From Lactiplantibacillus paraplantarum (lineage in GTDB: Bacteria > Bacillota > Bacilli > Lactobacillales > Lactobacillaceae), in contig NZ_CP032744.1 of assembly GCF_003641145.1 (NCBI RefSeq), positions 1,860,001 to 1,924,000 on the forward strand: a DNA stretch of 64,000 nt. Direction: 5' to 3'. The position numbers and the translations under genes are program-made. The first letter of the stretch is position 1, and each line of letters starts with the position of its first letter. Shown here piece after piece: positions 1 to 64,000 of the stretch. Under the pieces are notes generated by a model. The model was not told the origin of the DNA. It was given only the letters and a program-made list of their open reading frames with translations, and did not search any database.

Positions 1-263
1 TCCCGTGGCAGCTTCCCTTTCTTACGAGCTGGTGCAAAACCAACACCCAGTTCATAAGCTACTGGACAACCGACAATAAAGCCCCGCGCTTCAGGACCGA
101 CAATCATATCAACATGTTTATCACGCGCAAACTGCACGATCTGGTCGGTGGCTTCACGGTATGCTTCACCATCAGCCATCAAAGGCGAAATATCACGAAA
201 AATAATTCCGGGTTCGGGATAATCCGGAATACTAGCCACATACTTTTTTAAATCTAATGCCAT
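1..263 (-). CDS. apt: Adenine phosphoribosyltransferase, partial (3' end outside window)
   Basis: Purine salvage enzyme that makes AMP from adenine and PRPP in the cytoplasm. The visible N-terminal 87 residues begin [20 protein letters not shown] and run through the conserved FRDISPLM and [10 protein letters not shown] segments typical of bacterial Apt. The ATG is at 263-261. The remaining half, including the PRPP-binding loop, lies beyond the left edge. recJ ends 18 bases upstream in the same orientation, so the two are probably co-transcribed. The apt/recJ neighbourhood is common in Firmicutes. Identity is secure, completeness is not testable here. Confidence 0.93.
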
Positions 264-281
264 TTGTTCTTAACAGCTCCT

Positions 282-2618
282 TCAATTCTTAACCGCAGCC
301 TGGTTCTTCACCCATACTTGGAGCGCTGCAGATTTACTATATAAAAGCGTTTCTTCAGCAACGATTTGTTGCTCGCGTAGCTGATAACTAGGGGCGTGAT
401 GTAAATCCGCTTTCGCTGGATTCGAAACGCCATTCATGACACCATCATTTATTTTAACAAATCCAACCTCAAAAAACACCTGAATCATAAAAATAAGCAA
501 ATTTCGTTCAATATGCAGATGTTTAGCAACTAAGGTCAACTGATGATGAATGTCGACATCATGATGGGTAGCGGTGAACTGGAATAGCTTCGCAAACTGT
601 TCACGATTTGGCATCCCAGTCATATAAACCGATTCTTGCCGGTACAAATAGAGGGTCACCTGATCAAGCGCAATTGTGGTTAAGAGTTGCGTCATGTCAG
701 CAAGCGTATCAGGACAATCCACAACAAAGACGGCATGACTGGCCGTGACCGCTGCTAGCTCTACCGTCGTATCACCGACCCACACAGCTTGGACTTGTGA
801 TCCTAAGTATTGTTGAACTTTTTTCAATAATCGCTGATGGAAGAAAAGATAGACACCCGGTGCTTGAAATAAATGGGCTGACAAATGTTGCGTCCGAGCA
901 TCAATCACTTGGGTACCAGTCACCGCAATATCTTTAATCATAATTTGCGGCTTTGTCTGCCCATTCCAAGTATTTTCACTCAACTCACCAACTAGCGTGA
1001 CATCTGCGGGACTCGCCTGAACGGCAGGTAACGCTGCTCCCATTGAAAAACCAATGGCGTCAACATTAACCGTCTCATCGCCAAGTTGTAATTTTAAATG
1101 CTGTTGATCACTACCAATCGCTCGCGCCTGTGGAATCATGTTTGGGGTTAATTCAAACACTGGCGCCGGATTATCCGTCCCAAATGGTGCTAACGTTTGA
1201 ATATCCGCTAGCGTTGCCAAGGTCGCCTCAGCTAATGGTAACGTGCCATCAATTGGCAAACTGACCTGCGCGTTAGCCGCCAGTTGCTGATTGACCGCTG
1301 CTTCTTCCATCGCCGCTTTAAGGGTCGCCAGTTGATCGGCCATCACGGTCAAGCCAACCGCCATGTGATGACCACCAAATGCAACTAACGCCTCCCGGAC
1401 AGGATCAATCGCAGCGAATAAATTATACGCCTCAACACTCCGGCCACTACCCTTGAGACGACCTTCGTCATCTTCATTTAGCACTAATGTTGGCTTACCA
1501 GTCGTTTCAACCACGTGGCTTGCGACAATACCCAAAACCCCTTCATGCCAACCATGGCCGGTAATCACTAAGGTTTGACGGGCCTGATTATCAGCCGTTT
1601 GTGCCTGTTCAATGGCACTAGCACTAATTGTTTTAACCAGGCCTTGCCGTTTTTCATTCAATTGATTGACCTGTTTAGCCAATGCCGTGGCCCGTTCATC
1701 ATCCAAAGTCGTTAATAATTCAACACCACTTTGAGCCGACTGCAACCGACCCAGCGCGTTTAATCGCGGCGCAATTCCAAAACCAATGCTAGTCTCATTC
1801 AATTTATCAGGAACTAACCCAGCTTCTTGAATCAACGCTGCTAAACCCGGTCGCGTCGTCTGTTGCAAGACTTTCAAACCAAGTGTCACCAAAGTCCGGT
1901 TTTCAGCTGTTAAACTTACCAGGTCAGCAACCGTCCCAATGGCGGCCAGGTCTAATAATTCTTCCGGAACCTCTTCAAGTAGCGCAGTCGCCACTTTAAA
2001 CGCCACGCCGGCACCAGAAAGACCACCAAATGGATAACTGCCCTCTGGATGTCGTGGATGAACAATGGCGTAAGCATGCGGCAATTCAGTCGGTAACTCA
2101 TGATGATCGGTCACCACGACATCAATGCCCTGTTCCTGCACCTGATTGATAACTGCATTTCCCGCGACACCGTTGTCCACCGTCACAAATAGCTTCGTTC
2201 CAGCCGCAATCAACCGGTCAAAAGCGGCCTGATTAGGACCATAGCCATCTTTGAAACGATCCGGAATATAGTAATTCACGTTAGCACCAATTTGGTCCAG
2301 CGTTTCATACATGATTGACGTACTCGTTAACCCATCCGCATCATAATCGCCGTAAATGGTAATTTGATCCCCAGCAATGACCGCCTCTTGGATGCGCTCA
2401 ACAGCTTTTTCCATGTCGTGCATGGTCATTGGGTCCAGCAATGGTTGTTGATCCGCGTGCAGGAATGGCACGGCTTCTTTGGCCGTATTAATGCCCCGCA
2501 TCATTAACAGACGGGCAACTAAGGGGGTCACGCTAGCCGCCTCAGCCAACTTATCAACATCGGCTTCATCAATGGACGTCGTCAAGCGTGGTACCCACTT
2601 CTTCTTTGCCGCTAACAT
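282..2618 (-). CDS. recJ: Single-stranded-DNA-specific exonuclease RecJ
   Basis: 5'-3' ssDNA exonuclease of recombination and mismatch/base-excision repair. The 778-residue product has the DHH phosphoesterase core: IYGDYDADGLTS near residue 90 and VVTDHHELP near residue 170, with the DHHA1 region containing GGHHMAVG further on. The long C-terminal extension is usual for Firmicute RecJ. The ATG at 2618 follows AAAGGAAGG. It is the second gene visible in a minus-strand run (lapA-like, recJ, apt) with short gaps. Full length with no missing motif seen. Confidence 0.96.
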   Translation of the reverse strand: MLAAKKKWVPRLTTSIDEADVDKLAEAASVTPLVARLLMMRGINTAKEAVPFLHADQQPLLDPMTMHDMEKAVERIQEAVIAGDQITIYGDYDADGLTSTSIMYETLDQIGANVNYYIPDRFKDGYGPNQAAFDRLIAAGTKLFVTVDNGVAGNAVINQVQEQGIDVVVTDHHELPTELPHAYAIVHPRHPEGSYPFGGLSGAGVAFKVATALLEEVPEELLDLAAIGTVADLVSLTAENRTLVTLGLKVLQQTTRPGLAALIQEAGLVPDKLNETSIGFGIAPRLNALGRLQSAQSGVELLTTLDDERATALAKQVNQLNEKRQGLVKTISASAIEQAQTADNQARQTLVITGHGWHEGVLGIVASHVVETTGKPTLVLNEDDEGRLKGSGRSVEAYNLFAAIDPVREALVAFGGHHMAVGLTVMADQLATLKAAMEEAAVNQQLAANAQVSLPIDGTLPLAEATLATLADIQTLAPFGTDNPAPVFELTPNMIPQARAIGSDQQHLKLQLGDETVNVDAIGFSMGAALPAVQASPADVTLVGELSENTWNGQTKPQIMIKDIAVTGTQVIDARTQHLSAHLFQAPGVYLFFHQRLLKKVQQYLGSQVQAVWVGDTTVELAAVTASHAVFVVDCPDTLADMTQLLTTIALDQVTLYLYRQESVYMTGMPNREQFAKLFQFTATHHDVDIHHQLTLVAKHLHIERNLLIFMIQVFFEVGFVKINDGVMNGVSNPAKADLHHAPSYQLREQQIVAEETLLYSKSAALQVWVKNQAAVKN

Positions 2619-2639
2619 GGCATCCTTCCTTTCAACTAC

Positions 2640-2990
2640 TTACTTATCGGTTGGCGTGGTTGGTTGTTCGACCACTGCCCGCTTTTGTTTACCTTTATTA
2701 TTCAAACGCAACGTTAATTGCTTATTTTCAGCAGTCAACTTGTCAATCTTAGCCTGGGCCGCTGCCAATGCTTCACTATGGGCGGTCCGTTCCTTGGATT
2801 CATTGACCGTTGCCATCAGTACTGCGGTAATAACGCCTAAGATCAACGTCACCACAATGACCAAGATCAGTGGCCAATGAACCGCTGTAATCCCAAAATT
2901 GATTCGCACTGGTTCCACGTTTAAAATTGCAAAAATAATCACGACTAACGCAATGACTAGTGCACTCACTAACCGCCATTGATTCTTCAT
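2640..2990 (-). CDS. LapA family (DUF1049-like) membrane protein
   Basis: Small membrane protein of about 116 residues with two hydrophobic segments (roughly residues 8-25 and 38-60) followed by a charged, coiled-coil-like tail rich in Lys, Glu and Gln. This matches the LapA/YrvD-type family; in enterics LapA works with LapB in envelope lipid control, but the role in Firmicutes is unsettled. I prefer the ATG at 2990 because AGGGG sits 9 bases upstream; the ATG at 2999 would touch the ribosome binding site. It lies between an SDR gene and recJ in an apparent operon. Confidence 0.75.
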   Translation of the reverse strand: MKNQWRLVSALVIALVVIIFAILNVEPVRINFGITAVHWPLILVIVVTLILGVITAVLMATVNESKERTAHSEALAAAQAKIDKLTAENKQLTLRLNNKGKQKRAVVEQPTTPTDK

Positions 2991-3002
2991 TAAACTCATC
3001 CC

Positions 3003-3794
3003 CTATTTAAAATTAAAAACCGTCCCCGTCAGCCAATCCCCGAGCTTGGGTGCCAGCTGATAACCTAAATTAGCCGCCGACATCACCCAGGGCCGATTCA
3101 ATTCACGCCGTTGATGTCCCAGTTTGCTCACAATCAACTCAGCAAACTTAACGGGATTCAATGCCAGCTGCTCGACGCGTTCTAAGTAATGTCCGGCTGG
3201 ATCCGCAATCTTAAAAAAGTCCGTTTTAATGGGGCCCGGATTAACCGTCAGCACGTTAACATGGGCATCCTTTAACTCTAGACGTAGTGCATTGTCATAA
3301 GCAATAACAGCCGCCTTACTAGCTGCATAAACGGCCGACTTCGGTGTTGCAATTTTGCCAGCCATCGAGGCGATATTAACAATTTCACCGGCTTGCTGTT
3401 TGACCATTCGCTGTGCAGCCAGTTGGCTAACATACATGGTTCCCAACGTATTGACACGCAACATTTTCGCCATCACCGCTGCATCCATCGCGGTTACCGT
3501 CGTCATATCACCAAAACCAGCGGCATTAATGACCACATCCAATTGACCAAATAGCTCATCGATGGTTGTAAAGACGTGATCAACGTCCGCCACGTGGCCC
3601 ACGTCACAAGTAATCGCCACGGCCTGCCCTTGTGATAACAGACGACATTGATCAGCCACTTGTGTTAGCCGTTCACGTCGGCGGGCTGCTAAGACGACAT
3701 TGGCTCCCTGACTCGCCACGGCTAGGGCTAATTGTTCGCCCAGTCCACTAGATGCGCCAGTGACCAAAACAGTTTTACCCATTAAGTTTGTCAT
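3003..3794 (-). CDS. Short-chain dehydrogenase/reductase (YqjQ-like)
   Basis: NAD(P)-dependent oxidoreductase of the classical SDR family, 263 residues. The N-terminal cofactor motif TGASSGLG is at about residues 12-19, NAAG near 90, the active-site Ser in NIASM, and the YAASK catalytic pair near residue 157. The substrate cannot be read from sequence. It is 9 bases downstream of rnz and 12 bases upstream of the LapA-like gene, so it is part of the rnz-SDR-lapA-recJ-apt run. A similar rnz (yqjK) - SDR (yqjQ) neighbourhood exists in Bacillus (established knowledge). Confidence 0.88.
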   Translation of the reverse strand: MTNLMGKTVLVTGASSGLGEQLALAVASQGANVVLAARRRERLTQVADQCRLLSQGQAVAITCDVGHVADVDHVFTTIDELFGQLDVVINAAGFGDMTTVTAMDAAVMAKMLRVNTLGTMYVSQLAAQRMVKQQAGEIVNIASMAGKIATPKSAVYAASKAAVIAYDNALRLELKDAHVNVLTVNPGPIKTDFFKIADPAGHYLERVEQLALNPVKFAELIVSKLGHQRRELNRPWVMSAANLGYQLAPKLGDWLTGTVFNFK

Positions 3795-3803
3795 TTACTT
3801 GAC

Positions 3804-4739
3804 CTAACCTTTCTCAGGTAATGGAATATCAATTACATCAAAGTCGCGAACGACTTTTGAGTGACTGAAGACTTTCTGTGCTTGTTTTTGCAGTTCCTTA
3901 CTTAACTTACCAGTATACCGGGCCGAAATATGTGTTAATAACAACTGCTTAACACCGGCTTGCTGGGCCACCTGAGCTGCTTGGGTACTCGTTGAATGGT
4001 AATAGTTATGTGCCAACTTACCTTCATCTTTTCCGAACGTGCTCTCATGAACTAAGGCATCCGCATCCTGTGCCAAACTGACCGCGTGCGGTGTCCGCCG
4101 AGTATCACCGAGAATCGTTACTGTTCGCCCTTTTTGTGGCGCAGCGATGTAATCTTGTCCATTGATTGTCCGACCATCAGGCAACGTCACCGTTTTGCCG
4201 GCTTTTAATTGACCATAGACGGGACCACTCGGAATGTTCAGGGCTTTGAGTCGCTCTGCTTGTAATTCACCTGGGTGATCAGCTTCTTCCACCCGGTAAC
4301 CGAAACAAGCAATCCGATGATCCAGAGGCTCACAACTTACTTTGAACGTGGCATCTTCAAAGACCGTCTCAGCCTTCGTGATTTCATGAAACTTCAATGG
4401 ATATGACAAATGGGTACCAGAGACCCGCAACGCCGTTTGAACGAAGTCACGCACACCAACTGGCCCGTATACCGTCAATGGCTCGTCACCACCCTGAAAT
4501 GACCGCGAACTCAATAATCCTGGCAAGCCAAAGATATGATCACCGTGTAGATGGGTAATAAATATTTTGGCAATTTTGCGGGGCTTTAACGTCGTGCGTA
4601 AAATCTGATGTTGCGTCCCTTCGCCGACATCGAACAACCAGACTTCATTCCGTTCATCTAATAACCGCAATGCTGTGCTGGTGACGTTTCGAAATTTACC
4701 CGGTGAACCGGCACCGGTACCTAAAAATTCTAATTGCAT
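3804..4739 (-). CDS. rnz: Ribonuclease Z (tRNA 3' processing endonuclease)
   Basis: Metallo-beta-lactamase-fold endonuclease that removes 3' trailers from tRNA precursors lacking encoded CCA. The 311-residue product starts [20 protein letters not shown] and carries the zinc motif [10 protein letters not shown] near residue 62, LGDTRR near residue 212 and the late HxS motif in LLTHISARY. The length is that of the short RNase Z class. Start ATG at 4739. First gene of the leftmost minus-strand operon. Confidence 0.95.
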
Positions 4740-5139
4740 ATTTTTGTTCGTCCTATCTATACAGTCTGCTAACTATTTTACCGAATCTAACGGCAATACA
4801 CAATTGTTAGCACTGCAAAGTCATGACCGGTGAACACAATTGCACCCACCGATCGTCATTTTAAAAATGACTTCAATTTATTCTAACATGTCACGCCAAA
4901 ATTATCGCACTGGTTTTTTAAGAATTCGACTGCTGATAACGCGGTGACCACTAACTGTTCACACCTGAAGCTGCCAGCATCCAGCAACCCATTTTCACAT
5001 CAAATTGACTATCATGACTGGTTGTGACCGTTTTCATCAAAAACGTCATCGACTAACTATGAATTACTGTCAATATTGCTTAACCTAATCGACTATCGTA
5101 TACTTGCTTACAAAAGTATCTCAATACGAGGTGACCACT
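4740..5139. other. 400-base intergenic region between divergent rnz and a small orphan gene
   Basis: No coding region can be supported here. It must hold the rnz promoter on the minus strand and the promoter of the small gene at 5140 on the plus strand. A short perfect inverted repeat, GTCATTTT/AAAATGAC, lies near 4856-4872. The AT-rich stretches otherwise show nothing recognisable. Confidence 0.6.
5076..5104 (+). promoter_or_regulatory. Sigma-A-type promoter of the 5140 small gene
   Basis: TTGCTT at 5076-5081 and TATACT at 5099-5104 are separated by 17 bases. This predicts a transcript start near 5111 and a leader of about 30 bases before the ATG at 5140. Confidence 0.6.
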
Positions 5140-5424
5140 ATGCGACTCATTGACTTTAACTTATCAACCGCTGATTTACAACAAATGCTACCACTATATT
5201 GGGAACCCGTGACCAATCAAGCCCATCCCATTCAAAGCGTCACACTCATTGATCAACAATTAGTATTAGTAGCCGCGCGATCTGGAGTACCACTGACGCT
5301 GGACCAATTCAACGCCCGTACCCGCCAAATCAGTGGACAGACTCAACTCTACATACAGACCGCGTCCCAACCACTCCGTTTATTTGGCTATCGGCTTAGC
5401 CAGCAACGACTATTGTTCGGCTGA
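5140..5424 (+). CDS. Small hypothetical protein (94 residues)
   Basis: Not recognised. The ATG at 5140 has GAGGTGA just upstream and is preferred to an in-frame ATG at 5104, which overlaps the -10 box. The product is soluble, with no signal peptide or membrane segment, and contains repeated Gln-rich stretches (TADLQQML, RQISGQTQLYIQTASQ). It is monocistronic, with its own promoter and a strong terminator 25 bases after the stop. The clean promoter, RBS and terminator argue it is a real gene. Function unknown. Confidence 0.65.
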   Translation: MRLIDFNLSTADLQQMLPLYWEPVTNQAHPIQSVTLIDQQLVLVAARSGVPLTLDQFNARTRQISGQTQLYIQTASQPLRLFGYRLSQQRLLFG

Positions 5425-5443
5425 GGACGTGGACCCAGATCCA

Positions 5444-5487
5444 AAAAAGCAGCGTGGTTAGTTAAGATCCTAACCACGCTGCTTTTT
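5444..5487. terminator. Bidirectional terminator between the orphan gene and obgE
   Basis: Perfect 13-bp stem GCAGCGTGGTTAG (5449-5461) with its complement at 5470-5482, flanked by A-run and T-run on either side. It can end the plus-strand orphan gene and also the obgE transcript coming from the right. Confidence 0.85.
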
Positions 5488-5579
5488 GTTCCATTATTAT
5501 TTTATCGCAGGTCTGGCCGCCAGAAATTAATCTGACTGTCGTGACAAGCATCGTCAACTGGCCATCGATTCAAGCACAT

Positions 5580-6875
5580 CTAATCCATGAATTGGAACGA
5601 GTAATCCAAGATTTGAATCGTATCATCATTCTTAGCACCGGCTGCCCGTAAAGCGTCATCAACGCCCATACCACGCAGTTGCCGCGCAAACCGCATTAGA
5701 CTTTCTTCATGGTCTAAGTTGGTCATCTTAAATAGTCGTTCCAACTTTTCACCAGACAAGACAAACAAGCCTGGTTCTGGGTTATCAATGTTAAAGTCCG
5801 CATTCGTCTCAGTCGTGTAATCCCGGTGCTTCAAATCGTCAACACCCTTGATTGGGAATTGTGGTGTCGTATCTAATAAGTCAGCCGTCTTGGCTAACAA
5901 GGCTTTCAGTCCCTGTTGCGTGATCGACGATACTGGAAAGACAGCCGGTGTGTTGGGTAACATATCATCCGTCGCTAACTTCGCCTTAAAGGCTTCCAGA
6001 TTAGCTTCGGCATCCGGCATATCCATCTTAGTCGCCACCACGATTTGGGGCCGTTTTAAGAGATCAGGATCATAACTCGTCAACTCATGGTTGATTTTAT
6101 GATAGTCTTCAAACGGATCATTTTCTTCCACACCACTCATATCAATGAGATGTAAAATAACGCGGGTCCGTTCGATATGCCGCAAGAACTGAATCCCTAA
6201 GCCGACCCCGTTAGCCGCACCTTCAATCAAGCCAGGCAAATCAGCCATGACAAAATCGCGACCGTCATCCAAGCGAACCATCCCGAGATTAGGCACTAAG
6301 GTCGTAAAATGGTAGGCCGCAATCTTCGGCTTAGCACTCGTGACAACGGAAAGCAGTGTCGACTTACCAACTGAAGGAAACCCGACTAAGCCAACATCAG
6401 CCAAAACTTTCAATTCCATTCGAATTGTCAGTTCATCTCCAGGTTCACCGTTTTCAGCAATTTCTGGCGCCGGATTTTTGGGACTAGCAAAATGAATATT
6501 GCCCCGGCCACCCCGGCCACCTTTGGCGACAACTAGCCGTTGATCTTTACTGACGATATCACCAATCAACTCACCAGTCTCCGCATCCGTCACCGTGGTC
6601 CCAAGCGGCACCTTAATGACTGTATCCTTCGCAGAACGACCAGTCATCTGCTTGATCATCCCGTTACCACCAGCGGCAGCCTTGAATTTCCGCGTGTACC
6701 GAAAATCCATCAACGTCCGTAGCCCTTCATCGGCTTGTAAGACCACGCTCCCACCGCGGCCGCCATCACCACCAGCTGGGCCACCATTGGGTACAAACTT
6801 TTCACGGCGGAAAGCAACCATGCCGTTACCACCGTTACCGGCCTTTACATCTACTTTTACTTGATCAACAAACAT
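5580..6875 (-). CDS. obgE: GTPase Obg (CgtA)
   Basis: Essential GTPase associated with 50S ribosome assembly and stress signalling. From the ATG at 6875 ([18 protein letters not shown]) the product is 431 residues: a glycine-rich Obg fold (1-158), the G domain with GFPSVGKST near residue 168, DLPGLIEGA near residue 213 and ATKMD near residue 283, and a C-terminal OCT domain. The ATG follows ACAGGAGAACAAAAC; the 38 codons of open frame upstream show no conserved features. It is monocistronic on the minus strand, divergent from fruR. Confidence 0.96.
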
Positions 6876-7030
6876 GTTTTGTTCTCCTGTTTCTTCTATA
6901 TTATTATCTACGAAATCCGATCGTGCGAAATTAGATACCTGACCTAGTATACAAATCTTCGGCCACTTCGTCAAAAGTTCCACGCCCAATCAAGATAATC
7001 AGCTTAAAATAACTCTTGGTGATGATTCAA

Positions 7031-7090
7031 TGACGGATTTTGATTTATTTTGACAGTTTTTGAAGGTTTTTGTTGCATTTTGACGCTTAA
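7031..7090 (+). promoter_or_regulatory. Six 10-bp phased direct repeats upstream of fruR (probable operator)
   Basis: Reading in exact 10-base steps from 7031 gives TGACGGATTT, TGATTTATTT, TGACAGTTTT, TGAAGGTTTT, TGTTGCATTT and TGACGCTTAA: TG at positions 1-2 in all six, TTT at 8-10 in the first five. A period of one helical turn places each unit on the same DNA face. DeoR-family sugar repressors commonly bind tandem sites by their own operons, so FruR is the obvious ligand. That assignment is an inference. Confidence 0.6.
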
Positions 7091-7101
7091 ACAGGTATAT
7101 T
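7073..7101 (+). promoter_or_regulatory. Putative fruRKA promoter
   Basis: TTGCAT at 7073-7078 and TATATT at 7096-7101 with 17-base spacing. The -35 box lies inside the fifth unit of the 10-bp repeat array, so a bound repressor would occlude polymerase. The predicted start near 7108 leaves a very short leader before the GGAGGG RBS, so the true start could be elsewhere. Confidence 0.45.
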
Positions 7102-7122
7102 ATTATGCGGAGGGATTTGAAA

Positions 7123-7878
7123 GTGCTTACAGAAGAACGTCAACAGTACATTTTAAATACGATCCGTTTCAAGGGCATTATTAAAATCAAGGACATCTGT
7201 TCTGAAACTCGTTGTTCCGAGTCCACGGCACGCCGTGATCTCCAACAATTAGAAGAACAGGGCGAGTTACTCCGCGTCCACGGTGGCGCAAAATACATGA
7301 ACTCGCTTCAAGAAGAACCCGCGATGAATGATAAGGTTTCCCGTAACGTTAATGCTAAGGACCATATCGCGCAGCAAGCGGTTGCAAATATTCAAGTCGA
7401 TGACGTGATTTATTTGGATGCTGGTACATCAACACTGGCGATGATCCACCATTTAAATCCCAGTTATAACTTGCGGGTTGTAACTAATGGGGTCGTCCAT
7501 GCTTCCGCCTTAGCGGACATGGGCATCCAGACCTACTTGCTTGGTGGCAATTTGAAAGGCACCACCAAAGCCGTGATTGGTCCCGAAGCCGTTAAGTCGT
7601 TAGAGGAATACCGATTCAACAAAGTTTTTCTTGGCATCAACGGTGTCCATCCCAAATTCGGGCTCACAACACCCGACCCTGATGAAGCGGTCGTCAAAAA
7701 AACCGCAATTTTACAAAGTGAAGAAAGCTTTATCTTAGCTGACAACACTAAGTTCGATCACGTTTCGTTTGCGCGCGTCGGTGATTTATCCAGTGCGACC
7801 ATCATCACCGATCAACTCACACCAAGCGTTGCCGAACAATATCAACCATTAACTACGATTCAGGAGGTTCAATCATGA
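7123..7878 (+). CDS. fruR: DeoR-family transcriptional repressor of the fructose operon
   Basis: Sugar-phosphate-responsive regulator, 251 residues from the GTG at 7123, which lies 8 bases after GGAGGG. An in-frame ATG at 7105 precedes this RBS and is unlikely. The N-terminal DeoR helix-turn-helix covers about residues 5-55 (CSESTARRDLQQLEEQGEL); the rest is a DeoR C-terminal sensor domain with YLDAGTST and VVTNG, likely binding fructose 1-phosphate (family knowledge). It overlaps fruK by 4 bases (ATGA) and heads fruRKA, so it is probably autoregulated through the phased repeats upstream. Confidence 0.92.
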   Translation: MLTEERQQYILNTIRFKGIIKIKDICSETRCSESTARRDLQQLEEQGELLRVHGGAKYMNSLQEEPAMNDKVSRNVNAKDHIAQQAVANIQVDDVIYLDAGTSTLAMIHHLNPSYNLRVVTNGVVHASALADMGIQTYLLGGNLKGTTKAVIGPEAVKSLEEYRFNKVFLGINGVHPKFGLTTPDPDEAVVKKTAILQSEESFILADNTKFDHVSFARVGDLSSATIITDQLTPSVAEQYQPLTTIQEVQS

Positions 7879-8792
7879 TTTATACCATTACTGTCAATCC
7901 ATCAATTGACTACGTGGTGCAACTACCCCAAATGACCCTCGGTAGCGTTAACCGATTAGCACATACGGCGAAACTGCCTGGTGGTAAAGGTATCAACGTT
8001 TCACAAATTTTAAACGACCTACACCAACCCAACAGAGCTCTCGGCTTTATCGGTGGGTTTACCGGCACGTTTATTAGTGATGCTTTAAAAGCCAAGGGCC
8101 TAGATTGCCACTTCACACCAATTGCCGATGATACCCGGATCAACGTGAAAATTCACGCTGAAGAGGAAACCGAATTAAATGGTGCGGGTCCCGACATCAC
8201 AACAAATGAAATCGACAACTTCTATACCGAATTAGCCGATCTAACACCAGATGACGTGGTCGTCATGTCTGGTAGTCTGGCACCTAGCTTACCCGATAGC
8301 TTCTACTACGATATTATTCAAAAGGTTGAAGCTGCCGGTGCGAACTTTGTCATCGACACGACCGGTGAAGCCTTGAAGAAGACTTTGCCAAGTCACCCAC
8401 TTGTGGTTAAACCGAATAACCATGAACTGGCTGATTACTATCACACGACGTTTAATGGCCAAGCCGATATTATCGCGGCGGGACAACGGATGCTGGCTGA
8501 AGGTGCACAACACGTGCTGATTTCAATGGCTGGCGATGGTGGCCTTCTAATCACCAAAGATGCGGTCTACTTTAGTCCCGCACCTAAGGGCCAAGTAATC
8601 AACTCAGTCGGTGCCGGTGATTCAATGATTGGTGGTTTTGTCGGCACATTTGCCAAAACACACGACGCTGTTGAAAGTTTCCGTTACGGTCTCGCCTGCG
8701 GATCCGCAACCGCCTTTTCGGAAGACATTGCGACCCGCGCCAAGATCGACGAAATCTTGCCACTCATTAAAATTGAAAAACTCGCTCACTAA
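7875..8792 (+). CDS. fruK: 1-phosphofructokinase
   Basis: Phosphorylates fructose 1-phosphate to fructose 1,6-bisphosphate. The 305-residue PfkB/ribokinase-fold protein begins MIYTITVNPSIDYVV, has the PGGKGINVS sugar-binding motif near residue 35 and the C-terminal SVGAGDSMIGGFVG catalytic/anion-hole motif near residue 245. The ATG overlaps the fruR stop, and its RBS (CAGGAGGTTC) lies inside fruR, so translation is coupled. fruA follows after 21 bases. Confidence 0.95.
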   Translation: MIYTITVNPSIDYVVQLPQMTLGSVNRLAHTAKLPGGKGINVSQILNDLHQPNRALGFIGGFTGTFISDALKAKGLDCHFTPIADDTRINVKIHAEEETELNGAGPDITTNEIDNFYTELADLTPDDVVVMSGSLAPSLPDSFYYDIIQKVEAAGANFVIDTTGEALKKTLPSHPLVVKPNNHELADYYHTTFNGQADIIAAGQRMLAEGAQHVLISMAGDGGLLITKDAVYFSPAPKGQVINSVGAGDSMIGGFVGTFAKTHDAVESFRYGLACGSATAFSEDIATRAKIDEILPLIKIEKLAH

Positions 8793-8813
8793 AGAAAGGA
8801 CTGTTACCTTAAC

Positions 8814-10748
8814 ATGGATATCCGCGATTTATTACTAAAAGATGTCATGATCATGGACATGCAAGCCACGACCAAAGACGAAGCGATTGATGAATTGGTT
8901 CATAAATATGCCGAACAAGGTGTCATCAACGACGAAGCGCTCTACAAGCAAGATATCATCAAACGTGAAGCTGAATCAACGACCGGGATCGGTGATGGGA
9001 TTGCCATGCCGCATGCCAAAGATAAGGCTGTTAACCGGGCAACCGTCATGTTTGCTAAGAGTAAGGCCGGTGTTGACTTTAATGCGTTAGATGGTCAACC
9101 CGTGCACCTCTTCTTTATGATTGCTGCTCCCGAAGGTGCCAATAATACGCATTTGGCTGCTCTCGCCGCCCTCTCAAGCCTATTGATCGATCCTGAATTG
9201 GTCGCTAAACTTAAGAATGCCCAATCACCTGAAGAAGTTCAACAACTCTTCGGTGATGCCCAGGCTGCTAAGGAGGAAAAAGAAGCCGCAGCTGCCAGCA
9301 CCACAACTGACGAAAAACGTCCCTACTTAGTTGGGGTTACCGCTTGTCCCAACGGGATCGCCCATACTTACATGGCTGAAGCCGCTTTGATCAAGGCTGG
9401 GGAAGCTGCGGGGGTCGATATTAAGATCGAAACAAACGGTTCTGAAGGTGTTAAGCACTTATTGACTGCCGATGAAATCGCTCGTGCCGACGGTGTTGTG
9501 ATTGCTGCCGATAAGAAAGTCAAGATGGCTCGTTTTGATGGCAAACATCTCGTTAACCGTCCCGTCACAGATGGAATTAACAAGGCTGACCAATTAGTGC
9601 AAGAAGCTTTGAGCGGCAAAGCTCCCGTCTATCACGATGCTGATGGGGGTGCTACTGGCGACGATGACGGTGCTAGCGCTAATGGTAGTGTTTGGGGTGA
9701 AGTTTACAAGGACTTAATGAACGGGATTTCCCACATGTTACCATTCGTTGTTGGTGGTGGGATCTTAATGGCCCTCTCCTTCATTATTGAACAATTTGCC
9801 GGTAGTAAGAGCTTGGCCTTTACCTTCTTCAACCAAGCTGGTAACATGGCCTTCGCCTTCATGGTTCCCGTTTTAGCCGGTTACATCGCCGAATCAATTG
9901 GTGATCGCCCTGCTTTGATGCCTGGGTTCGTTGGTGGGTTCATGGCTACGGTTTACACTGGCGCTTACGGTGGTGTTTACACAGCTTCCATTACGGCCAA
10001 TGCTAAGAGTCCCGCTGGCTTCTTAGGTGGTTTAGCCGCTGGGTTCTTGGCTGGTTACGTTACCGTTTGGATGAAGAAGTGGACCAAGAACATGCCACAA
10101 TCCTTAGACGGGATGAAACCAATGTTGATTTTCCCAATTCTCGGATTATTGATTATTGCCGCTTTAATGTTCTTTATTGTTAACCCAATCTTCTCAGTTA
10201 TCAACGCTTGGATTACCCACTTCTTGAACTCAATGGGTACTGGTAATGCCGTTCTTCTCGGACTCGTACTTGGTGGGATGATGTCGATCGATATGGGTGG
10301 TCCTTTCAACAAGGCTGCTTACGTCTTCGCCACCGGTGCCTTTACCGCCACGCAAGATGGGAACTTAATGGCTGCTGTTATGGCTGGTGGGATGGTACCA
10401 CCATTGGCAACTGCGATTGCAACTGCTTTTTGGCCAAAGAAGTTTACGGATGACGAGCGTAAAGCTGGGATTTCTAACTGGTTACTTGGGGTTTCATTCA
10501 TCACTGAAGGTGCGATTCCATTCGCCACGGCTGACCCATTACACGTTATCGGTTCTAGTGTTGTTGGGGCCGCCATTGCCGGTGGTTTAACGCAACTTTG
10601 GGGCGTTGCTGTCCCTGCTCCTCATGGTGGCCTTTGGGTCTCACTACTCGCCACGAACATCTGGGGTTACATCGGTGCCACGGTTATCGGTGCCGTTATT
10701 GCTGGGGTTATCCTTGGTATTTGGAAACCAGCTAAAGCAACTAAATAA
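8814..10748 (+). CDS. fruA: PTS fructose transporter EIIABC
   Basis: Membrane phosphotransferase importing fructose as fructose 1-phosphate. Domain order in 644 residues: EIIA (1-150) with phosphorylated His67 in GIAMPHAKD; a charged linker; EIIB (about 171-270) with phosphocysteine Cys178 in VTACPNGIAHTYMAE; EIIC (about 295-640), a polytopic domain with GGPFNKAAY and TEGAIPFA. The complete A-B-C fusion is the usual fructose-specific form. Its product feeds FruK upstream. A terminator follows 8 bases after the stop. Confidence 0.96.
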   Translation: MDIRDLLLKDVMIMDMQATTKDEAIDELVHKYAEQGVINDEALYKQDIIKREAESTTGIGDGIAMPHAKDKAVNRATVMFAKSKAGVDFNALDGQPVHLFFMIAAPEGANNTHLAALAALSSLLIDPELVAKLKNAQSPEEVQQLFGDAQAAKEEKEAAAASTTTDEKRPYLVGVTACPNGIAHTYMAEAALIKAGEAAGVDIKIETNGSEGVKHLLTADEIARADGVVIAADKKVKMARFDGKHLVNRPVTDGINKADQLVQEALSGKAPVYHDADGGATGDDDGASANGSVWGEVYKDLMNGISHMLPFVVGGGILMALSFIIEQFAGSKSLAFTFFNQAGNMAFAFMVPVLAGYIAESIGDRPALMPGFVGGFMATVYTGAYGGVYTASITANAKSPAGFLGGLAAGFLAGYVTVWMKKWTKNMPQSLDGMKPMLIFPILGLLIIAALMFFIVNPIFSVINAWITHFLNSMGTGNAVLLGLVLGGMMSIDMGGPFNKAAYVFATGAFTATQDGNLMAAVMAGGMVPPLATAIATAFWPKKFTDDERKAGISNWLLGVSFITEGAIPFATADPLHVIGSSVVGAAIAGGLTQLWGVAVPAPHGGLWVSLLATNIWGYIGATVIGAVIAGVILGIWKPAKATK

Positions 10749-10756
10749 TGTCATGC

Positions 10757-10786
10757 AAAAAGACGATCAACATGATCGTCTTTTTT
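10757..10786 (+). terminator. fruA terminator
   Basis: Stem GACGATCA (10762-10769) / TGATCGTC (10773-10780) with a 3-base loop, A5 before and T6 after. Confidence 0.9.
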
Positions 10787-10875
10787 GTTAGCCAAATTAA
10801 CGAAATATCCGTCTAACCCCGCTAAAAAACGGGTATAATAAAATTAATATGTTATTTAGAATCGAGACGAATTCG

Positions 10876-12198
10876 ATGAAATTATGGAAATCTATCTTAG
10901 GCATCGGGATGGTGCTGCTCGGTGGTATCTTCTTATCTAGCTGCCAAAAAACTACGGCCACCACCCTGCCGCCTGTCACGCACAACACGTTAACGGCCAT
11001 GATTATCAGTGACGACCATGTCATTGCACCAAGCTTACATGATAATGGTAAGGCTTTCAGCCAATATGCTGGCAACGATGCGGGGGCCGATTTAAAATAC
11101 AGTGCCACAATTTTTCGCGCGTTTATCGCTAAAGCACTAGCTACAAAACCCGACGTTGTTCTCGTCAGTGGCGACATCACTAATAACGGTGAAAAAGCTA
11201 GTCATGAGTATGTCGCTAAGCAGCTTCGCCGACTAACTGACTAGCACATCCGCGTTTATGTCGTCCCTGGTAACCACGACTTGAATAACCCAATTGCCCG
11301 TCGCTTCAAGGGTAATCATCAGTATAGCACTGAGGCGACCAGCCCGACTCAGTTCAAAAAAATTTATCGGCAAGCTGGTTATAGTCAAGCCAGCGAAAAT
11401 GATCCGAGTTCACTTGGGTACTTAGTCAAACCAAGTAAACACACCTGGTTTCTGATGTTAAACTCGGCCATCTATAAAAGTAATTATCAACAAGGCAACT
11501 CAACGGTCGGTGGCGGTTTAACAGACGGTACCTTGCAATGGATCGCTAAAGTCGGCAAACAGGCGAAACAGGCCCATGCAACGCTCATTCCTGTATTGCA
11601 TCACAATACGATGGACCACACGGTGATTCATCAAGACTATACGATTGGCTACGCTGAAGATGTTCGCAAAGCACTGACAAACGCTGGTATTAAACTATCA
11701 CTCAGCGGCCACATTCATGCGCAAAGTATCAAGTCGACCAAAGTTGCTGGACAGTCGCTAACCGATATCGCTAGCGGTGCCTTAATTTTAGGATCGCACT
11801 ATTATGGTACGCTGAAGATCAATCAAGCTAACGGTACTGCTACCTACCGCGCAACCCCATTAAACGTGAGTGCCTACATCAAACAACAACAAGGTGTTAC
11901 GGCCATGCGTGCTTATCAAAAGTATGACCACGATGTATTATATGCGGCCGGCTATAATGCAGCGCTGAGTCAACTATACGAAGATCGCGACGAGACCAAG
12001 CTATCAACCGCCAAAGTTAACCAATTAGCTCGTGGCATGGCCGCTGCTAACATCGCGCTGTTCCGGGGCACATCAGTCACGAATAGTACCGCAATCAAAG
12101 CCTGGCAGCAAATGCCACAAGATACGAGTCTGCGCGGATTCGTGCTGGCAACTCAGAAGCTGCATGGCAATGTGACGTGGTCGGGAAAAGTCCGATAA
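10876..12198 (+). pseudogene. Metallophosphoesterase lipoprotein, interrupted by an in-frame TAG
   Basis: Two open segments, 10849-11244 and from 11281 to 12198, lie in one reading frame and are separated only by TAG at 11242-11244. Together they read as one calcineurin-type phosphoesterase lipoprotein: signal MKLWKSILG with lipobox LSSC, then MIISDDH, VLVSGDITNNG, (stop), VPGNHD, PVLHHN and SGHIHAQ, all family metal-binding motifs. The codon after LRRLTD was probably CAG (Gln), mutated by one C-to-T change. The stop separates the first two motifs from GNHD, so neither part should be active. The ATG at 10876 starts a normal lipoprotein signal; TATAAT at 10834-10839 suggests an earlier ATG at 10849 is leaderless or unused. 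Confidence 0.8.
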
Positions 12199-12262
12199 GC
12201 ATTAGTGAGCGTGATTTTACTGCTCTCTACAATCATTTATTAAATATCCTATCAATTCGAGC

Positions 12263-12306
12263 ATAAAAATAACGACTTAGTTGGCCAACTGAGTCGTTAT
12301 TTTTAT
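12263..12306. terminator. Bidirectional terminator between the phosphoesterase pseudogene and uvrC
   Basis: 22-bp arms meeting at TTGG/CCAA, with a single mismatch and A/T-rich outer ends (ATAAAAATAACGACT...). It serves both converging transcripts. Confidence 0.85.
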
Positions 12307-12311
12307 ACGGA

Positions 12312-14126
12312 CTATGTGGCCCCTTTTTGATAATGCTTCGGCGTCACGCCACCACCGGCTAATGAGAACTTCACAGTCTGTGCGACGTTTTTAGCAATCC
12401 CCAATGCCTGAATCTCCTCAATTGAGGCGCCAGCAATCTTACTCATGGAACCGAATTTGCGCAATAACTTGTTCCGCGTCTTAGGCCCCACACCAGGAAT
12501 TTCATCTAACCGTGAACTCAACGAATGCTTAGTATGCACTTGACGGTGGAACGTAATGGCGAAACGGTGCACTTCATCCTGAATCCGTTGTAGTAAGTAG
12601 AAGCCCTGACTCTTAGGATCAAGATGTAGGTGCTGGTCACCGGCCGATGCGAGGAGGTCCGCCGTCTTATGATGATCGTTCTTGACCATCGCCGCAACCG
12701 GCGTTGCAATTCCTAATTCGTTCTCTAAGACGTCCTTAGCTGCTTCAAGTTGGATCTCGCCACCATCCATCAAAATTAGGTCTGGTAACGCTGTATGTTC
12801 CTTCAACAACCGTGTATAGCGCCGTCGAATCACTTCACGGGTCGAAGCTGCTTCATCCGCATGATCGACCGTCCGCAACTTATACTTTCGGTACAACTTC
12901 TTATTCGGTTGCCCGTCTGTGAAGACGACCATCGCTGAAACTAAGTCCGCTCCCTGAATATGGGAGTGGTCAAACGCTTCAATTTTATGACCCGCTGGTA
13001 TACCTAAGGCGTCAGTAATTTCCTGCATCGCACCAGTTGTCTTGCGCTCATCCAACTCCAGCAACCGGAACTTTTCTTCCAAAACGATGCGCGCGTTCTT
13101 TTGAGCCATGTCTAACAAATCTTTCTTCTGCCCGCGCTGAGGTGTCCGTACGGGGATACCCAGAATATCACTTAAAACCTGTTTATCCAGCCCATTGGGA
13201 ACCAGCACTTCGCGTGGTAGCACATTATTCTTACGGTTATAAAATTGCAGGATAAAACTCGTCATTTCTTCTGGTGCCGTCGATACGACTGGAAACAACC
13301 GTTTCTCACGTTTCATCAGCCGTGCTTGACGAATAAAGAAGACTTGAATTGAAAGCCAGCCCTTGTCCAAATAAAAGTTAAACAAATCACGCGGTGTATT
13401 ATCATTGGAAATAATCTTTTGTTTTTCAACGGTCATCTCAATGTAATTCAATTGATCACGCAATTCGGCGGCTCGTTCAAATTCTAATTCAGCAGCTGCC
13501 TTGTCCATTCGTTTCGTTAATTGCTTCTTGACCGTTTCAACGTGCCCATTTAAAAAGGATTTAATTCGTTTGATCTGCGCGTCATACGCCGTCGTTGGTA
13601 CTGTCTTGAAGCACGCACCGAGGCATTGACCCATATGATAGTACAGACAAGGCCGATTTTGAAACCCATGACACCGGCGTAACGGATAAACTTTCTGAAT
13701 AAAGTTGACCGTCTCTTGAGCAGCGTAAACATTCGGATATGGGCCAAAATAATACCCACCATCTTTACGAACATCGCTCACAATTAAGATTTGAGGATCA
13801 CGTTCATTGGTGATCTTGATATACGGATAACCGGTCCCTTTTTTTAGTTTAATATTAAAATAAGGTTGGTGCTTTTGAATCAACGTAATTTCTAACAGGA
13901 AGGCTTCCTTATCCGTTGAAGTCACAATAAATTCAAAATCCGCAATCTCCGAAACTAACCGTGCTGTCTTGCCGGTATGGCTACTTTTAAAATACGAACG
14001 CACCCGGTTTTTCAAGTTTTTGGCCTTACCAACGTAAATAATCTGACTATTTAAGTTTTTCATCAGATAACAGCCCGGTAAGTCCGGTAACAAAGATAAT
14101 TTATGTTCAATATGCGCGGATGCCAT
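12312..14126 (-). CDS. uvrC: UvrABC excinuclease subunit C
   Basis: Makes the dual incisions of nucleotide excision repair. The 604-residue product has an N-terminal GIY-YIG nuclease (GCYLM...IIYVGKAKNL, residues 18-40), a UVR motif region (LEFERAAELRDQL near residue 215), the RNase H-like C-terminal nuclease (IEAFDHSHIQGAD and LPDLILMDGG) and terminal helix-hairpin-helix motifs (LDEIPGVGPKTRNKLL). Normal length; ATG at 14126 after AAGGGAAGGTG. Monocistronic. Confidence 0.97.
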   Translation of the reverse strand: MASAHIEHKLSLLPDLPGCYLMKNLNSQIIYVGKAKNLKNRVRSYFKSSHTGKTARLVSEIADFEFIVTSTDKEAFLLEITLIQKHQPYFNIKLKKGTGYPYIKITNERDPQILIVSDVRKDGGYYFGPYPNVYAAQETVNFIQKVYPLRRCHGFQNRPCLYYHMGQCLGACFKTVPTTAYDAQIKRIKSFLNGHVETVKKQLTKRMDKAAAELEFERAAELRDQLNYIEMTVEKQKIISNDNTPRDLFNFYLDKGWLSIQVFFIRQARLMKREKRLFPVVSTAPEEMTSFILQFYNRKNNVLPREVLVPNGLDKQVLSDILGIPVRTPQRGQKKDLLDMAQKNARIVLEEKFRLLELDERKTTGAMQEITDALGIPAGHKIEAFDHSHIQGADLVSAMVVFTDGQPNKKLYRKYKLRTVDHADEAASTREVIRRRYTRLLKEHTALPDLILMDGGEIQLEAAKDVLENELGIATPVAAMVKNDHHKTADLLASAGDQHLHLDPKSQGFYLLQRIQDEVHRFAITFHRQVHTKHSLSSRLDEIPGVGPKTRNKLLRKFGSMSKIAGASIEEIQALGIAKNVAQTVKFSLAGGGVTPKHYQKGAT

Positions 14127-14289
14127 GTCACACCTTCCCTTCGTTTAAATTAGCATTAATAGTATACCGCCTGATAGCATGTGGCTCAACCAATCGGCCT
14201 GCAAATATGATTTTAATGATACCGATAACGGCTGGTCACAATTGTTTACCAAACCACAGCAAAGCTCGGCTATCATTGACCCAAACAAA

Positions 14290-14321
14290 AACCGGCCGCC
14301 AGAATAATCTGACAGCCGGTT
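14290..14321 (-). terminator. Terminator of the amino acid ABC transporter operon
   Basis: In the minus direction AACCGGCTGTCAG / CTGGCGGCCGGTT pair with wobble positions around a 6-base loop, followed by TTTTTG. It begins 14 bases after the ATPase gene stop. Confidence 0.8.
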
Positions 14322-14334
14322 CACATTCTCGTAT

Positions 14335-15075
14335 TTACATTAAAATTTTTGAGAGAAAGTCTTGGGCCCGTTCCGTTTGCGGGTTCGCAAAGAATTCGTC
14401 AGGCGTGTTATTTTCTTGAATATAACCATCCGCCATGAACCAAATCCGATCCGCTACTGACTTGGCAAAGCCCATTTCATGCGTTACCACGACCATCGTC
14501 ATCCCATCCTTGGCCAATTCTTGCATAACATTCAAGACTTCGCCAACCATTTCGGGATCCAACGCAGATGTTGGCTCATCAAACAACATTACTTCAGGAT
14601 TCATTGCTAAAGCCCGCGCAATGGCCACTCGTTGAGCCTGCCCGCCCGATAGACTACTTGGAAAGGCATCCGCATGATCATCCAACCCTACTCGTTGTAA
14701 TAGCTCATGGGCGGTCTTAGTCGCCGTTGCATCATCGGTATGTTTGACTTTCATCGGTGCTAACTTGATGTTTTCTAGTACCGTCATATTCGGGAACAGG
14801 TTGAAACCTTGAAAGACCATCCCCATCTTTTCCCGTAGCGCATTAACGCTCTTAGTGTCCAGCGTCGTCAAATCTTGTCCCTCAAACGCCACTTGCCCAC
14901 TGGTTGGCGTTTCTAACAAGTTTAAGCACCGTAAAAAGGTACTCTTACCACCACCAGAAGGTCCAATAACTACAATCACCTGTCCGGGTTCTACTTTTTC
15001 GGTAATATCTTTTAAAACAACGTTATCACCGAAGCTCTTCGCAAGGTCTTTAACTTCAATCACTGGTTTAGTCAT
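14335..15075 (-). CDS. Polar amino acid ABC transporter, ATP-binding protein
   Basis: Energises amino acid import with the binding protein/permease encoded just upstream. 246 residues; Walker [10 protein letters not shown] near residue 38, Q-loop [13 protein letters not shown], signature [15 protein letters not shown] near residue 143, Walker [15 protein letters not shown] and switch His in VVTHEMG. It belongs to the GlnQ/HisP-like group. The ATG at 15075 overlaps the upstream gene by 8 bases, so the two are translationally coupled. The specific amino acid cannot be read; glutamine, arginine or cystine are all possible. Confidence 0.93.
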
Positions 15076-16546
15076 GTTGCATTCTCCTTTCGAAGTAGTT
15101 CAAGATACGTGAAGCCGTAAAGGTCAAGATAAAGTAGAGGACCATAATAACGACAATCGGTGCGACGCCACGATACGTGTCAGAACGAACGATGTTGCTT
15201 TGATAAATTAGTTCCGTCACCCCAATAATTGAGACAATCGAACTATCCTTGATCAACGTAATAAATTCATTGCCTAGTGACGGCCAAATATTCTTAAGCG
15301 CTTGTGGCAAGACGACGTACCGCATCGTTTCGCCATTAGACATCCCTAAGCTCCGAGCAGCCTCCGTTTGTCCCACATCTACGGAATTGATCCCGCCACG
15401 AATGTATTCGGCCACGTAAGCACCAGAATTCAAAGAAATCGCAATAATCCCAGAAGTCAGGGCCGGCAAGTTAACAAAGAGTCCTAACCCAAAATAAACG
15501 AACATCACTTGGACCATCATTGGTGTGCCCCGGATAAATTCAACATACGCCGTTGCTAACCAACGAATAGCGGTCTTCAGTGGGTTGCCTTTGGTCATCC
15601 GAGCTAAGGCTAGTAGAATCCCAATGATAAAACCGAAGAAAACGGAGCAAACGGTAATGATTAACGTGTATTCAATCCCAGTTGCAAAAGCTTTCCAGTA
15701 ATGTCCCATTGAGGTGTTAACCGTGTTGGTCTTCAGATACTTACCAGCAGCTGGCAAGTATTGCTTTTTAACTAAATTTTCTTTCTTAATCTGATCAACC
15801 GTCTTGTTAACCTTGTTAACTAAGCTAGTTGATCCCTTTCGAAACGCAATTGCTGAACTAGTAGCATCAGAACTCATGTTGAAGTCGCTAGGAATTGCGA
15901 CTAGATTTTTATTATTTGAAACATAGGCTTCAGCAGACGGCTTTTCCATCGCAACCCCGTCAACTTTATGACTTTGCAACGCCAAGATCAGGTCTGACTG
16001 TGAAGTCATCCCCTTTGCCTTCGTATTCGAAGTTTGACTCTTAATGGCATTATATTGCGTGGTCCCGGTCTGGGCACCTAACGTACCACCCTTAAACGAG
16101 TCCTTATTCTTATATTTGGCTTTATCGGTTTTGTTGATGACAATGTCATAACCACCCTTGTAATAAACGTGAGTGAAATCAACATTTTTCCGTCGTGATG
16201 GCGTTGGATTCATCCCAGAAATAATCATATCGATCTTGCCAGTCTGTAAGGCAACCAACAGTGAATCAAAGGACATCGACTTGACCTTCAACTTAACCCC
16301 TAAATCTTTGGCCACCTTTTTACCGATCTGAACATCCATCCCAACGACCTTACTCTTGCCGTTGACCGTCGCCTGGAATTCATACGGCGGATAGTCTGGG
16401 GACGTCCCCATAATGAGGACCCCCTTCTTTTGAATCTGCTCTAACGAATTATCAGCCGCTTGTGCATGTTGCGACTGTCCGAGCGGGACAACCGTCATGA
16501 TCAGGGCCACAATAATGGCTAACAACCACCCAAATCTTTTTTTCAT
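15068..16546 (-). CDS. Amino acid ABC transporter, fused substrate-binding protein and permease
   Basis: A 492-residue protein combining two functions. After a signal peptide ([20 protein letters not shown]) comes a family-3 solute-binding domain (about 40-270; [33 protein letters not shown]), then a BPD_transp_1 permease domain (about 290-490) with the EAA motif ([21 protein letters not shown]). The fusion tethers the receptor to its channel and is known in lactobacilli, streptococci and Lactococcus. The ATG at 16546 follows GAGGAGAAAAG; 16 upstream in-frame codons lack an RBS. First gene of a two-gene operon with the ATPase. Confidence 0.93.
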
Positions 16547-16581
16547 ATGCTTTTCTCCTCGTTTGTCATTTACAAGAATAA

Positions 16582-16610
16582 AGTATAACCGCATATGATT
16601 ATTTATGCAA
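16582..16610 (-). promoter_or_regulatory. Promoter of the amino acid ABC operon with ARG-box-like sequence
   Basis: On the minus strand TTGCAT (16610-16605) and TATACT (16587-16582) are 17 bases apart. The spacer and -35 contain TGCATAAATAATCA, which resembles an ArgR box. Further upstream are TTTATGCATAAA (a 12-bp palindrome) and GTGTATAAAAG. Promoter well supported; ArgR binding is an inference. Confidence 0.65.
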
Positions 16611-16696
16611 GTATTTTTGAAAAATTCTTTATTTTATGCATAAATAGCACTTTTATACACGTATTTGTCCCTTAATTGTGTATAAAAGACGAATAA

Positions 16697-16725
16697 CTGA
16701 CAAATGACACAAAATTTGCTATCAT
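16697..16725 (+). promoter_or_regulatory. Putative promoter of the 55-residue gene
   Basis: CTGACA at 16697-16702 and TATCAT at 16720-16725, 17 bases apart, on the plus strand, divergent from the amino acid ABC promoter. Confidence 0.4.
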
Positions 16726-16751
16726 TAGCGGTAACCGAAAGGAATGATAAC

Positions 16752-16919
16752 ATGGCTTTAAAAGTACAACGTCAAGATAACCTTGATAAACTATTTGATA
16801 AATTTGCAATCGGTCCTGACGACAAAGACAAGCTAACTACCAAAGCCGTTCAGGAAACAATTGATGAACATGCCCAACGACAACCTAAATCAACCGATAA
16901 ACCAGTTGATCACAAATAA
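16752..16919 (+). CDS. Small conserved protein, SPJ_0845-like (55 residues)
   Basis: Begins MALKVQRQDNLDKLFDKFAI from the ATG at 16752, preceded by GAAAGGAATGATAAC. It is short, hydrophilic and highly charged, with no membrane segment. The N-terminal pattern resembles the small SPJ_0845 family of streptococci and lactobacilli, whose function I do not know. It stands alone between a divergent ABC operon and its own terminator. Confidence 0.65.
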   Translation: MALKVQRQDNLDKLFDKFAIGPDDKDKLTTKAVQETIDEHAQRQPKSTDKPVDHK

Positions 16920-16950
16920 CCAATAATGTATTAGTACCGATTACGTCACA

Positions 16951-16985
16951 AAAAGAGCCTTCATAACTGAAGGCTCTTTTTCGTT
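16951..16985 (+). terminator. Terminator of the 55-residue gene
   Basis: AAAAGAGCCTTCA (16951-16963) / TGAAGGCTCTTTT (16968-16980) with a 4-base loop; perfect 13-bp stem with a T-run. Confidence 0.9.
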
Positions 16986-17122
16986 CTTAAGCTTACTTAT
17001 AAGAATCCATCCCAGAGCACATGACAACTTGGTCCTGCTTATTAGCTGATCGCATCTATTAACGCTCAGCATCCGCACAGCTAACTTTTAACACCAAATT
17101 GCGGCCACTGATTAGTGGTTAA

Positions 17123-17530
17123 TTAGCAAATCTTTGTTCCAATCGTTTGCATCTTTTCGCGGCGTTCGGCCTCTGTTTCTGGAGAAACATCGCGCCAATC
17201 CACGACTGCCAAGGCGCCATCGAGCATCCCACTATCGTCCTTCAAGGCTAAGGCATTGTGCCAACGAGAAATATTTAACCCGTTACCAAGATAAGCTTCA
17301 TCGGCAGGAGCGACGTGCATAATATAGCCCGCATTATTTTCAAGCGGTGTTGTATAATCTGGATCAGCTTCCTTTAGAATGACTAGTTGAAATTTATTAC
17401 CAATAGCACAGCTACCACCTAAACTAGAGTACTTGTTAGAACCATCATCGGTTGTTAAAATAACTTGGCTACCTGCGGGAATCTTGTCAGCTAAATAGGC
17501 TTGAGCATCGTCTTTGATATTAATTTTCAT
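17123..17530 (-). CDS. HesB/IscA-like iron-sulfur biosynthesis-family protein
   Basis: 135-residue cytoplasmic protein starting MKINIKDDAQAYLADKIPAG at the ATG 17530, which follows GGAGGATGATTTCA; an in-frame start 13 codons upstream has no RBS. The fold signature (early helix, then VILTTDDGS, LGGSCAIG and FQLVI) resembles the Fe-S_biosyn family common in lactobacilli. The paired C-terminal cysteines of true A-type carriers are not present as CGCG; only an internal SCAIG cysteine and a terminal Cys are visible. It may not carry a cluster. Monocistronic. Confidence 0.68.
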   Translation of the reverse strand: MKINIKDDAQAYLADKIPAGSQVILTTDDGSNKYSSLGGSCAIGNKFQLVILKEADPDYTTPLENNAGYIMHVAPADEAYLGNGLNISRWHNALALKDDSGMLDGALAVVDWRDVSPETEAERREKMQTIGTKIC

Positions 17531-17635
17531 TGAAATCATCCTCCGTATCAAAATAATTAAGTTGTGCACAACTCTTTTACAATTATTAATTTACGCCATT
17601 TAATCAGTAAATGCAATTATTTGACTCATTTGGGC

Positions 17636-17661
17636 AAAAAAACACCCACAAATGCGGGTGT
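17636..17661 (-). terminator. Terminator of the engB/mazG-like operon
   Basis: On the minus strand ACACCCGC (17661-17654) pairs with GTGGGTGT (17649-17642), followed by a T-run. It begins 7 bases after the MazG-like gene stop at 17668. Confidence 0.85.
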
Positions 17662-17667
17662 CAGTTG

Positions 17668-17964
17668 CTACTTGACCGGTTTACCATTCGGATACTTGTC
17701 GTTTAGCTTGGTAATATTCTGCTGGGCAACTTCTTCAAACGGAATATCAGCCCATTCAGCGACCTGTGATAAGTACCATAAAACGTCACCCATCTGTTTT
17801 GTTAACTGATCTTTATTCAATCGTTCGCCGTGAAACGTATACTTTTTAACCAAATCAACGACTTGCCCGGTCTCAGAAGCTAAGCCTAAGGATAAATTCG
17901 TCAAAACCTGTTCATTTCCATATAACGTCCGATTTGCTAATGATTGATATTCATTAAATTCCAA
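17668..17964 (-). CDS. MazG-like nucleotide pyrophosphohydrolase
   Basis: 98-residue all-alpha NTP pyrophosphohydrolase domain, probably hydrolysing non-canonical or excess NTPs. Visible motifs are LGLASETGQVVDLVKK (ExxE-like helix) and KQMGDVLWYLSQVAEW (the ExxD/GDxxWY helix, with GDVLWYL). The chosen start is the TTG at 17964, preceded by GGGAGGCAACTAAC; the longer open frame runs into engB. It starts 1 base after the engB stop, so it is coupled to engB. Confidence 0.8.
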   Translation of the reverse strand: MEFNEYQSLANRTLYGNEQVLTNLSLGLASETGQVVDLVKKYTFHGERLNKDQLTKQMGDVLWYLSQVAEWADIPFEEVAQQNITKLNDKYPNGKPVK

Positions 17965-17965
17965 G

Positions 17966-18559
17966 TTAGTTGCCTCCCACAGTATGTGCTTCGATCCATT
18001 GCCAAATGGCATCCTTGCCTTCCTTAGTTTTAGCCGAAAACGCAATAAAATCATCCTCAGCTTGGAAGTTAAGTGTTTTCTTAATTAAGCTTTCCTGTTT
18101 ATTCCATTTACCACGCGGAATCTTATCACTCTTAGTAGCGACGACTAGTAAAGGCATCTGATAGTATCGCATCCACTCATACATGGTAACATCATCTTTG
18201 GTAGGTGCATGCCGTGCATCCACTAGAATAATGACGCCACGTAACGTGTCCCGGCTTGTCAGGTACGTCTCAATCATTTGCCCCCATTTCTCACGTTCCT
18301 TCTTAGAAACCTTGGCATAGCCATATCCAGGAACATCAACAAAGTATAATTGATCCTCAACTTTATAAAAATTCAGCGTCTGCGTCTTACCAGGTTGACT
18401 AGACGTCCGCGCATAGCTATTTCGGTTGATCAAGACGTTGATCAACGACGATTTGCCGACATTTGATCGACCGGCTAGACCAATTTCTGGAAAACCAGTT
18501 GTTGGGTACTGACTTGGTGCCACCGCGCTCATGACAAGTTCAACGTTATGCACTTCCAT
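17966..18559 (-). CDS. engB: Ribosome biogenesis GTPase EngB/YsxC
   Basis: GTPase needed for 50S subunit assembly. From the ATG at 18559 (after GAAGGAG) the product is 197 residues with GRSNVGKSS (G1, near residue 31), [10 protein letters not shown] (G2), [10 protein letters not shown] (G3), [11 protein letters not shown] (G4) and [10 protein letters not shown] (G5). The clpX-engB order is conserved across Bacillales and Lactobacillales. The longer frame to 18628 has no RBS. Confidence 0.96.
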
Positions 18560-18650
18560 CGAATTAACTCCTTCTGCAATCGTTATTGCATTCATTTTAC
18601 CATAATTTAAGCGTTCGCTAGGGCCCAACGCTCAAGTTCGATTTAAACAG

Positions 18651-18691
18651 CATTCAGGACCGCGAATGAATCCTCATCGCGGTCCTGAATG
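18651..18691 (-). terminator. Strong hairpin between clpX and engB (partial terminator or processing site)
   Basis: Perfect 15-bp stem CATTCAGGACCGCGA (18651-18665) / TCGCGGTCCTGAATG (18677-18691) with an 11-base loop. In the clpX-to-engB direction only CTGTTT follows, so termination may be partial. It could instead set the clpX:engB ratio through RNA processing. Confidence 0.55.
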
Positions 18692-18722
18692 AAAAATGCT
18701 ATTACGGGCGCTTAAAAAAGCT

Positions 18723-19988
18723 TTAGGAAGCCTTTTGATCCGCTAAAACAAGTTCTGGTTCGGCATGATCCGCTACCGTTTCGCGGGTAATGATTACTTT
18801 CTTAACATCTTCGCGACTTGGAATATCATACATGATATCACGCATGGTGTCCTCGATAATTGAACGTAACCCCCGGGCACCCGTATTGCGGGCTAATGCT
18901 TCTTGAGCAATCGCTCGTAAGGCGTCGTCGTTAAAGTCCAATTCAGCACCATCCAAAGCAATCAGACGCTGATATTGCTTAACAAGCGCGTTCTTTGGTT
19001 CCGTTAAGATTCGAACCAAATCGTCTTCCGTTAAACGTTCGAGCGCGGTCAAGATTGGAAGACGCCCAATAAATTCAGGGATTAAGCCGAATTGCAAGAG
19101 GTCTTCTGGGACAACTTGTTGCATCAGACTCTTGGAATCATCCAAGACTGCATTTTTACCGTCCGTATCAGTTCCAAAGCCAATTGTCTTATCACCTAAA
19201 CGACGTTTGACGATGTCTTCAATTCCATCAAAGGCCCCACCAACGATGAATAAAATGTTGGTCGTGTCAATCTGAATAAACTCTTGTTGCGGATGCTTAC
19301 GCCCACCCTGCGGCGGCACATTGGCAATCGTGCCTTCCAAGATCTTCAAGAGTGCTTGTTGAACCCCTTCACCAGAAACATCCCGGGTGATAGAAACATT
19401 TTCACTCTTCTTAGCGATCTTATCAATTTCATCAATATAAATAATACCTTTTTCGGCACGTTCAACATCGTAATCCGCATTTTGCAATAACTTCAGTAAA
19501 ATGTTTTCAACGTCTTCACCCACATAACCGGCTTCGGTTAACGTCGTCGCATCTGCAATCGCAAATGGGACGTCTAAAATCCGGGCTAGGCTTTGTGCCA
19601 GGAAGGTCTTCCCAGAACCAGTAGGCCCAACTAAACTAATATTACTCTTTTGTAATTCCGGACCATCATCAGTCTCTTCATCGCTATCAGCCATAGCCTT
19701 AACCCGTTTGTAGTGGTTATAAACCGCAACTGAAAGGGTCCGCTTAGCTTCATTCTGACCGATCACATACTGGTCCAACTCGTCTACGATTTCTTTAGGC
19801 GTTGGAATATCTGTTAATTCATGCGTTTGTTCTTCACTAAACTCTTCATCGATAATTTCTTTACACAAATCGATACATTCATTACAGATATAAACGCCGG
19901 GGCCAGCCACGATCTTTTTAACTTGATCTTGTGATTTACCACAAAACGAGCAGTTCACAGGGCCGTTTGTCTCGGTATTCTCAAACAT
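18723..19988 (-). CDS. clpX: ATP-dependent Clp protease ATP-binding subunit ClpX
   Basis: AAA+ unfoldase feeding ClpP and remodelling complexes. 421 residues: N-terminal zinc-binding domain with CSFC (13-16) and CNEC (35-38), Walker A GPTGSGKT near residue 118, Walker [11 protein letters not shown] near residue 180, the ClpP-contact IGF loop (KTIGFGTD) near residue 260, and sensor 2 [10 protein letters not shown]. Complete. ATG at 19988 after GAGGTGAGAATGA. Gene order tig-clpX-engB is classical for Firmicutes. Confidence 0.97.
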
Positions 19989-20033
19989 TCATTCTCACCT
20001 CATCGATGTATTTACATGGATTAATCATAACAG

Positions 20034-20085
20034 AAAAACTAAGCTAAAACCAGCTTAGGCACTGTCTTCTACGTCCATTACTATA
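20034..20085 (-). promoter_or_regulatory. clpX promoter and leader hairpin
   Basis: An extended -10 TGTTATAGT lies on the minus strand at about 20088-20080, giving a start near 20073. Within the first 40 bases of the transcript CTAAGCT (20058-20052) pairs with AGCTTAG (20045-20039) and is followed by TTTTT (20038-20034). This looks like an intrinsic terminator or attenuator before the clpX coding region. Confidence 0.45.
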
Positions 20086-20210
20086 ACATGGACGAACCCA
20101 AACCCGAAATTATTTGTTCAAATGGGTCGTTGAAACCAAATAATCAGCAAACTAACTGGTAACAATCGTTCGTCATCACTTAATTAATCCTTGATTAGCT
20201 ACCGCTATGT

Positions 20211-20248
20211 AAAAAAAAGATTATGCCAGAATTAATCTGTCATAACCT
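20211..20248 (-). terminator. Terminator of tig
   Basis: Minus strand AGGTTATGACAGA / TCTGGCATAATCT stem with one wobble and a 5-base loop, followed by T8; 16 bases after the tig stop. Confidence 0.85.
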
Positions 20249-20264
20249 TTTACTTGCTTACTAA

Positions 20265-21587
20265 TTAATCTTTGTCGCTGTCATCTTTTTTGTCGTCTGC
20301 TTTAGCGTTTTGCTTAGCAGAATCAGCAATTAAGTCAACGGCTTGGCGAATTGCAATGTCATGTGACAACATATCATCAGTTAAAGCACCACGAACAGCG
20401 CTTTCTTCCAGGTTGTATTGACTAGCTAAATCCTTAACTTCAGCAGCAATTTCATCCTTAGATGGTTTGATGTTTTCAGCTTCAACAACCGCTTCTAAGA
20501 CTAAGTTAGTCTTAACCCGGCGTTCAGCATCAGCAGCAAATTGCTTGTGCAAGTCGTCTTCAGTAGTCCCTGTCAACTTGTAATAAGTCTTAGGATCGAT
20601 TCCTTGTTGTTGCATATTAGCCAAGTATTGGTCCATTTGACGATGAATATCGTCTTCCTTCATGGCATCAGGAATTGCTTGAATTTCGGCATTGTCGACA
20701 GCTTGGTTTAAAGCTTCATCTTCAATGGCATCATGAGCAGCAGATTCCTTTTGTTCTTTAAGTTCATCCTTGATCTTAGCTTTTAATTCTTCAAGTGTAT
20801 CAACGTCTTCGTCAACATCCTTGGCAAATTCATCATCTAATTCAGGGAGTTCCTTAGTCTTAACTTCGTGAACCGTAACCTTGAAAGTGGCTTCTTTATC
20901 TTGTAAATCTTCGGCTTGGTAATCCTTAGGGAAGGTTACCTTAACTTCAGTTTCGTCGCCAGCCTTAACACCAACTAATTGGTCTTCAAAACCAGGAATG
21001 AATGAGTTAGAACCTAATTCAAGTGAATAGTTTTCAGATTCGCCGCCTTCAAATGGTTCGCCATCAACGAATCCTTTAAAGTCGATGACCACCGTGTCAC
21101 CATTAGCGGCAGGTTGGTCTTCCTTCAAAACTAATTCAGCTTGCTTTTCACGCCGTGATTCTAATTCAGCGTCAACATCCTTAGCATAGACCCGCGTGTT
21201 TTGACGAGTGACACTAAGTTCTTTGTATTGGCCAAGCTTAACTTCTGGTTTAACCGTAACAACGGCTTTTAAAACCCATGGCTTGCCTTTTTCCATGCTG
21301 TCAACGTCGATTTGAGGTTGATCAACTGGTTCAATTTCAGTTTCCTTGATTGCTTCTTCATATGCCTCTGGGAGCACGATGTTTAAAGCATCTTGATAAA
21401 GGGCTTCTTCACCGTACATTTGATTGAAGATTTGACGTGGAACCTTACCCTTACGGAAACCAGGAACGTTTAAGTTCTTTTTAGTCCGTTGGAAGGCCTT
21501 ATCAATACCTTCACTAATTTTGTCAGCACCAATTTCGAATGTTAATTCGCCTTGGTTGCCTTCTTTCTTTTCCCACTTTGCAGCCAT
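20265..21587 (-). CDS. tig: Trigger factor (ribosome-associated chaperone)
   Basis: Peptidyl-prolyl isomerase and chaperone at the ribosomal exit tunnel. 440 residues: N-terminal ribosome-binding domain with FRKGKVPR (residues 44-51), a central FKBP-type domain (about 155-240; [21 protein letters not shown]), and a long helical C-terminal domain ending in a Lys/Asp-rich tail. ATG at 21587 after GGAGGGAATACA. It lies between tuf and clpX and has its own terminator. Confidence 0.97.
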
Positions 21588-21730
21588 TGTATTCCCTCCG
21601 AAACATTATAATTTCTACAATTCTAGTCAATTGCATACTTGTTAAGTTTAACCTATCGTTCCCGTAAAGTAAACCGAATTGGTTAAAAAAGCGCGTAAGC
21701 ACGCCATTGATTGTTAATTTCTTTAAAAAA

Positions 21731-21760
21731 AGCGACTTGGAAGAAGACTTCCAAGTCGCT
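21731..21760 (-). terminator. Terminator of tuf
   Basis: Perfect 13-bp stem AGCGACTTGGAAG / CTTCCAAGTCGCT with a 4-base loop and minus-strand T-run; 30 bases after the tuf stop. Confidence 0.9.
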
Positions 21761-21789
21761 TAGATCAATCAATGAAAATCAGTTAGAGA

Positions 21790-22977
21790 TTAGTCATCAA
21801 TTTCTGAAACAACACCGGCACCGACAGTATGACCACCTTCACGAACCGTGAACTTGGTACCCTTTTCGATGGCAGCTGGTTGAATCAATTCAACAGTGAA
21901 CGTTACGTTGTCACCAGGCATAACCATTTCAACGCCGTCTGGCAATTCAATAACACCAGTGATATCAGTGGTGTGGAAGTAGAATTGTGGACGATAGTTT
22001 GAGAAGAATGGCGTATGACGGCCACCTTCTTCTTTGCTCAAGATATAAACTTCACCCTTGAACTTCTTGTGGGTTTGGATCGAACCTGGCTTAGCCAAAA
22101 CTTGACCACGAACAACTTGTTCACGGTTAACACCACGTAATAACGCACCAATGTTATCCCCGGCTTCACCTAAGTCAAGAGTCTTACGGAACATTTCAAG
22201 ACCCGTAACAGTTGACTTAAGAACGTCTTCGTGTAAACCAACGATTTCAACTTCATCGCCGACCTTAACAGTCCCACGGTCAATACGACCAGAAGCAACA
22301 GTCCCACGACCAGTGATTGAGAAGACGTCTTCAACAGGCATCAAGAATGGCTTTTCAGTATCACGAACTGGAGTTGGGATGTATTCATCAACAACGTCCA
22401 TTAAGTGCATGATAACCTTTTCTTGTTCTGGGTCGCCTTCAAGAGCTTTAAGCGCTGAACCACGGATAACAGGAATATCGTCACCAGGAAAATCGTATTC
22501 TGAAAGTAATTCACGTACTTCCATTTCAACCAAGTCAACTAATTCGTCATCGTCAACAAGATCAGTCTTGTTTAAGAAGACAACGATATAGTCAACACCA
22601 ACTTGGCGAGCCAAGAGGATGTGTTCACGCGTTTGTGGCATAGGACCATCAGTTGCGGCAACAACTAAGATTGCACCGTCCATTTGAGCGGCACCAGTAA
22701 TCATGTTCTTAACGTAGTCAGCATGTCCTGGGGCATCGATATGAGCGTAATGACGCTTTTCAGTTTCGTATTCAACGTGGGCAGTGTTGATAGTAATACC
22801 ACGTTCACGTTCTTCCGGAGCAGCATCGATAGAAGCAAAGTCTTGTTCTTTAGCCAAGCCCTTAGATGCTAATACCTTAGTGATTGCAGCGGTCAAAGTA
22901 GTCTTCCCATGGTCAACGTGGCCAATAGTACCAATGTTTACATGGGGTTTTGTTCTTTCATAATGTTCTTTTGCCAT
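21790..22977 (-). CDS. tuf: Elongation factor Tu
   Basis: GTPase delivering aminoacyl-tRNA to the ribosome. 395 residues from the ATG at 22977 ([16 protein letters not shown]), preceded by a consensus AGGAGG; the 15 upstream codons in frame are not coding. G1 GHVDHGKTT, effector [13 protein letters not shown]3 [13 protein letters not shown]4 NKTDLVDD, followed by beta-barrel domains 2 and 3. Codon use is strongly biased, as expected for one of the most expressed genes. It is monocistronic here, away from str/rps operons, as in other lactobacilli. Confidence 0.98.
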
Positions 22978-23109
22978 TAATGAAACCTCCTGTGATTTTC
23001 GCAAGAATAGTGCCGAGGCCAAAATGGTCTCAACAATTCTTTAGTTAGTATTATACTACATCCTAGTGAAAAGGCCAAATCGCGCACCCATCACTGAGAA
23101 TCCTTAAAT

Positions 23110-23138
23110 ATTATATATAGCCTAATCTGATTTGTAAA
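23110..23138 (-). promoter_or_regulatory. tuf promoter
   Basis: TTTACA and perfect TATAAT on the minus strand (23138-23133 and 23115-23110), 17 bases apart, with AT-rich upstream sequence resembling an UP element. Leader about 125 bases. Confidence 0.75.
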
Positions 23139-23191
23139 CAGATATTATTCAAAAAATTGATTTTTTGTTAGGAAATTCTTATTAAACACGC

Positions 23192-24106
23192 TTACTGCTG
23201 TAAATCAAGACTAAATTGCTGAATTTTTTGTTGAATTTTCATCATTTTTTCTATTTCTGCTCCCGTGACGGTCACCGCCTGTCCCGTCTGTTGCCAGATT
23301 AAAACATCGATCCACGCCGCTGGATCAGTAATAACTACTTTGGCTTGCGGATATAAATACATTAATTGCAATTGTAAAAGTTCCCGTAAGTTTTCATATA
23401 GAAAAACATCTTGATTGCCGAGGCGCGCTTTCAAAACTCGATAAACCGCCATACTAGTCTCATCCTGACCAAAGACTGATAGTTTCGCTGGACACAATGT
23501 TAGCATTTCATCGTTGAGTAGCCATTGCATCTTAACCATTTCTGGCACGCGTAAATTATATAGCGTATAAAGAACCTCAACCCGCGTTAAAGGGTGCAAA
23601 AATGGATCCACTAATAGAAATTTAGCGGCCGTTAAGTAACGTTGGTACGTCAAATGATGGGCTGCTTGTAAACTATCGGCATGCTGCCGCGCCGGCTGAT
23701 CGGATAGATGATAGAAATGCCGCATCGTTGTCGTTAAAGTCGTTGCAACCGTCTGTTCAGCATTAGTCTCCGCTGCAGCTAGGGTGGCAAGCATCGTTTT
23801 TGTCCAACCACTTGATTTACGGGCCATGATCACGATGCGAGCCATAATGAAATCATGATTCGCAATGAGCGCCGTTATATAGAGTTCCGCAGCCCCATCG
23901 GTTGCTAAATACTGTGCTTCAAATTCACTCGCATAACTAGCAGCGGCCACGTATTGTTGATCCGCGACCAATGCTTGTACCAAATGATAATTGATTGGTG
24001 CCGTTTGTTGAGTTTGATAAACCTGCTCCCACAAACTGGCGGCCTTAGACCACTCCTGAGCTTGGCTGGCTCGCTCGGCTGCTAATTGTGTTTCAGATAC
24101 CGTCAC
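23192..24106 (-). CDS. Hypothetical TPR-like protein
   Basis: 304-residue soluble protein with helix-turn-helix repeats at its N-terminus that look like tetratricopeptide repeats (EWSKAASLWEQVYQTQQTAP, QYVAAASYASEFEAQYL). No signal peptide, membrane span or catalytic motif. GTG start at 24106 after GAGGGG. It sits downstream of rnjB's terminator, so is likely a separate transcript. Probably a protein-protein interaction scaffold; partner unknown. Confidence 0.75.
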   Translation of the reverse strand: MTVSETQLAAERASQAQEWSKAASLWEQVYQTQQTAPINYHLVQALVADQQYVAAASYASEFEAQYLATDGAAELYITALIANHDFIMARIVIMARKSSGWTKTMLATLAAAETNAEQTVATTLTTTMRHFYHLSDQPARQHADSLQAAHHLTYQRYLTAAKFLLVDPFLHPLTRVEVLYTLYNLRVPEMVKMQWLLNDEMLTLCPAKLSVFGQDETSMAVYRVLKARLGNQDVFLYENLRELLQLQLMYLYPQAKVVITDPAAWIDVLIWQQTGQAVTVTGAEIEKMMKIQQKIQQFSLDLQQ

Positions 24107-24133
24107 TTGATTTCGCCCCTCTTCATTGCTACT

Positions 24134-24164
24134 AAAAAAGTCGGAAGCAACTTCCGACTTTTTT
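24134..24164 (-). terminator. Terminator of the dapA-rnjB operon
   Basis: Perfect 14-bp stem AAAAAAGTCGGAAG / CTTCCGACTTTTTT with a CAA loop, 5 bases after the rnjB stop. Confidence 0.9.
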
Positions 24165-24168
24165 ATGA

Positions 24169-25893
24169 TTAAGCTTTAGCGTCACTTTCAGCTGGTGTGG
24201 CTGGTTTAGCCTTCTTAGTCCGACGATGGTGCTGATTAACTTCCATAATGACTGGTAAGATAACTGGATGCCGCTTTGTTTGATCCCATAAATAATGGTT
24301 CAACTTTTCACGCACCGCTTGTTTGAGGTGACCCCAGTCAAACTCTTTGTTATCCAGATTTTCCTGCACCGTTGTTTTAACCAGCTCAGCGCTTTCCTGC
24401 ATTAAGTCTTTACTCGTCTTGACATAAACAAAACCACGCGAGGTAATCTTTGGTGTTGCGATAATCTTCTTCTTCTTCCGATCAATCGTGACAACCGCCA
24501 CAAAAATACCGTCTTCTGACAAGATTTTACGATCACGTAAGACAATGTTACCGATATCACCAACACCGATACCATCAATCATCGTATCACCAACTTCAAC
24601 GGAGCCGGCTAAATGCATGGTATCCCCATCATAAAGTAATTGGTCCCCTTTAGCTGCGATCAAGACATGGTCATCTGGAATCCCAACTTCGCGGGCAAAG
24701 TCAGCATGCGCATCCAACAGTCGGTATTCGCCCTGAATGGGAATAAAGTACTGTGGCTTCATCATATTGATCATTAATTGTAAGTCCCGTTTGGCAGCAT
24801 GGCCCGACGAATTCATTTCATCCGCAATTGCTTTGACGTCCGCGTCAGCGCGATAAATCATATCACGTGTCTTCGCGACCACGGTTTCCATCGAATGCGA
24901 TGGCGTCGTTGTAATAAAGACTAAGTCACCTTTCTCGATATTAACCTTGCTCTCCTGCTTATTTGCCATCCGCTGTAGCGCCTTGATGGGTTCACCCATC
25001 CGGCCCGTCTGCAAGATAACCACTTGTTCAGGCTTAAGCTTGTCAATTGACTGCAAAGGAACAACGACATTTTCAGGCATGTGTAACTTACCCAGGTCAA
25101 TAGCCGTCTTGACGATGCTCTCGACATCACCAGGCATCAGAGCAACTTTTCGATCCGACTTCGAGGCGGCATCCAAAACCTGCTGAATGCGCAAAATATT
25201 GGAAGCTACCGATGCCACAATAATCCGGCCAGGATGATACTTAAAAGTCTCTAGAACATAAGCCGCAATTTCACGCTCACTTACAGGCTGTTCGTAATTT
25301 TCAGCATTGGCCGAATCACTAAGCAGTGCCAAGACACCCTTTGAACCAATCTCTGCTAAGCGTGCAAAATCAGTCTGGTAGTCTCCTGCCGCAGTTGGAT
25401 CAAACTTAAAGTCACCCGTATAGACGACCTCACCAGCACTGGTTTGTAACACGATTCCCATTGAGTCAGGAATTGAATGGGTCGTCCGGAAAAACGAAAC
25501 CGTCACTGAACCAAAATCAATTTCGGTCTTCTCGTTAATCACGTGAAAATCATTAAAGTTTTTAGCCTTGGGATCCTTTTGCAATTGAATCTTAGCAAGT
25601 TCAATCGTCAATTCTGAGCCGAATACGGGCACGTTAAACTCATTTAAAAAGTATGGTAACGCACCAATAGCGTCAGCATGGCCGTGAGTTAAGAAGACTC
25701 CGACGATTCGATCAGCATTTTCCCGCAAATAACTGAAATCTGGAATCACAATATCAATTCCTAATAATTCGTTTTCCGGGTACTTTAGCCCACAATCTAA
25801 AATATAAATATCGCCATCGACTTCGACAGCATACATGTTTTTACCGTTTTCACGGACCCCGCCAAACGGGGTAATTTGAATTTTACTACTCAA
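24169..25893 (-). CDS. rnjB: Ribonuclease J2
   Basis: Beta-CASP metallo-beta-lactamase RNase, 574 residues, paralogous to the protein at 59154-60830. The first metal motif reads THGHADAIGALPY (residues 69-81), with Ala75 replacing the last His of HxHxDH. This is the hallmark of J2, which has low intrinsic activity and acts in a complex with J1. Other regions (TTHSIPDSMG, LLSDSANAE, SSGHAAKRD, IPIQGEY) are intact, with a Lys/Ala-rich tail. The dapA-rnjB pairing also occurs in Bacillus (dapA-ymfA), supporting the paralogue assignment. Confidence 0.9.
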   Translation of the reverse strand: MSSKIQITPFGGVRENGKNMYAVEVDGDIYILDCGLKYPENELLGIDIVIPDFSYLRENADRIVGVFLTHGHADAIGALPYFLNEFNVPVFGSELTIELAKIQLQKDPKAKNFNDFHVINEKTEIDFGSVTVSFFRTTHSIPDSMGIVLQTSAGEVVYTGDFKFDPTAAGDYQTDFARLAEIGSKGVLALLSDSANAENYEQPVSEREIAAYVLETFKYHPGRIIVASVASNILRIQQVLDAASKSDRKVALMPGDVESIVKTAIDLGKLHMPENVVVPLQSIDKLKPEQVVILQTGRMGEPIKALQRMANKQESKVNIEKGDLVFITTTPSHSMETVVAKTRDMIYRADADVKAIADEMNSSGHAAKRDLQLMINMMKPQYFIPIQGEYRLLDAHADFAREVGIPDDHVLIAAKGDQLLYDGDTMHLAGSVEVGDTMIDGIGVGDIGNIVLRDRKILSEDGIFVAVVTIDRKKKKIIATPKITSRGFVYVKTSKDLMQESAELVKTTVQENLDNKEFDWGHLKQAVREKLNHYLWDQTKRHPVILPVIMEVNQHHRRTKKAKPATPAESDAKA

Positions 25894-25912
25894 TTATTTC
25901 ACCTTGATTCTT

Positions 25913-26785
25913 CTAAATGTTTAATGTTTGAAAAAGTTGTGTTGTCTGCTCAGTACTTAGCGGCAAAATCGGTAACCGTGGATTACCAACAGGTTGCCCT
26001 AAATGATTCAATGCCGCCTTGACGGGCGCTGGTGATGGTGCGCTGAATAATGCACTCATCTTCGGCGTTAAATCGCGTTGATACTTTGCCGCCATCGCAA
26101 TATCGCCTTGATCAATGGCGCTGAACATCGCCGTCATTTCGTCACCATAAATATGACTAGCCACTGAAATAACACCTGCGCCACCAATTTCCTTAGCAGC
26201 TAAGCTTTGTGCGTCTTCACCCGTGTAAACCAAAAAGTCAGCTGGTGCATTCTCAACAATGGCACCAAATTCTTCCATCGTCGCACACTGCTTAATTCCA
26301 ATAATATTCGGATGCTGTGCTAGCGTTAATACCGTTGACACATCCATTTTCACAACGACTCGGCCTGGAATATTATAGATAATTACCGGTAAGCCACCCT
26401 GATCAGCAACTGCTGTAAAGTGCGCAATCATCCCAGCTTGGTCCGGCTTGTTGTAATAAGGAACAACCACTAAAGCGGCCTCAATTCCCTTGATCTGACT
26501 AACCTTCTTAGTAAACGCAATCGTGGCAGCAGTACTATTAGAACCAGTTCCAGCAACGATTGGAACCCGACCATCAACGATGTCAGCAGCTTTCTTCAAT
26601 AAAGTTAACTTTTCATCTTCTGTTAACGTCGGTGCTTCACCAGTGGTGCCACCCACCAAAATTCCTTGTGTGCCATGTGCTAATAAATGTTCAATCAAAC
26701 TCGCTAACCGCTTTTCATCCAATTGTTGGTGATCATCGAAAGGGGTCACCATTGCGGTCATTAAATCAACGTTTGCAAAGTTCAT
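25913..26785 (-). CDS. dapA: 4-hydroxy-tetrahydrodipicolinate synthase
   Basis: Condenses pyruvate with aspartate semialdehyde, the committed step to diaminopimelate and lysine. 290-residue TIM barrel with GTTGEAPTLTEDE near residue 45, catalytic Tyr in IIYNIPGR near residue 137 and Schiff-base Lys in IIGIKQ near residue 164, then GAGVISV. ATG at 26785 after GGAG. rnjB follows after 19 bases. Needed for meso-DAP in the cell wall. No lysine riboswitch is visible in the short upstream gap. Confidence 0.95.
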   Translation of the reverse strand: MNFANVDLMTAMVTPFDDHQQLDEKRLASLIEHLLAHGTQGILVGGTTGEAPTLTEDEKLTLLKKAADIVDGRVPIVAGTGSNSTAATIAFTKKVSQIKGIEAALVVVPYYNKPDQAGMIAHFTAVADQGGLPVIIYNIPGRVVVKMDVSTVLTLAQHPNIIGIKQCATMEEFGAIVENAPADFLVYTGEDAQSLAAKEIGGAGVISVASHIYGDEMTAMFSAIDQGDIAMAAKYQRDLTPKMSALFSAPSPAPVKAALNHLGQPVGNPRLPILPLSTEQTTQLFQTLNI

Positions 26786-26903
26786 GATCTAAAAACTCCT
26801 CTATTAAAATTTACAAGTACCAGCGTACCTGTTCCGATTAAGTAACTCTCCCCAGTTTACCACATTTTAAAGTAAAGCAATAGTTAGACCATTCTTAGAC
26901 AAT

Positions 26904-28106
26904 TTAATGAGCGCGTTGATGCCTAAAATAAATCAGCCATAAACCTAGCGCCATAAGCTGTAAGCCAGCAGTGACTAAAAAGATGGGTTGATACCCCCAC
27001 CAGTTGGCAACTAGTACGGCCAAGCCTGGGCCGACGACGTTACCACACGCTTGTGCTGACTGGTTCAAACTGAAAACACGACCAAAAGCAGCGTGCGGAA
27101 CGTGTTCAACGGTCATCACTTGAAGCGCCGGTAATAGTGCCGCATCCGCAACACCGAGTAGTAACCGTAGAACGACCAGCTGAGCCATCTGGTGAACCAT
27201 ACTGGTTAATAGTAAGTCAACGATTGCTAACGTCAAAAAAATAAGCAGACAACGATTCGCACCTAACCGATCTAAAATACGGCCAACCCGATTAGCCATT
27301 AGAATGGTAGCGATTCCCGGTGCAGCAGCTACTACCCCGGTCATCCAAACGATTGTTTGTGTCGATGCTTGGGGAGCCAAGTCCCCAACTAATAAACTTA
27401 ACAGTGGCGTCACCGCGTTTGTCGTTGCTTGCACAACTAATAACGATGTTAATAAAGCAATGACAAAGTTTCCACCTAATTGTTGTAAAACTGGCCGTAA
27501 TGGTAGTAGTTCAGCCCGACTAACGGGCATCACTGTCTCCTGCACACCCCACCATGTCATGACAAATACTAGGGCCATCAAGCCGCTGGTTACCATAAAA
27601 GCTCCCCGGTAACCTACTGTATTAGCAAGAACACTGCCTAATAACGGTCCCATCAATGTGCCACTAATACTGCCCGTCACTAACCTACTTAACCACTGTC
27701 CACGCCGTTCAGCCGGTGCTGTAACTGAGATCAGCGCATTGGCGTTATTGATATAGCCCGAAAAGGCCCCCTGAGCCGCTCGCAAAATTAACAGCACCGC
27801 TACGTTAGGGGCCAAGCCTACCCCTAAGATCGTCAGTGTCATCATGCCAGCTGCGCGTAGACACATCAATTTACGTCCCTTTTGATCAGCTAACCGCCCC
27901 CACAATGGTGCGACCAGCGCTTTACAAGCATAAGTAATCGCAAAAGCAGCCGCACCTAAAAAATTCAACTGATTCGTAGTGTAGTCTCCCAAAGTCTGAA
28001 TATATAACACAATAAATGGTAACGTCATCGCATTACCCAAATCTGTAATCAAACTGCCAAACCATAGAACCCGAAAATTACGGGTCAACCTTACCGTCGC
28101 TTCCAT
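26904..28106 (-). CDS. MFS family exporter
   Basis: 400-residue major facilitator with 12 predicted hydrophobic segments. The loop 2-3 motif A-like sequence is GRLADQKGRKLMCLR (residues 71-85), and a motif C-like stretch (GSISGTLMGPLLGS) near residue 146 is typical of drug/proton antiporters. Ends in a basic cytoplasmic tail. ATG at 28106 after TTGAGGGG. Substrate not predictable. It lies between dapA and rpsO as a single gene. Confidence 0.88.
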   Translation of the reverse strand: MEATVRLTRNFRVLWFGSLITDLGNAMTLPFIVLYIQTLGDYTTNQLNFLGAAAFAITYACKALVAPLWGRLADQKGRKLMCLRAAGMMTLTILGVGLAPNVAVLLILRAAQGAFSGYINNANALISVTAPAERRGQWLSRLVTGSISGTLMGPLLGSVLANTVGYRGAFMVTSGLMALVFVMTWWGVQETVMPVSRAELLPLRPVLQQLGGNFVIALLTSLLVVQATTNAVTPLLSLLVGDLAPQASTQTIVWMTGVVAAAPGIATILMANRVGRILDRLGANRCLLIFLTLAIVDLLLTSMVHQMAQLVVLRLLLGVADAALLPALQVMTVEHVPHAAFGRVFSLNQSAQACGNVVGPGLAVLVANWWGYQPIFLVTAGLQLMALGLWLIYFRHQRAH

Positions 28107-28199
28107 GAAATCCCCTCAATCACTTTTGAATAAGCAAAAGTATACCGAACGGTTGTTTGGGATTGATAAAGTTTATGTATTGTTTCTGTAATTTTTCGA

Positions 28200-28230
28200 A
28201 CAAAAAAAGAACCACCCGTAGGCAGTTCCC
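28200..28230 (-). terminator. Terminator of rpsO
   Basis: Minus strand GAACTGCC - TACG - GGTGGTTC stem with two G-U pairs, followed by T7; 12 bases after the rpsO stop. Confidence 0.8.
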
Positions 28231-28242
28231 ATAATCTTAATA

Positions 28243-28512
28243 TTAACGACGAAGACCAAGACTTTGGATTAAGTCACGGTAACGGTTAACGTCTTCTTTA
28301 CGAAGGTAAGCTAACAAGTTACGACGGTGACCAATTTTCTTCATCAACCCACGTTGTGAATGAAAATCCTTCTTGTGAACCCGTAAATGTTCGTTTAATT
28401 CGTTGATGTCTTCCGTTAAAACTGCAACTTGGACTTCAACAGAACCAGTATCGCCTTCGTGACGAGCATACTTGTTAATAAGCTCCGTCTTCTTTTCGCG
28501 TGAAATTGCCAT
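28243..28512 (-). CDS. rpsO: 30S ribosomal protein S15
   Basis: Primary 16S rRNA binding protein of the small-subunit platform. 89 residues from the ATG at 28512 ([20 protein letters not shown]), with the conserved core [20 protein letters not shown] and RRNLLAYLR. The RBS is AAGGTGG. The 29 codons of open frame upstream are leader sequence, which in other bacteria contains the S15 autoregulatory structure; I cannot confirm one here. Confidence 0.97.
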
Positions 28513-28676
28513 GTGTTTCAACCACCTTTCAAATAATTGCCCTAAACTGAGTAAATCGTTGGTGGTGCACGAAAAACTAAGTAAAGGGTTGCTGAACACT
28601 TGATATAGTCTAGCAAACTAAGGACTAAAAAGCAAGTTTGAATACATATCAAGATAAATTACTTTACACATAACGG

Positions 28677-28705
28677 TTGCATTCAGGCCGGGGCTTATGT
28701 ATAAT
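28677..28705 (+). promoter_or_regulatory. rpsT promoter
   Basis: TTGCAT and perfect TATAAT with a 17-base spacer. The start falls near 28712, giving a leader under 30 bases. Confidence 0.75.
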
Positions 28706-28739
28706 AGCATTTGTTGAAAAAATGATGGAGGTGAATCTG

Positions 28740-28994
28740 ATGCCAATTATCAAATCCGCTATTGAACGCGTGAAAACAAACAATAAAGCAAACGTCCGTA
28801 ACACCGCCCAAATGAGTGCGATGCGGACTGCTGTTAAAAAATTTGAAGCTGCTAAAACTGCTGGTGCCGACAACGTCGACGATTTATACTTAGCAGCAAC
28901 TAGCGCAGTTGACAAGGCTGCTTCTAAAGGTCTTATCAAGCGCAACAAAGCTGCCCGTGACAAGTCACGAATGGCCGCACGTTACGCTAAATAA
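28740..28994 (+). CDS. rpsT: 30S ribosomal protein S20
   Basis: 84-residue helical ribosomal protein that binds 16S rRNA early in assembly. From the ATG at 28740 ([20 protein letters not shown]) after GGAGGTGA; the upstream in-frame ATG at 28677 lies inside the promoter. The lysine/alanine-rich C-terminus ([20 protein letters not shown]) is typical. It diverges from rpsO and stands downstream of holA on the opposite strand. Confidence 0.97.
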
Positions 28995-29048
28995 GCTAAT
29001 TTTACGCCCGAGCATTGCGACGGCGTTTTTTTGTACCTTCAGCCAAAT

Positions 29049-29096
29049 AAAAGATAGACTGCCAAGATTTAAAAAATCTTGGTAGTCTATCTTTTT
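29049..29096. terminator. Bidirectional terminator between rpsT and holA
   Basis: About 20-bp stem AAAAGATAGACTGCCAAGAT with its complement after a short A-rich loop, one wobble, T-runs on both strands. A smaller ACGCC/GGCGT hairpin with T7 just after rpsT (about 29006-29034) may be the primary rpsT terminator. Confidence 0.85.
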
Positions 29097-29257
29097 AAGG
29101 TAACCGCTATCGCCTACATTCATCTTGATAACAACCTTGCTAAAGTTTAACGATTAAACTTCAACCAGGCATCTGTCAGAAATCCTAGTACATTGGCTCA
29201 GTAATCCAGTGTGAGAATTAGCGCTCACTAGTAAAAACTCAGCCGTTGCTCGCAAAT

Positions 29258-30313
29258 CTAGGCATGGGTTCCAGCCACCGCTCGCCGCTCATTAACAAAT
29301 TGAACCATGAACAATTCAAAAAGCAATTCGGGATCGCGCTGAGTCGTTTTCATCTGTACTTCTGTTTGTAATAATCCCAAGTAAGCTGCTCGTAATGCGG
29401 CCTGATCAAAGTGGCGGACCGTCTGCATCGCCAACTTGACCCGATATGGATGCACTTTGAGTGTACTAGCTAAACTGCCCTGACTGTAACCGGCCCGGGC
29501 CATAATTTTAACTTGTAATAATAAGCGAAACTGTCCCAATAAAATGGCATTGATTTTTAACGGTGCTTCCTGAGCCGCCACGAGCTCGTGATACAGTTCA
29601 ACAGCTGGTTGTGTCCGATATCGTAACACGTCGTTGACCAAATCAAAGACATTCTGTGTCAACGACTTAGTGACTAAGGATTGAACCGCCGCCAAATCAA
29701 TTTGTTGGGACTGCGCCGCATAAATCATTAGCTTAGGCAATTGCCCCATAATCAATCCCAACTGTCCATCCGTTCGATTAACCAATTCTTGTAGCGCGTC
29801 AGCATCAATTCGAATCTGCTTTTCGTCCAGAGCTGCCTGTACATAACGTTGCGTTTCAACCTCAGACACTTGATTGATTTCAATCATTGTCGCTTGCTTT
29901 TTCAAAGTTTTAACAAGTTTTTTGCGCGCATCCAACTTCTCATAAGGCGCCATGAGCACCAAAATAGTCGTGGGCTCTGGTTGTTCAAAATAATGCTGTA
30001 GCGATTCTAAATCGTGATCAACTTTGGTCTTTTTATTCTCACCCGTTAAAAAATACGGATGGTTAATAAAAACCAAGCGTCGATCACCAAAAAACGGCGC
30101 TGACATTGCATCATCCAAAGCAACGGCTACCGGTGTCGTTTCCATGTCATAACTGCCGACGTTCATCGTTTGTTCTTCACTTGGAATTTGTTGCATCAAC
30201 GCTTGTTTGAGCTGATCGGCTAGGTAGTCAACCGTTCCCAAAATAACATAGACCGATGCTAATTCACCTTTGCGAATCGATTTTAACGCTTGTTGTGCGT
30301 TGATGACGATCAC
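29258..30313 (-). CDS. holA: DNA polymerase III, delta subunit
   Basis: Clamp-loader subunit that opens the beta clamp. 351 residues; YVILGT near the N-terminus, a DnaA/AAA-like N-terminal fold and the helical C-terminal DNA_pol3_delta region (KINAILLGQFRLLLQVK). Start is uncertain: a GTG at 30313 opens the frame but lies immediately after AAAGGAGG, with no ATG downstream at normal spacing. It overlaps the end of comEC by 50 bases. The comEC-holA-rpsT order is conserved in Firmicutes. Confidence 0.92.
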   Translation of the reverse strand: MIVINAQQALKSIRKGELASVYVILGTVDYLADQLKQALMQQIPSEEQTMNVGSYDMETTPVAVALDDAMSAPFFGDRRLVFINHPYFLTGENKKTKVDHDLESLQHYFEQPEPTTILVLMAPYEKLDARKKLVKTLKKQATMIEINQVSEVETQRYVQAALDEKQIRIDADALQELVNRTDGQLGLIMGQLPKLMIYAAQSQQIDLAAVQSLVTKSLTQNVFDLVNDVLRYRTQPAVELYHELVAAQEAPLKINAILLGQFRLLLQVKIMARAGYSQGSLASTLKVHPYRVKLAMQTVRHFDQAALRAAYLGLLQTEVQMKTTQRDPELLFELFMVQFVNERRAVAGTHA

Positions 30314-32555
30314 CCTCCTTTAAAAATGTTTGCCAACGGCCCTTCCGATGATTAAAAAAGCGATACGTAATCATTCCTTGTAAAGCCGTTGAATAAGTCT
30401 CTATATGTTGAGCTGTTAATGTCGTCAAGGTTTCTTGATTGGGATGACCATAACGATTATGGCGTCCCACCGATAACACACCACGTTGGACGCCCAATTG
30501 TCGCAATGCCAGTGGATCAGACGCCGTTTTACTACCATGGTGGCCTAACTTGAGCACGTCCACGCGCAGTTGGGGATAGCGGGCGACGATTGCCCGTTCT
30601 CCTGCCCGGTCAAGATCACCGGTAAACATAAAACGCTGCTGTCCATAAACACCCGTCAGCACTAACGAATCTTCATTCTCAGCACGCCCAGGTTTAAACG
30701 GATGGACAGCCACTAAACCATCCGCAAATGTTTGACCAGCGAGGGCCTCAACCACTTTCGGCCGCTTTTTAGCTGGTAGCAACAATTTCTGAAACTTAGC
30801 TAAATGTGCCATCCCCGCTGGAACTACCACCTGATTAACTGGCATCAGTCGTAACAGCTCGCCCAAATCACCGATATGATCAACATCCTTGTGTGACAAA
30901 TAAACTGTATCTAAGTGTCTAATCCCTAGACGATGTAAATAATTGACTGTAATGGTTTCAACACGTGATTTAGAAGTTAGGCCATCATCTTGCCAGCGAG
31001 GCCGTGGAAAATGCAATTGTCCACCGGTATCAATCAAACTGACCTGACGATTAAACGGTTGGCGAATCAAAATCGAGTCGCCTTGGCCAACATCGATAAA
31101 TTGAACAGTGCCATGCAGTGGAAAGCGCATGCTGATACCAAAACATGTATATGCTAATAATAATCCCCAACAATACCGACGTTTTGGTGTTCGTAATAGC
31201 CATAAACTCAGCAAACTGAGCCCCCACGCCCACAGCGCATTCGGTTGACCAATGACCAGTAATCCCGGCCAATGACTGACCCAATCAAGCCAATTCTGAA
31301 AGCTCGCCAAAACCCACTCACACATACTGGTGACTAATGGAAATACTAAGCCCACGCTAGCTCCAATGACGGTCACTGGTAGCAATACCCAACTAAAAAT
31401 CGGCGCCACTATTAAGTTAACTACTAGTGACCACAGGTGCCACTGGGCAGTTGCCACCAATAACACCGGTAAACTAATAACTTGAACCCAGACGGCTAGT
31501 CGCCACGTGGGCAAGCCCGGCATTAAGATGAGCAATAACGCCAGACCATAACTGAGCTGACCACCTAACTGACTCAATACTAAGGGATTATGGACGATTC
31601 CGATTATCAGTGCCATACTCCAACCACTCAACGAACCACTCGATTGCCGTGTCAGCAGTTGCCAAACAATCGGCAAGGCCGCCGTCACCACTGCTCGTTG
31701 TAAGCTATCGGCACCACCACCCAGCACAAGGTATGCTGGTAAAAGCCCTAGCAACCAGCAGTCAATGGCTTGGTGACTTAAATGTAACCGCAGCAACAGC
31801 CATTGTAAAAATGCAACCAATAAAATAACGTGCATCCCCGACAAACTAAATAGATGCAACAACCCCAGCTGTTGTACTGCACCCATAGTCGCCTGAAAAT
31901 CCGCCGGCCGCATCCCCACTAATAAGCTGGTTGCATAGCGACTGAGCGTCGGTGGGAGCCGCTGACACGTCTGAAAAAACATTTGTCGCCAACGATGTAA
32001 TTGGTCAAGCAGTCGTCCCCAACCACGCCGCGGTGCCGTCCTAACTTGCTTGACAGCCGTTACAGTGAGTTGGCGTGCAATCCCTTGACTACGATAATAT
32101 TTGGGCGCGTCAAACTGACCTGGATTCGTTGGTGGTGCAATCGCATCAAGTTTGCCTTGCACCCGCCACGTCGTTCGTCGAGCAATCTGGCCCAATTGTT
32201 GTTTTTCAATCGCTCGTTTCAATTGGCCCTTGACTAATAATTTACCCACCGGACTCGTAGCAACCATCTGATACTGACTACCACGTAGCGTAATTGCATC
32301 CGGTTGAACCGTCAAATTAATCGTTACCATCTGACTGGGCTGCCGAACCAAGTTTGTAAAACGTTGGTTTTGCCAACTCAACCAACCAGTCATGGGTACT
32401 AAACAGAGTATCGTCACCAGTAAGCAATGACGATCTCGTAATCGTACGACTCGCCATAACCAGATGAATAATAATCCAGCCGCTAGCCATTGTTGGTCAA
32501 CTAACCAACTACTAAGTAAACCGCACGCAATTGCGGCAAAAAACAGTGCCCGCAA
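30264..32555 (-). CDS. comEC: DNA internalization/competence protein ComEC (Rec2)
   Basis: Polytopic channel that brings transforming ssDNA across the membrane. 763 residues: N-terminal membrane region and soluble domain, a Competence domain core (HLFSLSGMHVILL near residue 235), and a C-terminal metallo-beta-lactamase domain (IDVGQGDSILI; SHKDVDHIGD; LKLGHHGSKTASD) that may trim the non-transported strand. Full length with no frameshift. Downstream of comEA and comEB on the same strand. Confidence 0.95.
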   Translation of the reverse strand: MRALFFAAIACGLLSSWLVDQQWLAAGLLFIWLWRVVRLRDRHCLLVTILCLVPMTGWLSWQNQRFTNLVRQPSQMVTINLTVQPDAITLRGSQYQMVATSPVGKLLVKGQLKRAIEKQQLGQIARRTTWRVQGKLDAIAPPTNPGQFDAPKYYRSQGIARQLTVTAVKQVRTAPRRGWGRLLDQLHRWRQMFFQTCQRLPPTLSRYATSLLVGMRPADFQATMGAVQQLGLLHLFSLSGMHVILLVAFLQWLLLRLHLSHQAIDCWLLGLLPAYLVLGGGADSLQRAVVTAALPIVWQLLTRQSSGSLSGWSMALIIGIVHNPLVLSQLGGQLSYGLALLLILMPGLPTWRLAVWVQVISLPVLLVATAQWHLWSLVVNLIVAPIFSWVLLPVTVIGASVGLVFPLVTSMCEWVLASFQNWLDWVSHWPGLLVIGQPNALWAWGLSLLSLWLLRTPKRRYCWGLLLAYTCFGISMRFPLHGTVQFIDVGQGDSILIRQPFNRQVSLIDTGGQLHFPRPRWQDDGLTSKSRVETITVNYLHRLGIRHLDTVYLSHKDVDHIGDLGELLRLMPVNQVVVPAGMAHLAKFQKLLLPAKKRPKVVEALAGQTFADGLVAVHPFKPGRAENEDSLVLTGVYGQQRFMFTGDLDRAGERAIVARYPQLRVDVLKLGHHGSKTASDPLALRQLGVQRGVLSVGRHNRYGHPNQETLTTLTAQHIETYSTALQGMITYRFFNHRKGRWQTFLKEGDRHQRTTSVKIDSQR

Positions 32556-33041
32556 CTAGTCACGGTCTAATAAGATTTGATCAAGATTCAACTTATCTAA
32601 GTCTGATTGATCAAACTTAACTTGTTGCAACGCCACGTGTTTCCGTTCAATCAAGGACATCGCATAAGCATCATTATGATAATTACGCAAATAATGAATT
32701 TTTTGAATTCCAGCTTGTAATAACATCTTCGTACATTGCAAACAAGGAAAGTCAGTGACATAGATTTCGGCACCAGCCGTCGCCACCCCAAACTTAGCAC
32801 ATTGCAAAATCGCATTCATTTCCGCATGAATCGTCCGCACACAGTGCCCGTCAACCAAATAGCAGCCTTCATCAATGCAATGCACGTCACCAGATACTGA
32901 GCCATTGTAGCCACCCGCAATAATTCGTTTGTCACGCACAATCGTCGCGCCGACCGAAAGCCGTTCACACGTGCTCCGACTAGCCAGTAAGACAGCCTGC
33001 ATCATAAAATATTGATCCCATGGAATTCGTTGATCTCTCAT
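32556..33041 (-). CDS. comEB: dCMP deaminase family protein ComEB
   Basis: Zinc deaminase converting dCMP to dUMP; gene position in the comE cluster is conserved though it is dispensable for transformation in Bacillus. From the ATG at 33041 (MRDQRIPWDQYFMMQAVLLA, GAGG upstream) it is 161 residues. Zinc and catalytic residues are visible in TIHAEMNAI (His-Ala-Glu) and TDFPCLQCTKML (PCxxC). Its stop is adjacent to the comEC start, indicating coupling. Confidence 0.93.
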   Translation of the reverse strand: MRDQRIPWDQYFMMQAVLLASRSTCERLSVGATIVRDKRIIAGGYNGSVSGDVHCIDEGCYLVDGHCVRTIHAEMNAILQCAKFGVATAGAEIYVTDFPCLQCTKMLLQAGIQKIHYLRNYHNDAYAMSLIERKHVALQQVKFDQSDLDKLNLDQILLDRD

Positions 33042-33095
33042 TACTTTATGCCTCACTTTCAATGACAGTAGTATACCAAATTGTTTGCTTTGAAA

Positions 33096-33812
33096 CTAGA
33101 CGGTCAGTTGGTCTTTATACTTCGCCACTGTTTTTTCACCAAAGCCACTAACATTTTTCAAATCATCAATCGTCTTAAAATTACCATGTTGCTGGCGATA
33201 ATCAATAATTTTTTCCGCTTTCTTTTGCCCAATTCCACTTAATTTTTGTAAAGCAGCCACATCCGCAGTATTAAGATTAACCTTATCCGTCGACGAATGA
33301 GCACCACCAGACACTTCCAAATTAGAACTAGCTGATGGCGTCACCGGTGGTTTGACCACAGTTAAAGGCTGTTCACCCTTAACTGGTACGTAAATAACTT
33401 GTTGGTCAGTGACTTTAGCAGCCAAGTTAACTTGCTGAGCATCGGCTTGTGGCTGCATGCCTTGCGCCAACTGAATGACATCTGCCACCCGCATACTTGC
33501 TGTAATCTGATACAACCCCGGCTTATTAACTGCACCCTTAACATCCACATACCCTGGTAAATCATTGCCTGCCTGACTGCCAGCCGGATTCACTGATACT
33601 GTTCCCGTTGCCGACGTACTAGTGGCCGTTGTTGAACGTGCACTTGTCCTATCGCCTACTGATTCTGAACTAGCCAGTAACTCATTGGGAACAGCTGATT
33701 GCGGTTGTCTAAGCTGACTAAGGGCCCACCCCGTTATCAAAATAATGATAAGCGCACTACCAATTCCAACGATACGCCAATGTGCTTTAAGTAATTTGAT
33801 CCAAGTCATCAT
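33096..33812 (-). CDS. comEA: Competence DNA receptor ComEA
   Basis: Membrane-anchored dsDNA-binding protein of the uptake machinery. 238 residues: one N-terminal membrane anchor (about 15-31), a Ser/Thr-rich linker, a SLBB-like domain (YVDVKGAVNKPGLY near residue 87) and C-terminal helix-hairpin-helix motifs (KVNLNTADVAALQKLSGIG) that bind DNA. ATG at 33812. Head of the comEA-comEB-comEC-holA run. Confidence 0.95.
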   Translation of the reverse strand: MMTWIKLLKAHWRIVGIGSALIIILITGWALSQLRQPQSAVPNELLASSESVGDRTSARSTTATSTSATGTVSVNPAGSQAGNDLPGYVDVKGAVNKPGLYQITASMRVADVIQLAQGMQPQADAQQVNLAAKVTDQQVIYVPVKGEQPLTVVKPPVTPSASSNLEVSGGAHSSTDKVNLNTADVAALQKLSGIGQKKAEKIIDYRQQHGNFKTIDDLKNVSGFGEKTVAKYKDQLTV

Positions 33813-33863
33813 TTATTTTCACCCCTTCGACTCATAGTTACGAAGAAGGTGTCTCAGACCATG

Positions 33864-33897
33864 AAAAAAGTTTGGGTTTTATCCCAAACTTTTTTTC
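33864..33897. terminator. Terminator between comEA and sepM
   Basis: Perfect 13-bp stem AAAAAAGTTTGGG / CCCAAACTTTTTT with a 6-base loop. On the minus strand it ends the ylbG-rsmD-coaD-sepM transcript upstream of comEA. Confidence 0.9.
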
Positions 33898-33913
33898 TAA
33901 CTTGAACCCAATC

Positions 33914-34963
33914 TTAATTCGGATGGGTCTGCAAATAATGAACCGCCTGTTTAAAAGACGTCACCGGAATGACTTTCATGTTCGGTGCGTACTTTTTAGC
34001 GGTCGCTTTGGCTAACTGATAATTAGTTTGCCCTTTTTCTTCAACGGCTAACAACGCTTTGGTTGGCTTGACATACGGTGCAAAGAAAATCGTTGCGCCC
34101 GCGCGTTTTGCGGCGATCACTTTCTTATCAATCCCGCCAATTTCACCAACTTGGCCATTCTGATCAATTGTTCCAGTACCAGCAATTTTACGCCCATGCC
34201 GCAAATTCTGATTGGTTAATTGTTGATAAATTTGTAAACTAAACATTAATCCAGCTGACGGTCCACCAATTTGGCCGGGATCAACCTTAACTGGGATGGC
34301 CGTTGTGACCTTGATATTATCAGTCAACCCAATCCCGATGCCGGCACGGTGGGTGCTCAACTTGACCAAGGGCGCGGTGGCCTGCTTGGTATCGCCATTA
34401 CGCCGGTACGTAATCGTCACCCGGTGGCCCACCCCCTGCCGACCAATATAATGTTGGTAAGCACTCGCCGTGTTAAAATGGTGCCCATCAACTTTGGTAA
34501 TGGTATCGCCAACTTTTAATTGGTGCTTAAACTTCGAATTAGGCTGAACGGTCAAGACATAAATTCCTTGATAAGTCTTATGATAAGCTTTATGGGCGGC
34601 CGAATACGCCGTCGCAATCGCCTCATTAATCGCACTACGCATATAAAATTTTTGAACGCGATTATAGGTCGCGTCATCTTGACCACCCGTCATATCCTGC
34701 GCACTAACCACATCATAATGTGGATTCAACTGTGCATATAACCACAGTATGGGTGTCGCCGGCGCTTCTGCCACCGAAGTCAACATAAATTTACCACGGT
34801 GATGATCTGGATGACGTTTAACGGTGACAAACGTTTTTAAGTTATCCGCACTTCCCGGCCCCTCTATATAGTACGGTAACGGTACCAAAAACAGGGCCAG
34901 AACCACCAGTACGACGACTAGTATGCCCCAATACCGGCTTAATAGCTGTCGTACTTTAGTCAT
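33914..34963 (-). CDS. SepM-like membrane serine protease (PDZ + Lon-like)
   Basis: About 349 residues: N-terminal membrane anchor (RYWGILVVVLVVLALFL), a PDZ domain (GDTITKVDGHHF near residue 155) and a Lon-type Ser-Lys protease domain with catalytic Ser in GGPSAGLMFSL and Lys in DKKVIAAKRAG. In streptococci SepM trims a competence pheromone; the role here is unproven. The ATG at 34963 has AGGA upstream and is preferred over 34972. It overlaps coaD by 8 bases. Confidence 0.88.
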   Translation of the reverse strand: MTKVRQLLSRYWGILVVVLVVLALFLVPLPYYIEGPGSADNLKTFVTVKRHPDHHRGKFMLTSVAEAPATPILWLYAQLNPHYDVVSAQDMTGGQDDATYNRVQKFYMRSAINEAIATAYSAAHKAYHKTYQGIYVLTVQPNSKFKHQLKVGDTITKVDGHHFNTASAYQHYIGRQGVGHRVTITYRRNGDTKQATAPLVKLSTHRAGIGIGLTDNIKVTTAIPVKVDPGQIGGPSAGLMFSLQIYQQLTNQNLRHGRKIAGTGTIDQNGQVGEIGGIDKKVIAAKRAGATIFFAPYVKPTKALLAVEEKGQTNYQLAKATAKKYAPNMKVIPVTSFKQAVHYLQTHPN

Positions 34964-35447
34964 GTTGATCATTTCCTAAACGTTGGTGTAGTTTTTGTGC
35001 CACTGCGGTTGGGACATACTTCGAAACATCGGCCCCCATCTTAGCGACTTCTTTAATTAAACTAGACGAAAAGTAAGCATACGGCGGTCGAGCAATTAGA
35101 CAAATCGTTTCGATCGTCTCATCCAACGACTTATTCATCCACGCGATGTCACGTTCATAGCCAAAATCCTGCTCATTGCGTAGTCCACGTACTAACACGG
35201 TGGCGTGGACGCTCGCCATAAAATCGACGGTCAATCCGGTCGCTGCTTGAACTTCAACATTGGGTAGTTCCGCGACTTCATCGCTGATCATCGCTACCTT
35301 TTCAGCCATCGTAAACAAGGGTTGCTTACTCGTATTGACCATCACAGCAACGATCAGATGGTCAACAAACCGACTAGCACGCTGAATCATATCTAAATGT
35401 CCACGCGTAATCGGATCAAAACTTCCTGGAAAAACTGCTGTCACCAT
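34956..35447 (-). CDS. coaD: Phosphopantetheine adenylyltransferase
   Basis: Fourth step of coenzyme A synthesis: 4'-phosphopantetheine + ATP to dephospho-CoA. 163 residues with the nucleotidyltransferase motif GSFDPITRGHLDMI (residues 8-21), VRGLRN near residue 90 and SSSLIKEVA near residue 130. Overlaps sepM, and sits 3 bases after rsmD, reproducing the ylbG-ylbH-ylbI order of Bacillus. Confidence 0.96.
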   Translation of the reverse strand: MVTAVFPGSFDPITRGHLDMIQRASRFVDHLIVAVMVNTSKQPLFTMAEKVAMISDEVAELPNVEVQAATGLTVDFMASVHATVLVRGLRNEQDFGYERDIAWMNKSLDETIETICLIARPPYAYFSSSLIKEVAKMGADVSKYVPTAVAQKLHQRLGNDQHD

Positions 35448-35450
35448 AAT

Positions 35451-36014
35451 TTACCCAACCTCCGTTACTTTTTGGTAAATGGTAATAACTGTAATACCAT
35501 AATCTTGTTGTCGAACCAATTCAAAACCTGACAACGTTGTTGGCAAGTTCGCATTGGTATCAGTTTCACAGACAATTCGACAACCCGAATTCAGTAATCC
35601 CAATGTATCACAACGTTGAATATCCTTAACAATTTGCTGTTTAGCATACGGCGGATCTAAGAATACCCAATCAAAGCGTTCATTTTGAGTTGCTAACCGG
35701 TCTAAAACTCGTTCAGCATCCCCCTTAATGACTTCAAAACGGTCGGGTGCCTTCGTGACGGCAATATTATCCTTAATCGTCTTGATGGCTTGGTACTGCC
35801 GATCAATCAAGACCGCCCGGGTCACCCCCCGTGAAACAGCTTCAATACTTAAGCCACCACTACCCGCAAACAAATCTAGGGACTGACCACCATCAAAGTA
35901 AGGCCCAATAATATTAAAAACAGCTTCTTTCACTTTATCTGTCGTTGGCCGGGTCTGCATTCCTGGTACGGCTTTTAACCGCCGGCCACCAAAGTCTCCT
36001 GCTACAATTCGCAT
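35451..36014 (-). CDS. rsmD: 16S rRNA (guanine966-N2)-methyltransferase RsmD
   Basis: SAM-dependent methyltransferase, 187 residues. Begins MRIVAGDFGGRRLKAVPG; the SAM motif is LDLFAGSGGLSIEAVSRG near residue 46 and the catalytic motif is FLDPPYAK near residue 118. Operon with coaD downstream and ylbG upstream (15-base gap). Confidence 0.95.
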   Translation of the reverse strand: MRIVAGDFGGRRLKAVPGMQTRPTTDKVKEAVFNIIGPYFDGGQSLDLFAGSGGLSIEAVSRGVTRAVLIDRQYQAIKTIKDNIAVTKAPDRFEVIKGDAERVLDRLATQNERFDWVFLDPPYAKQQIVKDIQRCDTLGLLNSGCRIVCETDTNANLPTTLSGFELVRQQDYGITVITIYQKVTEVG

Positions 36015-36029
36015 CTCATCTTCACCAAC

Positions 36030-36332
36030 TTAATCCTCATCATCGTCATCCGGTGCTCCGGTCGTGGTCGGTTTAAAGAACCCTTGATCCACGCGTTCAC
36101 CAAAGTTCATAGCAACGTCCGGTCGGTATGACGGCTCAACCTTACGAACAAAATTTAATTTTTTGATTTTAGTGGTTGCCGCTGGAATCTGATTTTCATC
36201 CATGTACAAGACCACATAATGTTCCTTGCGTGATTGGTATTGAATTAACCCAAACCGCTTTAATTGGCGCACCTGCTTCATCGAATGCATATAGACGATG
36301 AGCGACCGGCGCGGTTTAACTGTAAAATCCAT
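36030..36332 (-). CDS. ylbG: YlbG family protein (DUF2129)
   Basis: 100-residue cytoplasmic protein starting MDFTVKPRRSLIVYMHSMKQ, followed by the family core (RFGLIQYQSRKEHYVVLYMD) and an acidic tail. Function unknown in all species I know of. ATG at 36332 after GAGGTGAGG. First gene of the ylbG-rsmD-coaD-sepM operon. Confidence 0.88.
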   Translation of the reverse strand: MDFTVKPRRSLIVYMHSMKQVRQLKRFGLIQYQSRKEHYVVLYMDENQIPAATTKIKKLNFVRKVEPSYRPDVAMNFGERVDQGFFKPTTTGAPDDDDED

Positions 36333-36460
36333 CGAACCTCACCTCTTCTACTAGCGTTGTTGTTTAAATGTTAGGCTAGATTCCGTATTTCGTCAACTAA
36401 GTTCTTTAGTTCCATATTGAATTTCAGCATTTCGCTAGCCTGTTAGACGACCTAAATTAA

Positions 36461-36491
36461 AAAATCACTAGCAGCCTGAGCCACTAGTGAT
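36461..36491 (-). terminator. Terminator of ftsW-pyc
   Basis: Stem ATCACTAG (36464-36471) / CTAGTGAT (36484-36491), extended by inner GC pairs, with a minus-strand T6; about 16 bases after the pyc stop. Confidence 0.85.
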
Positions 36492-36506
36492 CCACTGACA
36501 ACAAAG

Positions 36507-39500
36507 TTATTGTGGTGCGATTTCTAATAATAAATCGTCCGTTTGAATCACATCACCCGCATTGACATAGATGTGTTCAATGACACCATCTTCTGGTGCT
36601 TGAATCGTCGTCTCCATCTTCATCGCTTCAGTCACGAGTAATGGTTCGCCCTTCTTAACGGTCTGGCCTTTCTTAACCAGTAACTTCAGAACGGACCCGC
36701 TCATCGTTGCGCCAACTTCATTCTCGTTAGTTGGTTCTGCTTTACGTGTGCTCGTTGCCGACTGATGAATGGCATTATCCTTGACCATAATCTCTTGATT
36801 TTGACCATTGATACTAAAGTAAAGTGTCCGGACCCCATCAACATCGGGATCACTAATTTGGTTGAGCTTAACAATCATGGTCTTGCCCTTCGCCAATTCA
36901 ATATCGACGGTTTCACCCAGTCGCATTCCCTGGAAGAAAGTTGGCGTGTCCAACAAGGAGACATGACCATACCGTTTGTGACTGGCATTGTAATCCATGA
37001 AGACTTTTGGATACAGGATGTAGCTCAAAACCTCCTGATGATTAGCGTCGCGGCCAAGTTTAGCTGACAATTCCGCTTTAACGGCGTCAAAATCAGCCGG
37101 CTTAGCTAAACTACCTGGTCGAACAGTCAACGCTGGATGATCCTTCAAAATAATTTTTTGCATTTTCTTCGGAAAACCACCAACTGGTTGTCCAATATTA
37201 CCAGCAAAGAAATTAATTACTGAGGCTGGAAAATCAAGTTTGGTTCCATGATCATAAATATCAGCTGGCGTCAAATGATTCTCCATCATGAACAAGGCCA
37301 TGTCACCCACAACCTTTGAACTTGGTGTCACTTTGATGATATCACCGAACATATCATTGACCGTCGCATACATCGCCTTGACCTCTTCCCAACGGTCACC
37401 AAGGCCAACTGCTTTAGCTTGTTGTTGCAAGTTAGAATATTGGCCACCAGGCATTTGCGTCTGGTAAATATCCGTTTGGGGACTAGTCATCCCATTTGAA
37501 AAGTCTTGATAATATGGTCGGACACCTTGCCAGTAACGATTAATAGCTTCGACATTATTAATATTAACATCTGGTTGGCGATCATTGTGCGCTAACGCGT
37601 AGTATAGCGAGCTCATTGAAGGCTGGCTCGTCGTTCCTGACAGTGAACTGGCTGCAACGTCGACCACGTCAACACCAGCTTCAACAGCTCGCGCATAGGT
37701 GAAGATACCGTTGCCAGTCGTATCATGTGTATGCAGATGAACCGGCACGGCTAACGATTCCTTTAACGTAGCCACTAACTCATAAGCAGCTTCCGGTTTC
37801 AAGACTCCCGCCATATCCTTAATAGCAATAATGTCAGCACCGGTTGATTGCAAATCTAAAGCCAATTGCCGGTAGTAATCGAGACTATATTTCTGTCGAT
37901 CAGGATCCATAATATCGCCAGTATAGCAAATCGTTGCTTCAGCAATCTTGCCCGTCTCCTTGACGGCTTGAATACTCTTTTCCATCTGTGGAATCCAATT
38001 CAAGCTGTCAAAAATACGGAAGACATCAATTCCACTCTTAGCGGCTTCTAAGATGAATTCCCGAATCACATTATCGGGATAGTTTTGATAACCAACCGCA
38101 TTCGAACCACGAAATAACATTTGGAATAATGTCCGTGGCATCGCTTGCCGAAGTTCTTTTAGCCGATTCCATGGATTTTCATTCAAGAAACGGTAAGCCA
38201 CATCGAAAGTCGCACCGCCCCACATCTCATATGAAAACAGTTGTGGCAATGCCTTTTGTGACGCAGCAGCAACGGCCAGCATATCCTTCGTCCGCATTCG
38301 GGTTGCAAATAAGCTTTGATGTGCATCACGCATCGTCGTATCCGTTAATAACACTTGCTTTTGTGCTAGTAACCACTGCTGCAAGCCTTGGACACCCTGG
38401 TTGTCTAAGACGTCTTTGGCCGTCACAATTTCAGGTGCGATCGGCTGGAAATCATCTTTGAATTCAACGTCAGGGTAGTATTTTTTTGCGTGCTGAGCAA
38501 CATCGGCAAAACCATTAACAGTCACGTTCCCAATATACTTCAACATTTTATCTTCACGTTGCGTGTCATCAGGGAATTTGAAGAGCGTGGGCGTTTGATC
38601 GATAAAGCGTATCCCAGCTTCACCAGCTTGAAACGTTGGGTTGTCGATCACATTCAACATGAATGGGATGTTCGTCTTGACACCACGAATGTCAAATTCA
38701 ACTAAGACCCGTCGCATCTTATGAACAGCCGCCTTGAAATTACGGGCCGCCACACAAGCCTTGACTAACAATGAGTCAAAATATGGGGTTACAATGGCCC
38801 CCGAATAAGTATTACCAGCATCCAACCGAACACCATTCCCACCTGGTGACCGGTACGTCTCAATCCGTCCAGTATCCGGCATAAAATCATTAGCCGGATC
38901 TTCAGTCGTGATTCGGCACTGAATTGCCGCACCCTTATATGTCAAGGCGTCTTGGTGTGGCAAATGCAAGTCTTCGAACAGATCGCCACCCATCGCAATT
39001 TTCAGTTGGGCGTGCACGATGTCAATTTCAGTAATCATTTCCGTAACCGTATGCTCCACTTGAACTCGTGGGTTGACTTCCATGAAATAGAATTGATCCC
39101 CTTCGACCAAGAATTCAACCGTTGCTGCGTTTAGATAGTGGACACTCTTCATCAAATCGACCGCCGCATTGCAAATCTTAGTCCGTAATTCAACTGGAAG
39201 TGCTACGGCTGGTGCAAATTCAATCACTTTTTGATTACGACGCTGAACAGAACAATCCCGCTCAAACAGATGCATCACGTTACCGTGCGCATCCGCTAAA
39301 ATTTGAACTTCAATGTGCTTGGGGTTCGCAATGAACTTTTCTAAGTAGATTTCATCGTCGCCGAAGGATTGCATGGCTTCCGAACGGGCTCGGTCAAAAG
39401 CTTCTTGTAATTCTGAAGCTTCATGCACGATCCGCATCCCACGACCACCACCACCCATAGCAGCTTTGATCATAATTGGATAACCGTACTTTTGGGTAAA

Positions 39501-39938
39501 CTGCAAGGCCTCATTCAGGCTAGTCACCGGATGCAAAGTACTTGGAATCGTCTGAACGCCAGCATCACGTGCCACTCGCTTGGCCGTGATTTTATCCCCA
39601 AACATCTCGAGATGTTCCGGCTTAGGGCCAACAAACGTCATCCCTTCTTCAGCAATCCGTCGTGCAAAAGTCGCATTTTCAGATAAGAAACCGTAACCAG
39701 GGTGAATCGCATCAACATGATTTTCTTTGGCAATGCGAATAATATCTTCAATATCAAGGTAAGCCGCAATTGGCGCCTTACCTTCCCCAACTAGATACGC
39801 TTCATCAGCTTTGAAACGGTGAACTGAAAACTCATCTTCTTTGGCGTAAATCGCAACAGTCTGCAAGCCTAATTCATGACAAGCACGGATAACCCGCGTT
39901 GCAATTTCTCCCCGGTTAGCAATTAATACTTTCTTCAC
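36507..39938 (-). CDS. pyc: Pyruvate carboxylase
   Basis: Biotin enzyme making oxaloacetate from pyruvate, the main anaplerotic step and aspartate precursor in lactobacilli. About 1143 residues: biotin carboxylase (1-450; MIKAAMGGGGRGM, EVNPRVQVEHTVTE), carboxyltransferase (about 530-800; LLTDTTMRDAHQSL, HLHTHDTTGNG), tetramerisation domain and C-terminal biotinyl domain with EAMKMETTI. GTG at 39938 after GAGGG is the likelier start than the adjacent TTG at 39941. 27 bases after ftsW, a pairing shared with other Firmicutes. Confidence 0.96.
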   Translation of the reverse strand: MKKVLIANRGEIATRVIRACHELGLQTVAIYAKEDEFSVHRFKADEAYLVGEGKAPIAAYLDIEDIIRIAKENHVDAIHPGYGFLSENATFARRIAEEGMTFVGPKPEHLEMFGDKITAKRVARDAGVQTIPSTLHPVTSLNEALQFTQKYGYPIMIKAAMGGGGRGMRIVHEASELQEAFDRARSEAMQSFGDDEIYLEKFIANPKHIEVQILADAHGNVMHLFERDCSVQRRNQKVIEFAPAVALPVELRTKICNAAVDLMKSVHYLNAATVEFLVEGDQFYFMEVNPRVQVEHTVTEMITEIDIVHAQLKIAMGGDLFEDLHLPHQDALTYKGAAIQCRITTEDPANDFMPDTGRIETYRSPGGNGVRLDAGNTYSGAIVTPYFDSLLVKACVAARNFKAAVHKMRRVLVEFDIRGVKTNIPFMLNVIDNPTFQAGEAGIRFIDQTPTLFKFPDDTQREDKMLKYIGNVTVNGFADVAQHAKKYYPDVEFKDDFQPIAPEIVTAKDVLDNQGVQGLQQWLLAQKQVLLTDTTMRDAHQSLFATRMRTKDMLAVAAASQKALPQLFSYEMWGGATFDVAYRFLNENPWNRLKELRQAMPRTLFQMLFRGSNAVGYQNYPDNVIREFILEAAKSGIDVFRIFDSLNWIPQMEKSIQAVKETGKIAEATICYTGDIMDPDRQKYSLDYYRQLALDLQSTGADIIAIKDMAGVLKPEAAYELVATLKESLAVPVHLHTHDTTGNGIFTYARAVEAGVDVVDVAASSLSGTTSQPSMSSLYYALAHNDRQPDVNINNVEAINRYWQGVRPYYQDFSNGMTSPQTDIYQTQMPGGQYSNLQQQAKAVGLGDRWEEVKAMYATVNDMFGDIIKVTPSSKVVGDMALFMMENHLTPADIYDHGTKLDFPASVINFFAGNIGQPVGGFPKKMQKIILKDHPALTVRPGSLAKPADFDAVKAELSAKLGRDANHQEVLSYILYPKVFMDYNASHKRYGHVSLLDTPTFFQGMRLGETVDIELAKGKTMIVKLNQISDPDVDGVRTLYFSINGQNQEIMVKDNAIHQSATSTRKAEPTNENEVGATMSGSVLKLLVKKGQTVKKGEPLLVTEAMKMETTIQAPEDGVIEHIYVNAGDVIQTDDLLLEIAPQ

Positions 39939-39968
39939 CAAAATCCCTCATTTCCAAATAAAATCATT

Positions 39969-41135
39969 TTAGCCTGCCTGTCGAACGGTGTTGCGTCGGG
40001 CTATTTTTTCCAACGCACTGATATTTAACACCAACCCCAGTGAAAGGGTCAACACCATCATACTGGAACCACCATAACTCATGAACGGGAAAGTCACCCC
40101 AGTAATCGGAATCAGACCAACAATCCCACCCACATTAACAAATGCTTGAATGGTCAAATATGCGGCCACTCCGTAGCATACTAGTGCATTAAACGTATTA
40201 GTTGCACGTACCCCAATATATATGGTGCGCACCACAATCACTAATAATAATCCCATCACTAGCAGAATACCGATCAATCCTAGTTCTTCTGCCGTGATCG
40301 ACATAATGAAATCAGTGTTTGGCTCGGGTAAGTATCCGCGCTTTTGCAAGCTATTCCCAATACCAACGCCTGTCAAGCCGCCATTCGAAATGGCATAGTA
40401 AGAATTGACCAGTTGCGTTCCAGCCCCCGAAGCCGTCTTGAACGGATTAAGAAACCCCAGAAATCGCCGGAGCTGATAAGAATTAGTAAAAGCACTTTGG
40501 GGTAGACGACTCACTAACGGTACTAAGACCCATTCAAAGGCCCCGACTGCCCCCGCAAAAACACCGACACCAACAAAGTACGGAATACCACTCGCAAATA
40601 AAATCACTGCCGCAATTGCTAAATTAATCGTTGCCCCACCAAGGTCAGGTTGAACAAAAATCAATAAAATCATCGCGAAGAGCATCACAAACTGTGCACC
40701 AAGTTCACGAAAACGGGCCACGCCAAAATGCGCCTCACGTTGGGCAATTATTGATGCCAAGTAAATGATCAGATAGAACTTACAAAATTCGGCCGGTTGA
40801 ATTGAAACTGGCCCTAAAATAATCCAGCCGGCCGCCCCATTAATTGATTTACCAACTAGCCGGAGAAGAACCAAAACAATCAACATCGCAAACCCCAAAA
40901 AGCCGAGTAACTTAGTTTGCTTAAAATAGTCAATCTTCAAATTCATACAAACCAAAGTAATCAATAATCCTAAGACAACCCAAATCAGCTGTTTTACCAA
41001 ATAACCGGTGGGTGTCGTGCCATTTTGTGCGGCTACGTATGAACTCGATGAATAGACCATGACAACGCCGATCCCGCTAACAATCAAATACGGGATAAAC
41101 AGCACATAGTCCATATAGTGTAACTTTTTCCACAT
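39969..41135 (-). CDS. ftsW: Peptidoglycan glycosyltransferase/cell division protein FtsW
   Basis: SEDS-family polymerase that builds septal peptidoglycan with a class B PBP. About 388 residues and ten membrane segments, with VQPDLGGATINLAIA, PEPNTDFIMSITAEELGLIG and FPFMSYGGSSMM motifs. The ATG at 41135 has AGGGTGGGA upstream; an in-frame GTG five codons earlier overlaps that RBS. Adjacent to pyc as in Bacillus (ylaO-pycA), favouring FtsW over RodA. Confidence 0.93.
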   Translation of the reverse strand: MWKKLHYMDYVLFIPYLIVSGIGVVMVYSSSSYVAAQNGTTPTGYLVKQLIWVVLGLLITLVCMNLKIDYFKQTKLLGFLGFAMLIVLVLLRLVGKSINGAAGWIILGPVSIQPAEFCKFYLIIYLASIIAQREAHFGVARFRELGAQFVMLFAMILLIFVQPDLGGATINLAIAAVILFASGIPYFVGVGVFAGAVGAFEWVLVPLVSRLPQSAFTNSYQLRRFLGFLNPFKTASGAGTQLVNSYYAISNGGLTGVGIGNSLQKRGYLPEPNTDFIMSITAEELGLIGILLVMGLLLVIVVRTIYIGVRATNTFNALVCYGVAAYLTIQAFVNVGGIVGLIPITGVTFPFMSYGGSSMMVLTLSLGLVLNISALEKIARRNTVRQAG

Positions 41136-41164
41136 GAGCTTAAATCCCACCCTAATTAATATCT

Positions 41165-41218
41165 CAGTTCGCTATTGTTCCCCACAACAGCGCGAACTGC
41201 TTGCTTGCAACAATTATA
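41165..41218 (-). promoter_or_regulatory. ftsW promoter (-10) and 5' leader hairpin
   Basis: Extended -10 TGCTATAAT with TATAAT at 41218-41213 on the minus strand, start near 41206. Immediately after it CAGTTCGC and GCGAACTG (41199-41192 with 41172-41165) form a perfect 8-bp stem around a loop that can pair further (TGTT/AACA). The mRNA would start with this hairpin, which may stabilise it or modulate translation. Confidence 0.5.
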
Positions 41219-41623
41219 GCATAAGTCGATTTTAACACAGCATTTTCACATATTTATTTGTTGATTTTTAATCAAGTCTTGATGATTCACTGACAAAGAC
41301 ACTTTATTAGTTCCACCTCACAAGGCTATCGCGCGGGGGCTGTTGATGAGAATCAGCAGTCCCGTCTGGCCCCACTTATCCACCGTCATTCAGTACCAAT
41401 CACATTAAACTTACACAGCCGAGCTAGACTGTTAACTAGCAAGAAACGACCTTACCCCAGCAAAATACTAGAATAAGGCCGTTTAACGAAGTACAAAATT
41501 ATATTATTTCATATGTCAACTTGACAAGGGCTAGTTCATCTTAAAAAACTGAGCACAATTTTTCTATCAATATTATTGTCGAGACGCGCGCCAAAAAGTT
41601 GCTTGAGCTTTCCACTACACCCC
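41219..41623. other. Intergenic region between the exosortase island and ftsW
   Basis: No gene supported. Contents seen: a 12-bp stem with two wobbles at 41336-41347/41352-41363 (GGGGCTGTTGAT / ATCAGCAGTCCC), an imperfect AAACG(G/A)CCTTA hairpin near 41445-41484, and a copy of a dispersed repeat at 41540-41606. The region forms the boundary of the accessory island. Confidence 0.55.
41540..41606. repeat. Dispersed intergenic repeat, copy 1
   Basis: About 65 bases similar to 61938-62001: shared core AATTTTTCTATCAA, then TGTCGA(G/A)AC and ACGCCAAAA/GCGCCAAAA followed by GTTGCTTG/ATTGCTTG. Roughly 80% identity by eye with one 3-base gap. This copy lacks the left arm of the terminator hairpin that precedes copy 2. 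Confidence 0.6.
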
Positions 41624-43222
41624 TCATTCCGCTTCATCTGCCGCAATTGCTGCCTTTAATTTGCGCTGATACCACCCAAACACACGCTGAACATTCGCAA
41701 CAGCACGCTCAAATGAAAATGTCCCTAACAATAACAAACATGGTAAGTATTGGATCAAATAGCGACTCCGACCACCTTCAAATAGCAGTAAAAAGACAAA
41801 GCCACCAATCATTGACAGTCGTAGCAGTTGGATGACCCGCCACTTAGCCCCAGACCCCAACACAATAACCGTCAGTAGTGCGATCCACCACAGTTGAGCT
41901 GTAAAACGAAAATCGGCAATATGCCGGCCATATAAATAAATAAAGTTTTTCAACCAATTACTAAAACCCTGATTCGTCGGTTTTTGATTTTCACGAAAGA
42001 AATTACCTTCTTTCAACCAGCCAAAGGTCCCGTCAGCTGTATTATTACGCTGCTTTTTTATTAAGAATTCAAAGTAACCCAGTGGTCCCAACTTTTTTAG
42101 ACGTCGTTTCAGCATCTTAATCGAATAATCAGTCTTTTGTTTTTTAGTTGGCAAGACCGCCATTTGAATTGCTTGCTTTTCACTATAGCCACCGGTCCCA
42201 TAAACACCCATCGCCATGAAATGAATTGCAGGAATCGACCGTGACCGATCTAATTTGATATACGTTTGCCCTTGAATTGCCTGATTCGTGTAGTGATAAG
42301 TGAAGCCCGCACTTTCCACCATTAAGATCAACATCGCAGCGCTGACAAAGATTGCGGGCGCATGCGGGGCACGCTTGTGTTTTAATCCTTCTAAGCATTC
42401 AATAATGACAATCGCGATGACTGGAATAATCGATGAAGGTTTCATAAAATAAGTCAACGTAACACTTATTCCAAAGCCAACCGCTGACGCCACTCGCAGT
42501 AGCGGTGGCAAGCTCGTCTGACGCATCACAAAGTAACATAGCATGTAAAAAGAAACCAAGGGTAAGCCCCATGCATCCGTATACGGCATAATAATACTTG
42601 GGAAGACAGCCAACCAGCCCGCATGTAAATACAATGCGAATCCCAGCGCGTGTCGGCGCACCACCGCCACACTTAACAAGTTAAAGGCCGCCGATAAATC
42701 AACGAAAAATAACGTCACATAATCAAAAAACTGCCACGATGTTTGTCCCGTTGACTCTGATAGCCAATGCATAAAAAGCATGATGGGCATATTATTTTGA
42801 TTAAGACTATAGTATGCAGTTACGCCAACTTCCTGCACGTGCTTGGCACTAGTCGCTGCATAATGAAGCATCCCCGCATCAAAGCCACTCACCGGGTGCA
42901 CAAACGTGACAAAGATGATTTGGCCGATAACGACCAGCCCGAGCAAACTGCCCGCTGTCCAAAGTTGGTGCGTGACCAGCACACGATACACGCCCCGTCG
43001 AAAGCGTGGGTAGGCATAACTCATAATTAAAACGGCTGTAATGCCAATGACTAAACTAGTTGTTAGCATGGTCGTGCTCGTCCCAAACGTCGCATTATCA
43101 CCTAAAATAATATTCGGCGAAGTCACCGCAAAGATGAACATTAAGCCAAATAACAGCCACCAAATGACTGTAATTGTTGATTGACTAAACCGGTAAAAGT
43201 AACGTCTTATCATTGATCTCAC
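41624..43222 (-). CDS. Polytopic membrane protein of the exosortase G cluster
   Basis: 532 residues with about a dozen hydrophobic segments and a large extracytoplasmic loop near residues 310-430. The layout resembles GT-C/PMT-type membrane glycosyltransferases (early acidic-aromatic loop HPVSGFDAGMLHYAATSAK). It matches the description of the conserved integral membrane family known to co-occur with the Gram-positive exosortase (TIGR03766 as I recall it). It may transfer or flip a glycan in the XrtG pathway; this is inference. It starts 85 bases after the GT2 gene stop on the same strand. Activity unproven. Confidence 0.72.
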   Translation of the reverse strand: MRSMIRRYFYRFSQSTITVIWWLLFGLMFIFAVTSPNIILGDNATFGTSTTMLTTSLVIGITAVLIMSYAYPRFRRGVYRVLVTHQLWTAGSLLGLVVIGQIIFVTFVHPVSGFDAGMLHYAATSAKHVQEVGVTAYYSLNQNNMPIMLFMHWLSESTGQTSWQFFDYVTLFFVDLSAAFNLLSVAVVRRHALGFALYLHAGWLAVFPSIIMPYTDAWGLPLVSFYMLCYFVMRQTSLPPLLRVASAVGFGISVTLTYFMKPSSIIPVIAIVIIECLEGLKHKRAPHAPAIFVSAAMLILMVESAGFTYHYTNQAIQGQTYIKLDRSRSIPAIHFMAMGVYGTGGYSEKQAIQMAVLPTKKQKTDYSIKMLKRRLKKLGPLGYFEFLIKKQRNNTADGTFGWLKEGNFFRENQKPTNQGFSNWLKNFIYLYGRHIADFRFTAQLWWIALLTVIVLGSGAKWRVIQLLRLSMIGGFVFLLLFEGGRSRYLIQYLPCLLLLGTFSFERAVANVQRVFGWYQRKLKAAIAADEAE

Positions 43223-43307
43223 TTCGTTGAAAGTGTCAACTCGTCATTGAGTTATCGAATCAGCAACACCCACGGATGTTTCATAACGTGCCACCACTTA
43301 CTTCAAC

Positions 43308-44663
43308 TTATTTTCCTTTCCGGCGCTGTCGATAATGATCACGAATGGTCTGACCATCATCACATAAGACCGCCCATAATCGTTGCCATTCTTCCGTGAA
43401 CCCGCGCATCTTCCAAGTTGCTTGCGTTGTCATCGCATTGATGACCCCCACTAATCGGATCCATGACGTCAAAAACATGTAGAGCGGCAATGTCAAAGTC
43501 AACCACCACAAGTGTGAATAAAAGCGCTTTTCTTCTGGATATGGCCGTAGCAGAATGCCCACACTGATAAAATTGATTACACCAACCATGGCATACAGCG
43601 CATAGATCAAGAGATAGGATAGCCCGACCACCACGGTTGAATAACCAAAAGCAATTAGAACGATCGTTGCAAAAGTCCAAATCATTCGTGGAAATGTAAA
43701 CGTATGGTCGATCATGATCCGGCGCACCAAGAAATCTTTGAAAAAGCCTCTGATACTAGCTGTTTGTGCCATGTAATGTTGCGCCACTTCTAGTTCACCA
43801 CGCTGCCACCGCTGCCGTTGCGTATACAACTCTGAAAAACCCGAAATTGGTGCTACGTAAAAAATCGCATTCGCACAAATCACAACCTTTTTGCCAAGTC
43901 GCGTCCGAATCTGGAAAGTCATGTCCGTATCTTCACCAATGGTGTCAGTGTCGTACAAAAAGGTTTCCATAAGCACTTCCCGCCGAAACGCTGAGAAGGC
44001 CCCTGACATAGTAAATAATTGGTCACAAAACGATTCGATCGTTCGGCCAGACAAAAAGGCTTGGGCATATTCGTAGTATTCATTTTTGGCTAACAAACGG
44101 TGCCACCAACCATGAACTTGTTTAACCAAATCCCGTTGTGGTAACACTGCTCCGGTCATAGCTGCAATGCGCTCATCACTCTCGAATCGTAATACCATAT
44201 TTTTGACCGCGTTTGATTCCAAAAGACCATCACTATCGATATTAATGACATAACTACCAATACTCTCATAAATTGCCGCATTAAGTGCTCGCGCTTTACC
44301 CTTATCAGTATTAACATACCGCAAAAACAAATCTGGAAAGGCATTTTGAGCACGAGCGTACGCCCCAAAGCTATCATCAGTACTCTGGTTATTGGCAAGG
44401 ATAATCTGCATTGATTTTTTATCATACGTCTGATTATCGATTGAACGGATACAGTCAAACAACGTATCCTCAGAGTTATAAACCGGTACAATAATGGTTA
44501 CCCACGGCCATTTAGCAGGTGCTTCAAGCTTAGGCATGTGCCGGTGTAATCGCATTAACTTAATCGTTGATACGATTGCTGGAATAATTTCAACAACAAT
44601 CGGTACCAGCGCCCACGTAATCCAGAATCCCATTCTGGTCAGTGCTAAGTTGATCCAATACAT
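43308..44663 (-). CDS. Exosortase G-associated processive glycosyltransferase (GT2)
   Basis: About 451 residues. N-terminal membrane segment(s) (ALVPIVVEIIPAIV), a GT-A catalytic domain with VPVYNSEDTLFDCI, the DxD-type NIDSDG, EDTDMTFQIR and the Q/RxxRW motif RQRWQRGELE that marks processive synthases (cellulose/poly-GlcNAc type), then C-terminal membrane helices. ATG at 44663 overlaps the xrtG stop (TGATG), indicating translational coupling; GTG at 44666 is the alternative, with GGAGGG upstream of both. It corresponds to the GT family reported beside XrtG (TIGR03111 as recalled). Sugar and acceptor unknown. Confidence 0.83.
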   Translation of the reverse strand: MYWINLALTRMGFWITWALVPIVVEIIPAIVSTIKLMRLHRHMPKLEAPAKWPWVTIIVPVYNSEDTLFDCIRSIDNQTYDKKSMQIILANNQSTDDSFGAYARAQNAFPDLFLRYVNTDKGKARALNAAIYESIGSYVINIDSDGLLESNAVKNMVLRFESDERIAAMTGAVLPQRDLVKQVHGWWHRLLAKNEYYEYAQAFLSGRTIESFCDQLFTMSGAFSAFRREVLMETFLYDTDTIGEDTDMTFQIRTRLGKKVVICANAIFYVAPISGFSELYTQRQRWQRGELEVAQHYMAQTASIRGFFKDFLVRRIMIDHTFTFPRMIWTFATIVLIAFGYSTVVVGLSYLLIYALYAMVGVINFISVGILLRPYPEEKRFYSHLWWLTLTLPLYMFLTSWIRLVGVINAMTTQATWKMRGFTEEWQRLWAVLCDDGQTIRDHYRQRRKGK

Positions 44664-45262
44664 CACAGAATTCGATCCCTCCAATCAATAAACTGCTGAT
44701 AAATTCCTCGGGCCAACTGCGAATATGTGAAAACATTGTAATATAAAATAATAACAAGGACATAAAATAATAAGCGCCCAATGACAGAATGCGCCAAGAA
44801 GAAGGTTTGACCACCGCCAAAGTGAACAATCACAATCACGGTAACTAGCCGTAACACATTGATCAGGTAAATAAATACTAAGCCAAAAACACCATAGAAT
44901 ACTTTCTCACGACGATTATAAGCCGGATAGAATGCCACCAACGAAACAAACGCACAGGTTTCAATAATCCCTGAACATTCGTAGTCAATTGACATGACTA
45001 CCGGATTACCACTATTAGTGATATACACTAGTCCCATTTTGAACATAATAGTACACCAATTGGTTATATCGCTAAATAGTGCGACCCCGTGAATGACGGC
45101 GTGAGTAAAAAACCACACCCAATACGGACGACTAATTGCTGTTAATATAAAAAAAAGCCCGGCGCTTCCCACAATAAAGTAGAAAGCTGATAGCCGAGCC
45201 CGTTTGAGCACTGACAGTCCGTATAACCATATTACAATCCCTAGTAGGATTTTTACATTCAT
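44663..45262 (-). CDS. xrtG: Gram-positive exosortase XrtG
   Basis: Putative membrane transpeptidase that cleaves and attaches proteins with a C-terminal sorting signal. 199 residues, mostly hydrophobic. The exosortase/archaeosortase triad is visible: Cys96 in DYECSGIIE, Arg138 in NVLRLV and His158 in FLAHSVIG, each at the edge of a membrane helix. Short for an exosortase, as in the Gram-positive subfamily (TIGR03110 as recalled). The likely substrate gene is immediately upstream but broken by an IS; the GT2 gene overlaps the stop. No promoter of its own is obvious, so the IS may alter its expression. Confidence 0.88.
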   Translation of the reverse strand: MNVKILLGIVIWLYGLSVLKRARLSAFYFIVGSAGLFFILTAISRPYWVWFFTHAVIHGVALFSDITNWCTIMFKMGLVYITNSGNPVVMSIDYECSGIIETCAFVSLVAFYPAYNRREKVFYGVFGLVFIYLINVLRLVTVIVIVHFGGGQTFFLAHSVIGRLLFYVLVIILYYNVFTYSQLARGIYQQFIDWRDRIL

Positions 45263-45823
45263 CGTCCACCAGTCCTATTAATTAGCTGACCGACCGTTCC
45301 CAATAAGAACCAAGTCGGCGGTTATAAATGATTGTCAGTCAAAACTAGTTCCATAAATCCCAATAATTACTTTTTAACTTTTGGTAAATCAGTTGGTTCT
45401 AATTGCCGCCGCTTGCGGAATTTGAAATAACCCCACGCCACGATAACAACCCCAACACCTGAAATCAAGTACGGCCCCGTTGAACCACCAGCGACCGTCA
45501 CTTTCTCATTACCAATATTTGGATTATACATCGTAATGGTTTGACCCGTCATGGTTGAAATCTTAAATTTACTCAAATCAACTCTAAATTCCGCAATCGA
45601 ATGTGAACCAGCTTGTGAAACATACCCATTACCAACGGTTCCATACTGATGACCTTCGTTCCACTCGCCACCAGTAAAGGACACGGCTTTGACAGCCCCG
45701 TCACTTTGTGAACTTGGCATATCGCCAGACCAGACATAATATTTTTGACCACTGATATCAAAATTATAGTCTCCATAACCTGGAACTTGACCATACTTCA
45801 TCTTGACATAGACATAAACGTAC

Positions 45824-45826
45824 TTA
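45824..45826. repeat. Target-site duplication, left copy
   Basis: TTA directly flanking the IS; the matching copy is at 46707-46709. Confidence 0.8.
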
Positions 45827-45846
45827 GAACGTGTTTAGAATCTTTT
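45827..45846 (+). repeat. IS terminal inverted repeat, left
   Basis: GAACGTGTTTAGAATCTTTT; pairs with the complement of 46687-46706 at 15 of 20 positions by eye. Confidence 0.8.
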
Positions 45847-46338
45847 CAAGAGTATTCGCAGGAAGGCTAAGCTAATCATCATCTTACTGGTGTTCAGCTT
45901 TCGCTCACAATTACGCCAGAGGCGCCGATATTTTCCTAGCCAGCTAAAACTGCGTTCGATAACCCAGCGTTGCGGGGTCACTTGACCGTGCCTAAGGTCA
46001 CTCTGTTTAGCAATAATGACTTCAGCGTTAATCATTGCCTGAACTGATTGAGCAAAGTTTTTACCAGTATAACCACCATCGGCCATTACTCGTTGAACCA
46101 GGTCAAACTGTGATTTGTTTAACGCCAGTAGCGCATTGGCGCCATCACGCTCAGAAACATTGGCGGTTGTCACATGGACTGCCATCGGCAGCCCATTGAT
46201 ATCTACAGCAAGATGGCGCTTAATCCCACTCACCTTTTTACCACCATCGTAGCCGCTACTTTCAGCAGGATCGGTATTCTTGACACTTTGAGCATCTAGA
46301 ATGACGAACGATGTATAAACTGAACGCTTCTGAGCCAA
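45835..46338 (-). CDS. IS transposase, C-terminal frame (orfB)
   Basis: DDE catalytic half of the transposase. Asp15 (VILDAQSVK), Asp87 (VMADGGYTG) and Glu128 (WVIERSFSWLGKYRRL, the Y-(2)-R-(3)-E-(6)-K-type signature of IS5 elements) are all present. The frame opens with a TTG at 46338 with no clear RBS, so it is probably made only as an orfA-orfB fusion of about 266 residues by -1 frameshifting. Confidence 0.88.
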   Translation of the reverse strand: MAQKRSVYTSFVILDAQSVKNTDPAESSGYDGGKKVSGIKRHLAVDINGLPMAVHVTTANVSERDGANALLALNKSQFDLVQRVMADGGYTGKNFAQSVQAMINAEVIIAKQSDLRHGQVTPQRWVIERSFSWLGKYRRLWRNCERKLNTSKMMISLAFLRILLKRF

Positions 46339-46634
46339 CCGATGTTGGCTGACAATTTTTTTAAAACCTTATCCAGAGGAGTGATACCAGCAGGAGATGG
46401 CGTTTTAGTCCAAAGTAACCAGTAATAATAGACGGTTTCCCATTTAGGAAAATCGCTGGGTAAATCGCGCCAAACGCACCCATTTTTCAAGGTATAAAGC
46501 AGGGCACAAAAGATATCATATAAATCAACCTTTCTTGGCTTAGTCCGCTTACGTATGCCTTCTAGATCTGTCCGGATTAGTTCAAATTGTTCACGAGAGA
46601 TGTCGCTACTATAATGGTGTGCAAAGCTTTTCAT
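46296..46634 (-). CDS. IS transposase, N-terminal frame (orfA)
   Basis: 112 residues with the DUF4096-like N-terminal domain of IS5 transposases (RKVDLYDIFCALLYTLKNGCVWRDLP). ATG at 46634. A run of seven A residues (minus strand, 46362-46356) in the phase TTA AAA AAA TTG overlaps orfB by 43 bases; slipping back one base yields K-K-I-V-S-Q-H-R-L-A-Q-K, joining orfB exactly. Unshifted translation stops 19 codons later. Confidence 0.88.
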   Translation of the reverse strand: MKSFAHHYSSDISREQFELIRTDLEGIRKRTKPRKVDLYDIFCALLYTLKNGCVWRDLPSDFPKWETVYYYWLLWTKTPSPAGITPLDKVLKKLSANIGWLRSVQFIHRSSF

Positions 46635-46686
46635 GGATTAAAAACTCCTGTTTTTGATCTAATTTAACTAAAATCAAATCGAATGT

Positions 46687-46706
46687 CAAAGTATCCAAAC
46701 ACGTTC
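46687..46706 (-). repeat. IS terminal inverted repeat, right
   Basis: The complement reads GAACGTGTTTGGATACTTTG. It overlaps the 3' end of the reading frame that runs in from the split surface-protein gene. Confidence 0.8.
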
Positions 46707-46709
46707 TTA
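46707..46709. repeat. Target-site duplication, right copy
   Basis: TTA flanking the right IS end; deleting the IS and one copy restores the surface-protein frame. Confidence 0.8.
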
Positions 46710-47750
46710 CCATCGCTGACCATGGCAGTATAGCCGTCATAACCCTCAGTCAAAGTGACGTTCTTCCAGTCATTGAAATTACCATCAATCTTAATATTTA
46801 GATTATCATTATCGTTACTAGCATTATTATCTGTCGTTAATGACGCCTTAGAAGCCGTGTCATCCTTATCTGTGATTACCCCTGCCGAACTGCTCGTCGA
46901 ATTTGTGGCACTGCTTGAATCAGTACTACTGCTTGAATTTGTTGCACTACTTGAATTGGCGGCGCTACTTGAGCTAGCCGAACTGGTCGCAGTTGTAGTA
47001 ATCGTACCGGCAGTGGTCGTTGCGCTATCACTTCCAATGTTCGGATTAGCCATTGAGATTTGCTTCCCACTTGCGCTTGCCGTCAATCCTAGTTTGGTCA
47101 GATCAACTTTGAATTCAGCATAGTTATGCGAACCATCATTCGTCACATAACCAGTTCCGACCGTCCCGTACTGGGTGCCTTCGTTCCATTTACCACCAGT
47201 TAGCGTAAATGATTTGACACTTCCCGAACTAACGCTGCTCGGAATGTTATTCGACCAGACATAATAAGTTTTACCATCAATAGTAAAATTATAGTCCCCA
47301 TAGCCTGGAACTTGGCCGTTCTTCATCTTGACGTAAACATTGACGTACTGACCATCACCCGCTAGCGCCGTATAACCGTTATAGCCTTCCGTTAACGTCG
47401 CACTTTTCCAATCATTCATTTTACCATCAATTGTGACGTTGGTGCTGGCATCAGCAGTCACTGAATTCGTCATTACCATGGCACCGGTCATACTAAAGGC
47501 AAGCATGCCTAAAATCATCAACTTATTAATTTTTTTCACGATGGACACACCTCCAAAACTTAACATCGTTTTTATGGGTCATTAAGACCAACGGACCTTT
47601 TTTACCCTGTAAATCAATAGTATACTCCTCGCATCAATTAATCAATCAATATTTCCATTTAAATGAACTCAATGACCATTAACAGCACTAATGATTATCG
47701 CCACGGACCAGTCTGACTAATTTTAGCCGTTTTTAGTCCATGGTTTGTAA

Positions 47751-47781
47751 AAAAAAAGCACGTCCCTCAATTAGGACGTGC
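47751..47781 (-). terminator. Terminator of typA
   Basis: GCACGTCC (47758-47765) / GGACGTGC (47774-47781) stem with a T9 run on the minus strand; 20 bases after the typA stop. Confidence 0.85.
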
Positions 47782-47800
47782 CGGCACGAATTAACGTGTG

Positions 47801-49639
47801 TTATTTGTTCATTTTACGCTTTTTAGCTTCTTTTTCACGTGAATTAGTGTTCAAGATACGTTTCCGTAACCGAACATGATCCGGCGTAATTTCACAGAAT
47901 TCATCACTGTTCAAGAATTCCAGTGATTCTTCCAACGTCAAATGCGTTGGCGTCTTGATAGTAGCCGTCAAGTCCTTGTTAGAAGAACGCACGTTGGTCA
48001 TGTTCTTACCCTTAGTAATATTAACCGAAATGTCGTTTTCACGGCTGTTTTGGCCAACAATCATACCTTCATAGACTTCGGTACCTGGGTCAACAAAAAT
48101 CGTTCCCCGGTCTTCAATCCCCATCGTAGCGTAAGTCGTTGTCTTACCTTGGTTAATTGAAACTAAGGCGCCATTCCGACGACCAGGGTTCCAGTTAGGA
48201 ATAACTGGCAAGTATTCAGAGAAAGTATGGTTCATAATACCGTAACCCCGCGTTAGTGATAGGAATTCCGTTGAATACCCAATCAAGCCTCGTGAAGGTG
48301 CCAAGAAAGTTAACCGAGTTTGGTTGTTACCAGTGCTTTCCATGTTCTTCATTTCAGCCTTACGTTTAGATAAGGTATCAATAATTGAACCAGTATATTC
48401 GTCAGGAGTATCAATCTGAACAGATTCGAATGGTTCGCAACGCTTGCCATCAACTTCGCGATAGATAACTTCTGGACGAGATGCTTGTAATTCATAACCT
48501 TCACGCCGTAACGTTTCGATTAAAATTGACAAATGCAATTCGCCACGACCAGAAACGACCCATGAACCCGGTTCGTCGGTATCGTCAACCCGAAGTGAAA
48601 CGTCGGTTTCAAGTTCAGACTTCAACCGCATTTCAAGTTGACGGGCCGTCACAAACTTACCTTCTTTACCCGCAAATGGTGAAGAGTTCGTTCCGAAAGT
48701 CATTTGTAACGTTGGTTCATCAATCCGTAAAATCGGCAAAGCTTCAGGATTGGCTGAATCAGCAACCGTTTCACCAACGTTGATATCTTCCATCCCAGAA
48801 ACAGCAACTAAGTCACCGGCGTGGGCTTCGTTGATCTCCAAACGTTGTAAACCGAAGAACCCGAACAACTTAGTTACTCGGAAGTTCTTCTTACTACCAT
48901 CAAGCTTCATGACTGAAACACTGTCACCAACCTTGATTGTTCCACGGAAGACCCGACCGATACCAACCCGGCCAACATAGTCGTTGTAGTCTAATAAAGC
49001 GACTTGGAATTGTAATGGTTCGTCAGAGTTATCAATTGGTGATGGAATCGTCTTAATAATGGTATCAAAGATTGGTTGCATCGTATGTTCTTGCTTAGCA
49101 GGATCCGATTCATAACTAGAAGTCCCATTCAAAGCTGAAACGTAAACGACTGGGAAATCTAATTGTGATTCGTCAGCACCTAATTCAATGAAGAGGTCTA
49201 GCACTTCATCAACTACTTCTTCAGGACGAGCACCAGGGCGGTCAATCTTGTTGATGACCACGATTGGTGTTAAATGTTGTTCCAGGGCCTTCTTTAAAAC
49301 GAAACGAGTTTGCGGCATCGTCCCTTCAAAGGCATCAACAACGAGTAACACCCCGTCAACCATCCGCATAATCCGTTCAACTTCACCACCGAAGTCAGCA
49401 TGTCCTGGGGTATCCAGAATATTGATTTGTTTGTCGCCGTAACGAACGGCCGTGTTTTTCGAAAGGATCGTGATACCGCGTTCCTTTTCAATGGCATTAG
49501 TGTCCATCGCCCGATCGTCAATCTGGACGTGTTCGTCAAGGGTATCCGATTGTTTAAGCATTTCGTTAACCAACGTCGTTTTACCGTGGTCAACGTGGGC
49601 AATAATGGCAATGTTGCGGATATCATCTCTAAATTTCAA
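47801..49639 (-). CDS. typA: Translational GTPase TypA/BipA
   Basis: Ribosome-binding GTPase needed for growth at low temperature and under stress. 612 residues: G1 AHVDHGKTT near residue 13, [26 protein letters not shown], an EF-G-like domain III and the specific C-terminal domain ([19 protein letters not shown]). I chose the TTG at 49639 because AAAGGAAG is 7 bases upstream; the ATG at 49657 overlaps that RBS. Monocistronic. Confidence 0.95.
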
Positions 49640-49790
49640 AATTGATCTTCCTTTCATCCTTCAAAATTCTTACTATCCTTCGACAGCAGAAATCTTACAT
49701 ATATTAATACAAACCGCCGTTACTATCAAGTCTCAGCTTCAACTTGAAACCTTCATAACGACGTTTTCAGCAGTTTTCATCCATTGACAT

Positions 49791-49818
49791 AAAAAAACTG
49801 TGACATATGGGTCACAGT
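49791..49818 (-). terminator. Terminator of the IMPase operon
   Basis: Perfect 8-bp stem ACTGTGAC / GTCACAGT with a 6-base loop and minus-strand T-run, 13 bases after the stop at 49831. Confidence 0.85.
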
Positions 49819-49830
49819 CCCACTACTTTA

Positions 49831-50604
49831 CTAGACGATTGCCAAAATTGAGCGTTGTGCGCGCTTTGTCGCTATCAGTACAGCACCCGATGATAACATA
49901 TCAACGGGGGTGCCGTCAACTCTAGTCACTACCAAACCAAGGCTTTCAGCGAGAACTCGACCAGCTGCAAAATCCCACGGTCGCAAGTATGATAAGTAAC
50001 CCACCAGCTCACCAGCCAACACCTGACTAATTTGAATACCGGCGCTTCCCATGATCCTAGGCCCAAGTGATTGTGCCACGACCGTCTGCATGTTAAATCG
50101 ATTTTGAATCAACAACGGTGCACTCGCACCGAATAGGCCCGCACTTAAATCAAGATTAGCCGGTGCAACTAACGGCTCATTGTTAAGTGTGACCCCAATC
50201 TGGGGACCACCAGCATACAACTTATTCGCCATCACATTATAGATATACCCCAAAGTTGGTTCGCCATCGACATATAAGCCCACCATCATCGCAAAATGGT
50301 TCCGTTGGTGAACAAAATTCATGGTACCATCGATTGGGTCCACGATCCAAACATGTCCAGCCATCGTATCAACCTGATCGCCAGTTCCCTCTTCGGCCAA
50401 AATGTGCGCATCTGGATCTAATTCACGAATCTGATGCACCAAAAAGTCCTCATTGCTATGATCCACATTAGTCACTAGATCACGGCGACTTGTCTTTTCG
50501 GCCACGGTTAGATGCGCTCCCATCTTGGCAATCACTTGTACTCGGGCTGTCTTCATCACCGTCTGCATCGCCTGATTTAACTGTTTCACAACATTCGTTT
50601 GCAC
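49831..50604 (-). CDS. Inositol monophosphatase family protein
   Basis: Metal-dependent phosphatase of the IMPase/FBPase/CysQ superfamily. About 257 residues with the three metal motifs: LAEEGTG near residue 75, WIVDPIDGTMNF (DPIDGT) near residue 93 and RPWDFAAGRVLAE (WDxAAG) near residue 212. Substrate (inositol phosphate, PAP or another) not decidable. Two GTG starts compete: 50613 with no RBS, and 50604 with AGGTGA about 5 bases upstream; I prefer the latter. It lies directly downstream of the UPF0223 gene. Confidence 0.9.
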   Translation of the reverse strand: MQTNVVKQLNQAMQTVMKTARVQVIAKMGAHLTVAEKTSRRDLVTNVDHSNEDFLVHQIRELDPDAHILAEEGTGDQVDTMAGHVWIVDPIDGTMNFVHQRNHFAMMVGLYVDGEPTLGYIYNVMANKLYAGGPQIGVTLNNEPLVAPANLDLSAGLFGASAPLLIQNRFNMQTVVAQSLGPRIMGSAGIQISQVLAGELVGYLSYLRPWDFAAGRVLAESLGLVVTRVDGTPVDMLSSGAVLIATKRAQRSILAIV

Positions 50605-50613
50605 ATTATTCAC

Positions 50614-50901
50614 CTAGTCTCGGTATTGAAATCGCTGCTTATTTGTCGCCCGTGCTGCTTGCATCGTTTGGTAGATTCGATAGCCTGACGCGGCTTCATA
50701 TTCACGCGATAATCGTTTTTCTTCTGACTTAGCTGGAACGACCGTCTTAAACTCACGGTAAGCTCCCAATAACTCAGCCGTCGTAATCGAGCTTTCATTG
50801 GCGGCTTCCACAGCTTGATAAAAGGTCGTGACCTTAATGATCTCGGCCGTTGTCCAGGTCTCATCCAGTGGGTACTGATAATTATCATTACGCTTAGGCA
50901 T
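50614..50901 (-). CDS. UPF0223 family protein (YktA-like)
   Basis: 95 residues starting MPKRNDNYQYPLDETWTTAE, with the family pattern of an N-terminal YPLD motif and C-terminal helices (KRLSREYEAASGYRIYQTMQ). Function unknown. The ATG at 50901 overlaps the stop of the dehydrogenase-like gene by 8 bases and lies at the correct distance from GGGGAG; the 42 upstream codons in frame belong to the other gene's shadow. It is translated in coupling with its neighbours. Confidence 0.85.
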   Translation of the reverse strand: MPKRNDNYQYPLDETWTTAEIIKVTTFYQAVEAANESSITTAELLGAYREFKTVVPAKSEEKRLSREYEAASGYRIYQTMQAARATNKQRFQYRD

Positions 50902-51826
50902 CTTCGTCCAGCTCCCCTGCTGCGACCCGATCAAGTTCTTCGCGAACCTGGCCGGCAATCTCAGCATATTCTTTTTGTTCTTCATCAGACAGCACCATAT
51001 CAGCCATCCGCTTAATACCATTAGCACTAATTAATACCGGTGACGATAACCCAACTAGCTGATCCTCATCGACCGACGTCTGAATATTTGTCACCGTACC
51101 AATAAACGGTGATTGCGCATAAAACGCGTTAAGCACTTGTACTAATGCTAACACACTCAAGGTCTGATTAGTAACAATTGTCGGATCATCGATTTGTTCG
51201 GTGGCCGCACTCATTTCATCCATGCCGAAGCTGATGTCCTGATTTGCCAAATACGTCATGACAGGTGCGGGACCAATATATGACCGACTCCAAGAAATTA
51301 AGTGAGCCGCAGCAGTGCCTACCACGAACGCGCGAACGTCAGTGGGACCAACACTCAATTGCTGACGTAATAATTGCTCTAGCAAGCGACTTTGTGGCAA
51401 AGTCCCTAATCCTACCACTTTGGAATGATCGATACCACTAAAGCGGGCCGCTAATACACTCAAAACTGCATCATTACTACCAGCTAAAATGATTTTGCCA
51501 TTAAAGCCAGCCCCCATCGCATCGTTAACAAACGCACGAAATAATGGTAAGGTCGCCTTTAAATCACCATTAGCATCTCGATCCATTGCCAATGGTACTA
51601 AATTTCCAATAATCAAGCTATCCGCCTGCGAATAATCTGGCTTAACTTGCGCTGCTAATGTAAATTGCCGACACGTTAGGCTCGCCGTCACCAATGCTTG
51701 GTAGCGCGGTGCTTCATCAGCCCCCGTTGCAACCACTAATTTCACTGGCAAATCTTTGGCAATTGCGACTAATATTAATTGTTGTACGAATTCGAATAAT
51801 CCCCGAATAATTACCGTATTAATCAT
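50894..51826 (-). CDS. Lactate/malate dehydrogenase-like protein, probable pseudoenzyme
   Basis: 310 residues from the ATG at 51826 (GGAGGG upstream). The C-terminal half aligns with L-lactate dehydrogenase: NDAVLSVLAARFSGIDHSKVVGLGT followed by SVGPTDVRAFVVG resembles NPVD...FSG...VIGSGT and V.P..VHAYIIGEHG. But the catalytic His motif GEHGD reads GTAAAH (170-175), the NP motif reads ND, and the N-terminal NAD motif GxGxxG is absent (IIRGLFEFVQQ). Catalysis as an LDH is unlikely. Upstream of UPF0223 and IMPase genes in one operon. It may act as a regulatory or structural relic. Confidence 0.72.
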   Translation of the reverse strand: MINTVIIRGLFEFVQQLILVAIAKDLPVKLVVATGADEAPRYQALVTASLTCRQFTLAAQVKPDYSQADSLIIGNLVPLAMDRDANGDLKATLPLFRAFVNDAMGAGFNGKIILAGSNDAVLSVLAARFSGIDHSKVVGLGTLPQSRLLEQLLRQQLSVGPTDVRAFVVGTAAAHLISWSRSYIGPAPVMTYLANQDISFGMDEMSAATEQIDDPTIVTNQTLSVLALVQVLNAFYAQSPFIGTVTNIQTSVDEDQLVGLSSPVLISANGIKRMADMVLSDEEQKEYAEIAGQVREELDRVAAGELDEDA

Positions 51827-52387
51827 TTCAATCCCTCCAACCTTCGCTAATAATTGTACCTGAGCTGTCAACGAATTCAAGTAAATGTTAACAAAAAGCT
51901 TACCTTTCTGTAACATTCAGGCCAAACTAATTGAGAGCTCGTCCCTAACCGGATGAATTTAGCACCTAACCACAATCGACCACAGAATTCAAAGCGACCA
52001 CTAACTATTAGTTACGTCAAAAACCGGTATTAAAATGGTCCTCGCCATAATTTATCATAAAAGCGACTGTTTTGATTACTTTATGCTATGGGTATTAATT
52101 CAGCACGTTCTTGGTACGACACACGCGACTAGTCACTTATCATGAGTATTCGGCTTTATCGAGCTTTAAAAAGACTTAGAAGACCCGCAGTATTTTCCAG
52201 CAAGATAAACTGGCCTTTTTCAATCGCTCAAAATTGGCCTTTAATTTTAAAACTTCAGGGCCTGTTTGCAGCACTTCCTTCTGAACTAAAAGCTGCAAGC
52301 ATTATTATCATCACCGCCCAGCCCAATTCTATGTAAAACAAAAGTTTGAGGCTCACACCTCAAACTTTTATTAATTCATTATCCACA
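51827..52387. other. Intergenic region between the LDH-like gene and pdhD
   Basis: About 560 bases with no convincing gene. The only clear element is the pdh operon terminator at its right end. A 64-codon plus-strand open frame near 52142 has no RBS and no recognisable product. Confidence 0.6.
52340..52369 (-). terminator. Terminator of the pdhABCD operon
   Basis: Perfect 12-bp stem AAAAGTTTGAGG / CCTCAAACTTTT with a 6-base loop, about 18 bases after the pdhD stop. Confidence 0.9.
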
Positions 52388-53800
52388 TTAGATGTGTGTA
52401 GGATAACCCATCGCTTCATCGGCTGCTTCTTGAACTACTTCGCCTAAGGTTGGGTGGGGATGAATCGTTAAAGCAAGGTCTTCGACATTCATGCCACCAT
52501 TAACCGCAACGCTTAATTCAGAAATAAGGTCACTTGCACCGGGACCAGCAATCTGTGCCCCAACGATTGTGCCTTCGTCTTTAGTACTGATCAACCGGAA
52601 AAATCCGTCCATTGAGTTCAATGAGATTGCTCGACCATTACCGGCGAACGGGAACTTAGAGGCCTGAACTTTCAGACCAGCCTTTTCAGCATCGGCTTTT
52701 GTCATGCCAACCGTTGCTAATTCTGGATCAGTAAAGCAAACTGCTGGTATTGAGACGTAATCATTGGCAGTTTTCTTACCACTAATAGCACCAGCGGCAA
52801 CTTTAGCTTCTGCAAAAGCCTTGTGGGCTAATGCCGCCCCAGCAACAATGTCACCAATTGCAAAGATATCCTCAGCAGCCGTCCGTCCCTGCTCGTCAAC
52901 TTCAATCAAACCGCGTTTAGTCAACTTAACATCAGTGTATTCCAAGCCCATATCATCTGTATTAGGCCGACGACCGACAGTCACCATCACATAGTCAGCA
53001 TGAATTTCAGTTTCTTTGCCATCAACGGCATAGGTCACCGTAACACCACTATCATCTTGTTCGGAGTTTTTCGCCATCGCATTCGTAATGACGTCGACCC
53101 CTTTCTTCTTGAAATCGTTTAAAACGAGCTTAACCATGTCTTTTTCAAAGTTAGGCAAAATTTGTGGTGTTCCTTCAAGAATCGTAACGTGAGCACCAAG
53201 ATTAGCATACGCGCCGGCTAGTTCAGAACCAATATAACCGCCACCAATAACGACTAACTCTTTAGGTACTTCAGGTAAGTTTAACCCACCCGTGGAATCA
53301 ACGACACGGCCCGTAAACTTGAAACCAGGAATTTCAACCGGCCGGGAACCGGTGGCAATGATCAAATGCTTGAATTTATAAGTCTGACCAGTATGATCGC
53401 CATTCATCACGCGTAAGGTATGATTGTCATGCATGTAAGCTTCACCACGAACGACTTCCACCTTATGCTTTTTGAGCAACATCTCAACCCCACCAGTTAA
53501 ACGATCAACAACTTGATGATCTTTCCAGTCCTGGGTCACTTTAAAATCTAATACTGGATCTTGAATATTCTTAATGCCAAAAATCTTACTGTCCTTGGCT
53601 TCTTGAAGTCGATGTCCAGCACTAATCAGCGCTTTTGATGGAATACAGCCAACGTTAAGGCAGACACCACCGATATATTCTTTTTCTACCACGGTGACTT
53701 TTTGGCCGAGTTCCGCGGCCCGAATCGCAGCGACGTAACCCCCAGGGCCCGCGCCGATGATCATTGTATCGCGTTCTTCAGCAAAATCTCCTACAACCAT
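52388..53800 (-). CDS. pdhD: Dihydrolipoamide dehydrogenase (E3)
   Basis: FAD enzyme reoxidising lipoamide in the pyruvate dehydrogenase complex. 470 residues: [14 protein letters not shown] (FAD, residues 17-30), redox-active disulfide [13 protein letters not shown] near residue 45, NAD motif [11 protein letters not shown] near residue 183, GDIVAG near residue 317, and C-terminal HPHPTLGE with the active-site His. 7 bases downstream of pdhC. Confidence 0.97.
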
Positions 53801-53807
53801 TCCGACC

Positions 53808-55124
53808 TCATCCTTCCATCAAAAGTAATTCTGGATCATGTAACAATTGTTTCAATAAATTCATTGCCCGCTGGGCCGTCGCACCATCAATCAACCGATG
53901 GTCAAAGCTTAGGGATAATTTTTGCATCTTACCAACCACAATTTCGCCATCATCATTGACATATGGTTCTTTACCGATGCGGCCAACCCCTAAAATTGCA
54001 ACTTCAGGCTGATTAATGACCGGCGTAAACCAACCGCCACCAATCGAACCAATGTTACTAATCGTAATCGAGCCACCACTCATCTCATTAGCCTTTAGCT
54101 TGCCATCGTATGCTTTTTGCGTGTTGTCAGTGATTTCTTTGGCAATTGCAAACAAGCCCTTACCCTCAGCATGTTTAATATTTGGTACTAACAATCCGCG
54201 ATCAGTATCCGTCGCAATACCAATATTAAAGTAGTGTTTGTAAACAATTTCCTTATTAGCATCGTCAATAGAAGCATTTAGTTCTGGGAATTGTTGCAAT
54301 ACCGCAACTAATGCCTTGACAATATATGGTAAGAAAGTCAAGTGAATGTCACGATCTAACGCGACTTGCTTGTACTTCTTTCGGTGTACCATTAAAGCGC
54401 TCACTTCAACTTCATCAAACAGCGTAACGTGTGGGGCCGTATGCTTACTATTAACCATTGCTTTAGAGATTGCTTTTCGAATTGGTGTCATCTTTTCGCG
54501 CGTCTCTAGTTCTGGCGTGTCAGAAACATATGGTTTAACTGGCGCAGGTGCCGGCGTTGTCGCTGCAGTAGGAGCGGTCTCAGCTGTGACCGCTGCTGGC
54601 TTAACACCCGTAGCAGTTGGAGCACCGGTATAATTGTCAATATCTTGCTTCGTAATCTGACCGTGTGTTCCAGTTGGTGTGACTAAGGTAATATCAATAT
54701 CCTTATCACGTGCATACTGCCGAACAGATGGCATCGCTAAGACCCGTTTGTTAGGGTCGCCAGCTGCTGGTGTTCCAGTTGGTTGTGCTGGTGCTGCTGC
54801 CGAGGCCGACTTCGTTTCAGTAGCTGGCGCTTCGGTTGCTGTGGCCGCCGGTGTTTCAGCCTTCGTAGCTGGTGCTGCATCACCCGAACCATCATCAATT
54901 GTAACGATAACATCGCCAATCTTGGCAGTTTCGCCTTCAGGGACTAAAATATCAATAATTTTACCACTCACTGGCGATGGTAATTCTTCAACCGATTTAT
55001 CATTTTGAATTTCAACTAGAGAATCGTCTTCTTTGACTTCATCACCAGGTTTTACGAGCCATGATGCAATTTCGCCTTCTTCAAGACCTTCACCAAGCTC
55101 TGGTAATTTAAACTCGTAAGCCAT
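53808..55124 (-). CDS. pdhC: Pyruvate dehydrogenase E2 (dihydrolipoyl acetyltransferase)
   Basis: Core of the PDH complex. 438 residues: one lipoyl domain ([18 protein letters not shown], lipoyl Lys in [11 protein letters not shown]), an Ala/Thr/Pro-rich flexible linker, a subunit-binding domain ([15 protein letters not shown] near residue 130), a second linker, and the catalytic domain with [10 protein letters not shown] near the C-terminus. ATG at 55124 after AAAGGAAG; the ATG six codons upstream overlaps the RBS. Confidence 0.96.
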
Positions 55125-55181
55125 TGGATAACTTCCTTTCATGACAGTCTCAGGTGACTGTTTTTCGATGCCGCGATCACC

Positions 55182-56159
55182 TTAATAGTTCAAGATTTCG
55201 CGGGTTTTTGCTTCAATTTCATCTTCTGCTGGTAACCAGTCGTCTTCTGCTAACCCGAATGGATAAACCGTATCTGGCGCATAAACCCGGCCAACTGGTG
55301 CACTTAAGTAGAGTGCGCCTTTTTCAGCGATCAATGAGGCTACGTTTGCTGCAATACCCGCTTGCCGTTGCGCTTCTTGAATCGCTACCGCGCGACCAGT
55401 CTTCTGAACCGATTTAAGAATTGTTTCTTCATCTAAAGGTGACAACGTCCGTAAGTCAACCACTTCGACTGAAATGCCTTCCTTTTCAAGTTTTTCTGCC
55501 ACTTTAAGTGACTGATTAACTTGAGCACTGTAGGCGATTAAAGAAATATCAGTCCCCTCACGAACCACGTTCGCTTTATCCAACGGAACGGTATAAGCTT
55601 CATCTGGAATATCTGCCTTCATTGACCGATATAGCTTCAAGTTTTCAAGGAAGAAAACGGGATCATTATTCCGAATTGAGGAAATCAACAAGCCCTTAGC
55701 ATCATATGGATTAGACGGTGTCACCACCCGCAGTCCAGGAATTTGAGCCAAATAACCTTCCAATGAATCCGCATGCATTTCTGGTGTGTGCGTGCCACCA
55801 CCATATGGTGACCGAATCGTGATCGGCATGTGGCGCGTGCCACCTGTCCGGAAGCGTTCACGTGACATCTGTCCCGCAATCGAATCCAAAGTTTCAAAAA
55901 TGAAACCTAAAAATTGGATTTCAGGAATTGGCCGGAAGCCTTCCAAAGCGAGCCCAATTGACAGCCCACCGATACCAGATTCAGCTAAAGGAGTATCGAA
56001 AACACGGTCTTCGCCAAATTCGGCTTGCAGGCCATCGGTGGCCCGGAAGACCCCACCGTTTTTACCAACATCTTCACCAAAAACTAAGGTCTTTTCATCC
56101 GACCCGAGTTCTAATCGAAGCGCATCGGTAATCGCTTGAATATACGTTTTCTTTGACAT
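55182..56159 (-). CDS. pdhB: Pyruvate dehydrogenase E1 component, beta subunit
   Basis: With PdhA forms the ThDP-dependent decarboxylase. 325 residues from the ATG at 56159 ([18 protein letters not shown]); [18 protein letters not shown] near residue 27, [13 protein letters not shown], and [20 protein letters not shown] in the last codons of pdhA serves as RBS. One base separates it from the pdhA stop, indicating coupled translation and equal stoichiometry. Confidence 0.96.
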
Positions 56160-56160
56160 G

Positions 56161-57273
56161 TTACTTCGACTCCTTTGCTTGGAATTCCGTAATTTGTTGT
56201 TGAATGTTTTGTGGTTGTTCTTCAAAGACATTCCCCAAGAATTCGGTCATTTTCTGCTTTGGTGCATCATCCGCTTGTTTAACAGCGGCCTTGATATCTT
56301 CTTTAACTTGTTCAACATATTCATTTTCTTGATCTTCTGACCAGACACCTTGATCAGTCAAATATTGACGATAACGAATTAACGGATCATTATCGAACCA
56401 TGGTTGTTCTTCGTCCTTAGTCCGGTAACGCTTAGGATCATCCCCAGCATTCGTATGTGGTCCGAACCGATAAGTCAACGTTTCAATCATGACTGGGCCA
56501 TTACCGGCAGCAGCGTACTCACGAGCAGCCTTGGTCACTTCATAAACTGCTAAGAAGTCCATCCCATCGACTTGAACACTTGGAATACCAGCTGCAACGG
56601 CTTTTTGAGCTAATGTCTTCGCGGCTGTTTGCTTGCGCCGTGGCACTGAAATGGCATAGCCGTTATTTTGAACAATAAACACTGCGGGTGCTTCAAAGGC
56701 ACCGGCAAAGTTCATCCCTTCATAGAAGTCACCTTGCGAAGTCCCACCATCACCAGTATAAGTGTAAGCAACCTTGTCCCCGGTCCCATTCTTCTTGATT
56801 CCAAGTGCTACACCAGCTGCTTGTACGTATTGTGCCCCGATAATGATTTGTGGTGGCATTGCGTGGAAGTCCTCTGGATATTCGTTACCTAATACGTGAC
56901 CACGCGACCATAAGAATGCTTTGTAAACTGGTAATCCATGTTGAATTAACTGCGGAATGTCACGATAGGCAGGCATTAAAACGTCGGTTTTCTTCATTGC
57001 CGCGTTACTACCCATTTCACTGGCTTCCTGACCCTCAGTCGGCGCGTAGAATCCTAACCGACCTTGCCGTGTTAACGCGTTAGAGCGTTGATGTAACGTT
57101 CGCTCCCATAACATTAGCTTGAAGAATTCAACTAGTTGTTCGTTTGAATATTTAGAGACAATTTCTGGTTTGATTACTTTAGCTTGACCATCCAATACTT
57201 GCACGGGTTCAAAATCTTTCCCAAGTGCATCCCGGATCGCACCAAAATCAACAATTGGTTTTTCGTTGTCCAT
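56161..57273 (-). CDS. pdhA: Pyruvate dehydrogenase E1 component, alpha subunit
   Basis: About 370 residues with the ThDP motif [20 protein letters not shown]...NNGYAIS near residue 195 and [20 protein letters not shown]. Provides acetyl-CoA from pyruvate under aerobic conditions in heterofermentative-capable lactobacilli. The start is ATG 57273 or GTG 57282; AAAGGGAT lies 12 and 3 bases before them, neither ideal. First gene of pdhABCD. Confidence 0.94.
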
Positions 57274-57326
57274 AAATGACACATCCCTTTCATGAACGTA
57301 CAAACGTTGTGGCTTTCCACCGCGTT

Positions 57327-57382
57327 CGTAATCGTTTTCATAATTACAAGTCTAATTTACCATTGCATTTCATCTTTTGCAA
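57327..57382 (-). promoter_or_regulatory. pdh operon promoter and cre-like site
   Basis: TTGCAA (57382-57377) and TAAATT (57359-57354) on the minus strand are 17 bases apart; transcript start near 57347. Just downstream, TGAAAACGATTACG (57340-57327) matches the cre consensus TGWNANCGNTNWCA at 13 of 14 positions. A site at about +7 to +20 would allow CcpA repression by blocking elongation or opening. Confidence 0.6.
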
Positions 57383-57501
57383 GCCCTTCCAAATACCGTG
57401 GAGTCGGCTTTTTTTATCAAACTGATTGTGAACTATTTAATTTGTCAGTATTTTTGTTTTCATCTTTTTCATACCGGGTGCTACTTTTTAATTCAGGCTT
57501 A

Positions 57502-57510
57502 TGCTAAACT
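57502..57510 (+). promoter_or_regulatory. Extended -10 element of def
   Basis: TGCTAAACT, an extended -10 with no strong -35 upstream. Start expected near 57517, about 40 bases before the def start. Confidence 0.45.
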
Positions 57511-57558
57511 AGATATTAAGTGTAAATTGCGCGATCTTAATTTTGGAGGTAATTGGAA

Positions 57559-58119
57559 TTGATTAAAATGCGCGACATCATCCGCGAAGGTAATCACACA
57601 TTACGCGCGGAGGCAAAACAAGTTAAATTTCCGTTAAGTGAAGCTGATCAAAAACTAGCTAACGATATGATGGAATACTTAGAAAATAGCCAAGACCCTG
57701 AATTGGCAAAAAAATACGGTCTACGTGCCGGTGTTGGTTTAGCCGCACCGCAAGTCGACGTTTCTGAACAAATGGCTGCGGTCCTTGTTCCAAGTGAAAA
57801 TGAAGATGATGACCCCGTTTTTAAGGACGTCATCATTAACCCTGTCATTGTTAGTCATTCCGTGCAACCCGGCGCATTAACTGAAGGCGAAGGTTGTCTG
57901 TCAGTCGACCGTGATATTGCCGGCTACGTGATTCGTCACGATCGCATTACATTGCGCTACTATAATATGGCTGGTGAGCAGAAAAAGATTCGGCTAAAAA
58001 ATTACCCAGCAATCGTTTGTCAGCATGAAATTGATCACTTACATGGGATTTTGTTCTACGATCATATCAATGGTGACAATCCATTTGCTGCGGATGATGA
58101 TTTAGTTCTGATTTCTTAA
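57559..58119 (+). CDS. def: Peptide deformylase
   Basis: Removes the N-formyl group from nascent proteins. 186 residues from the TTG at 57559, which lies 10 bases after GGAGG ([16 protein letters not shown]). Catalytic motifs [13 protein letters not shown] and QHEIDHLHG are intact, identifying the Gram-positive type 2 form. The next TTG upstream (57553) is too close to the RBS and the ATG at 57568 too far. Divergent from the pdh operon. Confidence 0.96.
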
Positions 58120-58127
58120 CTCGTCTC

Positions 58128-58164
58128 AAAAAAGCAGTTCTGAATAATTCAGGACTGCTTTTTT
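58128..58164. terminator. Bidirectional terminator between def and the 58149 gene
   Basis: Perfect 17-bp stem AAAAAAGCAGTTCTGAA / TTCAGGACTGCTTTTTT with a TAA loop. The convergent minus-strand gene ends inside its right arm. Confidence 0.9.
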
Positions 58165-58655
58165 GATGCACTCGGATTCAACCGACGAAGGTCTTTTAAA
58201 TATTCCAGAGTGGCTTCATTCATTAAGTAGGCAACATCTAAATGTAACTGACCACTCCGTAACCACGTGTCCGTCACCCGCAATGCTGGACCAGCATCCT
58301 GAAAAGCCTCAATTTGGTTGCTAATCGCATATTCTTGCAGCTGGTTATTAAACAATCGCCGAACTTCCGGCAAATCAGCTGTAATCATACCTGGTGCATC
58401 CAGTACGTACTCAAAGACCATCACACCGCGCCCCCATACATCGGCAACCGGTACCGAATGAATCGCACCCGCAACTTCTTGGATGGTCATCGCATTGGCA
58501 AGTACTTTGAATGATGCTGTCATGGCACTATCAACGGTACGCTGACCTGCCCGGCGAATCTTCAATGCGGCCCGCTTTAACACTTGTCGTCGTAACAATT
58601 CATAAACGACCAGTGCAATTAAGACGCCACCAATAATCGTTACCCAAGTTTGCAT
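58149..58655 (-). CDS. Hypothetical membrane-anchored protein (168 residues)
   Basis: Not recognised. ATG at 58655 with GGGAGG 6 bases upstream. One N-terminal membrane helix (TWVTIIGGVLIALVVYEL) followed by a basic stretch (RRQVLKRAALKIRRAGQR), then a soluble alpha/beta domain of about 125 residues containing MVFEYVLDAPGMITADLP. Positive-inside rule puts the domain in the cytoplasm. No catalytic motif. Its stop lies inside the shared def terminator. Confidence 0.75.
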   Translation of the reverse strand: MQTWVTIIGGVLIALVVYELLRRQVLKRAALKIRRAGQRTVDSAMTASFKVLANAMTIQEVAGAIHSVPVADVWGRGVMVFEYVLDAPGMITADLPEVRRLFNNQLQEYAISNQIEAFQDAGPALRVTDTWLRSGQLHLDVAYLMNEATLEYLKDLRRLNPSASKKQS

Positions 58656-58884
58656 CGTCAACCTCCCGATTCTTTTTTTGTATAATGATTCACAATTTTA
58701 GGAATTTTTTTGCTTTTTACTTATATTTAGCATAGCATGTTTCATCAAAAAAAAATCTTTTAACCGCTTTGTTTTTGAAGAAAGTTAACATTGTATACAC
58801 CCATCTTAAATTATGCTAAAATGTAAGATAATTGTTGTGTTTACACAACCTGGTGTACGGATCAAACTTTTATTTTTGCTATCT

Positions 58885-58908
58885 ATTTAGATTACTTAGA
58901 ATCTAAAT
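58885..58908 (+). other. Leader hairpin upstream of rpoY-rnjA
   Basis: ATTTAGATT / AATCTAAAT, 9-bp perfect stem with a 6-base loop, about 30 bases before the rpoY ATG. A second small hairpin, GTTGTG/CACAAC, lies near 58835-58850. Without a T-run these look like leader structures, not terminators. Confidence 0.5.
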
Positions 58909-58938
58909 AAATCTTGTTTATATTAAGGAGTTTTACGT

Positions 58939-59157
58939 ATGATTTACAAAGTATATTACCAAGAAACCCAAAAACGGAACCCACAACGGGAAACGACCCA
59001 ATCTTTATATCTCGAAGCAGATACTGAAGTGCAGGCACGGACTTTAGTGGAAGATAATACGGATCACAATATCGAATTTATCGAACCGTTAGAAGGTAAC
59101 TTCTTGGATTACGAACAAAAAAATCCAGAGTATCACCTAACGGAGTTCAATAAATGA
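58939..59157 (+). CDS. rpoY: RNA polymerase epsilon subunit
   Basis: Small accessory subunit of Firmicute RNA polymerase (YkzG/DUF1447), 72 residues starting [20 protein letters not shown], with the family pattern [13 protein letters not shown] and [17 protein letters not shown] at 58939 after AAGGAG. It overlaps rnjA by 4 bases (ATGA); rpoY-rnjA is a conserved pair. Confidence 0.94.
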
Positions 59158-60830
59158 AACGGTTAAACGTCAAAAATAACGAAACCGCTGTTTTTGCAGT
59201 CGGCGGTTTAGGAGAAATTGGGAAAAATACTTATGGTATCCAATTTCAAGATGAGATTATTCTGATTGATGCCGGAATCAAGTTCCCTGAAGACGAACTT
59301 CTCGGAATTGATTACGTTATCCCAGATTATTCCTATCTAGTTGCAAATCAGCAAAAAATAAAAGCTTTAGTGATTACGCACGGTCATGAAGATCATATTG
59401 GTGGGATTCCTTTCCTACTAAAACAGATCAACGTGCCAATCTATGCCGGCCCCCTAGCCTTAGCCCTAATCAAGGGCAAGTTAGAGGAACACGGGTTATT
59501 AAAAACAACTGAATTACATGAAATCAACGAAGATACGGTGCTAAAGTTCCGTAAAACTCGAGTGTCGTTCTTTAGAACAACCCACTCAATCCCTGATACA
59601 CTGGGTATTGCGGTCCAAACACCACCTGGCACAATCGTGGAGACTGGGGACTATAAGTTCGACCTGACTCCAATTACTAACCAGCCACCGAACCTTCAAA
59701 AGATGGCCCACCTCGGTGAACGCGGTGTTCTGGCATTAATGTCAGACAGTACTAACGCCGAGCGGCCCATCTGGACTAAGTCTGAACGCTGGGTCGCGCA
59801 ATCCATTCGCCATATTTTCGAACAAGTTGAAGGTCGGATCATTTTTGCCACCTTCGCATCTAATATCTCACGAATTCAAGAAGCCGCCCAAGTGGCACTT
59901 GAACATCATCGTAAGATTGCTGTATTTGGTCGCAGTATGGAAGCCGCTATCGTGAACGGTCGTGAATTAGGCTACTTGAACATTCCCGACGAAGCTATTG
60001 TGGACGCCAATGATTTACGATCATTGCCAGCAAATAAAGTGATGATTTTGTGTACTGGTTCTCAAGGTGAACCCATGGCTGCCCTATCGCGAATTGCGAA
60101 CGGGACCCATCGCCAGATTTCAATTGAACCTGGTGATACGGTGATCTTCTCCAGTTCCCCAATTCCCGGTAACACATTAAGTGTCAACCACGTTATTAAT
60201 GAACTGGAAGAAGCTGGGGCAAACGTTATTCATGGTAAAGTCAATAACATTCATACCTCTGGACATGGTGGTCAGGAAGAACAAAAATTGATGCTCCGCC
60301 TGATGAAGCCGAAGTTCTTTATGCCAATTCATGGTGAATATCGAATGCTGAAGATTCATACGGAACTGGCTGAACAGTGTGGTGTGCCATTAGACCATAG
60401 TTTTATTCTTGAAAATGGTGATGTCTTGGCCTTTACCAAAGACTCGGCCCGCGTCGCTGGACATTTTGGTGCCGGTGATGTTTACGTTGATGGTTCTGGT
60501 ATCGGGGATATTGGTAACGTTGTGCTACGTGACCGCCAAGTGCTTTCTGAAGAAGGTCTCGTCGTCGTCGTGGCCACGATCAACTTAAAGAAGAAAGAGA
60601 TCCAAGCTGGTCCAGATATTCTATCACGGGGGTTCGTTTATATGCGCGAATCTGGTGATTTAATCAACGAAGCTCGGCGCCATGTCTTCCGTACGATTCG
60701 CCGTAAGATGAAGTCAGATAAAGCGACCGAAGCAACCATTCGCAACGCGATTATTGATGATCTGCAAAGTTTCTTATTTGATAAAACTGAGCGGCACCCA
60801 ATGATTCTGCCAATGTTGATTATGAACTAA
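59154..60830 (+). CDS. rnjA: Ribonuclease J1
   Basis: Major 5'-3' exoribonuclease/endoribonuclease of Firmicutes. 558 residues with the complete metal motif [12 protein letters not shown] (75-86), [11 protein letters not shown], beta-[39 protein letters not shown] and PIHGEYRM. Unlike the paralogue at 24169-25893 it keeps every catalytic His, so it is the active J1. Coupled to rpoY. Confidence 0.95.
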
Positions 60831-60836
60831 CTACTT

Positions 60837-60863
60837 GCCGGAACGATCCCGTTCCGGCTTTTT
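60837..60863 (+). terminator. Terminator of rpoY-rnjA
   Basis: GCCGGAACG / CGTTCCGGC perfect 9-bp stem, 4-base loop, T5 run, 6 bases after the rnjA stop. Confidence 0.9.
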
Positions 60864-60892
60864 ATGGCGTAAGACTGATATGAGGTGTAATT

Positions 60893-61852
60893 TTGATTGC
60901 TGAATACTACATTATTATTAATGAACTTGCGGGTTCCGGTCACGGTAAGCTGGTTTGGGAAACCATCAAACCAATACTGGAACAACGTCAAATTCATTTT
61001 GAATACCGAGTTTCCGAATACGCTGGTCACACTATTCGGCTCGCGGCTGAGTATGTCAAAACTATTCAGCATCGACCAAATGTGACCCCCGTTATTTTAG
61101 TCGTTGGGGGTGATGGCACCCTCAACGAAGCTTTAAATGGCGTCATGCAGGTGCCTCAGGCGGAGCCAATTCCCCTCGCCTACATTCCCGGTGGTTCTGG
61201 TAACGATTTCGCACGTGGATTAGGTATGGCAACTGATCCAGCAATCGCATTAGCACAAGTACTTAATAACATGCGTCCCCGTACGTTAAACATCGGTTAT
61301 TTCCACGAGACCTTAAAGAACGAACACCGTTACTTCATCAACAACGTTGGCCTTGGATTTGATGCTCAAATCGTTGATGACACAAATCGTAGTAAACAAA
61401 AAGGGCGCTTAGGGCGTTGGTCTTATCTGAGCAATATGTTAGCTGCATATTCACAACAGGAAGGCTTTCCACTAACCGTGCACGTTGATCGTAAGCGCGA
61501 TTACTATAAGCATGCGTTTCTATGTACGGTTTCAAACATCCCTTATTTTGGCGGTGGCGTCAAAATCTTGCCACAAGCGAACCTACATGACGACCAACTT
61601 GAATTGATCGTGGTCGAGGAACCTCATTGGTGGATTATAGCCTGGTTGTTCATGCTACTACTACTTGGGGGTCGCCACCTTAACTCCCGTTTCGTTCACC
61701 ATTACCGCAATGCTAACTTGCATTTACTAGTTAATTCAGTTGAAATCGGGCAAATGGATGGTCAAAGTATCGGTAATCGCAACTATGACCTATACTTTTC
61801 AACTCGGCCCTATCCGTTTTGGATTGATACTAGTATTCATAATCATCATTAA
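60893..61852 (+). CDS. Diacylglycerol/lipid kinase family protein (YegS/DgkB-like)
   Basis: 319-residue DAGK-catalytic-fold lipid kinase. Visible are the nucleotide loop VVGGDGTLNEALNGV near residue 74 and PGGSGNDFARGLG near residue 105, and a C-terminal domain with GFDAQIVDDTN and VSNIPYFGGGVKI. In Bacillus the relative DgkB recycles diacylglycerol from lipoteichoic acid synthesis; the substrate here is not certain. Start TTG 60893, 5 bases after GAGGTG. Confidence 0.9.
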   Translation: MIAEYYIIINELAGSGHGKLVWETIKPILEQRQIHFEYRVSEYAGHTIRLAAEYVKTIQHRPNVTPVILVVGGDGTLNEALNGVMQVPQAEPIPLAYIPGGSGNDFARGLGMATDPAIALAQVLNNMRPRTLNIGYFHETLKNEHRYFINNVGLGFDAQIVDDTNRSKQKGRLGRWSYLSNMLAAYSQQEGFPLTVHVDRKRDYYKHAFLCTVSNIPYFGGGVKILPQANLHDDQLELIVVEEPHWWIIAWLFMLLLLGGRHLNSRFVHHYRNANLHLLVNSVEIGQMDGQSIGNRNYDLYFSTRPYPFWIDTSIHNHH

Positions 61853-61922
61853 AATACTTGGCTGCTTGCTGAATTAACCTACATGTTGACCTCATCAAAC
61901 AATAAAATGAATCTAAAAAACT

Positions 61923-61961
61923 AATTGCGCTCAGCTTCTTAAGAAACTGAACGCAATTTTT
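61923..61961 (+). terminator. Terminator of the lipid kinase gene
   Basis: AATTGCGCTCAG / CTGAACGCAATT 12-bp stem with one mismatch; the loop itself contains TTCTTAAGAA. T5 follows. The right arm is the start of the dispersed repeat copy 2. Confidence 0.75.
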
Positions 61962-62001
61962 CTATCAAGAATGTCGAAACGTACGCCAAAAGATTGCTTG
62001 T
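61938..62001. repeat. Dispersed intergenic repeat, copy 2
   Basis: CTTAAGAAACTGAACGCAAT onward resembles 41540-41606 (CTTAAAAAACTGAGCACAAT onward), both continuing TTTTCTATCAA, then TGTCGA, CGCCAAAA and TTGCTTG. It sits between the lipid kinase gene and a small gene, an intergenic stretch of about 350 bases with no other content. Confidence 0.6.
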
Positions 62002-62161
62002 TTCGCTCTCATTTAGTGATGATCACTTCTGTTTACCAGACCCATCTTCCAACGGGTCTCAAGCTAACTGTTTTTGAATTTAAGAAACGTTCTGTTTTAA
62101 TCAGAATTCATTATTAAACAATAACTAACACAATACGTAAACGACTAACTTGCATCCAACA

Positions 62162-62200
62162 AAAAAGACCGGCAACCACCTCAAATGGCCGACCAGTCCT
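62162..62200 (-). terminator. Terminator of the 67-residue gene
   Basis: Minus strand GACTGG...CCGGTC arms with inner pairing (GGCCA/TGG) and T6; ends 9 bases from the stop. Confidence 0.75.
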
Positions 62201-62208
62201 AAATAATC

Positions 62209-62412
62209 TTAATCTTCAGAAGCGTTGATTGCTTCCAGAAGCATATCAAGTTGTTCACATTTACGGGATAGATGACCAACCCGTTCTTTCAAATGTGGAT
62301 AAATAGTCACAACCCGTGAGTGATCCTGTTGCCGAACGGCCAGCGCTCTTAAATGATCAAGTTCGGTATTAGCCTCTTGATACTCTTCCAGGATCTCAAA
62401 ACGATTACTCAT
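62209..62412 (-). CDS. Small hypothetical coiled-coil-like protein (67 residues)
   Basis: Not recognised. Starts MSNRFEILEEYQEANTELDH at the ATG 62412 with AGGAAG upstream. Entirely helical and charged, with heptad-like Leu spacing, no membrane segment. It has its own terminator. Function unknown. Confidence 0.7.
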   Translation of the reverse strand: MSNRFEILEEYQEANTELDHLRALAVRQQDHSRVVTIYPHLKERVGHLSRKCEQLDMLLEAINASED

Positions 62413-62530
62413 TGATAGCACTTCCTTATCACAATAGATAGGTCCAATTTTTCATGTTGAAAAACGACAAACATAATATACCACAATTATTAGTAAGTTT
62501 AAATCATAAAATTCAAAAAAAGCAAAAAAA

Positions 62531-62567
62531 ATACCCTTAGCACCGAATCATGCAGTGTTAAGGGTAT
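62531..62567 (-). terminator. Terminator of the LysM/NlpC-P60 gene
   Basis: ATACCCTTA...TAAGGGTAT stem, with an outer GTGTTA arm, and minus-strand T8; 15 bases after the stop at 62582. Confidence 0.85.
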
Positions 62568-62581
62568 CACTAACAAATCAA

Positions 62582-64000
62582 CTACTTAACCGTACCAGCA
62601 AAGCTTGGCATGAAGTATGAACTGATTGTTTGCACTTGAACGTTTTTGCCTTCGGTTGGTGCCGCTACATATTGATTATTACCAATATAAATGGCATCGT
62701 GATAAGTACTACCACGGCTACCCCAGAACAGAATGTCCCCAGGCTGAGCGTCCGCAACTGAATGGGTTGTCACGTAAGCTTCCTGTGCAACCGTGCTATG
62801 TGGCAACGTAATACCAGCAGCATGTTGATAAACATAGGAAACTAAACCTGAACAGTCCATTCCTGAAAGACTAGCGCCACCCCAAACGTAAGGAATGTTA
62901 GCACTGGCTAGCTTTAAGGCTAATCCAGTTACCGAGCCAGTGGCTAAATCGCTGGTTGAACTAGTTGTCGTACTGCTACTATTAGTCGTTGCCGCATTAC
63001 TTGCTGAGCTGCTAGCACTACTAGTGGCTGCAGCAGAGCTACTCTGACTCGTCGTACTAGCACTAGTGGCCGTTGAACTACTCTGACTGGCACTGCTAGT
63101 AAGAGTAGTGCTGCTCTGACTGGCACTGCTCGTTGTCGTTGTACTACTTGCACTAGTAGTCGTTGTATCACTTTGACTAGTTGCGGTTGAACTGGCAGCT
63201 GAGGTTACACTACTCGTTACGGAAGAACTCGTTGCCGTACTAGTAGCTTGACTATTAGCAGTCGATGAACTAGTAGTACTTGATGATGCGGCTGCACTAG
63301 TTGCAGTACTCGTTGGCAATGAAGCACTCGCGCTTGTTGCCACAGCTTTTACAGTTACAGCCGCTGTAGAAGAAGCCGTTGATGAAGCTGCTGAAGTCGT
63401 TGACGTGGTTGAACTAGTAGTACTTGATGTACTGGCACTGACAGCATCCTGACTTGCTGTACTAGTGCTACTAGTATCACTAGCGCTAACACTTGAAACT
63501 GAGCTAGCACTCGTACTTGAGGTCGAACTAGCACTGGCCACCGTCGCTGTCTTCGTAGTAGCACTAGTTGCTGACACAGCGTTCGTTGTCGTGGTTGCTG
63601 CTTGACTCGTCTTAGCGGTAGCCTTGGTCGTTGCTCCCGGCACTTGGATGTTTTGCCCCACCACAATCAAATCGCTAGATAAGCCATTTAATGTTTGGAG
63701 AGCATGCACAGAAGTGTTGTACTGATCAGCAAGCGCCCAAAGTGTATCACCCGCTTTAACGGTATATGTACCCTTAACAGCGGCTTTCTTAGTTGCTGAC
63801 TTAGTCGTGGTCGTCTTAGTCGTTGACCCACTAATTTGTAGGTTTTGACCAACATAGATCAAATCGACATTTACATCAGATGCTTTAATCTGGTTAAGTT
63901 TTTCAATACTCTTTACGGAAACTCCGTGTTGTTGAGCGAGGCCCCAAACTGTATCATTTGCTTTTACAGTGATTGAGGCAGCATTGGCAGCTTGGCCTGT
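62582..64000 (-). CDS. Secreted LysM - Ser/Thr-rich - NlpC/P60 peptidoglycan hydrolase, partial (5' end outside window)
   Basis: At least 472 residues. Two LysM domains are visible near 63998-63850 (ITVKANDTVWGLAQQHG, IYVGQNLQISG) and 63780-63630 (YTVKAGDTLWALADQYN, VVGQNIQVPG), then a linker of about 240 residues almost all Ser, Thr and Ala, then an NlpC/P60 domain with catalytic Cys in SGMDCSGLVSYVYQH and His in TYHDAIYIGN. It should be a D-Glu-mDAP-type endopeptidase acting in daughter-cell separation. The Ser/Thr linker resembles O-glycosylated regions of L. plantarum hydrolases. The frame stays open to the window edge; the signal peptide is not visible. Confidence 0.92.
   Translation of the reverse strand, partial: TGQAANAASITVKANDTVWGLAQQHGVSVKSIEKLNQIKASDVNVDLIYVGQNLQISGSTTKTTTTKSATKKAAVKGTYTVKAGDTLWALADQYNTSVHALQTLNGLSSDLIVVGQNIQVPGATTKATAKTSQAATTTTNAVSATSATTKTATVASASSTSSTSASSVSSVSASDTSSTSTASQDAVSASTSSTTSSTTSTTSAASSTASSTAAVTVKAVATSASASLPTSTATSAAASSSTTSSSTANSQATSTATSSSVTSSVTSAASSTATSQSDTTTTSASSTTTTSSASQSSTTLTSSASQSSSTATSASTTSQSSSAAATSSASSSASNAATTNSSSTTTSSTSDLATGSVTGLALKLASANIPYVWGGASLSGMDCSGLVSYVYQHAAGITLPHSTVAQEAYVTTHSVADAQPGDILFWGSRGSTYHDAIYIGNNQYVAAPTEGKNVQVQTISSYFMPSFAGTVK

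What the first reader, a model, noticed from the sequence alone, without database searches (positions are those of the whole stretch)
41624..47539. A compact Gram-positive exosortase (XrtG) system with a putative substrate
Seen: a 199-residue membrane protein with the Cys96-Arg138-His158 triad of exosortases; a GT2 synthase whose ATG overlaps its stop; a polytopic membrane protein downstream; and upstream a secreted protein ending in a small membrane segment plus basic patch. Known: these families were described bioinformatically (TIGR03110, TIGR03111, TIGR03766, Firmicu-CTERM TIGR04145, as recalled), without a clear biochemical role in lactobacilli. Inference: XrtG cleaves the Firmicu-CTERM-like tail and joins the protein to a glycan or lipid made by the GT. 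The 6-pyruvoyl-tetrahydropterin-synthase-like partner reported elsewhere is absent from this window.
Basis: partly seen in the sequence, partly recalled or inferred. Interest (0 to 1): 0.85.

Follow-up and report, generated by a model that had tools for sequence, protein, structure and literature searches.

The report
Exosortase module with interrupted substrate gene
This stretch of a lactic acid bacterium's genome carries a known gene set (XrtG) thought to cut a secreted protein and fix it to the cell surface, but in this strain the gene for that protein is split by a jumping DNA element, leaving the machinery without its only recognisable target.

Summary
The XrtG identification is right, and the system is already catalogued: XrtG, GT2, GT-C and Firmicu-CTERM all pass NCBI cut-offs, and the intact operon is in print for L. 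plantarum (PMC12854382). Two searches found no other substrate in the genome. The 'absent' PTPS-like partner exists about 1.85 Mb away. In 281 Lactobacillaceae genomes XrtG and the GT2 occur in exactly the same 54; the substrate family is in all 54, the PTPS-like gene in 51, full-score GT-C in 50. A component is broken in 13 of 54 carriers, against 0 of 54 for typA. New and testable: GGDEF or degenerate EAL (c-di-GMP) genes lie within 500 bp of the module in 14 of 80 loci and next to it on a conjugative Lactococcus plasmid. This suggests a c-di-GMP-controlled surface-glycan machine to which XrtG couples its substrate. Cleavage and coupling are inferred, not shown.

The parts
46664..47539 (-). 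Substrate gene, N-terminal fragment: GTG start at 47539, signal peptide, first beta domain, Ser/Thr-rich linker, start of second domain; frame runs into the IS element (stop at 46664)
   Evidence: (TIGR04145, 120.2 bits, cut-off 50); same 291-aa protein in the database as P0122
47550..47554 (-). GGAGG, likely ribosome-binding site of the substrate gene
   Evidence: sequence printed
45827..46706 (-). IS5-family insertion element, 880 bp, splitting the substrate gene; TTA on both sides (45824-45826, 46707-46709)
   Evidence: IS5 transposase model; on 238 plasmid records
46296..46634 (-). Transposase ORF A (DUF4096 part)
45835..46338 (-). Transposase ORF B (DDE part)
   Evidence: (NF033580, 131.7 bits, cut-off 110)
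45367..45801 (-). Substrate gene, C-terminal fragment (ATG-started ORF; rest of second domain and sorting signal), no signal peptide
   Evidence: TIGR04145, 123.4 bits
45472..45489 (-). GGSTGP motif, proposed XrtG recognition site
   Evidence: invariant in 32 of 32 aligned relatives; only match of its DNA pattern in the genome
45412..45471 (-). Predicted C-terminal membrane helix (residues 400-419 of the intact homologue P0121), followed by basic residues
   Evidence: model of P0121, low confidence there; position computed from the alignment
44663..45262 (-). xrtG, 199 aa; Cys96, Arg138, His158
43308..44663 (-). GT2 glycan-synthase-like gene (TIGR03111), ATG overlapping the xrtG stop
   Evidence: (729.8 bits, cut-off 363.95)
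41624..43222 (-). GT-C-like polytopic glycosyltransferase (TIGR03766)

Best explanation
This is an exosortase G module whose only recognisable substrate gene has been interrupted. SHOWN by sequence: the four known families are present; the substrate gene is split by an IS5 element; xrtG, GT2 and GT-C remain open; the fifth gene (PTPS-like, TIGR03112) lies unlinked in the same genome; the five families are co-inherited. INFERRED: in intact strains the substrate (two similar beta domains joined by a Ser/Thr-rich linker) is exported by its signal peptide and held by its C-terminal helix; XrtG cuts at or near GGSTGP with its Cys-Arg-His triad and transfers the new C-terminus to an acceptor made by the module's own glycan pathway (PgaC-like GT2, GT-C, PTPS-like protein), giving a surface glycoconjugate. 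In this strain that product should be missing: a fragment without anchor would be secreted free, and the fragment with the sorting signal has no signal peptide.
For: All four families over cut-off. In 281 genomes XrtG and GT2 share exactly 54; substrate family in all 54 of these (4 further genomes without XrtG); PTPS-like in 51 (2 without XrtG); GT-C over cut-off in 50 (3 without XrtG). The five families are the most recurrent neighbours in 80 loci. Triad invariant in 34 of 34; GGSTGP invariant in 32 of 32 and directly before the predicted helix. GT2 synthase motifs conserved. Interruption; intact homologue P0121, 95% identical to the N-terminal fragment. No other substrate found. XrtG dN/dS 0.064 against L032. 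XrtG system over-expressed in self-aggregating L. plantarum (PMC12854382, passage).
Against: No biochemical evidence for cleavage or coupling by any XrtG was found. The motif varies in the wider set: exact in 54 of the 77 loci with a substrate hit. No amine-bearing acceptor or deacetylase recurs beside the module. Three of 54 carriers lack the PTPS-like gene and two (G020, G266) have no GT-C match, so those two parts may be dispensable. No solved structure resembles XrtG clearly. G245 has a substrate but no XrtG.
Confidence: 0.5

Rival explanations
1. The module is primarily a c-di-GMP-controlled exopolysaccharide synthase (PgaC/BcsA-like GT2; GT-C and PTPS-like protein tailor the glycan). XrtG and its substrate only add a surface protein to it, so a strain without substrate still makes the glycan.
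For: GGDEF/EAL genes within 500 bp of the module in 14 of 80 loci and beside it on pBV60; GT2 nearest to PgaC and NodC models; a degenerate EAL protein next to a PgaC-like GT2 binds c-di-GMP in L. acidophilus (PMC6123363, passages).
Against: XrtG and GT2 are found in exactly the same 54 genomes, so the synthase is not seen without XrtG at the threshold used. No GGDEF/EAL gene in the window; 60 of 80 loci show none in the stretch held.
Confidence: 0.3
2. XrtG is a plain C-terminal protease that frees the substrate, while the GT-C glycosylates the substrate's Ser/Thr-rich linker like a protein O-mannosyltransferase.
For: Ser/Thr-rich linker in the substrate; GT-C with invariant early Asp115 (71 of 71); lp_2141, called a dolichyl-P-mannose mannosyltransferase in PMC5313477 (passage), may be this gene (my guess from gene numbering).
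Against: Some substrates are single-domain proteins of 213-243 aa, too short for two domains and a long linker, and still sit beside XrtG or a GT-C. The GT2 is always present, which linker glycosylation alone does not explain.
Confidence: 0.2
3. The locus is simply decaying: the insertion is one step in loss of a dispensable surface trait and nothing of it works in this strain.
For: Substrate split; module patchy (54 of 281 genomes) and broken in 13 of 54 carriers; an IS256 element in xrtG of L052; in G057 all five genes are hit.
Against: xrtG, GT2 and GT-C are fully open in the window; IS copies are 99% identical, so the event may be recent; the truncated allele P0122 has only 5 member sequences.
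Confidence: 0.3

Closest known systems
XrtG system of L. plantarum (LP_RS09075-LP_RS09090, PMC12854382; NCBIfam TIGR03110, TIGR03111, TIGR03766, TIGR04145)
   Same: Same four families, same order (passage)
   Different: Here the substrate gene is split by an IS5 element; the fifth gene TIGR03112 is not mentioned in the passage read and lies unlinked in this genome
Archaeosortase A (Haloferax volcanii) and its PGF-CTERM substrates
   Same: Tripartite C-terminal signal (motif, helix, basic residues); distant family score (TIGR04178, 64.1 bits over 23); passages of PMC7157517
   Different: Motif GGSTGP instead of PGF; partner genes are glycosyltransferases instead of PssA/PssD lipid enzymes; one substrate instead of many
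Poly-beta-1,6-GlcNAc synthase PgaC/IcaA (TIGR03937)
   Same: GT2 motifs and nearest characterised model, 119.5 bits
   Different: Far below the 422.3-bit cut-off; no deacetylase partner recurs in 80 loci
gts operon of Lactobacillus acidophilus (GtsA, GtsB, PdeB; PMC6123363)
   Same: PgaC-like GT2 with a degenerate EAL protein carrying ELLLR, as beside several XrtG modules
   Different: No exosortase or CTERM protein is named there (0 occurrences of 'exosortase'); identity of GtsB with TIGR03111 not tested
6-pyruvoyl-tetrahydropterin synthase / QueD
   Same: Weak family similarity (28.1 bits to QueD; 2g64 E 0.00049); three histidines conserved
   Different: Below cut-off; the Asp-His of 2g64 reads Ser-Gly

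Membership tests
Exosortase G (TIGR03110) | Score over the curated cut-off | tested here: met
   266.8 bits against 102.75
Exosortase G (TIGR03110) | Cys-Arg-His triad | tested here: met
   C96, R138, H158; invariant in 34 of 34; 80/81, 80/80, 79/80 in a wider set
Exosortase G (TIGR03110) | Polytopic membrane protein | tested here: met
   Long helices in the model, mean pLDDT 86.2; membrane insertion itself not tested
Exosortase G (TIGR03110) | Cleavage and transfer of a CTERM substrate | not testable with these tools
   Needs an enzyme assay
XrtG system | GT2 TIGR03111 and GT-C TIGR03766 beside xrtG | tested here: met
   729.8 (cut-off 363.95) and 711.7 (cut-off 500) bits
XrtG system | Intact Firmicu-CTERM substrate (TIGR04145) | tested here: not met
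   Both pieces pass the model (120.2 and 123.4 bits), but the gene is split by an IS element
XrtG system | TIGR03112 partner in the genome | tested here: met
   124 bits against 69.35, C1:54421-54753, unlinked
QueD / PTPS enzyme (for the TIGR03112 protein) | Score over cut-off and catalytic Asp-His | tested here: not met
   28.1 against 89.25 bits; Asp-His of 2g64 replaced; catalytic role of the pair is recalled
PgaC/IcaA (TIGR03937) | Score over cut-off | tested here: not met
   119.5 against 422.3 bits
IS5-family insertion sequence | Transposase, inverted ends, target repeat | tested here: met
   ORF B 131.7 against 110 bits; ORF A alone 72.7, below cut-off; ends; TTA repeats
Carbohydrate-binding beta-sandwich (substrate domains) | Fold match to a solved carbohydrate-binding domain | tested here: inconclusive

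The most novel reading that the evidence does not exclude
XrtG modules are c-di-GMP-gated surface-glycoconjugate machines of Gram-positive bacteria: a diguanylate cyclase and a degenerate EAL receptor control the PgaC-like GT2, and XrtG covalently couples its dedicated substrate to the resulting glycan or glycolipid. The module moves between genera, also on a conjugative plasmid, and is repeatedly switched off by insertions or frameshifts in any of its five genes; the window's strain is a natural substrate knockout. My searches (listings, and passages of the papers cited) showed no paper linking XrtG to c-di-GMP; the library lacks most subscription journals.
Probability: 0.3. Interest if true: 0.7.

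Novelty: already known. Interest (0 to 1): 0.42.

Why it matters
XrtG is named in databases, but I found no biochemical test of it. The window offers a natural substrate-minus strain with the other linked genes open, a precise motif (GGSTGP) to alter, and a defined five-gene set to delete, so a long-open question about Gram-positive exosortases becomes directly testable in a benign bacterium. The c-di-GMP neighbourhood of relatives gives a first regulatory hypothesis, and the system is over-expressed in self-aggregating probiotic strains (PMC12854382, passage).

Tried and rejected
Rejected: (1) one intact substrate gene in the window: IS ends, TTA repeats and the continuous homologue P0121 show an interruption. 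(2) PTPS-like partner lost from the genome: one search finds it. (3) An archaeal XrtG (L096, titled Candidatus Methanovirga): the 10.9-kb contig also carries GGDEF and EAL genes, so I read it as a bacterial contig in a wrong bin; not proven. (4) The GT2 as a PgaC member: fails the cut-off.

Rows dropped and limits: 34 XrtG rows were aligned: the window's own and 33 of the 120 listed homologues (177 found). 32 of 48 substrate homologues were aligned; left out were the truncated P0122, the odd or partial P0149, P0155, P0162 and others. Of 164 confirmed XrtG stretches the tool kept 80. The 281 genomes are a draw from a larger family. The break count of 13 of 54 leaves out G076 (one stop in a hit to the other domain) and G020 and G266 (GT-C absent); some truncated matches may be contig ends; without G057 and G195 it is 11 of 54. 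Controls: typA 0 of 54; of 23 genomes with a full-score pycA, 1 is split. Both are conserved housekeeping genes and no accessory-gene control was run. The c-di-GMP spacing control uses random positions in the same loci; with L068, L084, L087 and L101 dropped as near-duplicates it is 12 of 21 against 2.4 expected. Genome-wide GGDEF/EAL density was not measured. A first, less sensitive search gave 25 ORFs in 17 loci; the profile search gave 29 in 20, and I use the latter.
Full report
Observation. XrtG is at 44663-45262(-), 199 aa, with Cys96, Arg138 and His158, and scores 266.8 bits to TIGR03110 (cut-off 102.75). The downstream GT2 starts on an ATG that overlaps the XrtG stop by one base and scores 729.8 bits to TIGR03111. 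The polytopic protein scores 711.7 bits to TIGR03766. The upstream protein belongs to Firmicu-CTERM, TIGR04145 (scores).

What was missed. The upstream protein is not encoded by one continuous gene. Between its two parts lies an 880-bp IS5-family element (45827-46706) with two overlapping transposase ORFs, inverted ends (20 nt, 85% complementary) and the triplet TTA on both sides. Two more full copies at 99% identity lie in the same genome, and the element is common on plasmids (238 records, 219 of them Lactiplantibacillus). The database holds a continuous 433-aa homologue, P0121, 95% identical to the N-terminal fragment, and the same truncated 291-aa protein, P0122, with 5 member sequences. 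The insertion therefore looks like an allele of a few strains. The N-terminal piece keeps signal peptide, first domain and linker; the C-terminal piece keeps the sorting signal but has no signal peptide. A search of the own genome with TIGR04145 at E up to 10 finds three matches, all pieces of this gene. A DNA pattern for GGSTGP occurs once in the genome, here; its reversed control occurs twice. By these tests XrtG has no other recognisable substrate in this strain.

The fifth gene. The 6-pyruvoyl-tetrahydropterin-synthase-like partner is absent from the window but present in the genome, 124 bits to TIGR03112, 1.85 Mb from xrtG on the same contig. It keeps three histidines that I read as zinc ligands (63/63, 64/64, 64/64), fails the QueD cut-off (28.1 against 89.25), and has Ser-Gly where 2g64 has Asp-His. 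It is probably not a pterin enzyme of the usual kind; the roles of these residues are recalled.

Distribution. In 281 Lactobacillaceae genomes XrtG occurs in 54, from 15 of 40 genera, and the GT2 in exactly the same 54. Firmicu-CTERM occurs in 58 at E<=0.001: all 54, G245 with a strong match, and G147, G160, G246 with weak ones. The PTPS-like gene is in 53, of which 51 are shared; GT-C over cut-off in 53, of which 50 are shared. Tabulation and Fisher tests. The PTPS-like gene lies within 15 kb of xrtG in 45 of the 51 and apart in 6, the window's genome included. In 80 named loci (80 kept of 164) my own profiles find GT2 in 79, substrate in 77, GT-C in 72 and PTPS-like in 64; some contigs end within the module. 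Clustering all neighbours gives the five families as the most recurrent (59 to 79 loci each); next come an ABC ATPase (25 loci, name read from its sequence) and the c-di-GMP group (20 loci). This is strong evidence for one five-component pathway.

Sorting signal. GGSTGP directly precedes the predicted membrane helix and is invariant in 32 of 32 aligned relatives (helix 400-419 in the model of P0121, low confidence there). In the wider set it is exact in 54 of 77 loci with a substrate hit; variants include GASTGP, GGNTGA and GTSTGW, and a few loci lack it because the gene is broken. The recognition element is better seen as a relaxed G-x-[ST]-[ST]-like motif.

Active site and synthases. The triad is invariant in 34 of 34 and nearly so in the larger set (80/81, 80/80, 79/80). 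XrtG is under purifying selection against L032 (dN/dS 0.064); for GT2 and GT-C synonymous sites are saturated. The GT2 keeps DSD, GED and QRQRW, which by established knowledge of cellulose-synthase-like GT2 enzymes points to a membrane glycan synthase; its best characterised models, PgaC (119.5 bits) and NodC (59.7 bits), are far below cut-off. The GT-C has Asp115 in 71 of 71 and a conserved EGGRSRY stretch.

Repeated breakage and mobility. Reading, 13 of 54 carriers have at least one module gene with a stop, a split or a truncated match; typA is unbroken in 54 of 54 and pycA is split in 1 of 23 genomes with a full-score match (tabulated). One case is an IS256 element inside xrtG (L052). The XrtG tree cuts across genera (Levilactobacillus needs 9 changes, Lactiplantibacillus 5); the window's sequence groups with L032 and L. 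brevis ATCC 14869; the tree tool warns that such changes are no proof of transfer. A complete five-gene module sits on the conjugative Lactococcus lactis plasmid pBV60. Together these suggest a mobile, conditionally useful surface trait.

c-di-GMP link. On pBV60 the module is preceded by a diguanylate cyclase and an EAL protein. A profile search finds 29 GGDEF or EAL ORFs in 20 of 80 loci; 17 of the 29, in 14 loci, lie within 500 bp of a module gene, against 3.4 expected from random placement in the same loci (0 of 100,000 simulations as high); without near-duplicate loci it is 12 of 21 against 2.4. Pfam confirmed the domain in all ten ORFs given (8 from the 80 loci, 2 from pBV60). In Enterococcus (L083, L084) EAL and GGDEF genes lie between GT-C and substrate; in Limosilactobacillus (L099, L101) and Ligilactobacillus saerimneri (L100) an EAL gene follows the PTPS-like gene within 18 bp. 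All 13 EAL proteins read by eye lack the aspartate of KxD (recalled as catalytic) and 10 of 13 keep ExLxR; 16 of 17 GGDEF proteins printed keep GG[DE]E[FL]. PMC6123363 (passages) reports that PdeB of L. acidophilus, a degenerate EAL protein with ELLLR in an operon with a PgaC-like GT2, binds c-di-GMP, and cites a degenerate EAL protein, Lp_2714, in L. plantarum. The window has no such gene, and the rest of its genome was not searched for one. This is an analogy and a testable regulatory model, not proof.

Literature. 'XrtG' appears in 2 papers of the library, one of them on astronomy, and 'Firmicu-CTERM' in 1. That one, PMC12854382, reports the complete XrtG system over-expressed in self-aggregating L. 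plantarum (passages; outline). A GT2 of the XrtG system is listed for Levilactobacillus brevis TMW 1.2112 in PMC8951740 (passage). lp_2141, a putative dolichyl-P-mannose mannosyltransferase, was lowered by olive oil (PMC5313477, passage); its identity with the GT-C here is my guess from gene numbering. PMC13297897 (passages) links raised c-di-GMP to aggregation in L. plantarum without naming XrtG in the passages seen. Archaeosortase anchoring is taken from passages of PMC7157517, where Haft et al. 2012, which by its title describes archaeosortases and exosortases, was seen only as a citation.

Verdict. A known system, correctly recognised, with an overlooked insertion that removes its substrate in this strain, a fifth gene relocated rather than lost, and a new c-di-GMP clue from relatives.

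Noticed in passing
L111:4413-10691 (NZ_CP110851.1, Lactococcus lactis plasmid pBV60): A complete XrtG module preceded by a diguanylate cyclase and an EAL protein on a plasmid typed as conjugative.
   Followed up: partly
L052:8751-9956: An IS256-family transposase gene sits between two pieces of xrtG in Levilactobacillus brevis strain CD0817: a second, independent insertion in the module.
   Followed up: partly
L022:5503-6144, L023:11193-11834, L024:4232-4873: Further Firmicu-CTERM proteins lie away from any xrtG, a few kb from a TIGR03766 gene; G128 and G195 have xrtG elsewhere, G245 has none detected.
   Followed up: partly
L096:3832-10800: A five-gene module on a contig titled Candidatus Methanovirga (an archaeon), 27% GC, beside GGDEF and EAL genes: probably a bacterial contig in the wrong bin.
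   Followed up: partly
L107 and L028 (G057, Secundilactobacillus malefermentans): All five module genes give split matches or matches with stops in one genome.
   Followed up: no
46870-47010: The Ser/Thr-rich linker differs in length between the window and P0121, and one metagenome protein (P0162) has a different reading frame before it: possible slippage.
   Followed up: no
L017:5616-6791: An IS256-family transposase lies about 2.6 kb from the relocated PTPS-like gene in the window's genome.
   Followed up: no
window 43308-44684: The GT2 also has an upstream in-frame TTG start at 44684, inside xrtG.
   Followed up: no
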